A program made the position numbers and the translations under genes. Under the pieces are notes generated by a model. That model was not told the origin of the DNA and did not search any database. It saw nothing but the letters and a program-made list of their open reading frames with translations. Below are positions 1 through 64,000 of a DNA stretch of 64,000 nucleotides, one piece after another (positions within the stretch are counted from its first letter, which is position 1; every line of letters begins with the position of its first letter). Source of the stretch: Scardovia wiggsiae F0424 (GTDB lineage Bacteria; Actinomycetota; Actinomycetes; Actinomycetales; Bifidobacteriaceae); the NCBI RefSeq assembly GCF_000269605.1, contig NZ_AKCI01000001.1:1178001-1242000 (forward strand), read 5' to 3'.

Positions 1-1534
1 AAGTATAGCCATCTACTGGTTCTTCAGCGACTGTATAGGCGATCTTCTTGCCGCCCTTGGACTCAGGAAGGTTCCCGAAAGAGTACTTCCACCCGTCTGC
101 AGCAGTCACCGTCTTACTCTGGATTTTTACACCATCAGCCAGAAGATCCACTGTGATAGCCGCGGGACGCTTTCCGTCCTGGTCATTACTGTCATCCCAT
201 TTTTTCTCGCCGGACACTGATATCAGCTTTGTATTGACGGCATTCTTAACAACAGCCTTTGCATTGTTATTGAGGTCATCCGCTGTTACTTTTATAGGGG
301 TGGTATCCAGCTGATACCCGGCTGGAGCTGTGACCTCAGTGATCGTATAGTCGTCACGGAGCAGGTTGCCGATGTGGCCGTTACCGGAAGCATCTGTTGT
401 GATAGTGCCCACAACTTCTTTCGACCTGTCACGCACGACTTTGAATACAGCACCGGCAAGTGCAGCACCGTTATCATCCTGCTTATGGACCCCTACGGAA
501 TAGTTATATCCATTGGCTTCCCCCGATGCGGACTGCCAGATGAAGTTATTCGTTGACTTTTGTGTTTCGTTCAGCCCGACAGCCGTTTCCGATGCACTGT
601 TCCTGAACGCCTCATGGTTGACAGGGTGATGTCCGATTTTGGCCTTATAGGAGATAAGGAACCCTTCGCCCTTGACATCGCCGAGGCTGATAGTGAATTG
701 CGTATTGTCGGCATTGAAATTGATTTTCGCAGAGCTGGTTACATCCGTAGCATCCTTTATCTCCCACTGGTTCCTCTCATTCCTGATGAACCTGCCTTTC
801 CTGATGTGGAAGCTTTCCGGGTCAAAAGTCATGTCGGGAGTAGCAGCAGTATCTGAAAGGACAACATTCTTCAGAGTCTCGCCTATAGCATTGATACGGA
901 CCCAATAATTGATTGCATCTGTATTTGCATCGGTGACCCAGCCCCATTTTGCGAGCCTTTCCTGCGGATGGTCGCCCCTGGGGCCTGTGAAATGGATCTT
1001 GCCGCCGTTGACGGGGATGCTTGTTTCGCCGACCTGTATACGGAAGGGGATGTCTGTTTGTGTATGTACTTTAGCGCTGTCTACTACAAATGCCGCAGTA
1101 ATTTTCCCAGTGATATCAGAATTCTTTTCTACATAGTCTGTATATGTCAGGACCAGCTTCTTCAAAGTGCTGTCTATAACTGCATGCGCAACCACTTTCC
1201 CGTCTGCGGAATATACATCGAATGCAGATGATGTTGAAAAACGCAGCTGCTCAGGCAATGAAACCATACTGGTATCCCCTGTATGGATCTTGTTATTGGG
1301 CAGCTTGAAGTCAAGATTAAGCGAGTACGGATCAGGGGTAAGCTGTGTTGCCTCGTTGCCCTTGGAATCTGTAATCGATACTTTAGTAACTATATTGTCA
1401 GATATCACTGCTGCTGAAGCCGCAGTTTTCGGCAGGAGTGAAAGCATCATAGCGAGAGCTATCAATACTCCCCAGGCCAATGCGGACATATGTTTCAGCC
1501 CGCTGAACTGTTTTTTCTCCCCGGTAGGGCTCAT
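1..1534 (-). CDS. Collagen-adhesin-like surface protein (partial, C-terminus beyond window)
   Basis: The frame is open from an ATG at 1534 to the window edge (about 511 residues), so no stop is seen. A signal peptide covers residues 1-42 (hydrophobic core then ASAA). An N-terminal Ig-like region follows, then a Cna collagen-binding-type domain near residues 200-320 (NYWVRINAIGETLKN), a SpaA/prealbumin-like repeat near 345-425 (LAGAVFKVV, TEVTAPAGYQL), and a Cna B-type repeat from about 440 (VSGEKKWDD, GKRPAAITVDLLADG, YTVAEEPVDGYT). Known relatives are covalently cell-wall-anchored MSCRAMM-type adhesins or pilin-like proteins; the sorting signal would lie outside the window. AAAGG sits about 10 nt before the ATG. 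Domain names are from motif recognition, and the ligand is unknown. Confidence 0.85.
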   Translation of the reverse strand, partial: MSPTGEKKQFSGLKHMSALAWGVLIALAMMLSLLPKTAASAAVISDNIVTKVSITDSKGNEATQLTPDPYSLNLDFKLPNNKIHTGDTSMVSLPEQLRFSTSSAFDVYSADGKVVAHAVIDSTLKKLVLTYTDYVEKNSDITGKITAAFVVDSAKVHTQTDIPFRIQVGETSIPVNGGKIHFTGPRGDHPQERLAKWGWVTDANTDAINYWVRINAIGETLKNVVLSDTAATPDMTFDPESFHIRKGRFIRNERNQWEIKDATDVTSSAKINFNADNTQFTISLGDVKGEGFLISYKAKIGHHPVNHEAFRNSASETAVGLNETQKSTNNFIWQSASGEANGYNYSVGVHKQDDNGAALAGAVFKVVRDRSKEVVGTITTDASGNGHIGNLLRDDYTITEVTAPAGYQLDTTPIKVTADDLNNNAKAVVKNAVNTKLISVSGEKKWDDSNDQDGKRPAAITVDLLADGVKIQSKTVTAADGWKYSFGNLPESKGGKKIAYTVAEEPVDGYT

Positions 1535-1930
1535 TTCACAAGACCTTTCTTAGTAATTTATCTCTTTGCTTATTAATTTTTATTAATATTATTTTCAGCA
1601 AATTTATAAATTTTATTGTTATTTTATTTAGTTATTTTCTGTCATCCTGTGCATCACACTTCCGCCTGTAACGCGACGGCAAGTAAGAAACAGCGGCAAC
1701 AGAGACACTTCACCTCACGAACCCGAAGTTGGAGGGGAAGGTACTGCTTAGCCATCTTCACAGTGGAAGAATATAGCTCTTACAGACCAGTATCCCTAAA
1801 TATTAATTTGTGACTAGCTTATTTTCCTCTTATCCCCAGACTACGACACTCCCAGACCAATCCGGTATTTTCCCAGTAATCTCACGGGATAAACCGGTAA
1901 AATGATCAGCTTTTTAGCTATGCATGCATG

Positions 1931-2014
1931 CTGGTGGTAAAACACGCAGATATGAAAAGAGAAATGGCAGAAAATCGCAGAAGTCGGTTTTGTATCTGCG
2001 TGTTTTACCACCAG
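1931..2014. repeat. Palindromic repeat element, copy 1
   Basis: A perfect 22-bp inverted repeat (left arm 1931-1952, right arm 1993-2014; core GGTGGTAAAACACGCAGATA) flanks about 40 bp of A-rich sequence. A second copy at 31027-31106 has the same arms and a similar interior (GAAAT, AAATCG, CGGTTTTGTATCTGCG). Similar length, arms and interior at two unrelated loci indicate a dispersed repeat, possibly a MITE- or REP-like sequence. It encodes no protein. Confidence 0.85.
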
Positions 2015-2126
2015 CAGCCTGAGCATGGGGCAGCGGAAGTAATGAGAACATCACAGCAAGGGCAATAATGGCCCCTCCCGCCGCAACAATCCTCTGCGCG
2101 ATCGCAGGGCAGCAGCCTTTCCCCAA
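2015..2126 (-). pseudogene. Decayed signal-peptide fragment of a surface protein
   Basis: The frame starting at a TTG (2126) reads IVAAGGAIIALAVMFSLL then PLPHAQAAG. This is a hydrophobic stretch with an AQA-type cleavage site, resembling the signal peptide of the adhesin at 1-1534 (GVLIALAMMLSLLPKTAASA). The frame runs straight into the palindromic element at 2014 and then into non-coding sequence. A strong start is missing and an in-frame TGA lies just upstream. It looks like the 5' remnant of a lost secreted protein gene, interrupted at the element. Confidence 0.45.
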
Positions 2127-2524
2127 TGAATCTCATCTGTCAGTTTCTTTATCCCGTATTCTTTACCCCGTAATTCTTAAATTATCTTATTTTTCAATTT
2201 TTCCTGGCAATGCCCGCCTTACAGGTGAGTGCCTCACACCATAGGAGGATCAGGCCTGCAGAATTTCAGGTATTGGGAGAGATAGTATATCCAAGCGCTG
2301 TATATACATGCCGGAAGCCTTTCCCGCTATCCAAAACCCTGCTCTCATAATTATCCCTCGGGACTTCTGTCACGCTATTAAGCGTATTCATGTATTCTGG
2401 CAAGTTTTTACAAAGGCTTGCCGTCACAGCCATTCCCGCTTGCCCTTGGCGGCGCGGCATAATAGAATGATTTTATCTATAAATTCACAGGACAGTTCTG
2501 TTCTTATACGAATTGAGGTACGCT

Positions 2525-3499
2525 ATGACGCAACCTATCCAGCCACAGCCCCAGATACCGGGACAGGCACAGGGGGCAGCCTCCCCCTACGATCTAGAAG
2601 CCGCTATGTCCATACGGGGGCTGCTGAAAATATTCGATAAAAAAGTTGCTGTCAACAATATTGATCTTGATATCCCTACCGGTTCCTTCTACGCTTTAGT
2701 AGGGCCGAACGGCGCCGGCAAGACAACGACGCTGAGGATGGCAACGGGGCTGCTGAGGCCGACATCCGGCGGCATTGCTATCCACGGTACCGATTTATGG
2801 GGGAATCTCAACGACTGCAAGCATATGCTCGGCATAATGCCCGATGCAGACGAGCTTTTCACACGTTTAACAGGCCTGCAGACACTGGTCTATGCAGCTA
2901 TGCTGCGCGGTGTAGACCGTGCAACAGCCAAGGCACGCGCCAACGACCTGCTCACTGCCATGGACCTCACCGAATCAGCAAACATCCTCGTGCAGGATTA
3001 CTCAGCAGGCATGACAAAAAAGATTGCTCTGGGTACGGCGCTCATCCACTCACCGAAGATCCTCATCCTTGATGAGCCGTTCGAGGCTGTAGACCCCGTA
3101 TCTGCGGCGAATATCCGCCAGATACTGCGCGGGTATGCGCAATCGGGCGGGACAGTGATCATTTCTTCGCATGTGATGGCACTCGTTGAACAGCTATGCG
3201 ACCATGTGGCCATTATCTCCGACGGAAGCATCCTGGCTGCCGGGACCACGGCGGAAGTAAGCGGCGGCATGTCGCTGGAAGACCGCTTCCTCAGCCTTGT
3301 TGGCGGGCTGCATGAATCAGATAACCTCGGATGGCTTTCCCAGAACAATCCCGCCGCGACGGCAGCAGCACAGCACCCTCAGGGAGGGCAGCCAATGCAG
3401 CCGATACAACCAATACAGCCCACGCTGCCGGCGAAGGATGGACAGCCGCCATACGCCCGGCCTTCCAACCCCGCCCAGCCGCTGGGCCCTCAGGCATAG
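2525..3499 (+). CDS. ABC-2 type transporter, ATP-binding subunit
   Basis: ATPase of an ABC transporter, partner of the permease that follows 10 bp later. The nucleotide-binding domain covers about residues 25-240: Walker A GPNGAGKTTT, signature DYSAGMTKKIALG in place of LSGGQ, Walker B ILILDEPF and a switch histidine (ISSHV). A C-terminal tail of about 80 residues is rich in Pro, Gln and Ala. The ATG at 2525 is chosen over an upstream TTG (2513) because GAGG lies about 7 nt before it and the TTG is part of that site. The fold fits the NatA/CcmA-like group that exports drugs, peptides or lipids; the substrate cannot be inferred. Confidence 0.85.
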   Translation: MTQPIQPQPQIPGQAQGAASPYDLEAAMSIRGLLKIFDKKVAVNNIDLDIPTGSFYALVGPNGAGKTTTLRMATGLLRPTSGGIAIHGTDLWGNLNDCKHMLGIMPDADELFTRLTGLQTLVYAAMLRGVDRATAKARANDLLTAMDLTESANILVQDYSAGMTKKIALGTALIHSPKILILDEPFEAVDPVSAANIRQILRGYAQSGGTVIISSHVMALVEQLCDHVAIISDGSILAAGTTAEVSGGMSLEDRFLSLVGGLHESDNLGWLSQNNPAATAAAQHPQGGQPMQPIQPIQPTLPAKDGQPPYARPSNPAQPLGPQA

Positions 3500-3509
3500 G
3501 AGGCTGCAC

Positions 3510-5171
3510 ATGGAATGGCTTATCGTCCGGATGCGGTATGCGATGACCCTTGCCGGCTTCAAAAAAAGCAAATGGCAGGCTGTTGCTTTTATCCTGGGGG
3601 CACTCCTCGCTCTAGCCGTTATCGTTATAACTGCTGCAGGTTCGGTTATGGCGGGCCGGCAGCTCCGGCAGCCGCTGCTGTCCCCTGTCGCTTCAATGGT
3701 TACTGTCTCCACTTTTACCGGCATCGGTTTCTGGTGGCTTGTTATGACGCTTTTCATCAGCGGTCAGGGAGGATCCCTTGATATCAGGAAATTTGCCCGG
3801 TACGGGATCCCTGACGGGAAAGTCACACGGGGGATACTCCTGTCCGGGATGATGGGGATCCCCTTCATAACAACACTTATCTGTATGGTCCTTACCAGTT
3901 TCCTGTGGAGCAGCGCCGGCATTGGGGTCATGGCCGGGGCAGCAGCCGGAGGCATCCTCAGTGCAGTGACGGTCATTATGGTCTCACGCGCCCTGGCACA
4001 GCTCGCAGACACCATAGTCACCACTAAGAAAGGCCGCATGATCCTTAACGGCATTGAAGTGGCCGTGATTATTGCCCTGTGCTATGTCCCTTCCTTCGGA
4101 GGCAGCTTTATATCAATGCAGCTTTCGGGAAAGACACCGGAAGATATTATGCAGATTTTTTCCAGCATACCGGCCCCCATCAGCATACTCGGATGGCTGC
4201 CGTTCGGGGCAGGGGCAATGATCCCCAATGATATCGCTGCCGGCAATGTAGCCTTATGCGTGCTGCGCATCCTCATAATGGCTGCAGTTATTGCTGTGTG
4301 CTACTGGGTGTACCGGTTCTGCCTGAAATACCAGGCAATAACTCCCCCAACTGCCGGAGTCTCCCATGCCAGGGGGCTCGGGGCTTTCAACCATACAGCA
4401 GACAGCCCCAGCGGTGCTGTTGTCGGGCGCCTTATTACATCATGGATGCGGGATGCGCGGTACCTTTCCCAGCTTATGTCAGTGATGTTTATCATTGTTG
4501 CTTACAGCGTTATGAGCATCGCCACGGGCCCTAAAGCAAATCTGACGTCCCTTTTTACCGCCCCGGTAGTCGGGTTTGTTTTCGGTACGGTTGAATTCAA
4601 TAACCTTGCCTATGACGGCAGGGCCTTCAGCCTGTTTGTCACTTCAGGCGTGCCCGGACGAAACGAGCGCATAGCACGGCTCAGCATCAGCTCTGTGATC
4701 GGGGCAACCCTTATGTTTCTCAGCTTTGCTATTACACTTATGATCAACCCTCTGAAAAGGTTCACCTTTATCAACCCGGTCTCAGCATATACAGTACTGT
4801 TTGGGATATCTGTCTGCCTGCTCCTGACGGGGCTGGGGATGAGCGCAGTCCTCTCCACCTACATTATTGCCCCTGTGCCGTCGGCTGACCAGCCGTTCAA
4901 AAGCCCCCAGGGGCGTGGGGGGCTGAGAGCCCTTGTACCGCTGATCTTCATCCTTGTTGAACTGATACCGTGCATACTGCCGGGGGTACTGGGCTTCTTT
5001 GCCCTGCGCGACGGCAACCTGCTGTTCGCCTTGGCAAGCGGCATCCTGGCACTTGCTATTGGCGGCGGGATCTTTATGCTGGGGATAGCCCTGGGAGGAA
5101 GGTCTATTGACAGGCGTTCACCTGAAATACTGGTCTCCCTGGAGAATGTTGCCGCAGCAGCCGGCAGCTGA
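3510..5171 (+). CDS. ABC-2 type transporter, membrane permease
   Basis: 553-residue integral membrane protein, translationally close to the ATPase: an AGGAGG overlaps the ATPase stop and lies 7 nt before the ATG at 3510. About 12 hydrophobic segments are visible, for example AVAFILGALLALAVIVITAA near the N-terminus, LIFILVELIPCILPGVLGFF, and ILALAIGGGIFMLGIALGG near the C-terminus. Size and layout match large one-piece permeases in actinobacterial ABC-2 systems. The substrate is unknown. A hairpin (5219-5284) ends the pair before the convergent P-type ATPase gene. Confidence 0.8.
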   Translation: MEWLIVRMRYAMTLAGFKKSKWQAVAFILGALLALAVIVITAAGSVMAGRQLRQPLLSPVASMVTVSTFTGIGFWWLVMTLFISGQGGSLDIRKFARYGIPDGKVTRGILLSGMMGIPFITTLICMVLTSFLWSSAGIGVMAGAAAGGILSAVTVIMVSRALAQLADTIVTTKKGRMILNGIEVAVIIALCYVPSFGGSFISMQLSGKTPEDIMQIFSSIPAPISILGWLPFGAGAMIPNDIAAGNVALCVLRILIMAAVIAVCYWVYRFCLKYQAITPPTAGVSHARGLGAFNHTADSPSGAVVGRLITSWMRDARYLSQLMSVMFIIVAYSVMSIATGPKANLTSLFTAPVVGFVFGTVEFNNLAYDGRAFSLFVTSGVPGRNERIARLSISSVIGATLMFLSFAITLMINPLKRFTFINPVSAYTVLFGISVCLLLTGLGMSAVLSTYIIAPVPSADQPFKSPQGRGGLRALVPLIFILVELIPCILPGVLGFFALRDGNLLFALASGILALAIGGGIFMLGIALGGRSIDRRSPEILVSLENVAAAAGS

Positions 5172-5218
5172 GAAGCGTCCCCTGCCCTAAATATCTGATA
5201 TCCAAATTTTCACAGGGA

Positions 5219-5284
5219 CAGCCGTATCCGGGGCCCGTAAGCAGCAGGTTTACTGTTTTACTGTACGGCCTGCGGATACGGCTG
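5219..5284. terminator. Hairpin between convergent genes
   Basis: Inverted repeat CAGCCGTATCCG (5219-5230) / CGGATACGGCTG (5273-5284), a perfect 12-bp stem around a 42-nt loop that itself contains smaller stems. It sits between the ends of convergent genes and could act on both strands. No clear U-tract follows. Confidence 0.5.
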
Positions 5285-5304
5285 CTGTATATCGTACTGT
5301 CGTT

Positions 5305-7443
5305 TTACCTGCTGCCGCGGCTGTCAAACGCAGCCCTCAATGCCCACAGGATGCTGGACGCATCGATCAGTTCCTGGATAAGGGCGCCGATAATAGTCGG
5401 TATAACCCCGAAAGATGAGACGACCATAAAAACCAGTGCCGCCGCCAGCCCGCCGACAACTGCCTGCAGCATGATGCGCACAGTCCTGCGTGAAATAGTG
5501 ATCGCCTTATTGATACCTGACAGGTCATCGTTCATGATCACGATCTGGGCAGTCTGGGAAGCAGCAGTGTTGCTCCCGTCTGTCATAGCGACACTGACGT
5601 CGGCTGCCGCAAGGACAGGGGCATCATTGACACCGTCGCCTACCATCATTGTAGTAACGTTTTTATCCTTGTCTGCCTTTTTGGCATATCGGACAGCATT
5701 ATATTTATCTTCCGGAAGCAGGGCCGCACGGACATCTGTTATCCCCACATCTTCAGCTACCACAGCAGTGGACTCCGGCCGGTCACCCGTAAGCATAGTC
5801 ACGTGTTTCACGCCCTGCCTGCGGAACTGGCTGATCACTTCCCTGGCATTGGACCGCGGCACATCACGCAAAGTGAGGCGTGCGGCAAGCTCGCCGTTGA
5901 CCGATATATAAGTGGCCATCTCATCAGCTCTCAGGGGCGAAAAATCCCCAGTAGTATGTGCACCCATAATATCTACAAAATCAAGGCGCCCAACACGCAC
6001 CTGATACCCTTCGATCTGAGCGCTGAGCCCCTGGCCCGGAAGCTCGCTCACATCGCGGGCGATCATGCGTTCCGTCCCGAAAAAGGCATCTTCGCGGCGT
6101 CCGGCAGCACTGATCCCCTTAGCCAGGATATGCATGGAGTATGCCTCTATCGACCCTGCTGCACGTATGATCCATGACCCGTTGATACGCCGGTCAGGTG
6201 CAGCCCATGACGGGAGGAGCTCCACTTGCGTCACCTGCGGCTGAGTGGTGGTAAGAGTACCCGTTTTATCAAAGAATACATGCGTCACATGCGTCAGGCT
6301 CTCAATAACCGACTGGTTCTTGATAATGATATGCGCCCTGGCAAGCCTGTTGGTGCCGCCCATGAATGCTACCGGGGCAGAGATAAGGAGCGGGCACGGA
6401 GTGGCAAGGACCATAACCTGGGTGAACCGTATGGGATCGCGCGTGATGATCCATGCAATAATACCGATGAGAAGCGCTGCTATAGTGAACGGGACCGCGA
6501 TACGGTCAGCAAAACGGACGACCGGCGCTTTGGTCGTCTCGGCAGAAGCGACAAGGTCGATGATCTTCTGATACTGTGAATCCGCGGATACTGCAGTAAC
6601 TTTCATAACCAGCGAAGTCTGCCCGTTGACGGACCCTGACATAAGCCTGTCGCCCACGAGGGCCCGCTGGGGCAAAGGCTCCCCGTTGATCATGGAAACA
6701 TTCAGCTCAGCAAACTCTGTAAGGAGCTCACCATCCACAGGCACTGTTTCGCCGGGACGGACAAGCAGCGTATCGCCCAGGCGCACATCGGCCACATCCC
6801 GCGTCTGCCATTGGCTGCTCAAAGCCTCTTTAGGGTCTTTGAATTTTCCTGTGATAACATTTGCTGTCACCGGTGCTGCTTCTGCAAGTGCAGAAATGCT
6901 GTTTTTCGCACGGTGTTCGGCAAATGTCTCAATAACATCCCCTGTGCATACCATAACGCATAAGATCCATGCTGCTGCGATCTGCCCGGTTGCCAGCGTG
7001 GAGATCAGGGCAATGATAACCAGCATATCGGTACCGACGTTGCCGGATTTGAGGCTTTGCATGATATTGCGCATGACGATGCCCGCAATATATACAGACA
7101 GGATGCCGACAATAACTGATGCTGCTGTGATGAGGGCGCGGCTATGCCCGGCCGACCCTGCCGCCCACAGTATGATGCATACTGCGCCTACCGCTATAGT
7201 GATGACCATGTCCCGGTACAGGGTCCACATATGCATGAACTTCCCGCGGCCGGAGGGGTTCCGCGCTCCCGGCTCCGGTTTCCCCGCCGCAGGAGAAGGC
7301 TCTGTATCCTGCGTTTTTCCCGTGCCCTGCATATCTTCTGTATCCCGGGTATCCTGCCCGCTGTGCATATCCCGGATACCGCCGCCGGTGCTGCCAGATT
7401 CCATATTTCCTCCACTGTGCCCTGCCAATCTTAGTTTCTTCAT
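5305..7443 (-). CDS. Heavy-metal translocating P1B-type ATPase
   Basis: 712-residue membrane pump that exports or imports a transition metal at the cost of ATP. The actuator motif is NGEPLPQ, the transmembrane metal motif is TPCPLL (CPL rather than the common CPC/CPH), the phosphorylation loop is FFDKTGTLTT, the nucleotide domain contains MLTGDRPE, and the hinge is MVGDGVNDAP. The C-terminus is ELIDASSILWALRA. There is no N-terminal CxxC metal-binding domain; instead about 70 polar Gly/Thr/Pro-rich residues precede the first membrane helix. The start at 7443 has AAAGGGGG just upstream. The metal cannot be assigned from sequence. No metalloregulator lies adjacent. Confidence 0.88.
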   Translation of the reverse strand: MKKLRLAGHSGGNMESGSTGGGIRDMHSGQDTRDTEDMQGTGKTQDTEPSPAAGKPEPGARNPSGRGKFMHMWTLYRDMVITIAVGAVCIILWAAGSAGHSRALITAASVIVGILSVYIAGIVMRNIMQSLKSGNVGTDMLVIIALISTLATGQIAAAWILCVMVCTGDVIETFAEHRAKNSISALAEAAPVTANVITGKFKDPKEALSSQWQTRDVADVRLGDTLLVRPGETVPVDGELLTEFAELNVSMINGEPLPQRALVGDRLMSGSVNGQTSLVMKVTAVSADSQYQKIIDLVASAETTKAPVVRFADRIAVPFTIAALLIGIIAWIITRDPIRFTQVMVLATPCPLLISAPVAFMGGTNRLARAHIIIKNQSVIESLTHVTHVFFDKTGTLTTTQPQVTQVELLPSWAAPDRRINGSWIIRAAGSIEAYSMHILAKGISAAGRREDAFFGTERMIARDVSELPGQGLSAQIEGYQVRVGRLDFVDIMGAHTTGDFSPLRADEMATYISVNGELAARLTLRDVPRSNAREVISQFRRQGVKHVTMLTGDRPESTAVVAEDVGITDVRAALLPEDKYNAVRYAKKADKDKNVTTMMVGDGVNDAPVLAAADVSVAMTDGSNTAASQTAQIVIMNDDLSGINKAITISRRTVRIMLQAVVGGLAAALVFMVVSSFGVIPTIIGALIQELIDASSILWALRAAFDSRGSR

Positions 7444-7745
7444 CTTACCCCCTTTCCTGTATCACGCTATGCGCATGCGCCGCGTCTGCGGGGGAAACTT
7501 CTGACACACGGGGCTACCGGATACGTGATGCTCCTCACACTTTGCCGGTCAGGCGCAAAGCCAATAAAACCAACGAAAATCAATAAAAAGCTGCGCGAAA
7601 GGATTTCTCCAACAATCCTACACATTTTCCGTGACCACAAGATATGCATATGCAGGGCCGCAGGATACCACATTTTTAGATCGATAAAATTTGGAAAGAA
7701 GATTGCAATCCTGCAAATTACACGCAGGTAAGTAAATTCCCAAAA

Positions 7746-7761
7746 CCACTATATCTAGTAA
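7746..7761 (+). promoter_or_regulatory. Candidate NrdR box upstream of nrdD
   Basis: CCACTATATCTAGTAA matches 12 of 16 positions of the NrdR consensus (ACACTATATATAGTGT). NrdR represses ribonucleotide reductase operons in most bacteria, usually from paired boxes about 30 bp apart. Only a very weak second match is seen downstream, so this rests on one site and its position. Confidence 0.5.
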
Positions 7762-7786
7762 TTTTCAATTAAGACACGTCTACATT

Positions 7787-7816
7787 TTGTGTCAAACACG
7801 TGTATCATCATATAAG
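7787..7816 (+). promoter_or_regulatory. Candidate promoter of nrdD
   Basis: TTGTGT (7787-7792), an 18-bp spacer, and TATAAG (7811-7816) resemble a sigma-70-type promoter. It would give a leader of roughly 75 nt before the nrdD start. Confidence 0.4.
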
Positions 7817-7899
7817 TACCTCAAATTACATGAATGTGAGTAAGTAGCGTACAGACCACATCAGGTAAGGGAAATAACGGAAAGTAAGGAAAGATTGAT

Positions 7900-10296
7900 A
7901 TGGACCAGCTTGTAGCCGAAGAGACCGTAGTCAGGGAACCGGCAGTAACAGAATCCGTAAAGGTGGAAAAGCGTGACGGCCGCGTTGTGCCGTTTGATTC
8001 CGTCAATATTATCCACGCCATCAAGTCTGCTTTCAGCGCAGTCAATGCTGAAGTCGGCCCGGAAGAAGAGCGCGGGATCGAGCAGATGGCACAGCGCGTG
8101 GAATCTGCTATTACCGGCCGTTACAACGGGCCTGTACGTATCGACGATATCCAGAGCCTTGTAGAGCGCGAACTGGTGAACGACCATCTCTATGATATCG
8201 CCAAAGCATACACGTCTTACCGCCTTGACAAGGATATCAGGCGCGCGAAGGCATCTGACGTCAATGAAGCAATAAAGAAGCTCGTCAACAAAGATGAGAG
8301 CCTTGTCCGCGAGAATGCGAACAAAGACAGCAATGTCTACGCAACCCAGCGCGATCTGCTTGCAGGGACGGTCAGCAAGGCGTCAGCCATGAATATGCTG
8401 CCGGCTGATGTTGCCAACGCACATCTCAAAGGCGATATACACTTCCATGACGCGGATTATTCGCCCTTTACCCCTATGACGAACTGCTCGCTGCCCAATT
8501 TCGGCGATATGCTCAAAAACGGTTTCGAGCTTGGCAACGCCATGATGGATTCACCGAAATCGATAGGTACCGCAGCAACCCAGATCACCCAGATCATCAA
8601 GGATATTGCAGGCAGCCAGTACGGCGGCCAGACCGTGAACCGCGCTGATGAGATGCTCGCCGAATACGCAAAGCTTGACTACGCCAAGAACCTCGACACT
8701 GCACGCGCGATCTTCCCTGACGGGGAGGACATCAGCCTGGCGCGCACTATCGTTGAAGGCTTCAAGGAGCGCGAGCCGAAATGGCTGCACTTCGAGAACC
8801 GCGAGCCGTTGCCGATGGATGAGCCTTTCACCGGGGACGCTGATGAGCTTGAACAGATACGGGAGATCTACGCAAAGATCATGACCCGCAAGAACATCTA
8901 TGACGCCATGCAGACTATGGAGTACCAGATCAATTCCAACCGTGTGAGCAACGGGCAAACGCCATTCGTTACTGTCGGGTTCGGCCTGGGCACCGACTGG
9001 TTCGCCCGCGAGATCCAGCGCGCTATCTTCCTGATCCGTATCCGCGGGCTGGGCAAAGACCGCCATACTGCGATTTTCCCGAAGCTTGTCTACACCGTAA
9101 AACATGGGCTGAATGATAAAGAAGGCACACCGAACTACGATATGAAGCAGCTCGCCCTTGAATGCTCGACCAAGCGCATGTATCCGGATATCGTTTTCTA
9201 CGAGAATATCGTTAAGATTACAGGGTCTTTCAAAGCCCCGATGGGATGCCGTTCCTTCCTTAACGGATGGACTGACCCTGACACCGGTGAAGATGTTGAA
9301 GATTCACGACTTAATCTCGGTGTGGTAACAGTCAACATTCCGCGTATTGCCCTGGAATCGCACGGTGATAAAGACCGTTTCTGGAAGCTTTTCAGCCAGC
9401 GCATGGAAGTTGCCCATGAAGCCCTGCAGTTCCGCATCAAGCGCTGCAAAGAGGCGACCCCTATCAACGCTCCGACCCTGTTTGAGCATGGTGCCTTCGG
9501 GCGCCTGAAGCCGACCGACAACGTAGATGTGCTCTATAACCGCAGCCGTGCTACTGTTTCCCTCGGCTATATCGGCCTGTATGAAGCAACAGCGATGTTC
9601 TACGGTAAGGACTGGATGACCGATCACTCATGGGATCCTGAAGGCAAAGAGTTCGCCCTTGAGATCGTCCGCCGTATGCATGACCTCTGCGTTGACTGGG
9701 ATAATGCCGAAGGATATCACTATTCCGTGTATTCCACTCCTGCAGAAAGCCTGACCGACCGTTTCGCACGTATGGACAGGGAGAAATTCGGGGATATAGA
9801 CGGCGTTACAGATCACGACTTCTATACGAATTCCTTCCACTATCCGGTATGGCTGCGTCCTACCCCTATGGAGAAGCTTTCCTATGAGCGCGACTTCCCC
9901 TATCTGGCGAACGGAGGGTTCATCAATTACTGCGAGTTCCCCTCGCTGCAGCAGAATCCTAAGGCGCTGGAAGCTGTGTGGGACTACGCCCATAACATCG
10001 GCATCGGCTATCTCGGGACCAACACTCCGATCGACCACTGCTTCGAGTGCGGTTTCGAAGGCGACTTTGAGCCAACGGAACTCGGCTTCAAGTGCCCCGA
10101 ATGCGGCAATGCGGATCCCGAAAAATGCAACGTCACCAAGCGTACCTGCGGCTATCTCGGCAACCCGGTGCAGCGTCCTATGGTGCATGGCCGCCACGAG
10201 GAAATTGCCCATCGTGTAAAGCATATGGCAGGCGAAACCGGCCACGTTACCCTGAGCAACGGCACCGTTAAAGAATGGTGGGATGAAGCCAAGTAA
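7900..10296 (+). CDS. nrdD: Anaerobic (class III) ribonucleoside-triphosphate reductase
   Basis: Reduces ribonucleotides to deoxyribonucleotides without oxygen, using a glycyl radical made by NrdG. An N-terminal ATP-cone covers about residues 20-110. The catalytic barrel follows (TNCSLPNFGDML, NRVSNGQTPFVT). The C-terminal zinc site has two CxxC pairs (C714/C717 and C732/C735), followed by the glycyl radical loop KRTCGYLG with Gly751. The length of 798 fits the family. The start has AAGGA about 9 nt upstream. The activase gene nrdG follows after a 15-bp hairpin, so the two may be partly uncoupled. An active NrdD implies growth under anoxic conditions. Confidence 0.97.
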   Translation: MDQLVAEETVVREPAVTESVKVEKRDGRVVPFDSVNIIHAIKSAFSAVNAEVGPEEERGIEQMAQRVESAITGRYNGPVRIDDIQSLVERELVNDHLYDIAKAYTSYRLDKDIRRAKASDVNEAIKKLVNKDESLVRENANKDSNVYATQRDLLAGTVSKASAMNMLPADVANAHLKGDIHFHDADYSPFTPMTNCSLPNFGDMLKNGFELGNAMMDSPKSIGTAATQITQIIKDIAGSQYGGQTVNRADEMLAEYAKLDYAKNLDTARAIFPDGEDISLARTIVEGFKEREPKWLHFENREPLPMDEPFTGDADELEQIREIYAKIMTRKNIYDAMQTMEYQINSNRVSNGQTPFVTVGFGLGTDWFAREIQRAIFLIRIRGLGKDRHTAIFPKLVYTVKHGLNDKEGTPNYDMKQLALECSTKRMYPDIVFYENIVKITGSFKAPMGCRSFLNGWTDPDTGEDVEDSRLNLGVVTVNIPRIALESHGDKDRFWKLFSQRMEVAHEALQFRIKRCKEATPINAPTLFEHGAFGRLKPTDNVDVLYNRSRATVSLGYIGLYEATAMFYGKDWMTDHSWDPEGKEFALEIVRRMHDLCVDWDNAEGYHYSVYSTPAESLTDRFARMDREKFGDIDGVTDHDFYTNSFHYPVWLRPTPMEKLSYERDFPYLANGGFINYCEFPSLQQNPKALEAVWDYAHNIGIGYLGTNTPIDHCFECGFEGDFEPTELGFKCPECGNADPEKCNVTKRTCGYLGNPVQRPMVHGRHEEIAHRVKHMAGETGHVTLSNGTVKEWWDEAK

Positions 10297-10417
10297 GCTT
10301 CATCAGGCGGTCTATAGCGCGCAGCAGGGAAACGCTGCTGCGGGACCCGGCAGGGAGCGAAATGTTCTGCACTGTAGCCCGCTGTCCACCTGCTGAGGCT
10401 TACCCTGCTGAAACTTA

Positions 10418-10455
10418 TGAGTAAGGCGGCCCCATTCCCAGGGCCGCCTTACTCA
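10418..10455 (+). terminator. Strong hairpin after nrdD
   Basis: TGAGTAAGGCGGCCC (10418-10432) and GGGCCGCCTTACTCA (10441-10455) form a perfect 15-bp stem with an 8-nt loop. No T-run follows, so it may act as an attenuator or an mRNA-stabilising hairpin between nrdD and nrdG, not as a full terminator. Confidence 0.6.
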
Positions 10456-10579
10456 TTAAGCGCCAGGCGCACGGCACATCCAAAATGCTTACATACTTTA
10501 CGCCGGGGCACGGTACCCTGCACAGGCTGAAGCAGAGCCGAAGCGGAACGGACAGGGCATGATCAACGGAAGGCATACT

Positions 10580-11458
10580 ATGAGCGGCGGATTCAGAAAG
10601 ACAAAAGCAGATATATCGCTGCACGGCGGACGGATAGCGGGATCTTCAGGATCCGGCAAGCAGGCGGCCGAGGAGAGCCCGGCAGACGGAGACCCATCCC
10701 CTGCGCAGCCGCAGCCCCATGGCTCCCATAACTCCCCTACATCCCGCAAACAACACAAGCAGAGTTCCCATCGCGATTTTGCGGCAGGCGAGGAAGGGAG
10801 GGGGCCCTCAATACCAAGCCCGCTGACGAATAACCCGAAAGCCGGGCAATGGGACGGACGCAAGCTCAGCCGCGATATGGTTGCCGATTATAAACGTTTC
10901 GTTGTCACCGACGGGGAAGGGATAAGATGCTCGTTATACGTCAGCGGATGCCCTTTCCATTGTGATGAATGCTACAATGCTTCGATCTGGGACTTCCTCG
11001 CCGGGCATGAATACACGCCTGCGCTGGAAGACCGGATCATTGCAGATATGTCATTGGACTACGTCCAGGGCCTGACCCTTCTTGGCGGGGAGCCTCTGCT
11101 CAACACACCTATGCTCCTCCAGCTGACGAACCGCATACGCAGGGAATTCGGCCGCACAAAAGATATCTGGTGCTGGACCGGCTACACATGGGAAGAACTT
11201 ATGCGCCCGGGTGAGACAGAGGATAAACTGGCTCTGCTGCGGAATGTTGATGTCCTTGTAGACGGCCGCTACATCAAGACCCTTCATGATTCGCTGCTGC
11301 AGTTCCGCGGGTCAAGCAACCAGCGCATTATTGACGTTCCCCGATCCTTAGCTTCCGGAGATCTTGCCCTTTGGGATAAAGTCCATGATCAGGAGCGCTT
11401 CATCCCCGAAATATACGGTAAAGACCGCGGTGCAGCCGAGAACACAGAGAATAAATAA
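10580..11458 (+). CDS. nrdG: Anaerobic ribonucleotide reductase activating protein (radical SAM)
   Basis: Installs the glycyl radical on NrdD using S-adenosylmethionine and a 4Fe-4S cluster. The cluster motif CPFHCDEC has Cys124, Cys128 and Cys131 (CX3CX2C). The SAM-binding GGEP (LLGGEPLLN) and the WCWTGYTWEEL segment typical of NrdG are present. About 95 residues of low-complexity, polar N-terminal sequence (Ser, Gln, Pro, His) precede the catalytic part, while most NrdG proteins start close to the radical SAM core. The ATG at 10580 is preferred over 10559 because GGAAGG lies 6 nt before it. Confidence 0.95.
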   Translation: MSGGFRKTKADISLHGGRIAGSSGSGKQAAEESPADGDPSPAQPQPHGSHNSPTSRKQHKQSSHRDFAAGEEGRGPSIPSPLTNNPKAGQWDGRKLSRDMVADYKRFVVTDGEGIRCSLYVSGCPFHCDECYNASIWDFLAGHEYTPALEDRIIADMSLDYVQGLTLLGGEPLLNTPMLLQLTNRIRREFGRTKDIWCWTGYTWEELMRPGETEDKLALLRNVDVLVDGRYIKTLHDSLLQFRGSSNQRIIDVPRSLASGDLALWDKVHDQERFIPEIYGKDRGAAENTENK

Positions 11459-11509
11459 ACCGCATACCACCCCATCAGGCCTGTACAACGCTAGCTGGCA
11501 GCAGTGTGT

Positions 11510-11557
11510 GGTGAGATGCAGTTGGGGGGCTTACTGCGCTTCCCGCCGCATCTCACC
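11510..11557 (+). terminator. Hairpin after nrdG
   Basis: GGTGAGATGC (11510-11519) pairs with GCATCTCACC (11548-11557), a perfect 10-bp stem around a 28-nt loop. It lies between the convergent nrdG and surface protein genes and has no T-run. Confidence 0.4.
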
Positions 11558-11606
11558 TGTTATCTGTATTGCTGCGCTGCCAGCTGTCAGGCTGCTTTTC
11601 AGCGGA

Positions 11607-14000
11607 TCACTTCCTGCTGTCTTTATACAGTATCCGCCCAATAATAACTGCCATAACTGCAAATGCAGCTAGGAGGATGCCGATAGCCGCGGCTGCAGAT
11701 ACCCCTGTGCCTGTTGACGCCAGTTTATGCGGAACCTTAGGCCCAGGCCTGTCAACTGTTACCTGTTCGTGCTGGGCACCAAGCTCATGCGATGCCAGTA
11801 TCTCGCCCCTGCTGTTCCTCACAGTCGCCTTCCAGTACGAGACTCCTGCTGTTGCAGTACGTGCCTGGGGGCTCTGTACTACGCAGGTGCGTTCGCCGCT
11901 TTTCCCCTCTGCGCTGGCAGCCTGCCTGCAGCCTTTGGGATCAATCGGTACCCGCACTTCATCAAGAAGCTTGCGGGCGCTGCTGTCCGGGCTGTTTCCG
12001 GGCACCGCATCATAAACCGTAAAAGTGACGTAAGCACCGTCATCAAAATTCCCCGTTACTTTCGCATTGTCATAGAACGCTTCATTAGCTGAAACTGTGC
12101 CGCTGCTGGCCCATGTAGTGACGGATGCATGCTTATATGTCCCTTTAGGGCTGTTATACACCCGGACCATCTCCCACTCATCGTTATAGGCAGATGAAGC
12201 CGGAGCTACACGGCTGTCGCCCGTAAACGTATAAACGAATACATAGTAGCCATGCTTTTTCGCATATATCCTTACAGGATTCCCATATGCGTCAGGGGCT
12301 CCGCCGCCAACCTTGATGCTACCATTCTTAGCCGCGTACGTCCATGTCCCTACGAGTTCATGGTTCTCGTCAGCCTGCGGGGTATCTGCGCCGGAAGGTT
12401 TGAAAGCCTCATCATATTTCTGGTCCCGGGTACTGCCCGACCAGTACACGCTTACCCGGGCAAACTTATTATCAGCCTCAAAACCGAAGGCCTTGTCTCC
12501 CTTAAAGTCGCCGTGGTCCTCAGGATAGCCGGAAACAGTAATATGGTCAGTCAGCTGAGCACCTGCGGCCGCGGTATGCTCGGAAACCGTAGAATCGACA
12601 CTGACAATATTCCTGTGGGCAACAGTTTCATTAGCTTCAAGGAAATCTGACAGGGCATCCCCTTTCAGCCACTGCTGCACATCCTTATCCTGCGCACTCT
12701 TCCTGATGGCCCATACCCATGTTCCGAAGCCTGAATTACGTTTCACCGTATACGGCTGTGCGGCTGCAGGATCAGGCCCTGCCATAGCGGTAACGGCATG
12801 AGTCTGCCCGGAGCCGGTGAACGACGTATGCCCGTATGCCGACGGTTTATATCCGCGGGCAGCGATCTGCCGCATAAACCCGTCGGCAGACATCCCCGCT
12901 GACGGCCGGATGCCGTTTTTCAGGTCATCCTGCGTCAATCCTGCAAAGTAATAGCCGTCAGCTTTGAGCTCTGCGCCTGAGGGCCACTGCCCGGCACTCA
13001 CGCCCGATGTAACGTTATCAATAATATGCCCTCCTTCGTTAACGGTACGTGACTCGGCAACAGTATGTACAGAAGGCTGAAAAGTTTTCTGCACCTCAAA
13101 CGTGATGCCTCGAAAAACAGCTTCCACTCCTGCACCGGTCCTGAGATAATCCTGCCGGCTGTCCAGCCTGTCGAGGCTCCCCACGCGGGACCGCGCCTCA
13201 ACAGATACTTCCCCATCACCGGTGGCGGTCCATGCTATATCAACAGGTTCATCCCTACTGGTAACGGTTATAGTGCGGGAATGCACGGAGTCAAATTCGC
13301 CCGGCCCGTTCAGCGTAATGTCCATACGCACTCCTGCTACAGCTTTGCCATGCGTATCCAGTACCTGCGCGTGGAACACGCCGCGCCTGCGCGCTTCAGT
13401 GTATGAATTTTTAACGCTGAATGTTGATATATCTGCCGCTTCAGCCTCCGCCCATAACTGCTCCATACGCACAGGGATCTCAGGATGCTCTTTAAGGAAA
13501 TGCCCTCGCCTGTACGTCCACAGCCCTTTATCGCGCGCTTCAAAACGGTCCTTGATCAGGGCTGCGATCGCCGCATGGGTGATGCGGTCCGGCTCGTTGC
13601 GGTATTTTTCCGCAAGGTATGCGATCCGGCGCGTATCCGGCGTATCCGACAGAGGCGTGCTTGACGTGTACGAATACTGTTCATGGACGCCGGTCTCTAT
13701 GCAGTAGGTGTTGCGCCCCTGGCTGTCGCGGGCAATAGCACCAAGATAATACGGCAGCCCGTCAATCGTCTGAGTGATGTAATAACTGTCTGCCGGCTTG
13801 TCCAGCTTGTGTGTGTCCGCATACGCGAAATCAGCTTTGGCCCCTAAATAAGGGAAAACAGTACCGGCAGCCAGCGCGGCACAGCACAGGGCAGCAAATA
13901 CCGCAGCCAGAAAGCGCTGCCTGCGCATGGCTTTCTTCCGCGCTGCCGCCCTGTCCCGGAACGCATCCGGCTTCCCCCTGTGTGAATATGTTCTGCGCAT
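11607..14000 (-). CDS. Large sortase-anchored surface protein (LAXTG type)
   Basis: 797-residue secreted protein. Residues 1-60 are a long basic signal peptide (RKKAMRRQRF, then a hydrophobic run). The mature part begins with a domain containing YCIETGVHEQYSY and an all-beta body without catalytic motifs that I recognise; several segments look like Ig or prealbumin folds. The C-terminus has LASTG at residue 760, a hydrophobic helix, and the basic tail YKDSRK, matching a cell-wall sorting signal. LAXTG is the signal used by class E sortases of high-G+C Gram-positives. No sortase gene is in the window. The start has AAGGAG 5 nt upstream. The ligand or function is unknown. Confidence 0.8.
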   Translation of the reverse strand: MRRTYSHRGKPDAFRDRAAARKKAMRRQRFLAAVFAALCCAALAAGTVFPYLGAKADFAYADTHKLDKPADSYYITQTIDGLPYYLGAIARDSQGRNTYCIETGVHEQYSYTSSTPLSDTPDTRRIAYLAEKYRNEPDRITHAAIAALIKDRFEARDKGLWTYRRGHFLKEHPEIPVRMEQLWAEAEAADISTFSVKNSYTEARRRGVFHAQVLDTHGKAVAGVRMDITLNGPGEFDSVHSRTITVTSRDEPVDIAWTATGDGEVSVEARSRVGSLDRLDSRQDYLRTGAGVEAVFRGITFEVQKTFQPSVHTVAESRTVNEGGHIIDNVTSGVSAGQWPSGAELKADGYYFAGLTQDDLKNGIRPSAGMSADGFMRQIAARGYKPSAYGHTSFTGSGQTHAVTAMAGPDPAAAQPYTVKRNSGFGTWVWAIRKSAQDKDVQQWLKGDALSDFLEANETVAHRNIVSVDSTVSEHTAAAGAQLTDHITVSGYPEDHGDFKGDKAFGFEADNKFARVSVYWSGSTRDQKYDEAFKPSGADTPQADENHELVGTWTYAAKNGSIKVGGGAPDAYGNPVRIYAKKHGYYVFVYTFTGDSRVAPASSAYNDEWEMVRVYNSPKGTYKHASVTTWASSGTVSANEAFYDNAKVTGNFDDGAYVTFTVYDAVPGNSPDSSARKLLDEVRVPIDPKGCRQAASAEGKSGERTCVVQSPQARTATAGVSYWKATVRNSRGEILASHELGAQHEQVTVDRPGPKVPHKLASTGTGVSAAAAIGILLAAFAVMAVIIGRILYKDSRK

Positions 14001-14449
14001 ATTTCTCCTTCACATTTTGATTGGCTGCCTGACGGCAGCGTTGATGTATCCCTGCGGCTCCGCATGAAACACCGGTCCGGACGGCAGTATGCATACTTCA
14101 CGGCATGCGTACTGCGCTTCATGCAGCACCAGCAGGTTTACTATGCCAGGAATACGGCTCCCGGATAAATAAATATGAGCAATGTGGCCGAATGCGGATA
14201 ACACGCTTCATTTCCAACTTGCAAACACGTACAATAAATAGTAAGAAGTAAATAGTGACCGATCTCAAGCTGCATCTCTGACAGCCCCGGACTCTGGCAT
14301 ATGCAGAGCGGGCAGGCATCATCTGTCTGCCCGCGGCAGGCGTATCAGCGCGGGACTGGGGATACAGTCATGCGGCTGTTATGGGATCTCTGCAGGACGT
14401 ACACATCAATAATGCATGGGACAGTGCATATACCAGTGAAAGGCAGATC
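14001..14449. other. Divergent intergenic region upstream of glgE
   Basis: About 450 bp without a supported gene. It carries an 8-bp hairpin GCGGGCAG/CTGCCCGC (14308-14315 and 14327-14334). An in-frame upstream ATG at 14381 would add 23 residues to GlgE but has no ribosome-binding site. Promoters were not identified with confidence. Confidence 0.45.
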
Positions 14450-16696
14450 ATGGCACGTACAGGATCATCTAAAACCGCACATAAAACAGGAAAAGGGAAA
14501 ACAGAAATATCTGCAGTAAAGGCTGCATCCGCTTCGCAGAAGAAGGCTGCGTCACGATCCTCAAAAACTGTGCAGACTGCAAAAACCACAGCCAGGAAAA
14601 CTGCGGGCCGCCCGTCCGCCCTCCATAAAAGCCCATTTTCGCGTACCTTCAGAGAAGAATTCGGCCGCGTAAATATTACCAACGTATCGCCCGCCCCTCA
14701 GAACGGTTTTGCTCCCAAGGCAGAAATCGGTGAGCTGATCACTGTGCGGGCGAATGTTTTTATTGATGGCCGCACAAAAGTTGGAGCAAGCGCAGTCATC
14801 TACACAAAAACCGGGACCGTATCCAGCCGCGTCCCGCTTACACTGGCTGTTGCAGGCCTGGATCTGTGGGAGGGGGCAGTCCGCATGGGCAAGGCCCAGT
14901 CCGCACTCCCCTGGCAACCGGGTTTCAATGCGGTGTCGCGGAAGCTTGGTACATGGAAACTCGTTGTTGAGGGCTGGAAAGACCCTTATGCTACGTGGCT
15001 GCATGATGCGCGCATCAAAATCGCCGCACATGACGACCAGGACAACACCCTTGAGGAGGGCCTCCGCCTTTTTGAACGGTGGTATGGAAGCGATGATGCG
15101 CATCTTATAAAATCTGAGCGTGCCATTCTCAATACTGCAATCAGGGCTCTGTCCAATACAGGGCTGCCGTATGATAAACGCCTGGCTGCAGCCGATAATG
15201 CGAAGATCCGCGCCCTGCATGCTTCCAAGCCGCTTCGGGAAGATATCACAGAATCCAACCCCGTGGAGATCAGCGTCCAACGTCCGCACTCGAGTTTTGC
15301 GGCATGGTACCAGTTCTTCCCGCGTTCTGAAGGCGCTTATGTTGATACGGATACAGGCGCAATAGTCCAGGGTAATTTCAGGACTGCGACCAGCGGGCTG
15401 GACAGGGCTAAAAGCGAAGGGTTCACTATTGTTTACCTGCCTCCGATCTTCCCTATCGGAATCACGAACCGCAAAGGGAAGAATAATGCCCTGACAGCGG
15501 CTGATGATGACCCCGGCTCCCCCTTCGGCATCGGCAGCAGCTTTGGCGGGCATGATACCCTTGATCCCCTGCTGGGGACGATGGAAGATTTTGAACAGTT
15601 CGTGGCCCATGCGCATGATCTCGGTATTGAGGTCGCGCTTGATTTTGCACTCCAATGCTCGCCTGACCACCCATGGGTAAAGCAGCACCCTGACTGGTTC
15701 CGCATCAGGCCTGACGGGTCTATTGCCTTTGCCGAGAACCCGCCGAAGAAATATCAGGATATCTATCCTATTGATTTCGAAAAAGATATGCCGGGGATCG
15801 AAAAGGAAGTTATCCGGATACTTGAACTGTGGATCAGCAAAGGTGTGACTATTTTCCGTGTTGATAATCCGCACACCAAACCGGTGCGCTTCTGGCAGGA
15901 TGTTATTGCTGCAGTCACCCGCAAGCATCCTGAGATTCTCTTCCTCGCCGAGGCGTTCACCCGTCCGTCAATGATGCGCGCACTCGCTTATGCCGGATTT
16001 ACCCAGTCCCACTGCTATTTCCCCTGGCGCAATACGGGCGAAGAGCTTAACGAGTATCTGGCGGAGACGAACGGTGACGACGCATTCTTCCAGCACAACT
16101 CTTTCTGGCCGACAACACCGGATATCCTCACTGCCTACCTGCGTGATAACGGCATCGCCGGCCACGCTGTGCGCGCGGTGCTGGCGGCTATGGGAAGCCC
16201 AAGCTGGGGCATCTACAACGGCTATGAGCTTATTGAGAATGTCCAGCGAGGGCAGGTGGAAGAGCCTAATGACAACGAAAAGTACGAGATCAAGGTCCGT
16301 GACTGGAGCAAAGCTGAAGAATACGGGATATCTACACTGCTGGCACGCCTTAATGAGATCCGCAATACCCATCCGGCCGCGCGCTCATACCATGACCTGC
16401 ATGTACTGAGTACTGCGAACCCCAATATCGTTGCGTTCTACCGCCATCTTCCCGCTGAGCTTGCAGACGACGGCAAGGCGGATACGGTGATCGTTGTCGT
16501 CAACCTTGATGGGCATAATGCGCAGCAGGGCAGCGTCCATATTGAGCTTGCCGATATCGGCATCGCCGGAGGTGAACTCCATCTCCGGGACGAGCTGACA
16601 GGCCGCAGTTTCACATGGGGCTACGATAATTACGTATCCCTGGCCCCGTGGGCTGATGTTGCGCATGTGCTGACAGTCAGCAATAGCACTGACTGA
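14450..16696 (+). CDS. glgE: Alpha-1,4-glucan:maltose-1-phosphate maltosyltransferase
   Basis: GH13 enzyme that extends alpha-1,4-glucans with maltosyl units from maltose 1-phosphate. The N-terminal family domain begins near residue 70 (RVNITNVSPAPQNG). Catalytic motifs are the nucleophile region FRVDNPHTKP and the acid/base FLAEAFTRP; DFALQCSPDHPW and PSWGIYNGYEL are also GlgE-typical. The first 65 residues are an unusual Lys/Ala/Ser/Thr-rich basic tail. The ATG at 14450 has AAAGG at good spacing. In known GlgE pathways maltose 1-phosphate comes from TreS-Pep2 or GlgM; neither is here. The inorganic pyrophosphatase gene downstream fits sugar-nucleotide metabolism. Confidence 0.93.
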   Translation: MARTGSSKTAHKTGKGKTEISAVKAASASQKKAASRSSKTVQTAKTTARKTAGRPSALHKSPFSRTFREEFGRVNITNVSPAPQNGFAPKAEIGELITVRANVFIDGRTKVGASAVIYTKTGTVSSRVPLTLAVAGLDLWEGAVRMGKAQSALPWQPGFNAVSRKLGTWKLVVEGWKDPYATWLHDARIKIAAHDDQDNTLEEGLRLFERWYGSDDAHLIKSERAILNTAIRALSNTGLPYDKRLAAADNAKIRALHASKPLREDITESNPVEISVQRPHSSFAAWYQFFPRSEGAYVDTDTGAIVQGNFRTATSGLDRAKSEGFTIVYLPPIFPIGITNRKGKNNALTAADDDPGSPFGIGSSFGGHDTLDPLLGTMEDFEQFVAHAHDLGIEVALDFALQCSPDHPWVKQHPDWFRIRPDGSIAFAENPPKKYQDIYPIDFEKDMPGIEKEVIRILELWISKGVTIFRVDNPHTKPVRFWQDVIAAVTRKHPEILFLAEAFTRPSMMRALAYAGFTQSHCYFPWRNTGEELNEYLAETNGDDAFFQHNSFWPTTPDILTAYLRDNGIAGHAVRAVLAAMGSPSWGIYNGYELIENVQRGQVEEPNDNEKYEIKVRDWSKAEEYGISTLLARLNEIRNTHPAARSYHDLHVLSTANPNIVAFYRHLPAELADDGKADTVIVVVNLDGHNAQQGSVHIELADIGIAGGELHLRDELTGRSFTWGYDNYVSLAPWADVAHVLTVSNSTD

Positions 16697-16905
16697 ACCA
16701 TGTGAAGGCCGGCGGCCAACACCGGGAGCTAGCCTGACCAGCCGACCGGCAGAAATGCCCTGCCCGGCCAGCGGCCCTGCCCTGTGACGGCAGTGCCCTA
16801 TAATAGGAAACACTACAAAGCGTTACGCATATGCATGACTGCTGAGCTGGAATGAACTACACTATGGATAAGTTCAACACACTGGTGAAAACCAAAGGAG
16901 TCCTT

Positions 16906-17400
16906 ATGGCAGAAACATTTGATGTCCTTGTTGAGATCCCGCAGGGTTCCCACAACAAGTATGAAGTCGATCACGAAACAGGCCGCATCAAACTGGACCG
17001 TATCCTGTTCACTTCTATGGTGTATCCGGATAATTACGGTTATATCGAAGGTACCCTCGGCGAAGACGGCGATCCGCTGGATGCCCTTGTTATGCTCCCG
17101 GAACCTGTATTCCCGGGGTGTACAGTAAAGTGCCGCGCAGTGGGCCTGTACCATATGGTCGACGAGGCCGGCGGCGACGATAAGGTCCTCTGCGTCCCTG
17201 CAGACGTCCGTTTTGATACCGTTAAAGATATTGACGATGTCTCCGATTTCCACAAGAATGAGATCGACCATTTCTTCAGCCAGTACAAGGCACTTGAGCC
17301 GGGCAAGGAAGTACAGCCGGGATCTTATTGGACCAATGCGGCCAGGGCCGAAGAAGAGATAGCCGCTGCGCGCCAGCGCCTCGCCGATTCCGAAAGGTAA
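16906..17400 (+). CDS. ppa: Inorganic pyrophosphatase (family I)
   Basis: Hydrolyses pyrophosphate to phosphate in the cytoplasm. 164 residues, with the metal-binding signature [12 protein letters not shown] and [12 protein letters not shown]. The start at 16906 ([12 protein letters not shown]) has AAAGGAG at good spacing; an in-frame upstream ATG at 16852 lacks such a site and would add 18 atypical residues. It follows glgE after about 210 bp and is closed by a strong terminator. Confidence 0.95.
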
Positions 17401-17466
17401 ACCGGCACATATACGTACCGTACCAGTCAGATACTGTATCAGAACGAATACGTGCACTGTAACAGT

Positions 17467-17492
17467 AAGGCAGCTTTACGGCTGCCTTTTTT
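17467..17492 (+). terminator. Rho-independent terminator after ppa
   Basis: AAGGCAGC / GCTGCCTT 8-bp stem (17467-17474, 17481-17488) followed by a T-run to 17492. Confidence 0.85.
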
Positions 17493-17583
17493 GCACCCTG
17501 CGCTAGAATTGCTTAGCAGACAGTAAAGGCCGGCAGTCCATGGCGGGGGCTGCGGCAGCCAGTGATTAAGGATTGCGATAGAC

Positions 17584-19005
17584 ATGTCATCGGTATGGCT
17601 TGACATCATCTTCATTATTATATTTATGCTTATCGGCTCTGTTTTCTCGGGGACGGAGATGGCTCTTATCTCGCTGCGCACATCTCAGATAGAACAGCTG
17701 GAACAGCAGGATGCGCGGGGGGCGCGCGTGGCAAAGGTTGCCAAAGACCCTAACCGTTTCCTGTCTACAGTGCAGCTCGGCGTGACCCTGGCAGGTTTCC
17801 TGTCTGCGTCTTTTGGCGCAAGCGCTGTTGCACCGTATCTCGCCCCTGTTTTCGTCAGATGGGGAGTCCCTGCCGGTTTCGCCGACGGCCTGTCAACGGT
17901 TGTCCTGACTATTATTATTTCCTATTTTTCCATTGTCATCTCAGAACTGACACCTAAACGGATAGCGCTGCAGCGGCCTGTGGAGATCGCCCGGGCTGTT
18001 GTCCCGGCTGTAGATGCTATTGCAACGGTATGCGCGCCGCTTATCTGGCTTATCAGCAAAAACATCAATGCACTCGTGCGCATCCTCGGGTTTGATCCCG
18101 ATGAAACGGAAAATGCGGTGAGCGACGACGAACTGCGGGTCCTGGTGTCGTCGAATGACCAGCTCGGCAAGGATGAGCGCGTTATCCTCGATGACGTTTT
18201 TGACGCCTCGGAAACGATCGTCGCCGAAGTCATGCGGCCGCGCGCTGATGTGACGTTTATTGACGGCGATATGCCGCTCAGTGAGGCCGCCCGGTTCGTC
18301 CGCGACCTGCCTTATTCGAGGTACCCGGTAACGGGCAAAGATTTTGACGATGTCCTGGGGTTCGTCCACGTCCGTGACCTTCTTGATATCCGCGATCCCC
18401 ATGCCCGCACTGTTGCCGATGTAACACGGGAAGGGATCAGCCTGCCGGGGACGTCAAAAATACTCCCCAGCATCAGCCTGCTCCGCAAACGCGGCATCCA
18501 TCTGGCCATAGTTATCGATGAGTACGGCGGAACTGACGGCATCGTTACCCTTGAAGATATGACCGAAGAGCTTGTAGGCGATATCCGCGACGAATACGAT
18601 CTTCCGGAGGCCGGAAGCAATACGGCTGCAACCGCTTTCCATGACGGGAAACTCACTGTGGACGGCGGGATCACCCTGGAAGATTTTGCCGATATCTCAG
18701 GTATTGAGCTGGAGGACGGACCGTATGAGACCCTTGCCGGGTACATGCAGGCCCACACAGGCGAGCTGGGGTTTGTCGGGCAGGAACTGTTTGTCGCTGA
18801 TCCGGAAGTTGGGAATATCAGCCACAGTACGCAGGAGGACGAAGCTGACAGAGCGGATCCAGGCGGAGCCGGACGCGCAGCAGGGTTCACCATGGCCGTT
18901 ACTGCCGTAGACGGAAGGCGTATCCAGGCCATAGAAGTACGCCTGGGCCCATCCCGGGATCCCGCGCAGCACGCGGCCTCACCGGACGCGCAGCAGGGGA
19001 ATTAA
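17584..19005 (+). CDS. CNNM-domain / CBS-pair membrane protein (HlyC/CorC family)
   Basis: 473 residues. An N-terminal CNNM (DUF21) membrane domain with three or four helices covers about residues 1-180 (SGTEMALISLRTSQIEQL, GVTLAGFLSASFGASA, YFSIVISELTPKRIAL). A CBS pair follows (VAEVMRPRADVTFIDGD, DLPYSRYPVTGKDFDDVLG, AIVIDEYGGTDGIVTLEDM), then a CorC_HlyC-type C-terminal domain. Family members are linked to magnesium or cobalt export and ion homeostasis; the older hemolysin label is historical. The start has a weak AAGGA about 12 nt upstream. Confidence 0.88.
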   Translation: MSSVWLDIIFIIIFMLIGSVFSGTEMALISLRTSQIEQLEQQDARGARVAKVAKDPNRFLSTVQLGVTLAGFLSASFGASAVAPYLAPVFVRWGVPAGFADGLSTVVLTIIISYFSIVISELTPKRIALQRPVEIARAVVPAVDAIATVCAPLIWLISKNINALVRILGFDPDETENAVSDDELRVLVSSNDQLGKDERVILDDVFDASETIVAEVMRPRADVTFIDGDMPLSEAARFVRDLPYSRYPVTGKDFDDVLGFVHVRDLLDIRDPHARTVADVTREGISLPGTSKILPSISLLRKRGIHLAIVIDEYGGTDGIVTLEDMTEELVGDIRDEYDLPEAGSNTAATAFHDGKLTVDGGITLEDFADISGIELEDGPYETLAGYMQAHTGELGFVGQELFVADPEVGNISHSTQEDEADRADPGGAGRAAGFTMAVTAVDGRRIQAIEVRLGPSRDPAQHAASPDAQQGN

Positions 19006-19144
19006 TCCTGCGTCCATGCTGTTGATCCATATGCGGGCAGGATACCTGTCTATATGTGGAATCTGGATGCCTCCCCGCAGAAGGAACAGAAACACCGTTC
19101 AGTACTATATCGATAGGATCCGGATACGGACCTTTGGAGGTATT

Positions 19145-19624
19145 ATGGAACTTGTATATATCAATCCCGGCCTTGATGAACAGGCCTCGCAAAAGATCAT
19201 TGCCATCCTTCAGGACAGGCTCAGCCAGGAGCAGGAAGCGGCCCTCCTGCTGAAGCATGCCCACTGGAATATGAAAGGCGCGAATTTTATTGCAGTCCAT
19301 GAGATGCTTGACCCTGAAGTCGATTCCTGCCTTGAGCAGGCCGATGAGACTGCGGAACGCATAGCCCAGCTGGGCGGATGGTCAGACGGGCGGGCAGACG
19401 CCATCGTGGGCAACCGGTCATGGGAACGTTTTGATGTTGAAGGCTCACAGGACACTTCTGTATATCTGAAAGCCCTGATCACATATTATGAGGGTTTCAT
19501 TGAGAACGACCGTAAAGCCATCGCTGAGCTTGACAGCCTTGACGTCATCAGTTCGAATATTATCCAGGACCATGTCCAGAGCCTTGAGAAATTCCTCTGG
19601 TTCATGCGCGCACACCTTGCATAG
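19145..19624 (+). CDS. dps: Dps-family ferritin-like protein
   Basis: 159 residues. Dps forms 12-subunit shells that oxidise and store iron and shield DNA from peroxide. The ferroxidase region KHAHWNMKGANF / HEMLDPEVD / AERIAQLGG matches the family, and LWFMRAHL is a typical C-terminal helix. The ATG is preceded by GGAGG at 5 nt. It lies alone, 139 bp after the CNNM/CBS gene. Confidence 0.9.
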   Translation: MELVYINPGLDEQASQKIIAILQDRLSQEQEAALLLKHAHWNMKGANFIAVHEMLDPEVDSCLEQADETAERIAQLGGWSDGRADAIVGNRSWERFDVEGSQDTSVYLKALITYYEGFIENDRKAIAELDSLDVISSNIIQDHVQSLEKFLWFMRAHLA

Positions 19625-19885
19625 CCCCATCTGAGATATGCCGGCGCACCCGGATGCCGGCATACGCACAAAAATACCGGCAGCACAGTATATGCAGCAT
19701 GCTGTACGTACCGCCGGAGCCTGAGGCAGCAGAGCAGGTTATCCGTCCTGCTGCCTTTGCCGTACCTGCACTGTATCTCTATCTTCCCCGGTATGATAGG
19801 AACAGTGCTGAGGGCGCTGGATAAAAAACGCGGACCTCAGATGAATGACGCAAACTTACCCAGATAAAGTATCAAAGGAGCAATA

Positions 19886-20863
19886 ATGGGTGGCTTTATA
19901 ACTTTAGGGATAATCCTTGTTATCTTTCTGTGGATATTCCTTTCCGGGCTGTACGTTGTGCCGCAGCAGCGCGCCTATATCATTGAGCGTTTCGGAAAAT
20001 TCCTGAAAGTTTCAGGGGCAGGCATCCATGTCAAGATCCCGCTGGTAGACCGCATTGCAACAAGGACAAGCCTCCGGGTCAACCAGCTTATGGTCAAGGT
20101 AGAAACCAAAACTCTGGATAACGTGTTCGTGACTGTTGTGGTATCCACCCAGTTCCGCGTTGAAGCTGCAAATGTGGCTAAGGCCTACTATGAGCTGCAG
20201 GATCCCGCCGGACAGCTGCGGTCCTACATGGAAGACGCCCTGCGCAGCGCCATCCCCATGCTGACCCTTGACGATGCTTTCGCCCGCAAGGACGATGTGG
20301 CTTCCGACGTGCAGGCTACCGTGGGCGCCGAGATGGCACGCTTCGGTTTCACCGTCGTCAAGACCCTGATTACTTCTATTGACCCTTCCAGCCAGGTGAA
20401 AGCCGCGATGGATTCCATCAACGCTGCCCAGCGCGAGAAGGAAGCTACACGCGAACGTGCTGAGGCAAACCGCATTGCCATTGAAACGCAGGCCGCAGCT
20501 GAGGCTGAGCGCACGCGCCTCCAGGGTGAGGGCCAGGCAAATTACCGCCGCGAAATCGCCAACGGTATCGTTGACCAGATCAAGAGCCTGCAGGCTGTCG
20601 GCATGGATATTGACGAAGTGAATAACGTTGTGCTGTTCAACCAGTATCTGGATGTTATGCGTTCCCTGTCTGAGTCTGACAACGCGAAGACTGTTGTCCT
20701 GCCTGCTTCGACCCCTGGCGGATACGGCGAGCTGTTCAGCCAGATGACCAGCGCAATGGTCACTGCCGAAGATTCCAAGGGCACAGCTACCCTTTCACAG
20801 GCTGCCCGGAAACGCACCGGCTCCGGAACCCGCAGCGCCGCTGATAAGAGTGCAGGCAAATAA
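19886..20863 (+). CDS. SPFH/Band 7 (stomatin-like) membrane protein
   Basis: 325 residues. A single N-terminal membrane helix (GIILVIFLWIFLSGLYVV) is followed by the SPFH domain (VPQQRAYIIERFGKF, VQATVGAEMARFGFTVV) and a long Ala/Glu/Arg coiled-coil region (REKEATRERAEANRIAIETQ). Family members assemble into ring-like membrane scaffolds that influence membrane proteases and domains. The start has AAAGGAG 6 nt upstream. An NfeD partner, common elsewhere, is absent here. Confidence 0.9.
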   Translation: MGGFITLGIILVIFLWIFLSGLYVVPQQRAYIIERFGKFLKVSGAGIHVKIPLVDRIATRTSLRVNQLMVKVETKTLDNVFVTVVVSTQFRVEAANVAKAYYELQDPAGQLRSYMEDALRSAIPMLTLDDAFARKDDVASDVQATVGAEMARFGFTVVKTLITSIDPSSQVKAAMDSINAAQREKEATRERAEANRIAIETQAAAEAERTRLQGEGQANYRREIANGIVDQIKSLQAVGMDIDEVNNVVLFNQYLDVMRSLSESDNAKTVVLPASTPGGYGELFSQMTSAMVTAEDSKGTATLSQAARKRTGSGTRSAADKSAGK

Positions 20864-20942
20864 AGGCCCTGCCGGCAGATAAAACTTTGGCCGGCACAGA
20901 ACAGCAGGCCCGTGAACCATGCGGACAGCCGGGTCAACCGGG

Positions 20943-21611
20943 TTAGTAGATAGTATACTGGTTGATCGCATGCCTGCGCGAACGCCAGTCGGGCAGATAC
21001 ATATCCATACGGTCACGGAAACCCTTTCCGTGACCTTTTTCGTATAAATGCACCATTTCATGGACCAGCACATATTCGAGAAGCTCCTCAGGCATATACG
21101 CAAGTGCCAGGTTAAGGCGGATCCGCCGTGTAGCCGGTGTGCAGGACCCCCATCGTGATGTCATGGTACGCAGCGTGATATGGGACGGAGTCCTGCCTGT
21201 TACCTTTGCGTAGCGGGCAAGGAGGGCATCAACTTTGGGCCGGAGTATGCCGGCTGCCTCTTTTTTATGGGCATCATCCCATTGCGATACACAAAAACTG
21301 CGGGGTACACTGCGGTCTGCAGGCAGCAAGCCTGCAGCCTCTCTGCGGCTGCCGCCCTGTGCCATTTCAGCAGCGATAATACCGTCCTGCTGTCTGCGGA
21401 TCCAATCCCTGTGTGAACGGATAAGCTTCTCGATATCAGCTGCAGATGCATGCACAGGCGCACTGACCTCAATACGCCCATGCGGCGGTTTGACCCTCAG
21501 ATACAGATTTTTATTCGCCGGCCTGCGCGTCACGAATACTTCAAGATAATCAATGACCAGACGCTCCCGGACATTTCCAGCGCGGCGCAGCCCCCTGTTT
21601 CCCCATCGCAT
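20943..21611 (-). CDS. YgjP-like zinc metallopeptidase
   Basis: DUF45/YgjP-type protein with the zinc motif HEMVHLYEKGHGKGF (HExxH plus a downstream His) and the conserved RWGSCTP and RIRLNLALAYMP segments. It is likely cytoplasmic; the family's substrate is not established. The start is uncertain. The longest reading would begin inside tRNA-Ile, which I reject; ATGs at 21659 and 21611 both lack a clear ribosome-binding site. The conserved region begins just after the latter. Confidence 0.75.
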   Translation of the reverse strand: MRWGNRGLRRAGNVRERLVIDYLEVFVTRRPANKNLYLRVKPPHGRIEVSAPVHASAADIEKLIRSHRDWIRRQQDGIIAAEMAQGGSRREAAGLLPADRSVPRSFCVSQWDDAHKKEAAGILRPKVDALLARYAKVTGRTPSHITLRTMTSRWGSCTPATRRIRLNLALAYMPEELLEYVLVHEMVHLYEKGHGKGFRDRMDMYLPDWRSRRHAINQYTIY

Positions 21612-21714
21612 GCTTTTATTGTGACACACCACGGATACTAACCTGCTTATGTGTTCCATGGGTGGTTGTAACATAACTCTTTGTGCGGTCTGATTGGCTT
21701 CGGATTGCAGGTAC

Positions 21715-21788
21715 GGGCCCATAGCTCAGCTGGTTAGAGCGCGTCCCTGATAAGGACGAGGTCGGAGGTTCAAGTCCTCCTGGGCCCA
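21715..21788 (+). tRNA. tRNA-Ile (GAT)
   Basis: 74 nt. Acceptor arms GGGCCCA (21715-21721) and TGGGCCC (21781-21787) pair fully. The anticodon stem CGTCC/GGACG encloses loop CTGATAA with anticodon GAT. TTCAAGT marks the T-loop. The 3' CCA is not encoded. Confidence 0.97.
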
Positions 21789-21827
21789 CGCGGATTCTCG
21801 CAATACGCAGTGTAAGGTGCTGCTTTT

Positions 21828-21900
21828 GGGGGTATGGCGCAGCTGGTAGCGCATCTGCTTTGCAAGCAGAGGGTCAGGGGTTCGAGTCCCCTTACCTCCA
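21828..21900 (+). tRNA. tRNA-Ala (TGC)
   Basis: 73 nt. Acceptor GGGGGTA pairs with TACCTCC (one G-T). The anticodon stem TCTGC/GCAGA encloses loop TTTGCAA with anticodon TGC; the T-loop is TTCGAGT. Ile and Ala tRNAs often sit in rRNA spacers, but no rRNA is present here. Confidence 0.97.
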
Positions 21901-21903
21901 CCG

Positions 21904-21947
21904 ACTCGGAACCACTTAACCCATGTAACGGTTCCGAGTTTTCTTTT
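21904..21947 (+). terminator. Rho-independent terminator after tRNA-Ile/tRNA-Ala
   Basis: ACTCGGAACC (21904-21913) pairs with GGTTCCGAGT (21930-21939), followed by TTTTCTTTT. It ends the tRNA transcript. Confidence 0.9.
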
Positions 21948-22053
21948 AATATATCCTTATCCCCCGCCTCTCCTTTTTCTGCTCGTCAGAGAAAACCTCA
22001 ATGCATAAAGTGCACCCCCCAATGGATGCGCGCAGAGTGCGGGAGCAGCGCTG

Positions 22054-22839
22054 CTAGCCGCGGGCTTCAATCATGATGCGCGAAACGTCAGCAAGGGTGA
22101 AGCCTGCAAAATCAGGGATCGACGTGGAATGGGGCGCGCGTTCGGAAGCCGGTGTGCTCGTTTCCCCTGCGACCCGCACAACCACTGCCCCGGCCGCCGA
22201 CGCTGCATGAAGACCGGAAACAGAGTCCTCAAAAACCAGGCACTCGCCCATTGCCTGCCTGTCATGCGGATCAAGCCTGGCTATTTCTGCGGCCATATAA
22301 TAGGGATCCGGCTGCGGTTTCTTCTTATCGTCAGGCAGGGACTCGTCACACACATAACCGGCGAATATCCCGTCAGGGACATGATCAATAAGGTTCTGGA
22401 CCAATACACGCGGCGATCCGGTGACCAGCACAGCCGGGATATGCGCATCATGGACCTGCTGCAGGAAATCCCTTGCCCCGGAGTTCCATGGCAGCTGAGC
22501 GGATTCTTTATCATGCATATAATCAACCAGCGTATGCGCAACTTCTTCGCGCCCCATAGGGACGCCCAGCCGGATAAGCTCGTCAGCCACATGGGCCAGG
22601 GATGTCCCCTGCAGCCCTGCCATCAGTTCCGGTGTCCACTCTACCCCGTTCTCAGTTGCAAGGGTGCGTTCTACCTGCGCCCAGTACACTTCCGAATTGA
22701 TAAGCGTGCCATCCATATCGAAAAACACCGCACGCGGAAGATACTGGGCCTCCCCTGAAGCATGGGGGCTGCCGCCTGCATTATCCGATGCACTGCCGGA
22801 ATTGCCGTCACCACTGTTATGTATCGCCTGTTCACTCAC
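22054..22839 (-). CDS. HAD-superfamily hydrolase (beta-phosphoglucomutase / sugar phosphatase type)
   Basis: 261 residues from a GTG at 22839. HAD motif I is FFDMDGTLINSEVYW, motif II VLVTGSPR, motif III around DDKKKPQPDPYYM, and motif IV FEDSVSGLHAA. A helical cap between motifs I and II places it in the group of small phosphosugar phosphatases and mutases. About 35 residues of polar linker (NSGDGNSGSASDNAGG) precede motif I. The frame stays open further upstream but that part reads as non-coding. AGGG lies just before the GTG. The substrate is unknown. Confidence 0.85.
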   Translation of the reverse strand: MSEQAIHNSGDGNSGSASDNAGGSPHASGEAQYLPRAVFFDMDGTLINSEVYWAQVERTLATENGVEWTPELMAGLQGTSLAHVADELIRLGVPMGREEVAHTLVDYMHDKESAQLPWNSGARDFLQQVHDAHIPAVLVTGSPRVLVQNLIDHVPDGIFAGYVCDESLPDDKKKPQPDPYYMAAEIARLDPHDRQAMGECLVFEDSVSGLHAASAAGAVVVRVAGETSTPASERAPHSTSIPDFAGFTLADVSRIMIEARG

Positions 22840-23083
22840 AACCCTATTTTCCCACAGGCGAAGGATAGGGGGGGACAGGGTTCCGTATGCACAACAGGAA
22901 GGGATGGGCAAGGCGCGGAAGGGCAAGGCATAAAACCGCCGGCATGGACAGGGTATCTGTGCGCACAGCAGCACACACGCGGCACTGTGATATATGCCAT
23001 ATACGAAAATGGAATTATATACGCCCCAGCCATGTTGACCATTTACGTAAACATTTGACCTGCAAAACTTAAAGGAGCAGCTT

Positions 23084-23629
23084 ATGTCCAAGATCCTTAT
23101 GATCGTCGGTTCCGACCGCAAACATTCCTTCAATGCGCAGCTTGCGCGTGAGATCGTTAAAGAGATTGGGGACCGCGCAGAAACAGAGTTCCTGGATTTC
23201 AGCAATATCCCGTTCATCAACCAGGATGAAGAATTCCCGGCACCTGAAAGCGTCGAAGAAGCCCGCAAGGCTTTCAAGGAGGCTGACGGCGTATGGCTTG
23301 TTACCCCTCAGTATAATGCCTCGTATCCTGGCCGCGTCAAAAACCTCCTTGACTGGATATCCCGTGGAACCGAAAAGGGCGTAAGGGAAAGCGCCATATC
23401 ATACGGCGTGAAATTCACTGTAAGCTCGGCAGCCGACGGGGCGCGCGAAGGTGTCCTTCCTAAAGCTGTGGAACTGGGGAAGTTCACGGGTATGGATGTT
23501 ATGGATGAGCCGATTGCCGCGGTACCCCTTTCAGCAGAATCATGGCAGACTGACACGCTTGTCCTCAGTGATGCCGACAGGGAAGCTATTGCAGGCCAGG
23601 TTTCTGCATTCCTTGATTTCATCAGGTAA
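23084..23629 (+). CDS. NADPH-dependent FMN reductase family protein
   Basis: 181 residues with a flavodoxin-like fold. VGSDRKHSFNAQLA forms the phosphate-binding loop for FMN, and TPQYNASYPGRVKNLLDW is the hallmark of the NADPH-dependent FMN/azo/chromate reductase group. AAAGGAG lies at good spacing before the ATG. The gene is monocistronic between divergent and convergent neighbours. Confidence 0.9.
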   Translation: MSKILMIVGSDRKHSFNAQLAREIVKEIGDRAETEFLDFSNIPFINQDEEFPAPESVEEARKAFKEADGVWLVTPQYNASYPGRVKNLLDWISRGTEKGVRESAISYGVKFTVSSAADGAREGVLPKAVELGKFTGMDVMDEPIAAVPLSAESWQTDTLVLSDADREAIAGQVSAFLDFIR

Positions 23630-23754
23630 ATCCAGCCGTAAAAAGTAAAGGCAGCTGCAAACAGCACGCAGCAGGACGGACAGCCTGGACAGAAATACAG
23701 GGGCAGGAGAGAAAAGTACAGCTTAGGGGACCGCGCGCCCAGCCGGAGACAACC

Positions 23755-25527
23755 TCAGCCGGATTTGCCTTTACGCTTGAGCTCGCGGTTCTTGCGCATA
23801 ATATCAAAGACGATCCATGCAGACAGGATGAATGCCACTACGTATCCCATGAACCCGATAATCGGTATGCCAAAAACCACAGGCTGGATACGCGCAAAAT
23901 ACACGATCGACGACCCGACATAGAGCCCGACGACTATCAGGGCCATAGTCAGGCGGTCAACCATAAATGACAGCTGGCGTATGGGCTCTTCAGACCCGAC
24001 CAGTTCCATATTCGTTTTCAGCTGCCCGCGCGTAAGCATCCTCATAGCAGTGCCGGCCTCGCCCAAAGCCCCAAGGGCCCCATGGAGCGCCCCATGGGAT
24101 TCAAGCCCCAGTTTCTGTGCTTCATCTTTGATATACTCTTCAGGCTTCTGCGAAGAAAGCACATGTTGCGTAATGATATCCATCATATTCGTTTTCGGCA
24201 TGAGCTTGTTGACAAGCCCTTCAAGCGTTACCATACTCCGCGCAACGGTTGTGATGGACCCCGGAAGTTTCAGGTTATTGCGCGATGCCAGCTGGACCAT
24301 GGACATAATGAATTTAGCGATATCAAGGTCATTCAGGTCTACAGTCCCAAAATCCGCAATAAGCAGGTCTATATCCGATAAAAGCGCAGCACGGTCAATA
24401 CGGAGGGCGCCGGGGGATACTTCCGCCAGCCGCAGGAGCCCATCTTCAAGGGTCACCGAATCTTTGCGGGGCACAGCGAATATCATCTGCCTGAGGATGG
24501 AGCGCATCTCGCCATTGATGCGGCCGACCATGCCCAGGTCTATAAGGACTATCTGGCCGCCGCGGATAATAATATTGCCGGAATGCGGGTCAGCGTGGAA
24601 AAACCCTTTGTCAAGGACCTGCGTTGCATAGTTGTCAACGAGTTTTGTGCCGATCTCATCCGGGTCATAGCCTTCATATTTCAGCAGGCCAAGATGCGAT
24701 ACAGGCGTCCCCTCGATATAATCCATGACCACAATATGCTGCGTGCACAGCCGCATATACGGCCTCGGGCAGTCCATATAAGCATAGCTTTCAGTAAAAT
24801 CCCTGAACTCCTGCAGGTTTTTAGCCTCAACCATAAAATCGGTCTCAGACTGGAAAGTATCCCACAGCTCATCAACTACGCCCATAAAATCAACGATCTG
24901 GGTATTCTGCGATGCAACTTTCGTAGCCGTGCGCGCTACGGAACGGATTATTTCGATATCCTGCGCCATCGTTTCACGCACACCTGGGCGCTGCACCTTA
25001 ACAGCGACATCTTCCCCCGTTATCAGCGTTGCACGGTGGACCTGCGCCAGGGATGCAGACCCCAGAGGCTGGGGGTCAACATAGCTGAACACCTTCCCAA
25101 CCGGGCAGTTATACTCATGCTCAAGGGTTTTGCGGACGATCTGGAAGGGCATGGGGTCCGCGTCAGATTTAAGTTTAGCCAGTTCTGCGCAGTACTCTTC
25201 GGGAAGGATCTCCGAACGCATGGAAAGGATCTGCCCGACTTTAACGAATGTGGGCCCCAGCTCCTCCATGGCCATCCGCAGCTTTTCAGGCGTCACATTA
25301 TAGGGGACCCCGTATTTCTGCGTGATGCGTACTATCTGGGCAAGGCGATGGAGACGCCCCCGCGGCTGCTTCCTGCCCGGTATGCCTTCCTGGCCCCTGT
25401 ACTGGCGCCGATGCCTGCGGCCCTTACGCATACTGGATGTATCCACGTGTCTGGGCACATGGCACTTCCCCGCCGGCACACCGCTGCGGCGGGGCAACGG
25501 GTATTCCCCGGCAGAGCGGTCAGCCAT
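23755..25527 (-). CDS. AarF/UbiB (ABC1) family atypical kinase
   Basis: 590 residues. The ABC1 core carries KVGQILSMRSEILPEEY, the ATP-binding Ala-rich and Lys segments (GSASLAQVHRA, VAVKVQRPGV), the catalytic GFFHADPHSGNI and LIDLGMVG. Two C-terminal membrane helices follow (MALIVVGLYVGSSIVYFA and a second before the end). Family members control isoprenoid-quinone or lipid pathways. The ATG at 25527 overlaps the upstream gene's stop by 8 nt, which suggests translational coupling; an internal ATG at 25431 is possible. Confidence 0.88.
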   Translation of the reverse strand: MADRSAGEYPLPRRSGVPAGKCHVPRHVDTSSMRKGRRHRRQYRGQEGIPGRKQPRGRLHRLAQIVRITQKYGVPYNVTPEKLRMAMEELGPTFVKVGQILSMRSEILPEEYCAELAKLKSDADPMPFQIVRKTLEHEYNCPVGKVFSYVDPQPLGSASLAQVHRATLITGEDVAVKVQRPGVRETMAQDIEIIRSVARTATKVASQNTQIVDFMGVVDELWDTFQSETDFMVEAKNLQEFRDFTESYAYMDCPRPYMRLCTQHIVVMDYIEGTPVSHLGLLKYEGYDPDEIGTKLVDNYATQVLDKGFFHADPHSGNIIIRGGQIVLIDLGMVGRINGEMRSILRQMIFAVPRKDSVTLEDGLLRLAEVSPGALRIDRAALLSDIDLLIADFGTVDLNDLDIAKFIMSMVQLASRNNLKLPGSITTVARSMVTLEGLVNKLMPKTNMMDIITQHVLSSQKPEEYIKDEAQKLGLESHGALHGALGALGEAGTAMRMLTRGQLKTNMELVGSEEPIRQLSFMVDRLTMALIVVGLYVGSSIVYFARIQPVVFGIPIIGFMGYVVAFILSAWIVFDIMRKNRELKRKGKSG

Positions 25528-25927
25528 TCTTTTCTGACGGATCCGGGCTGCCTTCCTGCGCAGTGTCGCCGGGCGTATGGATGCCGCTGGCATCGCCGGT
25601 ATCGTCCGGGCTGCCGCCATTCAGTTTCTCAGCGATCCTGGATACACGCGCTACATATTCTTTACGTTCATCGTCATTCATGGCTGCCAGGCGCATCCGC
25701 AGCAAACGGTCCTGTGCATCGGAGATCGTGCTGTCTGCCTTATCTTTAGCCTTCCGGGACAGCTCGCTGTTCAGTTCGCGCCCCTGCTCCACAGTCAGCT
25801 TGCCTTTTTCCACCAGGTCATCAATGACCTCTTTGCTCTTATCAACACCTGTTGCAGCAAGCCCTACACCGGCCATAAAAATATCGCGCACAGCGTGAGA
25901 CAAAGAGTCAAAACCCGATTCTGCCAT
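25520..25927 (-). CDS. Small helical phasin-like protein
   Basis: 135 residues, predicted mainly helical and charged. The first half (MAGVGLAATGVDKSKEVIDD, LVEKGKLTVEQGRELNSEL) resembles the phasin / PhaF-type granule-associated family. The C-terminus is a disordered Pro/Asp/Gly tail. AAGGAGG lies before the start. It is co-transcribed with, and overlaps, the AarF-type kinase gene, a pairing consistent with a membrane-lipid role. Function is not established. Confidence 0.7.
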   Translation of the reverse strand: MAESGFDSLSHAVRDIFMAGVGLAATGVDKSKEVIDDLVEKGKLTVEQGRELNSELSRKAKDKADSTISDAQDRLLRMRLAAMNDDERKEYVARVSRIAEKLNGGSPDDTGDASGIHTPGDTAQEGSPDPSEKNG

Positions 25928-26078
25928 AATATGCCTCCTTCGGCGTTTTCCACCACTTTTCCTGTCCGGCAGCTGCAGGGTATCCCACGGGGATCCGCAC
26001 AGCTGCTCTTCTAATTCTAGCCTATTGCACCGATGGCGCAGAAATCCGGCACCATGCCGTTATCCGATACGATGAAAT

Positions 26079-26108
26079 ATGTTGCATATACAACATTTAT
26101 GCTATACT
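26079..26108 (+). promoter_or_regulatory. MarR operator and extended -10 promoter
   Basis: ATGTTGCATATACAACAT (26079-26096) is an 18-bp palindrome with one mismatched pair. It is followed by TGCTATACT, an extended -10 (TATACT 26103-26108). The palindrome covers the -35 region, a typical place for a MarR repressor. It likely drives the marR gene and the exporter pair downstream. Confidence 0.65.
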
Positions 26109-26187
26109 TGATGGAGCCTTAAAGATCCACTAATCTGCATAAAGTGAAATATCAATACGCTACAGAAGACAGGAAGTGCAGCCCCGT

Positions 26188-26757
26188 ATGTTCGCAGATA
26201 CCACAGGCACCGATACTAGCCACGATGGCAGCAGCTCCGGATTGCCACCGCTGATCTTTGTCTTCAATGTTATGGGCCATATCACCGAACAGGCCCTGGG
26301 CAAGGCGATCCCTGACATTTCAGGGGCTAATGCGCGGATCATCATGCTTATTGCGCATAACGATTCCCGAGGCGTGCCGACATACCAGTCCGATATAAGG
26401 GACTGCTTCTCCACCACCCGCTCAACAAGCAGCAGGGTTATTAAGCTCATGGAGCAGAAGGGCTGGATCACGTGCAGCGCTTCCACCCGCGATGCCCGCA
26501 AGATCCGGCTGCATTTGACGAAAAAAGCCGTTATCATCGCAAACAAAATAGACGCTGCGAGCGCCCTGGTCCAAAGCCAGATGCTGGAAGGGATTGACCC
26601 GGGCACTGTTTCGCAGGTCACTTCCGCCATCCTCCGGATGCGCGCCAACCTGGGGAAACATGGCGTTGGGCAAAGGCCGGCTCCAGCACGGCATAGGCCC
26701 GGGGGCAGGCGGGAAGGGCTGCACAGGAATCACCGAAAGCAGAAATATCAGCAGTAA
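26188..26757 (+). CDS. MarR-family transcriptional regulator
   Basis: About 189 residues. The winged helix-turn-helix is visible as QSDIRDCFSTTRSTSSRVIK followed by LMEQKGWI and the wing STRDARKIRLHLTKK, matching the MarR fold. The C-terminal 30 residues are basic and of low complexity. An alternative GTG start at 26176 exists; neither start has an ideal ribosome-binding site (AGGAA lies 12-13 nt from the ATG). It is the first gene before a heterodimeric ABC exporter and likely represses it until a drug or metabolite binds. Confidence 0.85.
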   Translation: MFADTTGTDTSHDGSSSGLPPLIFVFNVMGHITEQALGKAIPDISGANARIIMLIAHNDSRGVPTYQSDIRDCFSTTRSTSSRVIKLMEQKGWITCSASTRDARKIRLHLTKKAVIIANKIDAASALVQSQMLEGIDPGTVSQVTSAILRMRANLGKHGVGQRPAPARHRPGGRREGLHRNHRKQKYQQ

Positions 26758-26797
26758 TCCGCTAAACTGTAACAATCACAATTGTAATGGAGGAAAA

Positions 26798-28702
26798 ATG
26801 ACACAGCGTTCCAGCGCTACAGCCCGCAGGGACAGCAATACGCATTCCAGCCTGAATACGGATATGCGCGAGGACCAGGACGGCCAGACTGAAGACGACA
26901 TCGCTGCCGGCGATTACAGCAGCGGAAACAGCGCAACACTAAAAGACTTTTCAACAGTATACGGGACCGTACGCAACTACAAAAAATTTGCTTGGGCAAC
27001 ACCTTTCCTGGTTGCCGGCGAAGTCGCAATGGAACTGCTCATCCCCTTCCTTATGGCCATACTTATTGACCGTGGCGTCAGCGCAAGGAATATGTCCGAA
27101 GTGTGGAAGTGGGGGATCATCCTTGTTATTGTAGCATTCATCTCGCTTGCTTTCGGCATAGGGGCAGGAAAAACATCAGCGGTCGCATCAGCAGGCCTGG
27201 CTAAAAACCTGCGGCACGACCTGTTCAGGAAAGTACAGGGATTCTCCTTCACCAATATTGACAGCTTCTCTACAGGGAGCCTGGTTACCAGGCTTACCAC
27301 AGATGTGACCAATGTGCAGAATGCATATCAGATGCTTATCCGCATTGCTTTCAGGGCACCTCTGATGATTATTTTTGCGTGGCTGTTCACTTTCCGCATC
27401 AGCCCGGATATCTCTTTCATCTTCCTTGTAGTTGCACCGCTTCTCGCATTAGTCCTTGTTGCCCTGGGGATGAGCGTCCATCCTATTTTCGTGCGGGTAT
27501 TCCGCCGGTATGACCGCCTCAATAACAGAGTTGAAGAAAACCTTGCGGGCGTGCGCGTGGTAAAGTCCTTTACCCGGGAAGGCTACGAAGATAATAGGTT
27601 TATGCAGGTCTCGCAGCGCATTTATGACTCTTTCGTTAAGGCAGAACTGCGCCTGTCGTGGATCATGCCTGCCATGTACACCGCGATTTACACTACTATC
27701 CTGCTGCTCAGCTGGATAGCTGCCCATCAGATCGTGGATTCAGGGAATAATGAGGCCCTGGGGATGACCACAGGGAACCTGACAAGCCTGTTCTCCTACA
27801 CCCTTCAGATCCTGATGGCCCTGATGATGGTGGCGATGATCTTCATTATGGTTATCATCTCACGCGCATCCACAGGCCGCATTGCTGCCGTACTGCGCGA
27901 GGAGAGCACAGTTACCACCCCCGCAAAACCCGTATCGGGAGTAAAGGACGGATCCATATATTTCAGCCATGTAACCTTCCGGTATAACGAAAATTCAGAA
28001 AAACCCGTGCTCTCCGATATCAGCCTTGACATCCCCTCCGGAACAACGCTGGGGATCGTCGGCGGCACCGGTTCGGCGAAGTCTTCCCTTGTGCAGCTTA
28101 TCCCCCGCCTCTACGATGCATCTGAGGGGACCGTCCAGGTGGGCGGCACCGATGTGCGCGGATATGAGCTGGATATCCTGCGTCAGAGTATCGGGATGGT
28201 CCTGCAGAAGAACATCCTGTTCAGCGGGACAGTTGCTGAAAACCTCAGGTGGGGCAATCCTGACGCTACGGATGAAGAAGTAATGCGGGCGGCAAAACTC
28301 GCCCAGGCAGACGAATTTATCCAGGGCTTCCCTGATAAGTACGACACCTACCTTGAACAGGGCGGGGCCAACGTTTCCGGCGGGCAGAAGCAGCGTTTAT
28401 GCATAGCCCGTGCATTGCTTAAAAAGCCGAAGATCCTTATCCTTGATGATTCCACCTCTGCAGTGGATACAAAAACCGATGCCCTTATACGCCAGGCTTT
28501 TGCTACAGAGATACCGAATACCACCATTATCATCATTGCCCAGCGGCTGTCCTCAGTCGAGAACGCAGACAATATCATCATGATGGATAACGGGCATATA
28601 GCCGCACAGGGGAACCATAACGAACTCCTGCGGACATCCGATGAATACCGCAGTATCTACGAATCACAGAATAATTCAGAGGTGATCAGCGATGGCGAAT
28701 AA
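26798..28702 (+). CDS. Heterodimeric ABC exporter subunit A (degenerate site)
   Basis: 634 residues: an N-terminal polar tail, six membrane helices (type IV exporter fold), then the ATPase domain. Walker A is GGTGSAKSS (the usual second-last Gly is Ala), the signature is VSGGQKQR, Walker B ends in LILDDSTSAVD (Asp in place of the catalytic Glu), and the H-loop is IAQRL (Gln instead of His). These changes mark the non-catalytic subunit of pairs such as LmrCD, BmrCD or TM287/288. AGGAGG-like TGGAGG precedes the ATG. Its stop overlaps the next gene by 11 nt. Confidence 0.9.
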   Translation: MTQRSSATARRDSNTHSSLNTDMREDQDGQTEDDIAAGDYSSGNSATLKDFSTVYGTVRNYKKFAWATPFLVAGEVAMELLIPFLMAILIDRGVSARNMSEVWKWGIILVIVAFISLAFGIGAGKTSAVASAGLAKNLRHDLFRKVQGFSFTNIDSFSTGSLVTRLTTDVTNVQNAYQMLIRIAFRAPLMIIFAWLFTFRISPDISFIFLVVAPLLALVLVALGMSVHPIFVRVFRRYDRLNNRVEENLAGVRVVKSFTREGYEDNRFMQVSQRIYDSFVKAELRLSWIMPAMYTAIYTTILLLSWIAAHQIVDSGNNEALGMTTGNLTSLFSYTLQILMALMMVAMIFIMVIISRASTGRIAAVLREESTVTTPAKPVSGVKDGSIYFSHVTFRYNENSEKPVLSDISLDIPSGTTLGIVGGTGSAKSSLVQLIPRLYDASEGTVQVGGTDVRGYELDILRQSIGMVLQKNILFSGTVAENLRWGNPDATDEEVMRAAKLAQADEFIQGFPDKYDTYLEQGGANVSGGQKQRLCIARALLKKPKILILDDSTSAVDTKTDALIRQAFATEIPNTTIIIIAQRLSSVENADNIIMMDNGHIAAQGNHNELLRTSDEYRSIYESQNNSEVISDGE

Positions 28703-30857
28703 TCCCGCGGAAACCCCGAACACGGCACACGTGGGCAGCGAAACAGGCAGCCCGGTACATGAGGATAAAAAAGTGACTGGCAATAATCAGAATAATACCG
28801 GTATCAAAAAAAACCGAAATGAGGCCGGCAGCTATGGCCGGCCCGGCAGCCGCGGACCGCGGAGAAGCAGGATCAGGAAAGGTACCCTCAGCCGTCTTAT
28901 GCGGTATATTTTCGCTTACAGATGGCAGATGAGCGTTGTTGTAGTATGCATTATCCTCTCTGCTGTGGCTAATGCAGCTATGGGGCTGTTCCTCCAGCGG
29001 CTGATAGACAGCTATATCCTCCCGCTTGTAGGGAAGGCAAACCCTAACTTTATCCCGCTGGTGCAGGCACTTGGCGTGATGGCTATCATCTTCACCGCAG
29101 GGATACTGTCTACCCTGCTGTATAACCGCATCCTCGTGCGCGTGGAACAGGGCGTACTCAAAACTATCCGCGACGATATGTTCGTCCACCAGCAGGCATT
29201 GCCCATCAAGTATTTTGATACCCACCTGCACGGTGACGTGATGAGTTTTTATACAAACGATACGGATGCCCTGCGGCAGGCTATTTCCCAAAGCTTCCCG
29301 CAGATGTTCTCTTCAATTATGAGCATGCTTGCCGCATTTTTCGCGATGCTTGCCATCAGCGCACCTCTGACAGGGTTCCTGATCGTCTTTACCGTTATCC
29401 TGCTTATTGCGATCAGCAAGATCGCAGCGGCCAGCGGACGGTATTTCGTCAGCCAGCAGCGCAGGCTGGGCGATGTGAACGGCTATATTGAGGAAGCCAT
29501 CAACGGGCAGAAGGTCATCAAGGTCTTCACCCATGAAGAGGCCACGCAGGAAACTTTTGATGGGAAGAATTCCGACCTGTACGAAGCTTCCTCACAGGCA
29601 AACTATTACGGGAATATCACCATGCCGGCGGTCAACAACATGAGCTACCTCCTGTACGTGCTCCTTGCTGTTGTCGGTGCAGCATCAGCACTGGGCGGTT
29701 TCCCTAATTTCTCGCTTACCGGGTCCCATGCACTCACTATTGGGGGCATCATCTCCTTCCTCACGCTTTCCCGCAGCTTCACGAATCCGATCGGGCTGAT
29801 ATCCAACCAGTTCTCTTTCGTCCTCATGGCGCTGGCCGGCGCATCACGTATATTCGGCCTCCTGGATGAGCAGCCGGAAACCAATACCGGCGATGTAACG
29901 CTTATCAAGGCGCATGTTGCTGAAGACGGCACGATCACACAGGCAGCGCATCATACCGAGAACTGGGCGTGGCGCGTGCCTGAAGGCGTGGAAGTTGACG
30001 GTAATGTGGCAGATGTGACAGTAGCGAATACGGGTGTAAGCATGCTCCCCAGGGACAGGGCGAGCAGTGTGGCATCCCTCGCCGGTACGCCAAAGAAAAA
30101 GGCTGCCAGCGCCTATACCCTGCTGCGCGGCGATATCCGGTTCAACGATGTCAATTTCTCTTACGAACCGGGGCATGAGATCCTCCACAATATCTCGCTG
30201 TATGCGAAGCCGGGCCAGAAAGTCGCTTTGGTGGGGGCAACAGGCGCGGGGAAGACGACTATAACGAACCTGATCAACCGTTTCTACGACATTGACAGCG
30301 GGACTATCCTGTACGACGGCATCAATATCAAAGATATCAACAAAAAAGACCTGCGCCAGTCGCTCGGCATCGTACTGCAGGATGTCAACCTGTTCACCGG
30401 TACCGTGATGGATAATATCCGGTACGGCAAGCTGGATGCTACTGACGATGAATGCATCGCCGCGGCCAGGCTGGCGAATGCGGACGGCTTTATCCGCATG
30501 CTTCCCCACGGTTATGAGACCATCCTTAAAGGCGATGGGAGCGGCCTGTCCCAGGGCCAGCGGCAGCTGGTGTCCATTGCCCGGGCAGCCGTAGCTGACC
30601 CTCCGGTCATGATCCTTGACGAGGCAACCAGCTCCATTGATACCCGTACTGAGCAGATAGTCCAGGCTGGTATGGATGCGCTGATGGAAGGCCGTACAGT
30701 GTTCGTTATCGCGCATCGCCTATCCACTATCCGCAATGCGGATGTGATCATGGTGATGGATCACGGGCGGATCATTGAGCGCGGCACACATGAGCAGCTG
30801 CTTGAGCAGCGCGGCGAATACTACCAGCTGTATACCGGTGCATTTGAGCTGGAGTAG
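28692..30857 (+). CDS. Heterodimeric ABC exporter subunit B (catalytic)
   Basis: 721 residues. A polar N-terminal tail (to about 60), six membrane helices, and an ATPase domain with consensus motifs: GATGAGKTT, LSQGQRQL, VMILDEATSSID and IAHRL. An insert of about 70 residues separates the membrane and ATPase parts (near 400-470). With the upstream subunit it forms an asymmetric exporter, probably for drugs or hydrophobic compounds, under the MarR regulator. The start overlaps the previous gene. Confidence 0.92.
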   Translation: MANNPAETPNTAHVGSETGSPVHEDKKVTGNNQNNTGIKKNRNEAGSYGRPGSRGPRRSRIRKGTLSRLMRYIFAYRWQMSVVVVCIILSAVANAAMGLFLQRLIDSYILPLVGKANPNFIPLVQALGVMAIIFTAGILSTLLYNRILVRVEQGVLKTIRDDMFVHQQALPIKYFDTHLHGDVMSFYTNDTDALRQAISQSFPQMFSSIMSMLAAFFAMLAISAPLTGFLIVFTVILLIAISKIAAASGRYFVSQQRRLGDVNGYIEEAINGQKVIKVFTHEEATQETFDGKNSDLYEASSQANYYGNITMPAVNNMSYLLYVLLAVVGAASALGGFPNFSLTGSHALTIGGIISFLTLSRSFTNPIGLISNQFSFVLMALAGASRIFGLLDEQPETNTGDVTLIKAHVAEDGTITQAAHHTENWAWRVPEGVEVDGNVADVTVANTGVSMLPRDRASSVASLAGTPKKKAASAYTLLRGDIRFNDVNFSYEPGHEILHNISLYAKPGQKVALVGATGAGKTTITNLINRFYDIDSGTILYDGINIKDINKKDLRQSLGIVLQDVNLFTGTVMDNIRYGKLDATDDECIAAARLANADGFIRMLPHGYETILKGDGSGLSQGQRQLVSIARAAVADPPVMILDEATSSIDTRTEQIVQAGMDALMEGRTVFVIAHRLSTIRNADVIMVMDHGRIIERGTHEQLLEQRGEYYQLYTGAFELE

Positions 30858-30894
30858 CCGGCAGGCATTATAGCTGAAAAAACGACGCATACAC

Positions 30895-30970
30895 AGGGTT
30901 CCTGTTTCTCCCCAACGGCTTCGCCCTTACGGGCTGCAGATTGTTGGGAGGGGGACAGGAACCCTCTTTT
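30895..30970 (+). terminator. Large terminator hairpin after the ABC exporter
   Basis: AGGGTTCCTGTTTCTCCCC (from 30895) pairs with a GGGAG...ACAGGAACCCT arm (to 30965), an imperfect stem of over 20 bp with an inner hairpin, followed by CTTTT. Typical for a strong terminator. Confidence 0.8.
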
Positions 30971-31026
30971 ATAACCGTGAATAATTTTTGCCGTAATGGA
31001 TTTATGGGCATTACCGGGCCGGTGCC

Positions 31027-31106
31027 GGTGGTAAAACACGCAGATACAAAAATAGAAATTGCGGGAAATCGGCAAAACCGGTTTTGTATCTGCGTGTTTT
31101 ACCACC
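31027..31106. repeat. Palindromic repeat element, copy 2
   Basis: A perfect 25-bp inverted repeat (31027-31051 and 31082-31106) shares its arms (GGTGGTAAAACACGCAGATA) and much of its interior with the element at 1931-2014. It lies between the exporter terminator and the next gene. It has no coding content. Confidence 0.85.
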
Positions 31107-31234
31107 AGGGTTAATTTTTTCGGGGACAGGGAAAGAGGGGAAAATACAGATAAATGATGGGGGAAAGGACTGGGGAATCCCCCAATCCGGTATTGCTATA
31201 TACTTGAAGTAGCATTTCGCAGATTAGGAGAATC

Positions 31235-32296
31235 ATGGCTAATACGAGTTCCTCAATGCGGCCGGGAGATATGCCGGGCATGCCGGGCGCAGCGGCGGGA
31301 GGCTCCCGCAGCGACATACCGGGCAGCTTTTCGGGTGACTACGCGGACTATAACGACGAGGACGATGCAACGGTTGCCGGCAGGCAGCTGCATACCGTTT
31401 CCGGAATAAACGGCAGCATGGCGGACCGGGACGCCGCCGGCACAGGTAACCAGGATCCGCCGGCACCTTCACAGCCATCCGGCTTTTTTGCAGGTATGCG
31501 TTCCGTGTTCGGGCTGCCTACATGGATGTACTATTTTTTCTGGGCATTTACATGGCTCCTCGGTTTCGGTCTGCTTGCTTTCGCCACAGACAGCTTCGGG
31601 CGCACAGCTTTATGGGGGTACATCCTGTACATAATCTGCATTGCGGTCTCTGTCGTTTTCGCAGTGATAATCGGTTACGGGGCCAGCCAGCCGCGCAGCG
31701 GTACTCCCGGTGATGCCCTTTCCCAGCATATCCTGCATGGTTCACGCATCTGGGCACTCACCTGGGGTGTGGCTTTCTTTGTCTGTGAGCTCGCTTTCAA
31801 TACAGTAGCTGCACAGTATAATTTCAATGCTTCAGGCATGGGTATTATAAACTGCATCCTTGCCAGTGCGCTCGTAGGGATCATGTATTTGAGCGGAAGT
31901 GCGATTTTTGGCGATACGCCGATGTTCGTCGTAGGTATCGTGCTTCTGGCGGAGTCCCTCGTTATCCCGGCATTCCGCGTGCCCCGCGGGTATTGGATCA
32001 CCGCTGTTATAAGCGGAGCAGCGCTCCTTATTGCAGGCATAACAGATTATCTCGGGCAGTCACGCAGAATCAAAAAAAGCGGGTCTGCTACAAGGGATAA
32101 CGGATCATCACGCAGCAGGCAGCCTTCTGCGGGGCGCGGAGGCCTTTTCAACAGATTATCGCGTAAAAGCCGCAAAGACGGGGAGGGCCGGGATGCCAGA
32201 AATGACATGCAGTACAGCGCAAATAGCAAAGGTCCTTCCAGCACGTCAGCCGCCCCATCTTCCCGAGCTTCTTCACGCACGAGCAGCTGGGATTAA
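31235..32296 (+). CDS. Multi-pass membrane protein of unknown function
   Basis: 353 residues. The first 95 are polar, Gly/Asp/Pro-rich; then six or seven hydrophobic segments (YYFFWAFTWLLGFGLLAF, WGYILYIICIAVSVVFAVII, GIINCILASALVGIMYL, FVVGIVLLAESLVIPAF, AVISGAALLIAGI), and a basic Ser/Arg-rich tail of about 70 residues. No catalytic or transport motif is recognised. AGGAG precedes the ATG. It lies between an ABC exporter and the convergent gatD, with no obvious functional partner. Confidence 0.65.
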   Translation: MANTSSSMRPGDMPGMPGAAAGGSRSDIPGSFSGDYADYNDEDDATVAGRQLHTVSGINGSMADRDAAGTGNQDPPAPSQPSGFFAGMRSVFGLPTWMYYFFWAFTWLLGFGLLAFATDSFGRTALWGYILYIICIAVSVVFAVIIGYGASQPRSGTPGDALSQHILHGSRIWALTWGVAFFVCELAFNTVAAQYNFNASGMGIINCILASALVGIMYLSGSAIFGDTPMFVVGIVLLAESLVIPAFRVPRGYWITAVISGAALLIAGITDYLGQSRRIKKSGSATRDNGSSRSRQPSAGRGGLFNRLSRKSRKDGEGRDARNDMQYSANSKGPSSTSAAPSSRASSRTSSWD

Positions 32297-32319
32297 TAAA
32301 GCCTTCAGCATGCCTCTTT

Positions 32320-33078
32320 TCAGCGCGGCCTTGCCATTGCTGTTTTACGTGCAGCATCGGCAAGGCTGTTGAGCTTTTCCAGCTGTGCCTTCTCATCGCT
32401 GCCGCCCAGGTCTTCAAAATTCCCATAACGGTTAGCAGCCGCTGTCCTAATAAGATGGTCAGCAACAGCCGGGTTCTTGGGGAGAAGGGATCCGTGCAGG
32501 TATGTCCCGATAACATTCCTGTATACAGCCCCCTCAGTATGGTCTTCACCGTTATTCCCCATACCGCCGCCGTCTACTGTCCCCCATGCATGCGAAGGGT
32601 CATCAAGGAATGTCTGCCCTGAATGGTTCTCATACCCTATAACGTCGCCGAACCTGGCAGTATGCTCGGTAATATTCCCAATCATGCGCACTTTCTGGCC
32701 AACCGTATGCACACCGAGGATACCGATCCCGGAAAGCCGCGCCCCATCAACAGTCTCGAAATAATGCCCGAAGAGCTGATACAGCCCGCAGATGACAAGG
32801 ATGGGGACACCGTTATCGGCAAGCGTGTGCAGGGTATCGCTGACCGTAAAAAGGTCCTTGCTCACATTGACCTGCCCGTGGTCCTGCCCGCCGCCCCCAA
32901 CAATGAGGTCAGCGCGCGCAGGCCATGCATCCCCAACGTTATACATGTGGATCCGCGGTTCATATCCATACAGGCGTGTACGCTGTTCGATCACCTTGAG
33001 GTTGCCGAAATCCCCGTAAATATTCATATCTTTGGGATAGAGGCTTACGATATCAAGCTGTTTCCTGCCGGTACTCAT
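32320..33078 (-). CDS. gatD: Lipid II isoglutaminyl synthase, glutaminase subunit
   Basis: 252 residues, class I glutamine amidotransferase of the CobB/CobQ type. The nucleophile Cys lies in LVICGLYQLFGHYF and the His in GTYLHGSLLPKNP. It supplies ammonia to MurT, which amidates D-Glu of the lipid II stem peptide. The start overlaps the murT stop (ATGA), showing tight coupling. Confidence 0.95.
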   Translation of the reverse strand: MSTGRKQLDIVSLYPKDMNIYGDFGNLKVIEQRTRLYGYEPRIHMYNVGDAWPARADLIVGGGGQDHGQVNVSKDLFTVSDTLHTLADNGVPILVICGLYQLFGHYFETVDGARLSGIGILGVHTVGQKVRMIGNITEHTARFGDVIGYENHSGQTFLDDPSHAWGTVDGGGMGNNGEDHTEGAVYRNVIGTYLHGSLLPKNPAVADHLIRTAAANRYGNFEDLGGSDEKAQLEKLNSLADAARKTAMARPR

Positions 33079-34433
33079 AATCCCACATCCTCAACTCTGG
33101 TGATCTGCGACAGCACTTTACGCGCGGCAAGCATGGCGGTATAGGTACAGTATATGTGGTGCGGCTTTTCAGGATCGGTTTTCACAAAATTGCGGACAGC
33201 ACGGCTGATGGAACTGTCTGCCGGTGCGCTTGGCACCGAATCGTATGCCAGCCTCAGAGCCATATCATCGGCGCGGACTCCGGAAACTGCCGCAACACCG
33301 GTTTCCGCAAGGCTCGTAAAATCAACATCCCACAGCCAGCTCATATCACGCCCGTCCGCATACTCATCATTGATAATGATCATCGTCGCACTGCCTTCAG
33401 CAGGGAATGACTTAAGCGCAAGCCTGAAGCCCATAGGGTTCTTTACCAGGATCATTTCAACAGGCGTACTGCCGATATATACAGTCTCACCGCGGCCAAA
33501 AGCAGGGGTGACTGCAGCGAGTGCGTCCAGCATCTGCCCGCTGCCTGTATGGCTGCCGCGCAGCCGGTCAACATCAGACATCACAGCACGGGCCACTCCC
33601 AGCGCAGCGGCAGCATTATACAGGTTATACACACCTTCCAGCCGCAGCGTCCGTGTATACAAAACGTCCCCAATGGTATACGAGGCAGTATGGCCGTCTA
33701 CTCCGGTGAGCACGACATCAGCCGGCAGGCTGTGCGCTGCGGGATAATGCTGCTGTACAGGATGTGCAGGCTCCGTATCCCCTGTATCGCCGGCACTGCG
33801 GCTGTCGCTGTCATGCATATCATCATCGCTGGGGAAAAAACCGGTAAGCGTATCAGACAGGCCAAAATAACTGATGCGGGTGCCGGAGGGAGCCTTTTCA
33901 GCAAGCGCAGAGATACGCGAATCTTCACGGTTCAGCACCAGGACCCTGCCTGTAGCACCGGCAGCATGGGCGAGCAGCCGTGCCGTAGTATCGATCTCCC
34001 CGAACCTGTCAAGCTGGTCCCGCATAACGTTCAGCAAAAGCGTATACTGCGGTTTTACCTGCTCAACGAAATGCACCGCATACGCTTCGTCCAGCTCAAG
34101 CACGGCAATATCGGCATTGACCTTCCCGCGCAGATCCACCCGGTCTATAAGGGCAGAAGCCACCCCCCGGGTAAAATTCGATCCTGTAGGGTTGGTGAAA
34201 ACCTTAAGGCCCAAGTCCTTCAGCATAGAAGAGATGATACGGGTAGTTGTGGTTTTGCCGTTTGTCCCTGAAACAAGGACCACTCCGAAAGGCAGCTGTC
34301 CAAGCGTCCTGCGCAGGAAACCACGGTCTATCGACTCAATGACCTTACCGGGGAATGCGGTGCCGCCGCCGCGGAGGCGGGTCAGCGCCCGTACTGCTTT
34401 GCCGATAAGGGGGGTCAGGATCGTAACAGCCAT
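33075..34433 (-). CDS. murT: Lipid II isoglutaminyl synthase, Mur-ligase-like subunit
   Basis: 452 residues. The Mur ligase ATP loop is VSGTNGKTTTTR; LELDEAYAVHFV and LLNVMRDQLDRFGE are typical of MurT, and the C-terminal DUF1727-like domain contains NPMGFRLALKSF. In the central domain, where characterised MurT proteins carry a Cys4 zinc ribbon, no cysteines are seen; an acidic Asp/Ser-rich insert (around SDDDMHDSDSRSAGDTGD) takes its place. The gene starts 5 bp after the dnaB stop. Confidence 0.94.
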   Translation of the reverse strand: MAVTILTPLIGKAVRALTRLRGGGTAFPGKVIESIDRGFLRRTLGQLPFGVVLVSGTNGKTTTTRIISSMLKDLGLKVFTNPTGSNFTRGVASALIDRVDLRGKVNADIAVLELDEAYAVHFVEQVKPQYTLLLNVMRDQLDRFGEIDTTARLLAHAAGATGRVLVLNREDSRISALAEKAPSGTRISYFGLSDTLTGFFPSDDDMHDSDSRSAGDTGDTEPAHPVQQHYPAAHSLPADVVLTGVDGHTASYTIGDVLYTRTLRLEGVYNLYNAAAALGVARAVMSDVDRLRGSHTGSGQMLDALAAVTPAFGRGETVYIGSTPVEMILVKNPMGFRLALKSFPAEGSATMIIINDEYADGRDMSWLWDVDFTSLAETGVAAVSGVRADDMALRLAYDSVPSAPADSSISRAVRNFVKTDPEKPHHIYCTYTAMLAARKVLSQITRVEDVGL

Positions 34434-34438
34434 CGTAT

Positions 34439-35872
34439 TTACACCCCCTGCTGGTAATCCTTCGGCATATCATTGAATTTTGCATTCGCTCCCAGAAAAG
34501 CCAGCTGGAAAGTCCCGGTAGGGCCGTTACGGTGCTTCGCCATAATAATATCTGCTTCGCCCGGGCGGTCTTCCTTATTATAGAAATCCGGACGGTGGAC
34601 GAGGAAAACCACATCGGCATCCTGTTCAATAGAGCCGGATTCACGCAGGTCAGCCAGCTGGGGGATCTTGTCCTGCCGCATTTCAGACCCGCGGTTGAGC
34701 TGGGAGAGGGCAACAACAGGCACACCCAGCTCTTTGGCTAGGAGCTTCAGCGCACGGGAGAACTCAGACACTTCCTGCTGCCTTGATTCGACCTTTTTCC
34801 CGGAACTCATAAGCTGGAGGTAATCGATAACAACAAGCTTGAGGTCTTCTGTCTGCTTGAGGCGCCGGCATTTAGCGCGGATCTCCATAAGGGACATATT
34901 AGGCGAATCATCAATGAACAGCGGCGCATCATGGAGTTTGTCAAAAGTGCTGTTGAGGGCCCCCCACCGTTCCGGCGTGATCTCGTCCGGCTTGCGCAAA
35001 GCGCTCAGGGGGATATTTGTTTCCGCAGAAAGGATACGCTGTGCGAGTTCGATCGAATTCATTTCAAGGGAGAATATTATAGTTGTCAGCCCCTGGCGCA
35101 GAGCCGCCGACCTGGCGAAATCAACCCCAAGCGTGGACTTGCCCATTGCAGGACGGCCGGCGACTACTATCATCTGCCCCGGCTGAAGCCCCTGGGTCAG
35201 ATCGTCGATATCCCTGAACCCTGTTTTGACGCCCAGCGGGATATTCCCCTGCTGGATATCATCAAGCTGCTTGAGCGTTTCATCTGCAACACTGATAAAT
35301 GACCTGTAATCCTGCCGGACATTGCCGTTGCCAAGCTCATATGCCTGGGCCTGGGCCAGGTTGACGATGTCTTCCGCCTGGGACCCGTCAGCAGAATATC
35401 CCAGCTGAGTGATCCTGGTACCGGCCTGGATAACTTCCCTCAGGATCGCCTGTTCGTGGATGATATTCGCGTAGAATGATGCGTTCGCTGCAGTAGGGAC
35501 AGATTCAACCAGCTGGTGCACATACTCCGAGCCGCCGACCTTCTCTATCTCCCCATTGCGCGTAAGCTCATTGACTGTCGTAATGACATCAGCCGGCTGA
35601 GAGGAGCTGTATAGCTTGATAACAGTGTCAAAAATCATCTGGTTCTTAGGATCATAAAAATCCGAAGATACGATAAGCTCGCTGACTTCGCCGACCGCCT
35701 CCTTGCTCATCAGCATGCCGCCGAGCACCGCCATCTCTGCTGCAGGATCATGCGGAGGGACACGGTCAAAAAGGGAACTGCCGCTATCCCCTGGCGCATT
35801 AAAGCCGCCAGCCTGCGAGGCCTGCGCTGTGCGCGAAGCTGGGTAACTGGCATAATCCGGATTCTGAGACAT
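34439..35872 (-). CDS. dnaB: Replicative DNA helicase
   Basis: 477 residues; the hexameric helicase of the replication fork. The N-terminal primase-interacting domain contains PPHDPAAEMAVLGGML. The RecA-like core has Walker A GRPAMGKSTLG, VVIDYLQLM, and LSQLNRGSE. No intein is present. First gene of a dnaB-murT-gatD run. The start lacks a strong ribosome-binding site. The upstream region contains a cluster of DnaA-box-like sites. Confidence 0.96.
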   Translation of the reverse strand: MSQNPDYASYPASRTAQASQAGGFNAPGDSGSSLFDRVPPHDPAAEMAVLGGMLMSKEAVGEVSELIVSSDFYDPKNQMIFDTVIKLYSSSQPADVITTVNELTRNGEIEKVGGSEYVHQLVESVPTAANASFYANIIHEQAILREVIQAGTRITQLGYSADGSQAEDIVNLAQAQAYELGNGNVRQDYRSFISVADETLKQLDDIQQGNIPLGVKTGFRDIDDLTQGLQPGQMIVVAGRPAMGKSTLGVDFARSAALRQGLTTIIFSLEMNSIELAQRILSAETNIPLSALRKPDEITPERWGALNSTFDKLHDAPLFIDDSPNMSLMEIRAKCRRLKQTEDLKLVVIDYLQLMSSGKKVESRQQEVSEFSRALKLLAKELGVPVVALSQLNRGSEMRQDKIPQLADLRESGSIEQDADVVFLVHRPDFYNKEDRPGEADIIMAKHRNGPTGTFQLAFLGANAKFNDMPKDYQQGV

Positions 35873-35914
35873 ATCTTGATTGTAATCGGAACATAGTAAT
35901 TATAGAGGCCCTAG

Positions 35915-36041
35915 ATATCCACATGTCCTTTTTGCCTGTGGAAACACACGTGGAATACATTCTTACTTATCCACATTCTGTGCGTTTCCCGGTGAATGAA
36001 ATTAAGAGTTTTCCACATTTCGTGGATAACCAGGTGGAAAA
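35915..36041. promoter_or_regulatory. Cluster of DnaA-box-like sites between dnaB and ppc
   Basis: Seven 9-mers close to TTATCCACA lie within 127 bp: an exact match at 35967-35975; 8/9 matches at 35915-35923, 36009-36017 and, reversed, 36021-36029; 7/9 matches, reversed, at 35937-35945, 35949-35957 and 36033-36041. The spacing and density exceed chance. Candidate roles are DnaA control of dnaB, a DnaA-titration or reactivation site, or an origin-related element. The surrounding 35873-36392 stretch holds no credible gene. Confidence 0.6.
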
Positions 36042-36392
36042 CCTGTTAACGACACGAAATTATTTCGGCGCGAAACCCGGTACAGCTATTTTCCTGTCCA
36101 GAGGTACATTAAACACCTATATGCATTATTTACGAGCTATGGGATACAAGGGGGATCCTCAGGGGATATTAAGGGATCACAGGGACGCATACTGAGACAG
36201 CGCCCAGGAAACGTAAGCCTCACCTCCTACAATAAGACCTAGCTATTCAGATCTAACAGTCGCTTTTACGGGCTTTGGGCCTGGGACGGCCGGCATGGTC
36301 CATGGCCATGGCACAGGAGCGCCGCAGCCCGCACACATGACGTGTGCACGCTGGCAGACAGGCAACCCGGAAAAGGCGTGAAAGGGGCCATT

Positions 36393-39200
36393 ATGGCAGG
36401 ATCAGATATCAGCACGAACGGGACAGATACAGGCGCAGATGCGCTGCGCAATGCAGATGAGCAGAGCCCTACCCGCCAGTTCGTTGCCGTTAATGCGCAG
36501 CTCGCGAGCGAGGAAGGATCGCTCCCCCCTGGGCTCCGCGAAGATATGGATCTCGTCCTCGATATGCTGCGGACTATTTTAGGCGAATACAACCCGCATA
36601 TCCTTAAGATGTTTGATGCCCTGAGGGAAGATGTTATAGTGGCGAACGAGGAGCGCTTCCACAATGCTGCAGATTCCCCTGACTTCCATGATGCAGCGGT
36701 GCGGGGTATGAAAGAAGCTGTCTCCCTGATCGACGGCAGTTCTATGGAAGAGGCTCAGGCACTGGCACGGGCTTTCACCACATACTTCCACCTGGCGAAC
36801 CTGTGCGAAGAGAACTACCGCGTCTCCGTACTGCTTACGCGCGAAAACACTGTTGAAACAGGGTCCCCCACCGACCCCATGAATGCCCTGTCGGTTGCAT
36901 ATAAACAGCTTATTGACGAAGTGGGCCCCGCCGGGGCAGGCGAGCTCCTGGAAAAGCTGGAATTCCATCCAGTCTTCACCGCCCACCCGACCGAGGCGCG
37001 CCGCAAGGCCGTAGAGGGGAAGATCCGCCGCATATCGAACCTTCTGGCGGTCCGCAGGCATACAGGCGGCTCCCTTCGCACAGAAAACGACCGTGAAATA
37101 TACAGCGAAATCGATTCACTGTTCCGCACTTCCCCGATAGCTGCAAAAAAGCCGACCCCCGTAGAAGAAGCCGATACCATCCTTGATATTTTCGATAACA
37201 CTTTGTTTGCTATGATCCCCAGAGTCTACCGCCGGTTTGACAACTGGATGCTCGGCAAGAAAGCAGGCACAGTCGCCTCCGTATGCCCCGCTTTCTTCCA
37301 CCCCGGAAGCTGGATAGGCTCAGACCGCGACGGCAACCCCAATGTAACAGCAAAAGTCAGCCGGAAAGTTGCCGACAAATTCTACGGTCATATGGTGGAA
37401 ACCCTTGCCGAGGCAACGTACACAGTGGGCCGGAACCTGACGCTCGAATCCCGGACCACACCGGCAAACGCACAGCTCCTTGCACTATGGAGCAGGCAAA
37501 AGGAGCTGAGTGAAAAACTGACCAGCCACGCAGAGCTTATCTCAAGCCGCGAGCCGCACCGAGCCTGCCTTTTTGTTATGGCCGACCGTCTGCGGGCAAC
37601 CAAAGACCGCAATGCCGACCTTATGTACACAGGTTATGAGGAGTTCCTTGACGACCTGAAAACCGTGCAGAAATCCCTCGCCGAAGCCGGGGCAGTACGC
37701 AGCGCTTACGGACCGGTCCAAACACTTATCTGGCAGGTCGAAACCTTCGGATTCCATATGGTCGAAATGGAATTCCGCCAGCATTCCATTGTGCATACAC
37801 GGGCCCTGGAGGATATCCGCGAGCACGGGCTGCACGGCGAGCGGGGGACGCTTGAGCCTATGACCCAGGAAGTGCTGAGCACATTCCGCGCACTGGGGGC
37901 GATCCAGAAACATAACGGCAGGAAAGCTGCCGGACGGTACATCATATCTTTCTGCAAAACTGCGCAGCATGTCAAAGATGTCTACGAGCTCAACCGCCTG
38001 GCTTTCGCCGACCCCAAGAATGCGCCGACCCTTGATGTTATCCCCCTGTTCGAGCAGCTGGAAGACCTGGAGAATTCCGTAGATGTACTCGAAGAGATCA
38101 TCAGGATACCTGAAGTCAAAGCACGGCTGAAGGCGACAGACAACCGTATGGAAGTCATGCTCGGGTACTCGGATTCGTCAAAAGACGCCGGACCTACTTC
38201 AGCGACCCTTGCGCTCCACCGCGCGCAGGGGCGGATAGCCGAATGGGCAAAGGGCCACGGCATTGATATAACGCTTTTCCACGGGCGCGGCGGCGCTGTC
38301 GGGCGCGGCGGCGGGCCTGCGAACCGCGCAGTCCTTGCACAGCCGGCAGGCTCTGTAAACTGCCGGTTCAAAGTCACAGAACAGGGCGAAGTCATTTTTG
38401 CACGCTACGGGAACCCGATACTGGCAGCCCGGCACGTTGAGGCCATCGCATCAGCAACGCTTCTGCAGTCAGCCCCCAGCACCGAAAAGACCAATACTGA
38501 CATGACCGGGAAATACGCCGGGATGGCGGACACCTTGGACCGTGCATCGCGTAAAAAATACGTAGGGCTGCTGAACTCGCAGGATTTCACACCATGGTTC
38601 TCCACTGTGACACCGCTGACCGAGATTGGCCTTCTCCCCATAGGCTCACGCCCTGCAAAACGCGGCCTCGGGGCCAAATCGCTTGACGACCTGCGCACGA
38701 TCCCATGGGTGTTCTCATGGGCACAGGCACGCATCAACCTTGCCGCATGGTACGGGCTGGGGACGGCATGCGAGCGTTTCGGCAACCTCAGCGAGCTCCG
38801 CGAAGCCTACCGGCAGTGGCCGCTGTTCAGCACATTCATCGACAACATCGAAATGTCCCTTGCCAAGACAGACAGCCATATTGCGCATATGTATCTTGAC
38901 CTGGGCGAACGCGAAGACCTGAAAAAAGAAGTCCTGGACGAAATGAGGCTGACACGGGAATGGGTGCTGCGTATTACGGGCGACGACTGGCCGCTGGAGC
39001 ACCGGCATATCCTTGGGCAGGCCATCCGTATCCGCTCGCCGTATGTAGACGCCCTGTCCCTTGCACAGGTACGGGCCTTAAGGTCCCTGCGCCGCCAGGA
39101 CAGTAAATCTGAGCTTAACGAATCCCAGACAGCAGATTATATATACCTGATCCTGTGCACAGTATCAGGCGTGGCGGCAGGGCTGCAGAACACGGGGTGA
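36393..39200 (+). CDS. ppc: Phosphoenolpyruvate carboxylase
   Basis: 935 residues. It fixes bicarbonate onto PEP to give oxaloacetate, the main anaplerotic step. Catalytic signatures are VFTAHPTEARRK (His), GYSDSSKDAGP, and FHGRGGAVGRGGGP; the C-terminus ends QNTG as in the family. The ATG at 36393 has AAAGGGG upstream; a longer frame from 36342 lacks such a site. The A+T-rich cassette begins just after its stop. Confidence 0.97.
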   Translation: MAGSDISTNGTDTGADALRNADEQSPTRQFVAVNAQLASEEGSLPPGLREDMDLVLDMLRTILGEYNPHILKMFDALREDVIVANEERFHNAADSPDFHDAAVRGMKEAVSLIDGSSMEEAQALARAFTTYFHLANLCEENYRVSVLLTRENTVETGSPTDPMNALSVAYKQLIDEVGPAGAGELLEKLEFHPVFTAHPTEARRKAVEGKIRRISNLLAVRRHTGGSLRTENDREIYSEIDSLFRTSPIAAKKPTPVEEADTILDIFDNTLFAMIPRVYRRFDNWMLGKKAGTVASVCPAFFHPGSWIGSDRDGNPNVTAKVSRKVADKFYGHMVETLAEATYTVGRNLTLESRTTPANAQLLALWSRQKELSEKLTSHAELISSREPHRACLFVMADRLRATKDRNADLMYTGYEEFLDDLKTVQKSLAEAGAVRSAYGPVQTLIWQVETFGFHMVEMEFRQHSIVHTRALEDIREHGLHGERGTLEPMTQEVLSTFRALGAIQKHNGRKAAGRYIISFCKTAQHVKDVYELNRLAFADPKNAPTLDVIPLFEQLEDLENSVDVLEEIIRIPEVKARLKATDNRMEVMLGYSDSSKDAGPTSATLALHRAQGRIAEWAKGHGIDITLFHGRGGAVGRGGGPANRAVLAQPAGSVNCRFKVTEQGEVIFARYGNPILAARHVEAIASATLLQSAPSTEKTNTDMTGKYAGMADTLDRASRKKYVGLLNSQDFTPWFSTVTPLTEIGLLPIGSRPAKRGLGAKSLDDLRTIPWVFSWAQARINLAAWYGLGTACERFGNLSELREAYRQWPLFSTFIDNIEMSLAKTDSHIAHMYLDLGEREDLKKEVLDEMRLTREWVLRITGDDWPLEHRHILGQAIRIRSPYVDALSLAQVRALRSLRRQDSKSELNESQTADYIYLILCTVSGVAAGLQNTG

Positions 39201-39271
39201 TAATTGGCGAAAGTTAACTTTATTATCGCAGATAAATCATATTTATATAATCAATTATTTATATAGTACTC

Positions 39272-40480
39272 TTAGATATCGCTTCTTGCGGCGATATCCA
39301 TTTCCCGGAGTAGGATATCCGCAGCAGCTAGAGCAGACAGCTCGTGATTATCTCCTATAAGCTCGACGATATCTACGCCAATGATTTTTCTGCCTAAACA
39401 TACTCGTTGAAGGAGCTCTTCAAGCTCATTAATCGTTAAACCTCCTGGTAGAGGGGTGCCAGTTCCAGGAACTACCGATGGATCAAGAACGTCAACATCA
39501 ACTGTAATATGCCATGGGATATCAAAATCAAGTTCACTTTGATACTGTTCTGCGGATAGATCTAGGCCACTTTTACCAGCCCATAAACGAATTTTTGAAG
39601 TCTCTTCAGGGTCTTCATCAATCATCTGCCGTACTCCAAATTGAGCTATTGTTTTTATCTCCTTTCTGCCAGCAATCCAGCTCATTACATTTCCATGATG
39701 CAAGTATGTCCGCCAGTCACCATCAAATATTGCGGATAAATAGTCGCTATGGGCATCAAAGTGTATGATTCCGAATTTATCATACCCACTTTCTATATAC
39801 CCTTGAACAATCGCCCAAGTTATTGAATGATCTCCACCAAGTATAACCGGCTTCTTACCCTCTTTACATAAAGAAGAAACTATGGTCTTTAACCGATCAA
39901 AGACCTTCCCATTCCGAGTCTGTATCTGATCTCCAATATTACCAATATCAGCAACCCGTGTGTTCTCCAGAATCCTTCTTTTCTGAACAGGATCCCACAT
40001 ACCGTCCTTATCGTCATTCAATTTAAAGATACTTGTAGCTACTTTTCGTATCGTATCCGGAGCTGTTTTTGCGCCTTCCCGATTCGATACACCGGCATCA
40101 TATTCAACGCCTAACGCAACCATATCTATAGATTCATCTTCAAGCACCTCACTAAAAGATTTAATCGGTGCATTAAAAAGACCTCTCATAAGGAAATCTT
40201 TTTCATACTTCTTATTACAATTAGCTAAAACGATAAGGGAAGATTCTATAAAAGAATGAACTACCGATTCAACAGTATCGCGTCGCTCTGGCTTTACTGA
40301 TAACAACAATTTTTTAATTGAAATTGGAAAAGCAAATTGCGTAAGGATTGAATAAGCACCATGTCCTATGGTTATTTGTAACCCACTTTCGGGATTCCAC
40401 AATATTACACGATTGTTATTAGTATCATTCTCGCGCACAATGAAGTCTGTATTAATACAATATAACTCTGAAGAATTCAT
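39272..40480 (-). CDS. Ureohydrolase (agmatinase/arginase type) with N-terminal PqqD/RRE-like domain
   Basis: 402 residues. The C-terminal about 285 residues form a complete manganese ureohydrolase: GGDHS (215-219), DAHSD (242-246), TVDVDVLDP (327-334), PGTGTPLPGG (338-347) and DIVEL (370-374); YDAGVSNREGAKTAP (127-141) is agmatinase-like. Members hydrolyse a guanidino group to urea plus an amine. The first about 105 residues are not part of that family and resemble a small winged-helix PqqD-type domain (VILWNPESGLQITIGHGAYS, LLLSVKPERRDTVESVVHSF), a fold used by RiPP enzymes to grip leader peptides. This domain call is by eye. It is the last gene of the cassette, so it may act on arginine in the peptide or on free arginine or agmatine. 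Confidence 0.8.
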   Translation of the reverse strand: MNSSELYCINTDFIVRENDTNNNRVILWNPESGLQITIGHGAYSILTQFAFPISIKKLLLSVKPERRDTVESVVHSFIESSLIVLANCNKKYEKDFLMRGLFNAPIKSFSEVLEDESIDMVALGVEYDAGVSNREGAKTAPDTIRKVATSIFKLNDDKDGMWDPVQKRRILENTRVADIGNIGDQIQTRNGKVFDRLKTIVSSLCKEGKKPVILGGDHSITWAIVQGYIESGYDKFGIIHFDAHSDYLSAIFDGDWRTYLHHGNVMSWIAGRKEIKTIAQFGVRQMIDEDPEETSKIRLWAGKSGLDLSAEQYQSELDFDIPWHITVDVDVLDPSVVPGTGTPLPGGLTINELEELLQRVCLGRKIIGVDIVELIGDNHELSALAAADILLREMDIAARSDI

Positions 40481-40502
40481 TAATATCTTTCTCTAACTTT
40501 AC

Positions 40503-42257
40503 TTACTGTTTGATATACTTCGCAAAATCACTGTCAGATGCCAATAATTCATAAGGGGAGCCTTGCTCAACAATATGATGATGGTCAAGGAGTACTATCC
40601 TATTACATCTCATCGCCGTCTGAAGGCGATGGGCAATCATGATCACAGTTTTCCCTTTCAGAACCTTCCTAAACATAGTTTCAGTACGTGCCATCTCCTC
40701 ATAGGAAAACGTTGACATCGCTTCATCAAGAACGACAAAATCAGGATTTTCTAGTACGACACGTGCCAAGGCTATCTTCTGTTTATCTACAGAACCCAAG
40801 TCAAGATCATTTACATTATCATCCAAATGACTGCTATATTCTGAAGCATCCACGAGCATAAGCGCATTTCGTATTGCCACGTCATCTGCAGAGGAATTGA
40901 TAAGATGTAAATTGAATCGCAGTGTTCCGCTAAAAATGTGTGATTCTTGTGCTACGAACATCACACGAGGCTGTCTCCCATATAGCTTTGGCGATAAATA
41001 CGAAATCGAAATATAGCCACCGGCTGGGGGTATCAAGCCGCATAACGCCAAGGCTAACGTAGTTTTTCCAGCTCCCGATGGACCAACCAATGCTATACTC
41101 TCACCAGGCATTATTCGTATGCTGACATCTTTTATCACAGGATTACCTTTCTCATATTCAACATACAAGCTATCCACAGTAACCATACACCCGTCTGAAG
41201 TATCCTGAATACAATTCTCGGTATCCTCTGAACCATCTAAACTAATAGCACTCTTTGTTGTAGAAACGCCAGCCATACGGCGCATTGCAGCCCAAGCCAA
41301 CTGAAGCTGGTCAGTCCAGTATAGAAGGTCATCCATAGGATCTACTACCAGCTGTGTGTTCATCGCTATCGCAACTACGATACCGATATTAGCTTGACCG
41401 TTAAGAACCATAGCTCCCCCAACTATTGCTACGAGCGCAAAAGGTAAGTAATAGCCAAGTTGTACCGCGGGAAACCACCACTGCTGAAGAGAGAGTGTAT
41501 AGCGTTCAGCCTTAGAAACATTATGGGCACCCTCCCCCAAGGCATCCATAATACGTTTTGAATCATTAAGTAAATCAACTGTACGAGCAGATTCAATTGA
41601 CTCGCTGGAAATGGAATCGAACCGTCCATGGTTGCGAAGCTCCTCCTCATAGGCATGCTGCGAACGCTTTACATACCACCTCGTTACCAGGAACAGAAGG
41701 GGCAGCCCTGCAAGTGAAATAAACGCAATCCGCCAATCCAGGAGGAATGAGGATGCTGCAGCAAACATCAAATACAGAACCGCGACTAAACTCTCCGGAA
41801 GTCCGATACGAACTGCTTCGGATACCGCATCAATATCATTTGTAGTACGGGCTATAACATCACCACGACCAGCCTGCTCAACCACTATTAGAGGAAGCCG
41901 TGTTACTCCATCAATAACATCATTACGCAGCCGCATAAAAATATTTTCTCCGAATCTCCATGAAGTACGTTGAGCGCACCAGGTCAGGAATGCCTGCATC
42001 GCCAATACCACACATAATATTGAGAACAGTACCCAAACATTTAACCTTACGGGTACTGCTACGTCGGTAAGAGTATCAATCAGCCACCCGAATAATATTG
42101 GCGAAAATACTCCTGCCCCAATAGCGAAAACATGAAGTACCACAAGTGCAGCAAGCCCGCCTTTATGCTCTTTCATTATTTTCAGTACATATCGCCATGT
42201 TTCTTGAGCACTGGCAACAGGTAACTGATGGCTGCGCACATTGTCATTAATACTCAT
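40503..42257 (-). CDS. ABC exporter half-transporter B (intact Walker A, degenerate signature)
   Basis: 584 residues: six membrane helices then an ATPase domain. Walker A GPSGAGKTT (392-400), Q-loop FVAQESHIFSG, Walker B VVLDEAMS with the catalytic Glu, and H-loop IAHRL are intact. The signature LSGGQ is replaced by LGSVDKQ (487-493). It has no N-terminal C39 peptidase. The ATG overlaps the stop of the partner gene (ATGA), implying an obligate pair. Likely exports the cassette's product. Confidence 0.9.
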   Translation of the reverse strand: MSINDNVRSHQLPVASAQETWRYVLKIMKEHKGGLAALVVLHVFAIGAGVFSPILFGWLIDTLTDVAVPVRLNVWVLFSILCVVLAMQAFLTWCAQRTSWRFGENIFMRLRNDVIDGVTRLPLIVVEQAGRGDVIARTTNDIDAVSEAVRIGLPESLVAVLYLMFAAASSFLLDWRIAFISLAGLPLLFLVTRWYVKRSQHAYEEELRNHGRFDSISSESIESARTVDLLNDSKRIMDALGEGAHNVSKAERYTLSLQQWWFPAVQLGYYLPFALVAIVGGAMVLNGQANIGIVVAIAMNTQLVVDPMDDLLYWTDQLQLAWAAMRRMAGVSTTKSAISLDGSEDTENCIQDTSDGCMVTVDSLYVEYEKGNPVIKDVSIRIMPGESIALVGPSGAGKTTLALALCGLIPPAGGYISISYLSPKLYGRQPRVMFVAQESHIFSGTLRFNLHLINSSADDVAIRNALMLVDASEYSSHLDDNVNDLDLGSVDKQKIALARVVLENPDFVVLDEAMSTFSYEEMARTETMFRKVLKGKTVIMIAHRLQTAMRCNRIVLLDHHHIVEQGSPYELLASDSDFAKYIKQ

Positions 42258-43918
42258 ATTTCCTCCAAATTTATAAACATCTCCCTATACTGCGGGTTTT
42301 TCATCAACTCCTGATGAGATCCGCTCATGAACAATGCATTATCACGTATCCAAAGCACTGTATCCGAATGCTGTATGTGAGCCGGACTATGGGTAGCCAC
42401 AACTGTAATAGCATCCTTACGTTCGTTGTACAGCTGTTCTATAATATTCTTTTCTGTAACTGTATCTAAAGCACTGGTAGGCTCGACTAAAACAAGCACA
42501 GCAGGATTCGGCACCAAAGCTTTTGCAAGTAATAATCGCTGACGCTGTCCACCGGACAGGTTCCGCCCACCGTCAGTAATATAGTGGTCCAGCCCATCAC
42601 TAAAACTGTCCATCAGTTCTCCCAGAGAGGAATTCTGCAAAACCCGAATTTTAACAGCATCAGGATATTCAGACCCTCCTAATATCTCGGACAAAGTCCC
42701 ACTAACTAAGCTAGCATCGGTATCCAGCAAAGTTGCCTGTTCCCTGATCGCCTTCTCTGAATAAACGGAGTATGAAACACCATTTATCAAACCTCTACCC
42801 TCATTATCAGCTCCAGCTAGCCGCTCAGCAATACCGCTCATTTCAGACAATGCATCTGCGAAAAGTACAGTGTACCCAGGTGTTATGCGGATTCCAGTCT
42901 GAGGATCCATAACCGTTTTTACCTCAGGAATAACTGATACCCCTCTGTGCGGCTCCCGCCCCGAAGACAAAACACGCTGCTCACGCTCTAGGCCAACAGC
43001 CGCTGGAACAAACTGCTGCAAAGACGAAATTAACGCTGTCACAGGCTGCAGCAGATACGTGGCTAAACCATAGAACGATACAATCTGGCCAACATTCATC
43101 CAGCCATACTGCCACTGTAGCAAAGCTATACCAAGGACTGCCAGCAGTACTGATGCGGGGATAAGTTCACGCAGCCCGTCAATTAATGCCCTCGTATTAG
43201 CAACGTTAAGGCCTTTGCGCTTCATCTCTGTAGATAAATTATGATAGCTGGCGAGAAATACCTTGCGTCCATGCGTACCCAACAATACCCTGTGCCCGGT
43301 TGCAGCGTCTATAGCCATAGAAGTCATTGCTCCGGCAGTTTTTCTGTACTCGGCGAGGTGCTTACGCAGTTTATGAAGTACTTTGGGCAAGAACAGACAT
43401 AGTATAGGGACTGCTATAAGAATAGATACCCCTACACGCCACGACTGCGTAAGTAGATAAACGCCCGCAACAGCATAAGTCCCAAGTCCGACAATAACAA
43501 ACTCAATCGCGGAAAAACCGCTGGCTATCGCACTTATATCATCCTCAGCTACCTCAACAACGTCACCAGTGTTCAATCCCTTATCAAAAACACCTCTATA
43601 CGAAATAACATGTTTAGTGACTCTCTCTTTATGCTGAGTCCTGATATCGATACCAATGCGCGTATCAAGGATATGCGCGCTTATAGAGGCCGTTATCCTT
43701 ATCAGAACAGCAGCAACAAGAAAGGTACTTACCGAAATAAGCCCAACAGTATTATGCTCATTAACTGTATTAACAAGAATACCAAGCCCTACTGGAAGTG
43801 ATGCCTCAGCCAATGATTGTATAAGAGACAGAAGAGTCAGCACAGAAAGAAGTATGCGGCGGCCTTTAGTGATCCCGACCAATTGCCTTAGTACTGCTGT
43901 AAATGAAAGATGCTCCAT
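42254..43918 (-). CDS. ABC exporter half-transporter A (no Walker A, intact signature)
   Basis: 554 residues with the exporter membrane domain and an ATPase domain. The Walker A loop is lost (FADALSEMSGIAERLAG in its place) and Walker B has Val for Asp (VLVLVEPTS), while the signature LSGGQRQ (454-460) and the H-loop His (VATHSPAH) are conserved. With the partner it would form one working ATP site (partner Walker A plus this signature) and one dead site. No leader peptidase domain. Starts 13 bp after the fold-I PLP gene. Confidence 0.88.
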   Translation of the reverse strand: MEHLSFTAVLRQLVGITKGRRILLSVLTLLSLIQSLAEASLPVGLGILVNTVNEHNTVGLISVSTFLVAAVLIRITASISAHILDTRIGIDIRTQHKERVTKHVISYRGVFDKGLNTGDVVEVAEDDISAIASGFSAIEFVIVGLGTYAVAGVYLLTQSWRVGVSILIAVPILCLFLPKVLHKLRKHLAEYRKTAGAMTSMAIDAATGHRVLLGTHGRKVFLASYHNLSTEMKRKGLNVANTRALIDGLRELIPASVLLAVLGIALLQWQYGWMNVGQIVSFYGLATYLLQPVTALISSLQQFVPAAVGLEREQRVLSSGREPHRGVSVIPEVKTVMDPQTGIRITPGYTVLFADALSEMSGIAERLAGADNEGRGLINGVSYSVYSEKAIREQATLLDTDASLVSGTLSEILGGSEYPDAVKIRVLQNSSLGELMDSFSDGLDHYITDGGRNLSGGQRQRLLLAKALVPNPAVLVLVEPTSALDTVTEKNIIEQLYNERKDAITVVATHSPAHIQHSDTVLWIRDNALFMSGSHQELMKNPQYREMFINLEEI

Positions 43919-43930
43919 TATGTAAACTTC

Positions 43931-45343
43931 CTACAACTCTAGTTCTACCGGTTTAACCATTCGATAGTTTTCACGTAATCCTTGCATAGACTCAAAACTT
44001 GAAATCTCCTGAATCAAATTAATTATCTCGCGAAGAAAAACTCCCGCTCGTGAGCCTATAGCAATTTTCATAATGCATCTCAAATCTCTTTTAAATGGAA
44101 TTACCGCATCATACCTATGTCCACGGAAACCAAAACTCCCACCAAACGTAAACTCAATATTACGTTGATGAGCCTCATAATAAAGTACACCAAGCAAAAA
44201 CATATAATCCTCATAACCGTCATTCTGTAGCTTAAGGACAGAAAAAGGCGCATGATTGATACTTGCTGACTTCAAAAGAGCCGGGTGTGCTATAGATCGG
44301 AAAATGCCCTTCCCACAAAGGGGAGCTAAGGCCTCTGCAAACAATGAATTATTTTTAGCAACTAAAGCAACGTGAGTATTCAACCACTCCCTATTAAGGA
44401 AGAAAGAATTATCTAATATCACACACTCAAAAGGTGATAGCGCAGTACCATATATCGCCCTTACTTTTCTCAGATCTCCAGAAAAATCCCCTTTATCATG
44501 TAACTGATATACCTCAACTATACCGACATTGGCAAGTTCTAGACCAAACTGATCTTGTTTTAATCCTGAACGTACATCGCAAAGTATTCCCACTCCATAC
44601 TCTCTGGCTTTTTTAAGTATTTTATATTTCCCCCATGACTCGGGAGTTAAAGTCGAATCTACTATAACATATGATGGGGCTCCAACTTCTCTCCAGAACG
44701 AAAGCAACGCACTATAATCAGTTCCTTCAAGTCCCCAGTTATAATGTATAGGTTCTATTAGTAAAATATCAATAGGTGAGTTTGGTATATCAGTTATAGA
44801 ACTATAATGGGATACTTTCGCCTGATAATTTGATAAAAGCTCTCCGATCATTAATGTCTCAAAATAATCACCAACAATAGCTACCGCTGGAGATCGTTGA
44901 TGAATTTGGCTAAAATTATAAACCATCAGATGTAGTAATGCATTGATAGCAGCGGTACCGCTGCTAAAAAGGATGCCGTCGCACAGTTCATCCGTCTGTG
45001 TACAATAATTTGTAGCAATTTTTTCCTCTAAAAATGCACAAGTAGCACTTCGAGCATAACTATAAGTTAGCTTCTGCCCCGATGGCAAGATAATAGCTTT
45101 CTCATCACTCGGTGTTTGCATATGCCCGCGAACACGTCTCTCTGAATCAATGTAAAATGCAGTACGTAGCTGAGCTGTTTGGCGAGAAAGAAAACTTTCA
45201 TACTTTTTTGGTTGTCGTGTATCTTCGAAATCCATAAGTGTATTCTCTATATGTTCAAAAAGCTTGGGATCCCTATCCTTATTCTGCTGAATCACACGAA
45301 GCAGCAGATCATGTTCTAAAGCAAGTCCTATTTCATCACCCAT
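43931..45343 (-). CDS. Fold-I PLP-dependent enzyme (Cys/Met-metabolism-like)
   Basis: 470 residues. FSSGTAAINALLHLM (126-140) matches the phosphate-binding segment of the cystathionine gamma-synthase group, VIVDSTLTPESWG contains the ring-binding Asp229, and RSGLKQDQFGLELANVG carries the likely Schiff-base Lys262 (in place of STKY). An N-terminal region of about 90 residues is atypical. Relatives catalyse gamma- or beta-elimination and replacement; the sequence is diverged and the reaction cannot be named. The start overlaps the decarboxylase stop by 8 nt. Confidence 0.75.
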   Translation of the reverse strand: MGDEIGLALEHDLLLRVIQQNKDRDPKLFEHIENTLMDFEDTRQPKKYESFLSRQTAQLRTAFYIDSERRVRGHMQTPSDEKAIILPSGQKLTYSYARSATCAFLEEKIATNYCTQTDELCDGILFSSGTAAINALLHLMVYNFSQIHQRSPAVAIVGDYFETLMIGELLSNYQAKVSHYSSITDIPNSPIDILLIEPIHYNWGLEGTDYSALLSFWREVGAPSYVIVDSTLTPESWGKYKILKKAREYGVGILCDVRSGLKQDQFGLELANVGIVEVYQLHDKGDFSGDLRKVRAIYGTALSPFECVILDNSFFLNREWLNTHVALVAKNNSLFAEALAPLCGKGIFRSIAHPALLKSASINHAPFSVLKLQNDGYEDYMFLLGVLYYEAHQRNIEFTFGGSFGFRGHRYDAVIPFKRDLRCIMKIAIGSRAGVFLREIINLIQEISSFESMQGLRENYRMVKPVELEL

Positions 45344-46553
45344 TATACTTTCCTAAATCTGATAACCCATTACTACTTAGCGTAACTTCTTCCCCTGTAT
45401 ATAGATATACTGGTAAATCCCCAAGCATATTAAAATCTCTTTTATTTGTTAAAGTATACGCACCAAAATTTGTTACTACCAGCTTATCGCCGATACTAGT
45501 TTCTTCAGGAATATCAAGTGTCGGTGTGCGTAACACATTCTCGCCGCCGAAAAAATCATTCTCATATAAAGTATTACCTGCTAGAATAGCTGGTCGTGTG
45601 GGGTTGTCTTTAACTGATTGCCGTATCTTATCTAAACTGAATACTTTAGGAACATGCCATGGTGAAAAATTCCAAGCGGAGGAATCTACCTGTACTATGT
45701 CATATCCATAATACTTATGAGAATGCTCTATTGATTGAATAGTAGTTACTAAATAACCATGAGGTCCTGAGATAGCAGCACCGGGCTCAAATCTAAATTT
45801 GATTGAACGATTAATGTTATATGCTTTAACCAGCTCACTCACCTGTTTAAAAACGTAGCGAGCTTTTGCACGATTTACATATAAATCATAAAAGCCACCG
45901 CCAAAATCTATATACTGAATTGTACTGATTGATTTTGCTACCATAAGTGCATATTGTAACTCATATAAAAATCGAGGAGGCGCAAGCTGCCCAATATGAA
46001 AATGAATCCTAGTTACGGTTAAACTCCCTTGTTCGAGGAGTGAGTGTAAACGCGTATCTGCTACGTTAACGCCGAATCTACTATTATTGGCAAAAGTATC
46101 GTTCCCATCTAGCTCTTTAGGTAATTCCAGCCTCAATCGTAACCCAATATTTGATCCTGGAAAATTATTTACGATAAACTGTAGTTGATCTAATGAGCAA
46201 ACATCCAGATCAGTTCCTTCTTCAAACATGGTAGAGATCTGGCTAACAACTGAGAAGCTAGGACCCGTGGCGGATATCTCTCTAAAATCATTCTTTCTTG
46301 CATAATCGTATTCTTTTGGAGAAGCAGTATCCGCCCCCAATCCCGCATCTACAAAAACCTTTAAAACCTCAGGAACATAGCAAGCTTTCAAAGCACAGTT
46401 CAACTTCGCATTTGGAATTAATGAAACATCTAGTTTATACTGTTCAATAGTATGTTTTATACCAGGTAAATCATAAATAAGAAACGGAGTTGGTAAAGAG
46501 TCCATAAATTGAAACATCTTTACTTTCGGCGGTGCAATGATTGGAACTTGCAT
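45336..46553 (-). CDS. Fold-III PLP decarboxylase-like protein (ODC/DAPDC family), catalytic Cys missing
   Basis: 405 residues from the ATG at 46553. Schiff-base Lys56 lies in CALKACY, His in IHFHIGQ (184-186), the glycine loop is FGGGF (217-221), and EPGAAI (256-261) binds the PLP phosphate. The late GAY motif (NFGAYTLTNKRDFN) is kept. The usual GPTCDGxD motif with the essential Cys is GNTLYEND (326-333), so Cys is Leu and Asp is Tyr. Relatives decarboxylate ornithine, lysine, diaminopimelate or carboxynorspermidine. An in-frame ATG at 46583 lies inside the hairpin and is less likely. Confidence 0.82.
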   Translation of the reverse strand: MQVPIIAPPKVKMFQFMDSLPTPFLIYDLPGIKHTIEQYKLDVSLIPNAKLNCALKACYVPEVLKVFVDAGLGADTASPKEYDYARKNDFREISATGPSFSVVSQISTMFEEGTDLDVCSLDQLQFIVNNFPGSNIGLRLRLELPKELDGNDTFANNSRFGVNVADTRLHSLLEQGSLTVTRIHFHIGQLAPPRFLYELQYALMVAKSISTIQYIDFGGGFYDLYVNRAKARYVFKQVSELVKAYNINRSIKFRFEPGAAISGPHGYLVTTIQSIEHSHKYYGYDIVQVDSSAWNFSPWHVPKVFSLDKIRQSVKDNPTRPAILAGNTLYENDFFGGENVLRTPTLDIPEETSIGDKLVVTNFGAYTLTNKRDFNMLGDLPVYLYTGEEVTLSSNGLSDLGKYNG

Positions 46554-46573
46554 ACCATATTCTTCTTTCATAT

Positions 46574-46611
46574 ATCTCGTCATACATATCTAAAGATATG
46601 TATGACGAGAT
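46574..46611 (-). terminator. Perfect 18-bp hairpin between precursor and enzyme genes
   Basis: Arms at 46574-46591 and 46594-46611 (ATCTCGTCATACATATCT and its exact complement) with a 2-nt loop. It begins 4 nt after the precursor stop and ends about 20 nt before the decarboxylase start. No T-run follows, so it likely causes partial read-through or protects the short upstream mRNA, giving more precursor than enzyme. Confidence 0.75.
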
Positions 46612-46615
46612 GGTT

Positions 46616-46813
46616 CTAATCTCCGAAATCTCCCATTCGACGTGGACGACTTCCACCCATAGCAGCAAAATCAGTTCTGATATCAACTGTACTTTCAGAG
46701 ATAACGGCAAAATCACTTTCGATTTCCGAACTAAACTCTTCAAAAGTCAAAGTATCACTGGCTTTCAACTCTGCTAAAGCTGATTCCAGCTCTTTAACTG
46801 CATTCGGTGTCAT
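46616..46813 (-). CDS. Precursor-like peptide, 65 residues
   Basis: Starts at ATG 46813, with a strong AAGGAGG 6 nt upstream. The first about 54 residues are acidic and helical-looking, like a leader (VKELESALAELKASD, LTFEEFSSEIESDFAV), ending in AAMGG. The 11-residue tail is SRPRRMGDFGD, with Arg56, Arg58 and Arg59. No Cys and few Ser/Thr in the tail argue against lanthipeptide, sactipeptide or thiazole chemistry. The Arg-rich tail fits the ureohydrolase in the same operon. A GG site suggests leader removal, but neither exporter has a C39 domain. Homology is not recognised; the assignment rests on size, layout and ribosome-binding site. Confidence 0.75.
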   Translation of the reverse strand: MTPNAVKELESALAELKASDTLTFEEFSSEIESDFAVISESTVDIRTDFAAMGGSRPRRMGDFGD

Positions 46814-46886
46814 TATACCCTCCTTTCTTAGTTTAGCTTTGCAACAAAGCTTAATACATTCGCGCGACAAATAAAATAAACGAATA

Positions 46887-49196
46887 TTATTTCCGCTGCC
46901 TGCCGCTTTTATCGAAAATCAGCCCCGCGAATGCAGGCAGCACGAAATAGAGCGGAACGGGGTACCAGTACAGGGCAGCGGGCGATGCGATAAGCTGGAG
47001 CACAAACATAAGCAGGAACACCCATGCCGCCAGCGCCAGCCAGCGCCTGCGCGTCAGCAGGTACAGCCCTGCTGCCAGCGGGATCAGCGTTACATACAGC
47101 CCCATAGAACTGAAGAAAATATCGATCTGCTGCAGCACCCTGTCAGACAGCGCCTCGGGCTGTTTCTCAAGCGGCACATCGCACTGGCTCCCCTGGGCCT
47201 GGCATTCCAGAAGCCGTGCCCTGGCTTCATCAGAACTTTCAGCACGGTTTTTGAAATACTTCCCCGCGCAAAGCTGCCATTCACGTTTTGCGTCTGAAGC
47301 TCCCCGGTCGCCGTCCCTAAGCGGGGCAAGCGCGCGCTCGGCGAGCCCGGGATCATGCACTTCCCTCCCCCACTGGGCCATATATGCTTCATCGAACAGA
47401 TATGCAGATGATGAAGGGTATACGAACGGTTTCTGGGTAGAGAACCATGGCTGCCACACGAATGCGTATGCTTTGGCGTATTCCTTGAAATTCCGCTTGT
47501 CCTTAAGCCCGATCCTGAGCCACAGTTTGATGAAATCCGCCCTGTGCTGCGAAACAATTTTGTATTTTATAGTGTACATCGTCTCATCTTCACGGGAAGG
47601 GTTATAAAACTCCACCGCATCAGACAGCTTCATATACGTATTGATCTCCCGGCGGTCGGAATCCGTCAGGCCGGCTGGGTTATACCTCCCTACCCTGGCA
47701 ATCGGCTGGGAGAAAAAGCCGTACAGTTCCAGCGGCGGCCACTGGGCTGCCCCCGCCAGTTTCGCTGAGGCCGGATCCCAGATGCCAAGCACCGCAGCCA
47801 TTGGGATAACCAGTGCGCACAAGGTTTGTATGATAGCACGGCGGGGGCGGCGTGGACGCAGTGCGCCTGCTGCAGCAACAGCATATCCGGGTTTGGCCTG
47901 CGCGGAGGCTGATGCATGGCTGTTGTTCTCTGCTGAGTTTCCGCTGCCTGCCGCTTTTACCCTGCGGCCGGGAGCCAGCACTGCAGCAATCAGAAAGATA
48001 CCGGAAACTGCAAGTATTTCAATCCCTGTACGCTTGATCGCCAGGAAGAAAGCAGCGAGGATCATAAAAGATACCAGTACCGGCCAGCGCCTGAGCACCT
48101 GCCCGCGTGTCAGGCATGCTTCGATAAATATCAGCGCCAGCGGAGCCATAACGATCGCCCACAACGAATCTTTGCTCATAGTCGGTACGACCCCGGCAAC
48201 GACATATCCTGTGGTGAAAAACACCATAGTGAGCCACAGTACGGCAGCAGGGACACCGCGCTTGCGCATGTAGCACAGCACCAGTGCGCATGCCAGGGAA
48301 AGGAAGGCTGTCTGGATTATGGTATACACCATCAGGCCATAAAAGACATTCCCCATCGCCTGGCCTATCCGCCAGAACAGGCCGAAGATAAAGGTCCCCA
48401 TAAGAGGGTGGCGGGTATAATAGCCGTGGTACCCCTGCGACTGGAAATACTGCGCAAGCGTATCGTCGCGGAGGGCGCCCGGCCAATAGACCATAAGCCA
48501 GGGGATCCAGCTGACGGCTATTGCTGTCCAGAAAATAAGCAGATATTTTTTAGCGGCTGCGCCGAACGTTACAGGCTGCATACGTCCAAAAACATGTGCG
48601 GTAAACCGTGACAGCCGGCTCCCGCTATCCGGGAAGCTGCCGCCCCGGAGGTTGCTAACGCTATCGCTGCTGGTACCGCTGCTGGTACCGCCGCTGATGC
48701 CGGTGCTGCGGGTACCGCTGCCGCGGCGCTTCGTCCAATCCGCCCAGCGGAAAATAACCAGTGTCACCAGATACGCCGCGATACCGAAAACGACTCCGCG
48801 CTCAACCGCGACAGTCCTCAAATATGGCGCCGAAGAGCCCTCAAACTGTGCAAGGCCGTCAACTACGCAGCTCAGGCAGGCAAGACCGCCGGCAATAACA
48901 CCGAAAACCAGCGCAGCCGGATCCGCAAGGAACCTGACCGTGCTGCCCAGTACGTTCAGTGCACGGCGGGTACCCAGTGCCGGTCCGGAGGCAGAAGCAG
49001 AGGGAGGGACGCAAGCAGCAGGGGCAGCATCAGCAGCCTGCACCTGTATATCCTGCCTGGTATCGCTGCCCTGCATTGCGGCTTCCGCGCGGCCCCCGAC
49101 GGCCTGCCGGCTGGTGTGCTCAGTTTCCATAATTGCCTTAACCTGCTTTATTTCTTCCGTATCCTTCGACCCCTTCAGCCTCCCGGGCCCGCGCAT
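46887..49196 (-). CDS. Large multi-pass membrane protein (DUF6020-like, possible GT-C)
   Basis: 769 residues. A polar N-terminus of about 75 residues precedes some 12 membrane helices, a C-terminal extracellular region (around YAFVWQPWFSTQKPFVYPSS), and two final helices. YWPGALRDDTLAQYFQSQGY has an Asp-Asp pair in the first large loop, as in GT-C glycosyltransferases that use lipid-linked sugars. It is the last gene of a glycan operon, so a role in modifying or polymerising the exported glycan is likely. An alternative start at 49130 has AAGG 5 nt upstream. A 22-bp sequence near its 3' end is repeated inside the gene. Confidence 0.65.
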   Translation of the reverse strand: MRGPGRLKGSKDTEEIKQVKAIMETEHTSRQAVGGRAEAAMQGSDTRQDIQVQAADAAPAACVPPSASASGPALGTRRALNVLGSTVRFLADPAALVFGVIAGGLACLSCVVDGLAQFEGSSAPYLRTVAVERGVVFGIAAYLVTLVIFRWADWTKRRGSGTRSTGISGGTSSGTSSDSVSNLRGGSFPDSGSRLSRFTAHVFGRMQPVTFGAAAKKYLLIFWTAIAVSWIPWLMVYWPGALRDDTLAQYFQSQGYHGYYTRHPLMGTFIFGLFWRIGQAMGNVFYGLMVYTIIQTAFLSLACALVLCYMRKRGVPAAVLWLTMVFFTTGYVVAGVVPTMSKDSLWAIVMAPLALIFIEACLTRGQVLRRWPVLVSFMILAAFFLAIKRTGIEILAVSGIFLIAAVLAPGRRVKAAGSGNSAENNSHASASAQAKPGYAVAAAGALRPRRPRRAIIQTLCALVIPMAAVLGIWDPASAKLAGAAQWPPLELYGFFSQPIARVGRYNPAGLTDSDRREINTYMKLSDAVEFYNPSREDETMYTIKYKIVSQHRADFIKLWLRIGLKDKRNFKEYAKAYAFVWQPWFSTQKPFVYPSSSAYLFDEAYMAQWGREVHDPGLAERALAPLRDGDRGASDAKREWQLCAGKYFKNRAESSDEARARLLECQAQGSQCDVPLEKQPEALSDRVLQQIDIFFSSMGLYVTLIPLAAGLYLLTRRRWLALAAWVFLLMFVLQLIASPAALYWYPVPLYFVLPAFAGLIFDKSGRQRK
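46890..46911. repeat. 22-bp direct repeat, copy at gene end
   Basis: The 22 bp ending in CCGCTGCCTGCCGCTTTTA recur exactly at 47938-47959. This copy encodes the last residues of the DUF6020-like protein in a different frame from the inner copy and abuts the A+T-rich cassette. Confidence 0.7.
47938..47959. repeat. 22-bp direct repeat, internal copy
   Basis: Exact match to 46890-46911, same orientation, inside the same gene in a linker encoding KAAGSGNSAENN. Frames differ between copies, so it is not conserved protein sequence. Confidence 0.7.
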
Positions 49197-49211
49197 CCCT
49201 GCCGGCTCCCG

Positions 49212-51287
49212 CTACTCCTGCTCAAAAATATGTTCCCATGAACTCAGAGACGCCATATCATAATCAGCATACTCCCGGGCAAGCTTTTTCCAGTTTTTCA
49301 GGATAGTGCGAGTAAGGCGGGCATTCTCCAGCATCCCCTGACGTGCACGCCTGTCATCGCGCCTGACCCACGCCACGGTATTGCCGTCAGGGGCTGTCAG
49401 AAGTGCCGAATCAAGGTCGCGCAGTGCTATGCCTGCCCAGGAAGCATCTTTTGCTGGGACGGCAATATCAGGACGGGAAGGATGCCCCTGCTTCCGCTTC
49501 GCACCGCCTGCAAACCCCGCTGCGGCACAGCGCCCGAGAAGCCCCAGGACAGCCTTATAATAATCCTTCATAGTCAGGCTTTCACGGCGTTTGCCGTGCG
49601 AAGCCATCTCCCCTGCCGGCTCAGGGAAATCCTCAAAACTGCTTTTCACCTGCGCATCATCAAACTGCGCACGCAGGGATTTCACCTCGTCAAGCTTCAC
49701 AGGCAGGCTCCGGACAATATATTCCGGTCCTTTAAGGATATCTTTCAGGCCCATTGTATGCAGTGCGAGGGCAGAGTAGAGGAACCGCAGGCTGACGCTT
49801 GCATCCCACCGCAGATTCTCCAGAAGCATGCGCGGAGGATGGTCCGGGAAGCACAGCAGCGCAGATATCCACCGGTTACGCTGGATGAAATATTCTTCCC
49901 AGCCGCGCGTAGGGTCTTTATCGTGCCACGCCTGATGCCAGACTGCCACGCCGGGAAGGCATACAGTCGGGCAGCCGTGGCGCCTGGCCCGCAGGCAGAA
50001 CTCGATATCATCAAATTTGATGAAGAACGGCTGGGACAGGCCGATCTCCCTAAGGACAGCTACAGGGATAAGGCACATCCACCATCCGTTATAATCGCTG
50101 TCCACCCGCTGATGCCGTTCAGGGGCGTCACGGAGAGGGCTGGCCGCAAAATCAAAATTATAATCAAGCCCGGCAGACGGCATATTCCACATGCGCGAAG
50201 AGTTGATGCGCTCACCCTGGGTATACAGTACGGTGCGGTTATCAAGATGGAACATCGCGCCGCCAACAAGCAGCGGCTTTACCGCGTAATCTTCAAACTG
50301 TACGGCGCGGAGGATAGATTCAGGCTCGCTGACGGCATCATCATCGGGAAGGAGCACATAATCGCTCCGGCCTGCTTTCACAGTTTCATACATGCCGCGC
50401 GAATAGCCGCCTGAACCGCCCAGGTTACGCTGGCAGATATAGGAGAGCTGGCCGCCCAGCTCAGCCGACACCTGCTCAAAACCGGGCTGGCTTTCCACAC
50501 GGTCCGTCCCCTGGTCGACACAGTACACAGTGTCGATACGCCGGCGCAGTTCAGGGGCATTGGCAAGCGTCCGCAGCTGGTTAAGGCAGTATGGGGCGCG
50601 GTTGAAAGTCGTTATGGCGACTGACAGCGTCGTCTCGGCCTTTCCTCCCGACGGATGCACAGTTTTTGCCCCGCGTGGCACGGACCATCGAGCATCTGCT
50701 ATGCTCACCGGGCTGTCTGAAGCCTCAACATCAAACCAGAAGTAGCCGCCGTCCATAAGCCCGGTCAGGGGTATCTCGGCGCTGATGTCACGGAAACCGT
50801 CGGCGGCATCAACAGCTATCTCCTCTGCAGCCGCATAGATAAGCCCGCGGCCGGTAGACTTGAACAGCCGGATGGTCCCGCTGCCCTGTACCCGAGCGGA
50901 AAAACGCACTTCCCGCACAGGCGTCCACCGGCGCCAGTATGCAGCAGGGAATGCATTGAAGAAAGTGCACAGTGAAGCATGCCCGCGCCGGCGTACGGTT
51001 ATCTGCGTACGGCTGTTGACAGTGAAGGAATCGCATGTTACAGAATCGCCAATACCGCTGGTGCGCACAAGTTCCTGGAACTTACCCCGGGTCATGGCGC
51101 CCATATCCAGCTTCGGGAGCACGCCGGACGTTGCCAGCGCAGCTTCATTTATGCGGGGACGCGTGAAATCAATAGCGTAAAGGGGCATGACCTGCTGCCC
51201 GTCCTCAACAGGGAAGACTACACGGGATACTGCTTCCCAGCTGCCGCCTTTACTGCCGGCAGTTTTACCGCGCTTTCTGCGTACCAT
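49212..51287 (-). CDS. GlfT2-like galactofuranosyltransferase
   Basis: 691 residues. An N-terminal beta-sandwich is followed by a GT2 (GT-A) core: TLSVAITTFNRAPYCL, the metal-binding DDD in YVLLPDDDAVSEPES, FIKFDDIEFCLRARRHG and VWHQAWHDKDP. The order and motifs match mycobacterial GlfT2, which polymerises galactofuranose from UDP-Galf onto a polyprenyl-linked acceptor. A helical C-terminal domain follows. AAGGTGG precedes the ATG. It sits with a Wzm/Wzt exporter and a second GlfT-type enzyme, in line with a galactan pathway. The UDP-galactopyranose mutase is not in the window. Confidence 0.88.
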   Translation of the reverse strand: MVRRKRGKTAGSKGGSWEAVSRVVFPVEDGQQVMPLYAIDFTRPRINEAALATSGVLPKLDMGAMTRGKFQELVRTSGIGDSVTCDSFTVNSRTQITVRRRGHASLCTFFNAFPAAYWRRWTPVREVRFSARVQGSGTIRLFKSTGRGLIYAAAEEIAVDAADGFRDISAEIPLTGLMDGGYFWFDVEASDSPVSIADARWSVPRGAKTVHPSGGKAETTLSVAITTFNRAPYCLNQLRTLANAPELRRRIDTVYCVDQGTDRVESQPGFEQVSAELGGQLSYICQRNLGGSGGYSRGMYETVKAGRSDYVLLPDDDAVSEPESILRAVQFEDYAVKPLLVGGAMFHLDNRTVLYTQGERINSSRMWNMPSAGLDYNFDFAASPLRDAPERHQRVDSDYNGWWMCLIPVAVLREIGLSQPFFIKFDDIEFCLRARRHGCPTVCLPGVAVWHQAWHDKDPTRGWEEYFIQRNRWISALLCFPDHPPRMLLENLRWDASVSLRFLYSALALHTMGLKDILKGPEYIVRSLPVKLDEVKSLRAQFDDAQVKSSFEDFPEPAGEMASHGKRRESLTMKDYYKAVLGLLGRCAAAGFAGGAKRKQGHPSRPDIAVPAKDASWAGIALRDLDSALLTAPDGNTVAWVRRDDRRARQGMLENARLTRTILKNWKKLAREYADYDMASLSSWEHIFEQE

Positions 51288-51350
51288 ATTTCCACCTTAC
51301 ACCATCTGCCCATCCTGCGATGGGAATTACCCTCTTACTGAGTTGCTGAG

Positions 51351-52745
51351 TCACTGACGCTGGATATATTCGATCTGCGAAGGGTCTTCCGGGGTTATCC
51401 TCAGCACCCGGTCGCTCAGCAGCGCATAGTCGCTGTTCCGCTTATCACGGACCACAAAATCGCAGGCATTATCATCGATCGCCACGGCAACGAATTCCGC
51501 GGTATCAGGATCCTCCGCGCTGCCTTTCCACAGCGAAGTCACAAGCCTGAATTCGCCGTTGTTGAAAAGGTCCAGAGGCAGTTCGAACCGTACCGTATGA
51601 TGCCCGTGCTGCAGGGCTTTCAGATTATGGTTGCCCGTATCATATGTTATGCCTCCGCGCCTTATATCATGCAGGGCGATAGCCAGGTAGAAATCACCGG
51701 GCTCGTCAAAACTGTATTCCACATCAAACCGGAAGATATCCGAGCTGCTGTTGACCATTGATGATACAGCAGAAGTCTTCAGGATGGGGCACCGCTCATT
51801 GAGCCCGTTCGCATACCCGCCGTTTTCCTTCCGCCTGCGACTGGCCTCAGCTTTTTCCGCCTCCAGGTTGGCAAGGGTATACTGCTTTGATACCGACTCC
51901 GGATCCCCAATCGACCTGACGGTACCATCAGAAATCATCATGGCACGGGTGCAGTATTTTGTTACCGAACCCATATCATGGGTCACCAGGATAACCGTTT
52001 TGCCCGGGTCCCGCTTGATCTCCGTAAAGAAATCGTCGCATTTGCGCTGGAATGCCTCGTCCCCCACAGCAAGCACCTCGTCAAGCACAAGGATATCCCC
52101 CTGGGCTTTGATGGCAACAGAGAACGCAAGCCTTACCTGCATGCCTGAAGAATAATTTTTAAGCTTCTGATCCATGAATTCTTCAAGCTCGGCGAATTCA
52201 ACGATATCATCGTACATACGGTCAACTTCCCGGCGCGTGAAGCCCAGCAGCGCACCGTTCAGATATACATTTTCGCGTCCCGTCAGCTCAGGGTTGAAAC
52301 CGACGCCAAGCTCAATGAACGGCACGAGTTTACCCGAAACCGAGACCTCACCCTTTTCCGGATAGTATATCTGGGAAATGATCTTAAGGAGCGTCGATTT
52401 CCCGCCGCCGTTACGCCCGACGATGCCGAAGAACTCGCCCTGGTGGACATCAAAACTGATATCTTTAAGGACTTCCTGCCGTGTATAGCCTTTGATGCCT
52501 TTTGTCCAGTTGATGAACGCCTGCTTGATGCCGGTCGCCTGCTCAGTAGGCAGTTTGAAAGATTTGGACACATGCTGTGCGGAAAGCACGACAGGAGCAG
52601 CCATATAGTCGCGCCTGGAAGCAGCTTCCCTGCTCTGCCCGTGCATATCCTTTTCCCCGGAACCTGCGGAATCCTGCTTATTATCAGCGGCCTCACTCTG
52701 GGCCGGCGGCACATGGAGGCCCTGCGGCTTACCCGGTTTACCCAT
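51351..52745 (-). CDS. wzt: Polysaccharide ABC exporter ATPase (Wzt-like)
   Basis: 464 residues. Walker A GRNGGGKST, signature NYSSGMQVRLAFSVAI, Walker B ILVLDEVLAVGD and HDMGSV are typical of O-antigen or galactan export ATPases. About 180 further residues form a Wzt-C-like beta domain (VEYSFDEPGDFYLAIALHDI) that in O-antigen systems recognises the glycan cap. About 60 polar residues precede the ATPase part. The start overlaps the permease stop (TAATG); GGAGGTGATG lies upstream. Confidence 0.92.
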   Translation of the reverse strand: MGKPGKPQGLHVPPAQSEAADNKQDSAGSGEKDMHGQSREAASRRDYMAAPVVLSAQHVSKSFKLPTEQATGIKQAFINWTKGIKGYTRQEVLKDISFDVHQGEFFGIVGRNGGGKSTLLKIISQIYYPEKGEVSVSGKLVPFIELGVGFNPELTGRENVYLNGALLGFTRREVDRMYDDIVEFAELEEFMDQKLKNYSSGMQVRLAFSVAIKAQGDILVLDEVLAVGDEAFQRKCDDFFTEIKRDPGKTVILVTHDMGSVTKYCTRAMMISDGTVRSIGDPESVSKQYTLANLEAEKAEASRRRKENGGYANGLNERCPILKTSAVSSMVNSSSDIFRFDVEYSFDEPGDFYLAIALHDIRRGGITYDTGNHNLKALQHGHHTVRFELPLDLFNNGEFRLVTSLWKGSAEDPDTAEFVAVAIDDNACDFVVRDKRNSDYALLSDRVLRITPEDPSQIEYIQRQ

Positions 52746-53593
52746 TACATCACCTCCGCGAACTTGCGGCTGTTGCGCCTGAAAAGCCAGACAGCGAACC
52801 ACAGCAGGACAGCTGTGAACACCAGGGGGAAGAATTTCCCGCACCAGCCGATAGCTGAATTGCCGTACATCGTCCATATTGTCTGCTGGTTCTCAGCATC
52901 TATGAGGTTATGCCTGATATCCTGTATCGACTGGGCAATAGGGTTCAGCAGTTCCAGTTTCGCAAAAACCTTCATTACCCCCCCCCTCTCCGAGACGAGG
53001 CTTAACGGGTAGATAATAGGCATGGCATAGAAAATAAGCTGCTGGAGCACTTCCCAGATATGCGCGATATCGCGGAAATAGGCATACATGGTCGCCATGA
53101 TAAGCGTCATTGCCAGGGTCACAGCATACAGCTCGATAATATTCAGCGGCAGCAATAAAGCCCACCACGTAAAATTGACACGCAGCGCCACGGCAAAGAC
53201 AAGCACGACAAGGAGGTTGATCGCATAGCTGATCAATGCCCCGACAGTTGCAGAAACCACCACAATATAGTTGGGGAAATGGATCTTCCGCAGGAGGTCC
53301 CCTCTGTCAACAATGGACCGCAGGCCAGTATTGACGGATTCCGTCACGAACTGCCATGAACTGATACCGGCCAGGAGGACTACCGGATAAGTAGGCGTGC
53401 CGTCAGTCATGCGCAGGAAACGCGCGAAAACGAAATACATGACTACGAACAGCAGCAGCGGCTTGAGCACTGACCACAGCACGCCGAGGAAGGACCCCTG
53501 GTACCGCAGTTTGAAATCAGTCTTGACAAGCCCTTTAAGGACAGTCCACGCATAACCGTAGCGCTTCTTCAATCGGTTTTCCACTTGGTTCAT
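52745..53593 (-). CDS. wzm: Polysaccharide ABC exporter permease (Wzm-like)
   Basis: 282 residues, six membrane helices of the ABC-2 type. FKLRYQGSFLGVLWSVLKPL at the N-terminus and YPLSLVSERGG plus NPIAQSIQDIRH near the end are typical. The ATG at 53593 is chosen because AGAGG lies 6 nt upstream. It partners with the downstream ATPase to flip a lipid-linked glycan across the membrane. Confidence 0.92.
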   Translation of the reverse strand: MNQVENRLKKRYGYAWTVLKGLVKTDFKLRYQGSFLGVLWSVLKPLLLFVVMYFVFARFLRMTDGTPTYPVVLLAGISSWQFVTESVNTGLRSIVDRGDLLRKIHFPNYIVVVSATVGALISYAINLLVVLVFAVALRVNFTWWALLLPLNIIELYAVTLAMTLIMATMYAYFRDIAHIWEVLQQLIFYAMPIIYPLSLVSERGGVMKVFAKLELLNPIAQSIQDIRHNLIDAENQQTIWTMYGNSAIGWCGKFFPLVFTAVLLWFAVWLFRRNSRKFAEVM

Positions 53594-53680
53594 CTCATTC
53601 CTCTGCCTGCGGTGCGCGGCGTCCAATCACATCATGCATGCACACCTGTGACCGGCTGCTGACCCATAGGCAGATAAAGG

Positions 53681-55552
53681 TTAGTCCATTTTAAGATAGT
53701 GCTTCCAGTACCCGACAGACGTTATTGTTGCACGCGCCGCTTCATATTCATGGCGCAGGCGTGCAGCATGGGTCTTATAGTAGCGCATATCGCGCCTGTA
53801 GCGTTTCATGATCTCATTGTACCGGGCCGGGTCTTTCTCGCGTACAGCACCCTTACGGTTGAACCAGTCAATGGCGACAAGCTTCTTCTTGCCGCGTATA
53901 ACGCCGGCCGGATAAGCCCATCCGATCAGCGGAATCACAGCGTACCCCCGGCCTTCGCGCTTAATGACATGCTGCCAGTTGTCAGTAGTAAAATCTACTG
54001 CACGGTTGAAGAAAGTACGCGGCTTATCCCCGTCTATCAGCTGCCGGTCAATATCCGAGATCTGGAGGCCTTCAACATCAGGGTCTGCATCAAGCTGTTC
54101 CTGAAGGGTTTCAAAATCAACAAGTTTTTCTTTATCTTTATTAGCTTTCATAAAAGTAGCTTCAGCGATCCCCGGCTTGCTGATAAAATCAGGGCCTTTC
54201 AGGAAATCTTCGAAGGCATCAAGGCAGAGCTCGGCATCATCATAAGCGAATTTTTTCAGTTCAAGCCGAATATCACGGTACATTTCACGGAGGGAGTCGG
54301 CTTCCGGAGCGATACCGGTGGTAGCCTGGGCAATCAGGATATTACGGATACTCTGATACCGTTCAACTGCCGCGTTATACCGCTTGTTAAATGACATATG
54401 CCAGACGCACAGGCTGTTCATGGTGATAAACGGAGTTTTGCAGCGCACTCCAAATTCAACATCATCGCAGCGGACAAAGTAAGGGAGCGGCAGTCCGTTC
54501 TTTTCGATCACCGAAACAGGGATACAACAATACCACCAGGCGGCATACAGATCCTTTTTCATTTTCTTTGTCGGCTCGAATTTTTCGTTATACACAAGAT
54601 CTTCGAACAGCGTAACCCGCAGAGGGGGTTTGCATGCCATGAAATACCCTTCTTGTGTCACATGCCCAATGTCTTCCCACTGGTCTTCGCCGACCTCGTA
54701 GTTGAGCATCGCGCCGCTGATCATGGCCTCTTCATACTCAGGCTTGAGAAGACGCAGCACATTATACGTGCGTTTGATGCTTTCAGGGGAAACAGCCACA
54801 TCGTCATCCATAAGGATGATATTGGTGGCTTTCGGCTTCTGCTCCATAGCAGTGATCATTGCCCTGGTAAAGCCGCCCGCACCGCCAACATTATCGTTAG
54901 GGGTAACAGTGATCCGTTCGCTGCTCAGGGCCGGGGCATCCAAAGTGCGCCCGTTGTCTATAACATACATATGGAAATGCCGGGAAATATCCTCATCAGT
55001 ATCAATAATATTTTTCCTGATCAGATCAATATTCCCGGTAATATAATTTTCCTTTTTGAACGTTGTCGTGCCGACGGCAAGCTCAATATCGCGCAGCTGC
55101 CCGCTGTAGCCGACCTCATAATAGCTGTTGCGGATAGCCACCTGGCCTTCAGTCTTAATGACGAAACCGGCAAGTACCATATCATCTGTAACTGCCAGGG
55201 GCATATCAACAGCCTGCCAGCTGTCGCCCGCAGCCACTGTACGCTCAGACCCTTCAACAATTTCAGGCTCTGCGCTGAAGGCCCCGCCGTAGTTCTGGCG
55301 GACTGTACACGCTGCACCTTTAAGCTCCAGATGCAGGCTGAAACTGTCTGCGACAGTATATTTCCGCAGCTTCATGACTGACAGCGAATTGAAATATGTG
55401 GCGAAATCATAGGTCCCTGCTGAATACATTTCCCACTCGCCTGTGCCGGGATCCCGGACCACCGGCTGGTCTGAACGGCAGTACAGGCCCGGATATGCCA
55501 CAGAACGCGGGTTTGACTCCAGCAGGATATTGGCAAACTTCATAGTTGACAT
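53681..55552 (-). CDS. GlfT1-like galactofuranosyltransferase
   Basis: 623 residues with the same architecture as the second GlfT enzyme: beta-sandwich, then GT2 core with TNIILMDDDVAVSPESI (DDD), VRCDDVEFGVRCK and CVWHMSFNKRYNAAVERY. Likely starts the galactan chain, with the GlfT2-like enzyme extending it, by analogy to mycobacterial GlfT1/GlfT2. GAGG lies 8 nt before the ATG. First gene of the operon. Confidence 0.86.
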   Translation of the reverse strand: MSTMKFANILLESNPRSVAYPGLYCRSDQPVVRDPGTGEWEMYSAGTYDFATYFNSLSVMKLRKYTVADSFSLHLELKGAACTVRQNYGGAFSAEPEIVEGSERTVAAGDSWQAVDMPLAVTDDMVLAGFVIKTEGQVAIRNSYYEVGYSGQLRDIELAVGTTTFKKENYITGNIDLIRKNIIDTDEDISRHFHMYVIDNGRTLDAPALSSERITVTPNDNVGGAGGFTRAMITAMEQKPKATNIILMDDDVAVSPESIKRTYNVLRLLKPEYEEAMISGAMLNYEVGEDQWEDIGHVTQEGYFMACKPPLRVTLFEDLVYNEKFEPTKKMKKDLYAAWWYCCIPVSVIEKNGLPLPYFVRCDDVEFGVRCKTPFITMNSLCVWHMSFNKRYNAAVERYQSIRNILIAQATTGIAPEADSLREMYRDIRLELKKFAYDDAELCLDAFEDFLKGPDFISKPGIAEATFMKANKDKEKLVDFETLQEQLDADPDVEGLQISDIDRQLIDGDKPRTFFNRAVDFTTDNWQHVIKREGRGYAVIPLIGWAYPAGVIRGKKKLVAIDWFNRKGAVREKDPARYNEIMKRYRRDMRYYKTHAARLRHEYEAARATITSVGYWKHYLKMD

Positions 55553-55632
55553 AATATATACCTCGATAAAACTCCACTAGATAAAGTCAGACATCTATAT
55601 TTTAGCAATTCCCATGAAACAATGCCGTGAAG

Positions 55633-58542
55633 CTATTTCCTGTAAGCCCTCCATTGCTGCGCCGGCGCACCGTTCGTTTCCCATATCTGCACATTAGCAT
55701 AATTACGGGCTATGCCGTTAGGGATATCCAGAGTGCGGGAAGTGTCCAAAGCGGAAATAAAAGTATATGTCCCGTTGCTGTTGCGCACCGCTACCCATTT
55801 CTGCGCTGCGGCACCGTTCAGCGGCCACTGCTGGACATTCGCCCCGCGCTGTGTGGAACTCCCCGCAACATCAAGAGCCTTACCCGATGCCACGCTTGTA
55901 AAAGTTATGAAACCCTCAGCGTCATGGGTTATTCTCCAGTCCTGGGCCGTGACCCCGTTCGCCTGCCACAGCTGGATATTAGTGCCATCCACGGGGGAAC
56001 CGCCGTTGAGGTCAAGCCTGTAGTAGGGGTTCGCTGCTGCTCCGAATGTATATACACCGTCGGCAAGGTCGTTGCGGTGCTGGTATGCCAGAGCCGCAGG
56101 GCTGTCTGCATGGGCGACTTCCCACTGCTGAGCCGTGGCCTTAGTATCCTGCCATATCTGGAGCTTTGTCCCCAGCGCCGTATTACCGGCAGGGTCGTCA
56201 AGGAATTTGCCTGATCCTGAGCCGATAAAGCCATACCTGTTTCCGCCAAGCCACCGTGCATGCCAATGCTGGGCTTCGTTGCCGTTGGACTGGTACTGCT
56301 GGACTACAGACCCGTTGGCAGACCTGTTTTTATCAACGTCGATAAGCTTCCCCGAGTTCAGGTTCGCAATAGTGTACACGCTGTTGCCCACCTGCCGGAA
56401 AGTAAAAAGCTGGGCTGACCCGCCGTTCCATGTATACAGCTGCGGCCGCGCAAAATTGTCGCGGGAACCTGAGGGGATATCCATAACAAGCCTGGAACTT
56501 ATGCCGCTCGATATGCGCATGGCAGTGCCCGTTGATATCGGGTTGACCGATGCGATCTGGAATTTCTGTGCTTCAAGCCCATTAGGCGTATACAGTTTGA
56601 CCGGCGTGAAATTGGCACTTGACCCGTTTGTCATATCAAGCACCCAATTGCCTAAAGCAGACTGGAGGTAATAGCCGTTCCCCGCGTCACGGATAAACCA
56701 TTTCTGCGCTGCTGCGCCGTTCACTTCCCACTGCTGTATCTTCGCATTGTTATAAGTCCGGGAACCGCTTACATCAATAGCTTTGCCGGAGTTCACGTTG
56801 GTGATCACATAGCTGCCGTCATTCTGGCAGGTGAAGCGGAACTGCTGGGCGGTAGCATTGTTCCAGTGGTACAGCTGGAGCGCCTGGCCGTTGCTGAGGC
56901 TGCCTTTATTGATATCAACAGACATCGTGTCATTCTGGCGGACATTGATGTAGTACAGGCCGTTAGGTACGGTGACCTGCGGGAGCCGCGTCACATCAAG
57001 GCCGGTACTGGCAGGCCTGACCGCATCTTTATACCCGAACGCGTTAATATCCACATTCCCGCTGATCCCATTGATCCTGCCGTCAGATGCGTACTGCCAG
57101 CCGCGGAAGTTTGAGGAAAGCCCCGTAAAAGTCATAGTGCTTCCGTACTGGGCGACCCATGATGTTTTCTGATGGATGGACGGGCGGTTCAGTGCGCTGT
57201 TGAGATAGCTCGTGTATGAATATACGCTCAATTTGTTCCCGTAGCCTGCAGCGCCCATAGCTGAATACCATGAGCTGACGATCTTCTCATAAACGGCAGG
57301 ATCGGTGGATCGGGTATGTCCTTTCCACGTCCACGCTTCAAGGTCATAGTAGATCGGATAACTGAGGTCACGCTCGGAAACGCCGAACCTTTTCAGCAGG
57401 TTCGCGGTAGACGCCCCCTCATTGTAGGCAAAACCGGAATCCGACGCATATGAATATATATAGACCCCGAAAGGTATGCCTAAGCGCTTGCATTCTGAAA
57501 TATTGTACTGGGCTTTTTTATCGGCATTCCCTACTCCGTACCCGATACGGATAATAGCACCTTCGACACCGGCACGTTTGGCGGCTGCCCAGTCGATATT
57601 TTTCTGCCATTCGGATACATCGATCACGCCTTTAGCCTGCTGCGCGAAAAGGTACCCGTTACGGCTGAAGAATGCGGGGGTCCCGTTATACTGCCCCCAG
57701 TGCGCCCCGTAACTGTTGTTCTGGAGGGCAGCAGGAAGGGCCTTATCCGGGAGGGGTGCAGTTGAAAGGACTGACCGCAGCAACGGGACCGCAGCAGCGG
57801 CATCCTGGGATTTCAGGGAGACAGATGCTGCCGCAGGAGCAATGCTGCCCTGCTGATGCCCTGAAGAAAGTTCCGCCGGGGCATCCGATCCCACCTTGTC
57901 CCGGATATCTTCCACAGGGACGGGCAGAAATGACTTCCCGCCAGTTTTTGCCAGCGGATCGGCAGGGGCCGTATCCGTACCAAAATAACGTGAATACTGC
58001 CCGGGGTCCTGTGAGCCTGAAACTGTTGCCCCGGTTGCGATATCGTACACTGTGCCGTCAGGCGTTGCAGCCATGCTCCTGGATATGACGACAGCATTGC
58101 CGGGGATGGAACTGGCGACACGGGATGGAGTATCCTGCGGATGGGAGCCGGAATTATTATTCCCCTTAAGGCTGCCCCCGCTGCCTTGGGTGCTGCCGGC
58201 AGTACCGCCGGAACGCCCGCCCTGCCCCGGGCTGCCTGAAGGCCGGGAGCCGTCCTGAGCCCCCCGCTGTGCAGCACCCGTATCCCCGGAAGCGCCCCTG
58301 CGCGCAGCCGTGATGGACGCCATATCTTTCCCCCGCGCGGAAAAGTCAAAAGAACCGGTAAGGAAACCGGCTGCCGCAATCGTTGCAGATACTGTTACAA
58401 GGGTTATAGCTGCCGTCGCGGCTACAGTGATACGGCGCTTCCTGGCTTCATGCCGCGCTGTGCCTGCGGAGCCGAGCAACCCCCCGGAGGGGTTCCCTGA
58501 AGGGCCTGCTGCAGAAGGATCATTCTTACCCAGTTTCCTCAT
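55633..58542 (-). CDS. GH25 lysozyme with ricin-B-type repeats
   Basis: 969 residues. An N-terminal signal anchor (TVAATAAITLVTVSATIAAA) is followed by a Ser/Gly/Pro-rich stretch of about 230 residues, a GH25 muramidase domain (GVIDVSEWQKNIDWAAAK, PIYYDLEAW, then NVDINAF), and about 430 residues of ricin-type beta-trefoil repeats with QxW-like motifs (AQQFRF, AQKWFI, AQHWHA, AQQWEV, AQDWRI, AQKWVA, AQQWRA). It would cleave peptidoglycan while binding a surface glycan, perhaps the galactan of the upstream operon. The ATG at 58542 has AAAGG about 9 nt upstream. Confidence 0.93.
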   Translation of the reverse strand: MRKLGKNDPSAAGPSGNPSGGLLGSAGTARHEARKRRITVAATAAITLVTVSATIAAAGFLTGSFDFSARGKDMASITAARRGASGDTGAAQRGAQDGSRPSGSPGQGGRSGGTAGSTQGSGGSLKGNNNSGSHPQDTPSRVASSIPGNAVVISRSMAATPDGTVYDIATGATVSGSQDPGQYSRYFGTDTAPADPLAKTGGKSFLPVPVEDIRDKVGSDAPAELSSGHQQGSIAPAAASVSLKSQDAAAAVPLLRSVLSTAPLPDKALPAALQNNSYGAHWGQYNGTPAFFSRNGYLFAQQAKGVIDVSEWQKNIDWAAAKRAGVEGAIIRIGYGVGNADKKAQYNISECKRLGIPFGVYIYSYASDSGFAYNEGASTANLLKRFGVSERDLSYPIYYDLEAWTWKGHTRSTDPAVYEKIVSSWYSAMGAAGYGNKLSVYSYTSYLNSALNRPSIHQKTSWVAQYGSTMTFTGLSSNFRGWQYASDGRINGISGNVDINAFGYKDAVRPASTGLDVTRLPQVTVPNGLYYINVRQNDTMSVDINKGSLSNGQALQLYHWNNATAQQFRFTCQNDGSYVITNVNSGKAIDVSGSRTYNNAKIQQWEVNGAAAQKWFIRDAGNGYYLQSALGNWVLDMTNGSSANFTPVKLYTPNGLEAQKFQIASVNPISTGTAMRISSGISSRLVMDIPSGSRDNFARPQLYTWNGGSAQLFTFRQVGNSVYTIANLNSGKLIDVDKNRSANGSVVQQYQSNGNEAQHWHARWLGGNRYGFIGSGSGKFLDDPAGNTALGTKLQIWQDTKATAQQWEVAHADSPAALAYQHRNDLADGVYTFGAAANPYYRLDLNGGSPVDGTNIQLWQANGVTAQDWRITHDAEGFITFTSVASGKALDVAGSSTQRGANVQQWPLNGAAAQKWVAVRNSNGTYTFISALDTSRTLDIPNGIARNYANVQIWETNGAPAQQWRAYRK

Positions 58543-59141
58543 ATAACCGTACCTTTCCAACCTGCGGTCCTGCACGCTGTATACGTTTCCATCTTTCCGA
58601 TTCCCGGCCAGCCTTTAAATGCCCGTATCGCGTTTCCTGTTCCTGCTGTTATTCCGGGCGCACTGAAGCCGCTGCCCTGTCCACACTAAAGGAAAAGCCT
58701 TAAGATCACAGATCTTATCAGCAATAAGCACAATTCCTTGTAATTTAGGCTGTATTTTCCACGTTCCCTTCACAAACGGGGCTGCAGGCCATGCATAAAA
58801 GACAGAAACTGCCTGTATAAAAGGGACTGCCGATATCTGCTACCCTTCGCTTTCAGAAATATACCGGGTCAGTATCTCTACAGTCTTATCCGAATAGATT
58901 TCCCGCTTATCAACATGGTTATGGCTATGGATATCCTGCATGTAACATTCCAATCCTACAGTTCAGTGAGCTTGTAGCACAGATTACCCGGACAGCCGCA
59001 CGCAGCCGCTGCAGGCCGCGCATATATGCTGCATTCCGCACCGCCTGACTGCGGGCAGGCCTGCAGCAGATCGCGCGCATTCCTTGGGACACGGTAAAAT
59101 ATGAGGCACAGTCATTTGTGGTCATATGCGAAGGACGGGTT
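58543..59141. other. Intergenic region, nothing recognised
   Basis: About 600 bp between divergent genes. No frame with a ribosome-binding site or a known motif, and no strong hairpin, was found. It must contain the promoters of both neighbours. Confidence 0.5.
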
Positions 59142-61040
59142 ATGACGATTTACCGCAAAAGCGACAGGCCTGATATGGACAGCGACGGGAATACTGCTGA
59201 CGCTGCAGCTGAGGCAGGCAGTGCGGATAGTGCTGCTGATATCCAGTCCACGCAGTCTATCCCGCCGATAGAAGACCCGGTGCTGATCACTGATGAAGAT
59301 GCGCGCAGCCATTCTTCACATCCTGAAAGCCCGGAAACCTCCCATTCCTATACGATGCCCGACACGCTGGAGGATCCTGTACTGCATATGCAAGGGCAGC
59401 AGGCAGGAAGCCCTGCCGGGGATGCCGCCGGCACTACCGGCATAATCCTGGGTGCCGGGGGAGCAGCCGGTGCAGAAGACAGACCTCTTGAAGAAACACA
59501 GACTTTCAATCCCCTTCTTGATGATGACAGCGGTCCGGACAGCTGGCAAGGCGTAGGGTTCCACACGCTCAGGGCTGAAGATATGCCAGCAGGCGGCGGC
59601 ACAGGTACTATGGCTGATGCCGGCACACCTGCCGGGACTACGGAAACTGCCGGAGGTACGGGTGCCGGCGCCGCCAGTACAGGCGATGCGGAAACCGCTA
59701 TAGTTACTGCCCCGGTTGCTCCGGCTGCCTCATCTGCAGGGGATCCTGCGAACAGGCCGAATGTCCTCCCTGCCCCCGACTTTGACACATCAACACTTAT
59801 CTTTCCACCAGCCGGTACCCCTGCGGCGGCAGGGACTGCCCAAAATGGCCCGGCGGATACTGCGGTGCTCGGCAGCGCGGCAGCCCCCGCCGCAGAGCCG
59901 CCCGCTTCATCGGCTGCTGCAACTGTCCCGGCAATCCCTCCGGCTGCTGCAGCTGCCCCGGCAATCCCTCCGGCTCCGACAGCGGCGGTCCCTGTCCCCT
60001 CTTCTTCAGCAGCGCGGCGGGAGGCTGACCCATCTGCACAAGGCATTTTCTCCTCTGCCACACAGGTGTTCGCGGAATCTGAACCTGACCAGCTTGATCC
60101 GAATTTGGATCAGCTCGTTTCCAATTTCGGCGAAGACACAGCATCCTCCGGTATGCCCTTCGCAGGTGTCGGGACGCGCGGGACCGAAGCATCCGAAGAG
60201 CTTGGCGCGGGCGGAGTCAGTGCGGCGGCACGCAGAGAAGATGAAAACCAGCGTAAGCTTATCCGGGTAACTGTGATCACACTTATTGCCATCGTTGCAG
60301 TTATCGCCCTTGTTTACGGAGGCCTGGCGATCCGCCGGGCTATGCGCACCAGCGAATACAACACGGCCCTGTCGAGCTGCCAGGCGGCAACAGCAAAAAT
60401 GCAGACTGCGTCCAGCGAATTGTCCGAACAGCTGTCGAAAGCCGAAAGCGTAACATCATCGGTAAGCGGATCAGATGTTGAAGACTCAGCAACGATCACG
60501 CAGCTGCGGACTACAGTATCCAACGCCCGCGATACGTCAAACAGCATCAACGCTGTAGAGTCCTGCAGCCCTTCGCTCGTCCGCGGCAAGCTTGAAGAGA
60601 TCGCCCAGAAAAGCACCACCCTTACCGCAAACGCTAATAAACTTGTCCAGTCCCTGAAGAATGAAGTTTCTACAGTGCAGAAAAGCCAGGCGGCAAAGGC
60701 AAAATCCAATGCGCGCGAGAGCCTGGAAAGTGCGGTTTCCCGTGCACAGGCCCTGTATACGTCATCAAACGGCAGGGTCATGGATGACCAGGTACGCTCC
60801 GATCTGGAATCTGCCATCGACAGTGCCAGGACCCTTCTGAACAAAAGCGGTTCCTCAGTCACCGCCGACGAATACAGCGATGAGCAGAAGACCCTCGAAT
60901 CTGCTATGGCGAACGTCACCAGCTCTGTCAACGCCAAGGCACAGGCAGACCGTGAGCAGGCCGAGCAGCAGCGGCGGGAGCAGGACGGCAACCCGGGGCA
61001 GGATGGCAATCCAGATAGCGAACAGGATTCCAACGAGTAG
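59142..61040 (+). CDS. Single-pass membrane protein with coiled-coil ectodomain
   Basis: 632 residues. About 370 residues are low-complexity Ala/Pro/Gly/Thr/Glu and probably cytoplasmic and disordered. One membrane helix follows (VTVITLIAIVAVIALVYGGL, about residue 390). The last 220 residues form Ser/Ala/Glu-rich coiled coils (TAKMQTASSELSEQLSKAES, KAKSNARESLESAVSRAQAL) and a Gln/Asp-rich tail. No catalytic motif. It may act as a scaffold in the envelope. AAGGA precedes the ATG at 59142; an upstream frame start at 59118 has none. Confidence 0.7.
   Translation: MTIYRKSDRPDMDSDGNTADAAAEAGSADSAADIQSTQSIPPIEDPVLITDEDARSHSSHPESPETSHSYTMPDTLEDPVLHMQGQQAGSPAGDAAGTTGIILGAGGAAGAEDRPLEETQTFNPLLDDDSGPDSWQGVGFHTLRAEDMPAGGGTGTMADAGTPAGTTETAGGTGAGAASTGDAETAIVTAPVAPAASSAGDPANRPNVLPAPDFDTSTLIFPPAGTPAAAGTAQNGPADTAVLGSAAAPAAEPPASSAAATVPAIPPAAAAAPAIPPAPTAAVPVPSSSAARREADPSAQGIFSSATQVFAESEPDQLDPNLDQLVSNFGEDTASSGMPFAGVGTRGTEASEELGAGGVSAAARREDENQRKLIRVTVITLIAIVAVIALVYGGLAIRRAMRTSEYNTALSSCQAATAKMQTASSELSEQLSKAESVTSSVSGSDVEDSATITQLRTTVSNARDTSNSINAVESCSPSLVRGKLEEIAQKSTTLTANANKLVQSLKNEVSTVQKSQAAKAKSNARESLESAVSRAQALYTSSNGRVMDDQVRSDLESAIDSARTLLNKSGSSVTADEYSDEQKTLESAMANVTSSVNAKAQADREQAEQQRREQDGNPGQDGNPDSEQDSNE
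59911..59970 (+). repeat. 30-bp tandem duplication in the Ala/Pro-rich region
   Basis: Two 30-bp units (59911-59940, 59941-59970) sharing CCGGCAATCCCTC differ at two positions. They encode two copies of an Ala/Pro decapeptide. Likely replication slippage. Confidence 0.75.
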
Positions 61041-61179
61041 ACAGAGACAGGTACCGTATCCGAAGCATCCGCGGCAGGCATCCGTCCACATCATAAAACA
61101 GCGTACCCCCTTTCCCGCTTCCCAGGGGCAGTACCGGGTATGGTAAGACTAAACCTGAAGCGACGGAAAGGCTATTTTT

Positions 61180-62808
61180 ATGAAGGATACTGCCGGTACG
61201 GAAAGTGCGGGTACAGAACGCGGTACGGAGGCAAAGGGTACGGATGCAATAAGTGCGCATAACGGTATAGACCCTGAGAACGGGCTGCGCAAAAATCTGA
61301 AAAACCGCCATATCCAGCTGATCGCCCTCGGCGGCGCTATCGGCACAGGGCTGTTTTATGGATCCGCCGAATCCATAAAACTTGCCGGGCCCTCCATCCT
61401 GCTCGCTTATCTTATTGGCGGGCTGGTCATCTTCCTTATTCTGCGCGCGCTCGGCGAGATGAGTACTAACGACCCCCGGGCCGGCGCTTTCAGCTACTAC
61501 GCTGCACGGTACTGGCATCCGCGTGCGGGTTTCATCTCCGGCTGGAATTACTGGGCAAACTACATACTCGTGTCAATGGTCGAGCTGAGCGTTGTAGGCA
61601 CTTTTGTGCAGTACTGGTTCCCCCAGATACCTGCGTGGGTCAGTTCAGCTGTCTTCATGGTAGTTATCACCGCCGCGAACCTCCTGGGGGTACGCGCATT
61701 CGGCGAATTTGAATTCTGGTTCGCTATTATCAAAATCGCTGCTGTTATTGCGATGGTCATTGTGGGGCTGACCCTTATATTCCTGGCGGTACCCAATTCC
61801 AGCGGCATTATACCGGGATTCTCCAACCTGTTTACGCAGCAGGGGGGATTCTTCCCCCACGGTTTCCTCAGCGCGCAGGCGCTGCATCCTGCAGATGCCG
61901 CCCAGGCATCCGGCCCCTTCCCTTCCGGCCTTATTGGTTTCCTCAACAGCTTCCAGTTCTCCGGCATGCTTATGGCACTGGTTGTCGTTATGTTCAGCTT
62001 CGGCGGCACAGAGCTGATAGGCATTGCTGCAGCTGAAGCCGACGATCCCGGAAAGTCGATCCCGAAGGCAACGAATGAAGTAGTATGGAGGATACTGGCA
62101 TTTTATATAGCCGCACCTGCCGTGATTATGGCTGTTGTGCCGTGGCAGGAGATCGGCAGGCCTGATGCCCGGGGTGTTGTCGTAAGCCCGTTCGTCCAGA
62201 TATTCAATACTGCAGGATTTTCGATTGCTGCCGACATCCTCAATTTTGTATGCCTCACCGCCGTGATCAGCGTTTACAACTCAGGCCTGTATTCCAACTC
62301 CCGTATGCTGTATTCGCTCTCCAGGCAGGGCAACGCGCCGAATTATCTGGGACATGTCAATAAACGGGGCGTACCTGTAGCCGGTGTGCTTACCTCTGCC
62401 GCTATTACCGCCATAGCGGTAGTCGTTGTTTTCCTGTGGCCAAACTTCGCATTCACCTATCTGCTTGCTATCGCCACTTTCGCCGCGATCATCAACTGGT
62501 CGATGATCGCTGTCACACAGATGAAATTCCGCAGATATATAGGTGCCCGCGAAGCCCGGAAACTCACGTTCAAACTCCCTCTGGCACGCATAACGCCGTG
62601 GATCATTATTAGTTTTATGGTCCTGCTCTATGTCCTGATGTGGCTTAACCCGAGCTACCGGGCGGCAGCCATTATCGGGCCGGTATGGGCAGCTGTGCTT
62701 TTTATCGCCTCGCTTATTACGCATCCGAAAAGACGGGATGCCACTGGCCCAGCCGGTAAAGATGCCGATCCGGTGCACAGCCCTCAGCTTGAAACAGAAG
62801 CTTCCTGA
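61180..62808 (+). CDS. Amino-acid permease (APC superfamily, AAT type)
   Basis: 542 residues with 12 membrane helices. The hallmark ALGGAIGTGLFYGSAESI is at the N-terminus, and GTELIGIAAAEADDPGKSIP is in the fifth to sixth helix region. Closest by motif to GABA/proline/aromatic amino-acid permeases; the substrate is not determinable. AAAGG precedes the ATG at 8 nt. Its 3' end overlaps the convergent FMN-binding gene by 25 nt. Confidence 0.9.
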   Translation: MKDTAGTESAGTERGTEAKGTDAISAHNGIDPENGLRKNLKNRHIQLIALGGAIGTGLFYGSAESIKLAGPSILLAYLIGGLVIFLILRALGEMSTNDPRAGAFSYYAARYWHPRAGFISGWNYWANYILVSMVELSVVGTFVQYWFPQIPAWVSSAVFMVVITAANLLGVRAFGEFEFWFAIIKIAAVIAMVIVGLTLIFLAVPNSSGIIPGFSNLFTQQGGFFPHGFLSAQALHPADAAQASGPFPSGLIGFLNSFQFSGMLMALVVVMFSFGGTELIGIAAAEADDPGKSIPKATNEVVWRILAFYIAAPAVIMAVVPWQEIGRPDARGVVVSPFVQIFNTAGFSIAADILNFVCLTAVISVYNSGLYSNSRMLYSLSRQGNAPNYLGHVNKRGVPVAGVLTSAAITAIAVVVVFLWPNFAFTYLLAIATFAAIINWSMIAVTQMKFRRYIGAREARKLTFKLPLARITPWIIISFMVLLYVLMWLNPSYRAAAIIGPVWAAVLFIASLITHPKRRDATGPAGKDADPVHSPQLETEAS

Positions 62809-63314
62809 CGGACGACATCGAGCGCCTTATTGAAAGCATCTGACGTCCAGCTTGCCCCGGCAACCTTGTCTACCTTAAGGCTTTTCAGCGGCCTGCCCGC
62901 TACCGCAGATTTGATCTGCCTAACAAACCCGTCCTGATATTTTTTCGAGACAGGGGTTGCCGGATGCGGCGTTATCTTCACATCGGAAACCTGCTGATTG
63001 GCAACAGTCACAGCAACATCGATCGAGTCCTCGCTGACCGGGCCGTATGTGGCAACTGACGTAAAGGTGCCGTCTGCATATGTTCCGGTATCCGGCCCCA
63101 GCGTCCGCGGGCCGCCCCTGCCCGGATCCGCAGAAGGTTTGGAAGCCTTTGATGACGGGCTGCCGGAAGACGGTGCCGAAGATTCCTCGCTCCCGCCTGC
63201 ATAACTGTCATCCGCCGGGACGGCACGGGTCTGCCCGCAGCCGGCAAGCAGCACACCGGAAGCAAGGATCCCCAGCGCTGCCAGCGATACGCTTTTACCG
63301 GTTTTTTTCTTCAT
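62784..63314 (-). CDS. FMN-binding lipoprotein
   Basis: 176 residues. The lipobox LLAGC places lipid-modified Cys26 after a signal peptide; a Ser/Pro linker follows; then an FMN-binding domain (DVAVTVANQQVSDVKIT, PVSKKYQDGF). The flavinylation motif of this family (D-x-x-G-A-T-x-T/S) reads VAGASWTS, with Ser in the usual Thr place. Such proteins carry covalent FMN added by ApbE and move electrons outside the membrane. GAGG lies 6 nt before the ATG. The start overlaps the upstream ABC ATPase gene by 20 nt. Confidence 0.85.
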   Translation of the reverse strand: MKKKTGKSVSLAALGILASGVLLAGCGQTRAVPADDSYAGGSEESSAPSSGSPSSKASKPSADPGRGGPRTLGPDTGTYADGTFTSVATYGPVSEDSIDVAVTVANQQVSDVKITPHPATPVSKKYQDGFVRQIKSAVAGRPLKSLKVDKVAGASWTSDAFNKALDVVRQEASVSS

Positions 63315-64000
63315 GATCCGCCTCTGTTCCGTTGCGGTCCCCATCCGCAGAGCCGGTATGGTCTGCTGTATCCACTTTAGCAGCTTTCGCAGGGGAACTG
63401 TATGCTGCCGCTGCGGGTGAATTCGGATCGCCGCTCACCGCAGCACGCCCTCCGGCGGCTATAAAACGCTGATGCGCCTGTTCGTCATTCCACTTTTCCC
63501 CTGCAACCTGCCCATGGTTAAGCATGATCTCGCGCTGTGCACACGATGCAACAAGCGCATCATGGGTGACGACAATAACAGTCGTACCCTGTGCGTTGAG
63601 CTTGCGGAAAAGCTCCAGCACGATCTTTTCGTTAGCCTCGTCCAGATTTCCTGTAGGCTCGTCGGCAAGGATCAGCTCCGGATCATTGATCAGCGCACGG
63701 GCAATACACACCCGCTGCTGCTCCCCTCCCGACAGCTCCCGCGGCAGGTGGTGCGCGCGCTCTTTAAGGCCTACCCTTTCCAGAGCTTCCATGGCCTGCT
63801 TCTCATCAACCACGGAATGGTAATACTGCGCAACCATAACATTTTCCACAGCTGTCAGGTGCGGGACAAGATAAAACTTCTGGAAGACCAGGCCGATCAC
63901 ATTTTTACGGACATCGGCAAGCTGGGACTGGTTAAAGTCTTCAAGGCTGCGCCCGTCCAGGGCAACTGACCCTTCAGATGGGCTGTCGAGGCAGCCGATA
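63295..64000 (-). CDS. ABC transporter ATPase, LolD/MacB type (partial, N-terminus beyond window)
   Basis: The frame is open to the window edge; Walker A lies outside. FQKFYLVPHLTAVENV (Q-loop), LSGGEQQRVCIARALI, LILADEPTGNLD and VTHDALVA are present. A low-complexity C-terminal tail of about 60 residues follows. Members of this group power FtsX-like permeases. Overlap with the FMN-binding lipoprotein indicates one operon. Confidence 0.9.
   Translation of the reverse strand, partial: IGCLDSPSEGSVALDGRSLEDFNQSQLADVRKNVIGLVFQKFYLVPHLTAVENVMVAQYYHSVVDEKQAMEALERVGLKERAHHLPRELSGGEQQRVCIARALINDPELILADEPTGNLDEANEKIVLELFRKLNAQGTTVIVVTHDALVASCAQREIMLNHGQVAGEKWNDEQAHQRFIAAGGRAAVSGDPNSPAAAAYSSPAKAAKVDTADHTGSADGDRNGTEADHEEKNR

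Follow-up and report, generated by a model that had tools for sequence, protein, structure and literature searches.

A candidate RiPP cassette in Scardovia wiggsiae combining an arginase-family hydrolase, two PLP enzymes and a conserved MGGSRPR core

Introduction

The landornamide-type enzyme OspR (pfam12640) converts arginine to ornithine on a gene-encoded peptide. An aminopropyl group is attached to microcin C by MccD together with the PLP decarboxylase domain of MccE (its N-domain), and GNAT genes confer immunity in that system. Carboxynorspermidine decarboxylase removes CO2 from an N-aminocarboxypropyl group, and lolD is an ODC-like gene of the loline cluster. The enteropeptin enzyme KgrD is a PF00491 Mn-type arginase that forms ornithine in a RiPP precursor; it needs a thiomorpholine in the substrate, and the ornithine is then N-methylated (PMC12703449). 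In muraymycin, the PLP enzyme Mur24 moves an aminocarboxypropyl group from SAM to an amine (PMC10491745), and a PLP-dependent gamma-substitution on an amine was proposed for LolC (PMC4274035). Decarboxylases and PLP-dependent enzymes were also found near some ThiF-like (TLAT) RiPP clusters of Enterococcus and Streptococcus (PMC12250964).

Here, a cassette with parallels to several of these systems was analyzed in a 64,000-nucleotide stretch of the Scardovia wiggsiae F0424 genome, referred to as the window. In our best reading, it represents a new RiPP family whose chemistry is a variant of known chemistry.

Results and Discussion

Organization of the cassette

The open reading frame list of the window showed six co-directional genes on the minus strand at 39272–46813: first the precursor gene, then those of two PLP enzymes (fold III followed by fold I) and of two ABC half-exporters, and last that of an arginase-family hydrolase. 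The initial annotation had described these six genes as mostly overlapping, which slightly overstates the arrangement: neighbouring genes overlap at two junctions, by 8 and 4 nt, and the rest are spaced by gaps of 12–32 nt. Its A+T-rich block was evident from a G+C content of 0.37–0.47 inside the cassette vs 0.53–0.59 outside, and its two PLP enzymes were recovered, one by a PF02784 match and the other as a fold-I enzyme by structure model.

46616..46813, minus strand: precursor peptide, 65 aa (conserved motif, Shine-Dalgarno)
46640..46660, minus strand: MGGSRPR codons, likely core and modification site (motif conservation)
46574..46611, minus strand: perfect 18-bp inverted repeat between the precursor and the first enzyme gene (fold energy vs shuffles)
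45336..46583, minus strand: fold-III PLP decarboxylase-like enzyme of the DAPDC/ODC/NspC group, 415 aa (Pfam, NCBIfam, alignments)
43931..45343, minus strand: fold-I PLP enzyme, Cys/Met-metabolism gamma-family fold, 470 aa (structure model, profile)
42254..43918, minus strand: ABC half-exporter 1, 554 aa (LSGGQ signature present; Walker A and peptidase C39 domain absent)
40503..42257, minus strand: ABC half-exporter 2, 584 aa (retains Walker A and B; degenerate signature)
40145..40480, minus strand: N-terminal extension of the hydrolase, residues 1–112, possible PqqD-like/RRE domain (profile, low-confidence model)
39272..40144, minus strand: arginase/agmatinase-family domain, probable peptide arginase (PF00491, Mn ligands)

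A short precursor with an invariant core

The first gene encodes an acidic leader (residues 1–51), the motif MGGSRPR (52–58) with two arginines, and a variable tail, RMGDFGD. Two independent homologous cassettes were identified: one belongs to a sister species, the other is carried by a plasmid of Mammaliicoccus sciuri, a member of a different phylum. The initial annotation regarded the small gene as a precursor, a view that its absence from homologous cassettes would contradict; it was looked for and found in three of three. The three precursors (27, 65 and 66 aa, from two phyla) differ in leader and tail and share an invariant MGGSRPR. Each lies just upstream of a fold-III gene, with an arginase and a fold-I gene in the same cluster. 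The motif occurs once in this genome, as in each cassette-bearing genome of the genus, and a literature search for it found none.

Strong ribosome sites precede the precursors of the window (GGAGG-N5-ATG at 46823–46811) and of the Staphylococcaceae plasmid. Because a strong Shine-Dalgarno sequence is combined with a motif kept in two independent precursors, the small ORF was judged to be a real gene, not a product of chance, in line with the precursor role first assigned to it. Since MGGSRPR is all that the precursors have in common, the peptide is likely to be the substrate of the cassette enzymes and the conserved core its modification site, as judged from sequence. All three cassettes thus hold a gene-encoded precursor with a leader and a conserved core beside modifying enzymes, and the arginine-containing tail that had suggested a RiPP-like cassette is kept across them. 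A RiPP pathway in which core arginine becomes ornithine and then gains an aminopropyl arm through the two PLP enzymes (see Proposed pathway) best explains the whole, and we put its chances at almost even. That the cassette is instead an operon for polyamine or amino-acid metabolism and export, lying after an unrelated small ORF, is a very remote prospect: every enzyme family of the cassette has small-molecule members too, but the conserved precursor with its ribosome sites brings this reading close to refutation, and the PLP pair also stands beside other RiPP makers (see below).

The inverted repeat after the precursor gene folds at −25.4 kcal/mol (z −6.8; none of 200 shuffles folded as well) and is likely an attenuator or processing hairpin. 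Similar hairpins follow a short ORF in two plasmid clusters, L005 and L006, and none was found after the short ORF in the other two arginase cassettes, L004 and L007. This intergenic hairpin is a feature absent from the initial annotation. The listed start of the fold-III gene falls inside it, and the start may instead be 46571 or 46553.

An arginase-family hydrolase with an N-terminal extension

The hydrolase ORF (402 aa, 40480–39272) matched PF00491 at 5.7e-52 (177 bits vs a cut-off of 22), with Mn ligands H218, D242, H244, D246, D328 and D330 in ligand motifs conserved in the alignment. A search with the hydrolase as query revealed it as the sole arginase-family protein in the genome. The cassette shares a PF00491 arginase with the enteropeptins, in which the ornithine is later alkylated on nitrogen (PMC12703449). 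It differs from them in carrying two PLP enzymes and no radical SAM enzyme or methyltransferase (0 of 6 cassette proteins match either family), which places it outside the enteropeptin class, marked by radical-SAM thiomorpholine formation and an Fe-S methyltransferase. The Arg-to-Orn reaction proposed here is that of OspR, and the protein family is different: the Pfam-A scan gave no match of the hydrolase to the pfam12640 peptide arginases and matched PF00491 instead. The hydrolase is probably a peptide arginase on this sequence evidence, and the role in turning arginine into ornithine that had been suggested for it appears likely for a PF00491 member beside a core with two arginines.

The core of the hydrolase begins at about residue 115, and PDB agmatinases align only from there on, leaving about 80–110 extra residues and bearing out the extra N-terminal domain of the initial annotation. 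A three-row profile of the extension matched PqqD with an hhalign Prob of 49% (P 1.7e-4), a level that random ThiF-core pieces can exceed; controls comprised shuffled sequences, other windows and 300 pieces drawn at random. A low-confidence model has a beta-beta-beta-alpha-alpha-alpha topology, in agreement with the beta3-alpha3 winged-helix fold expected of an RRE domain. As single sequences the extensions gave no PqqD match and no Pfam match, and no match to PqqD was seen for ThiF N-termini. The RRE reading was downgraded because of the higher false scores from ThiF-core pieces, and the PqqD-like character of the N-terminus is no more than suggestive.

Agmatinase models score best for the hydrolase (157 bits, below the cut-off of 174), and the fold-III enzyme resembles DAPDC/ODC/ADC-type structures, which together would make a putrescine route. 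The arginase and decarboxylase could accordingly act on free arginine, ornithine or agmatine, with the diamine joined to the peptide by the fold-I or a host enzyme. This is rather improbable: none of the three cassettes encodes a ligase or amidating enzyme, the arginines sit in the conserved core, and the extension of the window and L007 hydrolases does not align with a plain Rhizobium agmatinase. To our knowledge, amide formation is not known for the gamma-family fold.

The fold-I enzyme has a gamma-synthase fold

As a single sequence, the fold-I protein had no match in Pfam or NCBIfam and did not reach the PF01053 threshold; the L004 homologue matched PF01053 at 8.3e-6 (25 bits), under the gathering threshold of 27, and the fold-I profile matched PDB OAHS at 4.9e-5. 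The structure model (pLDDT 84) is poor in the active-site loop around Lys262 (pLDDT about 48). The top Foldseek and VIA rows, with rows from plasmid loci left out of the structure jobs, were all of CGS/CGL/MGL/OAHS type, the best VIA row having Z 26.0 and rmsd 2.8 over 299 aa. The modelled protein thus has a cystathionine gamma-synthase/methionine gamma-lyase fold and, on this model, is probably a 3-amino-3-carboxypropyl transferase. This fold is the one that carries out gamma-elimination and gamma-replacement.

The nearest structures include methionine gamma-lyases, and the Met ahead of GGSRPR is invariant, so that the enzyme might instead perform gamma-elimination or replacement on the N-terminal Met of leaderless MGGSRPR and not act on ornithine. 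We regard this as quite improbable, as it would leave the arginase-made ornithine unused, no leader peptidase is encoded, and a corresponding Met is absent from the precursors of the ThiF and lasso loci.

The fold-III enzyme departs from the catalytic consensus

The fold-III protein matched PF02784 with 53 bits (cut-off 23.4), has the group-IV fold-III domain, aligns with DAPDC, ODC and carboxynorspermidine decarboxylase, and is the sole group-IV decarboxylase picked up by the lysA model in the genome. The PLP lysine, Lys66, is kept. Leu339 aligns to the catalytic Cys of E. coli LysA, and Ala replaces the Arg after EPG; because of these two changes, the sequence indicates that simple decarboxylation may be impaired or altered. 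Leu also occupies the Cys position in L007 and in the first of two fold-III copies of L004. The second L004 enzyme and that of a further locus, L017, keep Cys, and L005 and L006 vary further. The L007 gene is split by a frameshift.

In ODC, Cys360 mutants perform decarboxylative transamination. The product could thus still be a peptidyl ornithine RiPP, but with the fold-III enzyme catalysing a transamination coupled to decarboxylation, or a different PLP reaction, on the aminocarboxypropyl arm; the resulting aldehyde would then close a ring with the peptide in place of a simple aminopropyl group. The Leu-for-Cys pattern and the presence of both fold-III types in L004, as if they did different jobs, speak for this. 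We consider it unlikely, since no pyridoxamine-recycling partner is encoded, L005 and L006 vary further at the site, and the Cys could be replaced by a different general acid.

The ABC exporter

Walker A is found in one half-exporter and the intact signature in the other, in the window and in L007, giving an asymmetric heterodimeric exporter. By these motifs, the two halves are predicted to complement each other with one ATP site, in keeping with the split exporter first annotated.

Proposed pathway

Starting from what was observed (the genes and their homologous cassettes, the conserved core, the assigned families and folds, and the co-occurrence of the PLP pair with RiPP precursors), we infer the substrate residue, step order, donor, product and bioactivity. 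The precursor would probably be made in excess of the enzymes by way of the hairpin that follows its gene. The arginase-family enzyme, its N-terminal domain perhaps holding the leader, would turn one or both MGGSRPR arginines into ornithine and expose a primary amine. Next, S-adenosylmethionine or O-acyl/phospho-homoserine, each a gamma-substituted amino acid, would be activated by the fold-I enzyme to a vinylglycine-PLP intermediate, from which 3-amino-3-carboxypropyl would pass to that amine. The transferred group, a free alpha-amino acid, would be decarboxylated by the fold-III enzyme to an aminopropyl, leaving a spermidine-like arm on ornithine, and the heterodimeric exporter, with no peptidase domain, would export the product, the leader protease lying elsewhere. 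The initial annotation had argued that a PLP decarboxylase needs a free alpha-amino acid and that part of the chemistry should thus involve a small molecule or a peptide terminus. The need stands; the small molecule or terminus is not required, because a partner of gamma-synthase fold could place the group on an ornithine amine.

A RiPP class running from Arg through Orn to a polyamine-like N-aminopropyl-ornithine, with a PLP-pair module in use for ThiF- and lasso-type peptides as well, is a tentative proposal whose chances we rate somewhat below even. It resembles microcin C in the proposed aminopropyl on a ribosomal peptide, and GNAT genes are also present in L004 and L006. It differs in that the window cassette lacks a ThiF (MccB-type) adenylyltransferase and nucleotide and that its putative transferase is no methyltransferase but a protein of PLP gamma-synthase fold. 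The PLP transfer of 3-amino-3-carboxypropyl to an amine, resulting in an aminopropyl linker, is shared with Mur24, which is ACC-synthase-like and acts on a nucleoside, whereas the window enzyme has a CGS fold and is RiPP-linked. The loline cluster likewise combines LolC, with its proposed PLP gamma-substitution, and the ODC-like lolD, for a fungal alkaloid made from free proline, not a peptide.

A search of the literature turned up no aminopropyl RiPP with PLP enzymes. If the proposal is true, the cassette would define a family of ribosomal peptides whose side chain we did not find reported, a PLP decarboxylase would have a way to work on a peptide at a site other than its terminus, and the PLP pair would be a two-enzyme module for spermidine-like arms on peptides. 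Conservation in three cassettes, including one on a plasmid of another phylum, leaves a short fixed core and makes the chemistry directly testable.

Distribution of the PLP pair

Both PLP enzymes occur together with a RiPP-type precursor in six loci: three arginase cassettes (the window, L007 and L004), two ThiF plasmid clusters (L005 and L006) and one lasso-type locus, L017, a Pseudomonadales MAG with a lasso cyclase and a Lys-rich lasso-like precursor. L005 and L006 relate the window to the TLAT clusters, as they carry the window-type PLP pair, and the window cassette has an arginase in place of their ThiF. The ThiF-linked precursors are accompanied neither by an arginase nor by an obvious step that would make an amine.

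Strong matches were found only in the window genome and one sister species among 396 genomes of the phylum and 189 of the family, with two further weak matches (E about 5e-5) in the phylum search. A three-row fold-I profile run over genome contigs detected no further Actinomycetota cassette, only divergent homologues from Pseudomonadota and others, and no fold-I homologues were found in viral contigs and phages. One branch (support 98/95) splits the fold-I proteins of the six loci from stand-alone homologues. The Alphaproteobacteria stand-alone homologues lie mostly outside RiPP contexts, and the fold-I family is therefore not RiPP-specific. As candidate RiPP enzymes they were rejected as a group, their neighbours looking like housekeeping genes or MFS transporters. 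One exception among the fold-I homologues, L009, lies beside a YcaO gene and a repeat ORF.

A conserved precursor motif is shared by homologous cassettes

The six genes reported in the initial annotation were located as open reading frames at window 39272-46813 (minus strand), and the A+T-rich character ascribed to the block was borne out by a G+C content of 37-47% versus roughly 55% for the window. A strong ribosome-binding site precedes the gene for the 65-aa precursor, and a perfect 18-bp hairpin (z -6.8) lies just after it, between the precursor and enzyme genes. Elsewhere in the window, tRNA-Ile(GAT) adjoins tRNA-Ala(TGC) (21715-21902); these two tRNA genes side by side are the usual layout of rRNA operon spacers.

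Homologous cassettes were found by a search with the fold-I PLP enzyme of the window (P0003) as query. The locus of a sister species (L007) carries all six genes in an order identical to that of the window, with different flanking genes, and a third cassette (L004) lies on the Mammaliicoccus sciuri plasmid pWHA07. The proteins of these two loci are 26-45% identical to those of the window.

Gene content of the Mammaliicoccus sciuri plasmid cassette (L004)
precursor
fold-III enzyme
arginase
second fold-III enzyme
fold-I enzyme
ABC-2 type exporter
GNAT acetyltransferase

The initial annotation proposed a search for co-occurrence of the ureohydrolase with a small upstream gene in other genomes; both loci contain a precursor with the motif MGGSRPR. 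This motif is the sole sequence common to the three precursors (65, 66 and 27 aa), with an acidic stretch before it and 2-7 variable residues after it. The three genomes of the genus, among them the 1,550,817-base window genome, were searched for the coding motif: the two that carry a cassette had exactly one match each, the third had none, and the reversed control pattern gave zero matches. The conservation of the motif in all three precursors and, within the genus, its restriction to the cassette-bearing genomes are strong evidence that the peptide is the substrate of the cassette.

In the sister-species locus, the fold-III gene is split into two frames of 142 and 279 aa (L007:10073-11337), reflecting either a pseudogene or an assembly error.

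The exporter and the arginase-family hydrolase

In both chromosomal cassettes (window and L007), one ABC half carries the Walker A motif and the other the signature motif, so that the two halves appear to be obligate partners in the exporter. The ureohydrolase P0006 belongs to PF00491 and retains all six metal ligands, and a genome search with P0006 as query identified it as the sole arginase-family protein of the window genome. Its N-terminal extension, a candidate RRE domain, matches a PqqD profile when the three homologues are combined, a match that single sequences do not give and that unrelated pieces can equal in score. In a low-confidence model, the extension forms three strands followed by three helices.

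The two PLP enzymes resemble a gamma-synthase and a decarboxylase

P0003 has no Pfam match. Its structure model (19 input sequences, pLDDT 84) gave cystathionine gamma-synthase, gamma-lyase, methionine gamma-lyase and O-acetylhomoserine sulfhydrylase as top structure matches; the family profile finds O-acetylhomoserine sulfhydrylase (4.9e-5), and the plasmid homologue in L004 matches PF01053 just below the cut-off. P0002 is a relative of fold-III decarboxylases in which the PLP lysine is kept and Leu occupies the position of the usual catalytic Cys; a lysA model search found no other family member in the window genome. In L004, the second fold-III enzyme (7776-8837) has the catalytic Cys (GNSCYERD) and the first copy has Leu (GNSLYEND), a difference suggesting that their roles may be divided.

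A fold-I gamma-synthase combined with a fold-III decarboxylase follows the logic of aminopropylation, for which MccD/MccE of microcin C are a precedent. The arginase would create an acceptor amine, the gamma-synthase would transfer a 3-amino-3-carboxypropyl group to it, and the decarboxylase would then act on the transferred group, which is an alpha-amino acid. Transfer before decarboxylation would explain how a peptide can be acted on by a PLP decarboxylase, the puzzle raised by the initial annotation. The order, site, donor and product of this modification are all putative, and the missing catalytic Cys of the fold-III enzyme also allows another outcome, such as an aldehyde.

For the proposed aminopropylation, Mur24 is a PLP-enzyme precedent for 3-amino-3-carboxypropyl transfer (PMC10491745), and LolC of the lolines is a further one (PMC4274035). 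Peptide arginases known so far are either members of pfam12640 or PF00491 proteins of the enteropeptin type (PMC12703449). That some ThiF RiPP clusters have decarboxylases and PLP enzymes nearby is mentioned in a review (PMC12250964). A literature search covering few subscription papers returned no paper with the MGGSRPR motif and none on an aminopropyl RiPP whose synthesis uses PLP enzymes. On these grounds, the cassette was rated as a new RiPP family with a new variation on known chemistry, not as categorically new.

The PLP pair occurs in other clusters

An Enterococcus faecalis plasmid (L006) and a Lactococcus lactis plasmid (L005) also encode the fold-I and fold-III pair, next to ThiF adenylyltransferases and short upstream ORFs. 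A Pseudomonadales MAG (L017) has the pair in divergent orientation to a lasso-type cyclase and a lasso-like precursor, whose core is Lys-rich, making an aminopropylated lasso peptide a possible product.

Lasso-type genes of the Pseudomonadales MAG locus (L017:5069-10549)
lasso-type cyclase (NF033535, 458 bits, under the cut-off of 525)
lasso-like precursor, 46 aa, core ...AGGSNDKKENDKKAPPDGKS

In the tree, the fold-I proteins of PLP-pair loci are split from stand-alone homologues, for the most part alphaproteobacterial, by one branch (98/95), with long branches and an unsure inner order.

Strong, window-like hairpins separate the short ORF from the ThiF gene at L005:5050-5195 (z -8.9) and L006:4375-4520 (z -3.3). 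At L009:506-6678, a fold-I homologue lies near a Rieske oxygenase, a YcaO protein and a 172-aa ORF composed of tandem ARDDDERAAVSVF repeats; the locus resembles a multi-core YcaO RiPP of an undescribed kind. Two ThiF plasmid clusters encode a protein of 538-567 aa (L006:9239-10852 and L063:8864-10564), with MFS and GNAT or methyltransferase genes nearby; the copy in L006 has no Pfam match and resembles an M3-type oligopeptidase by eye.
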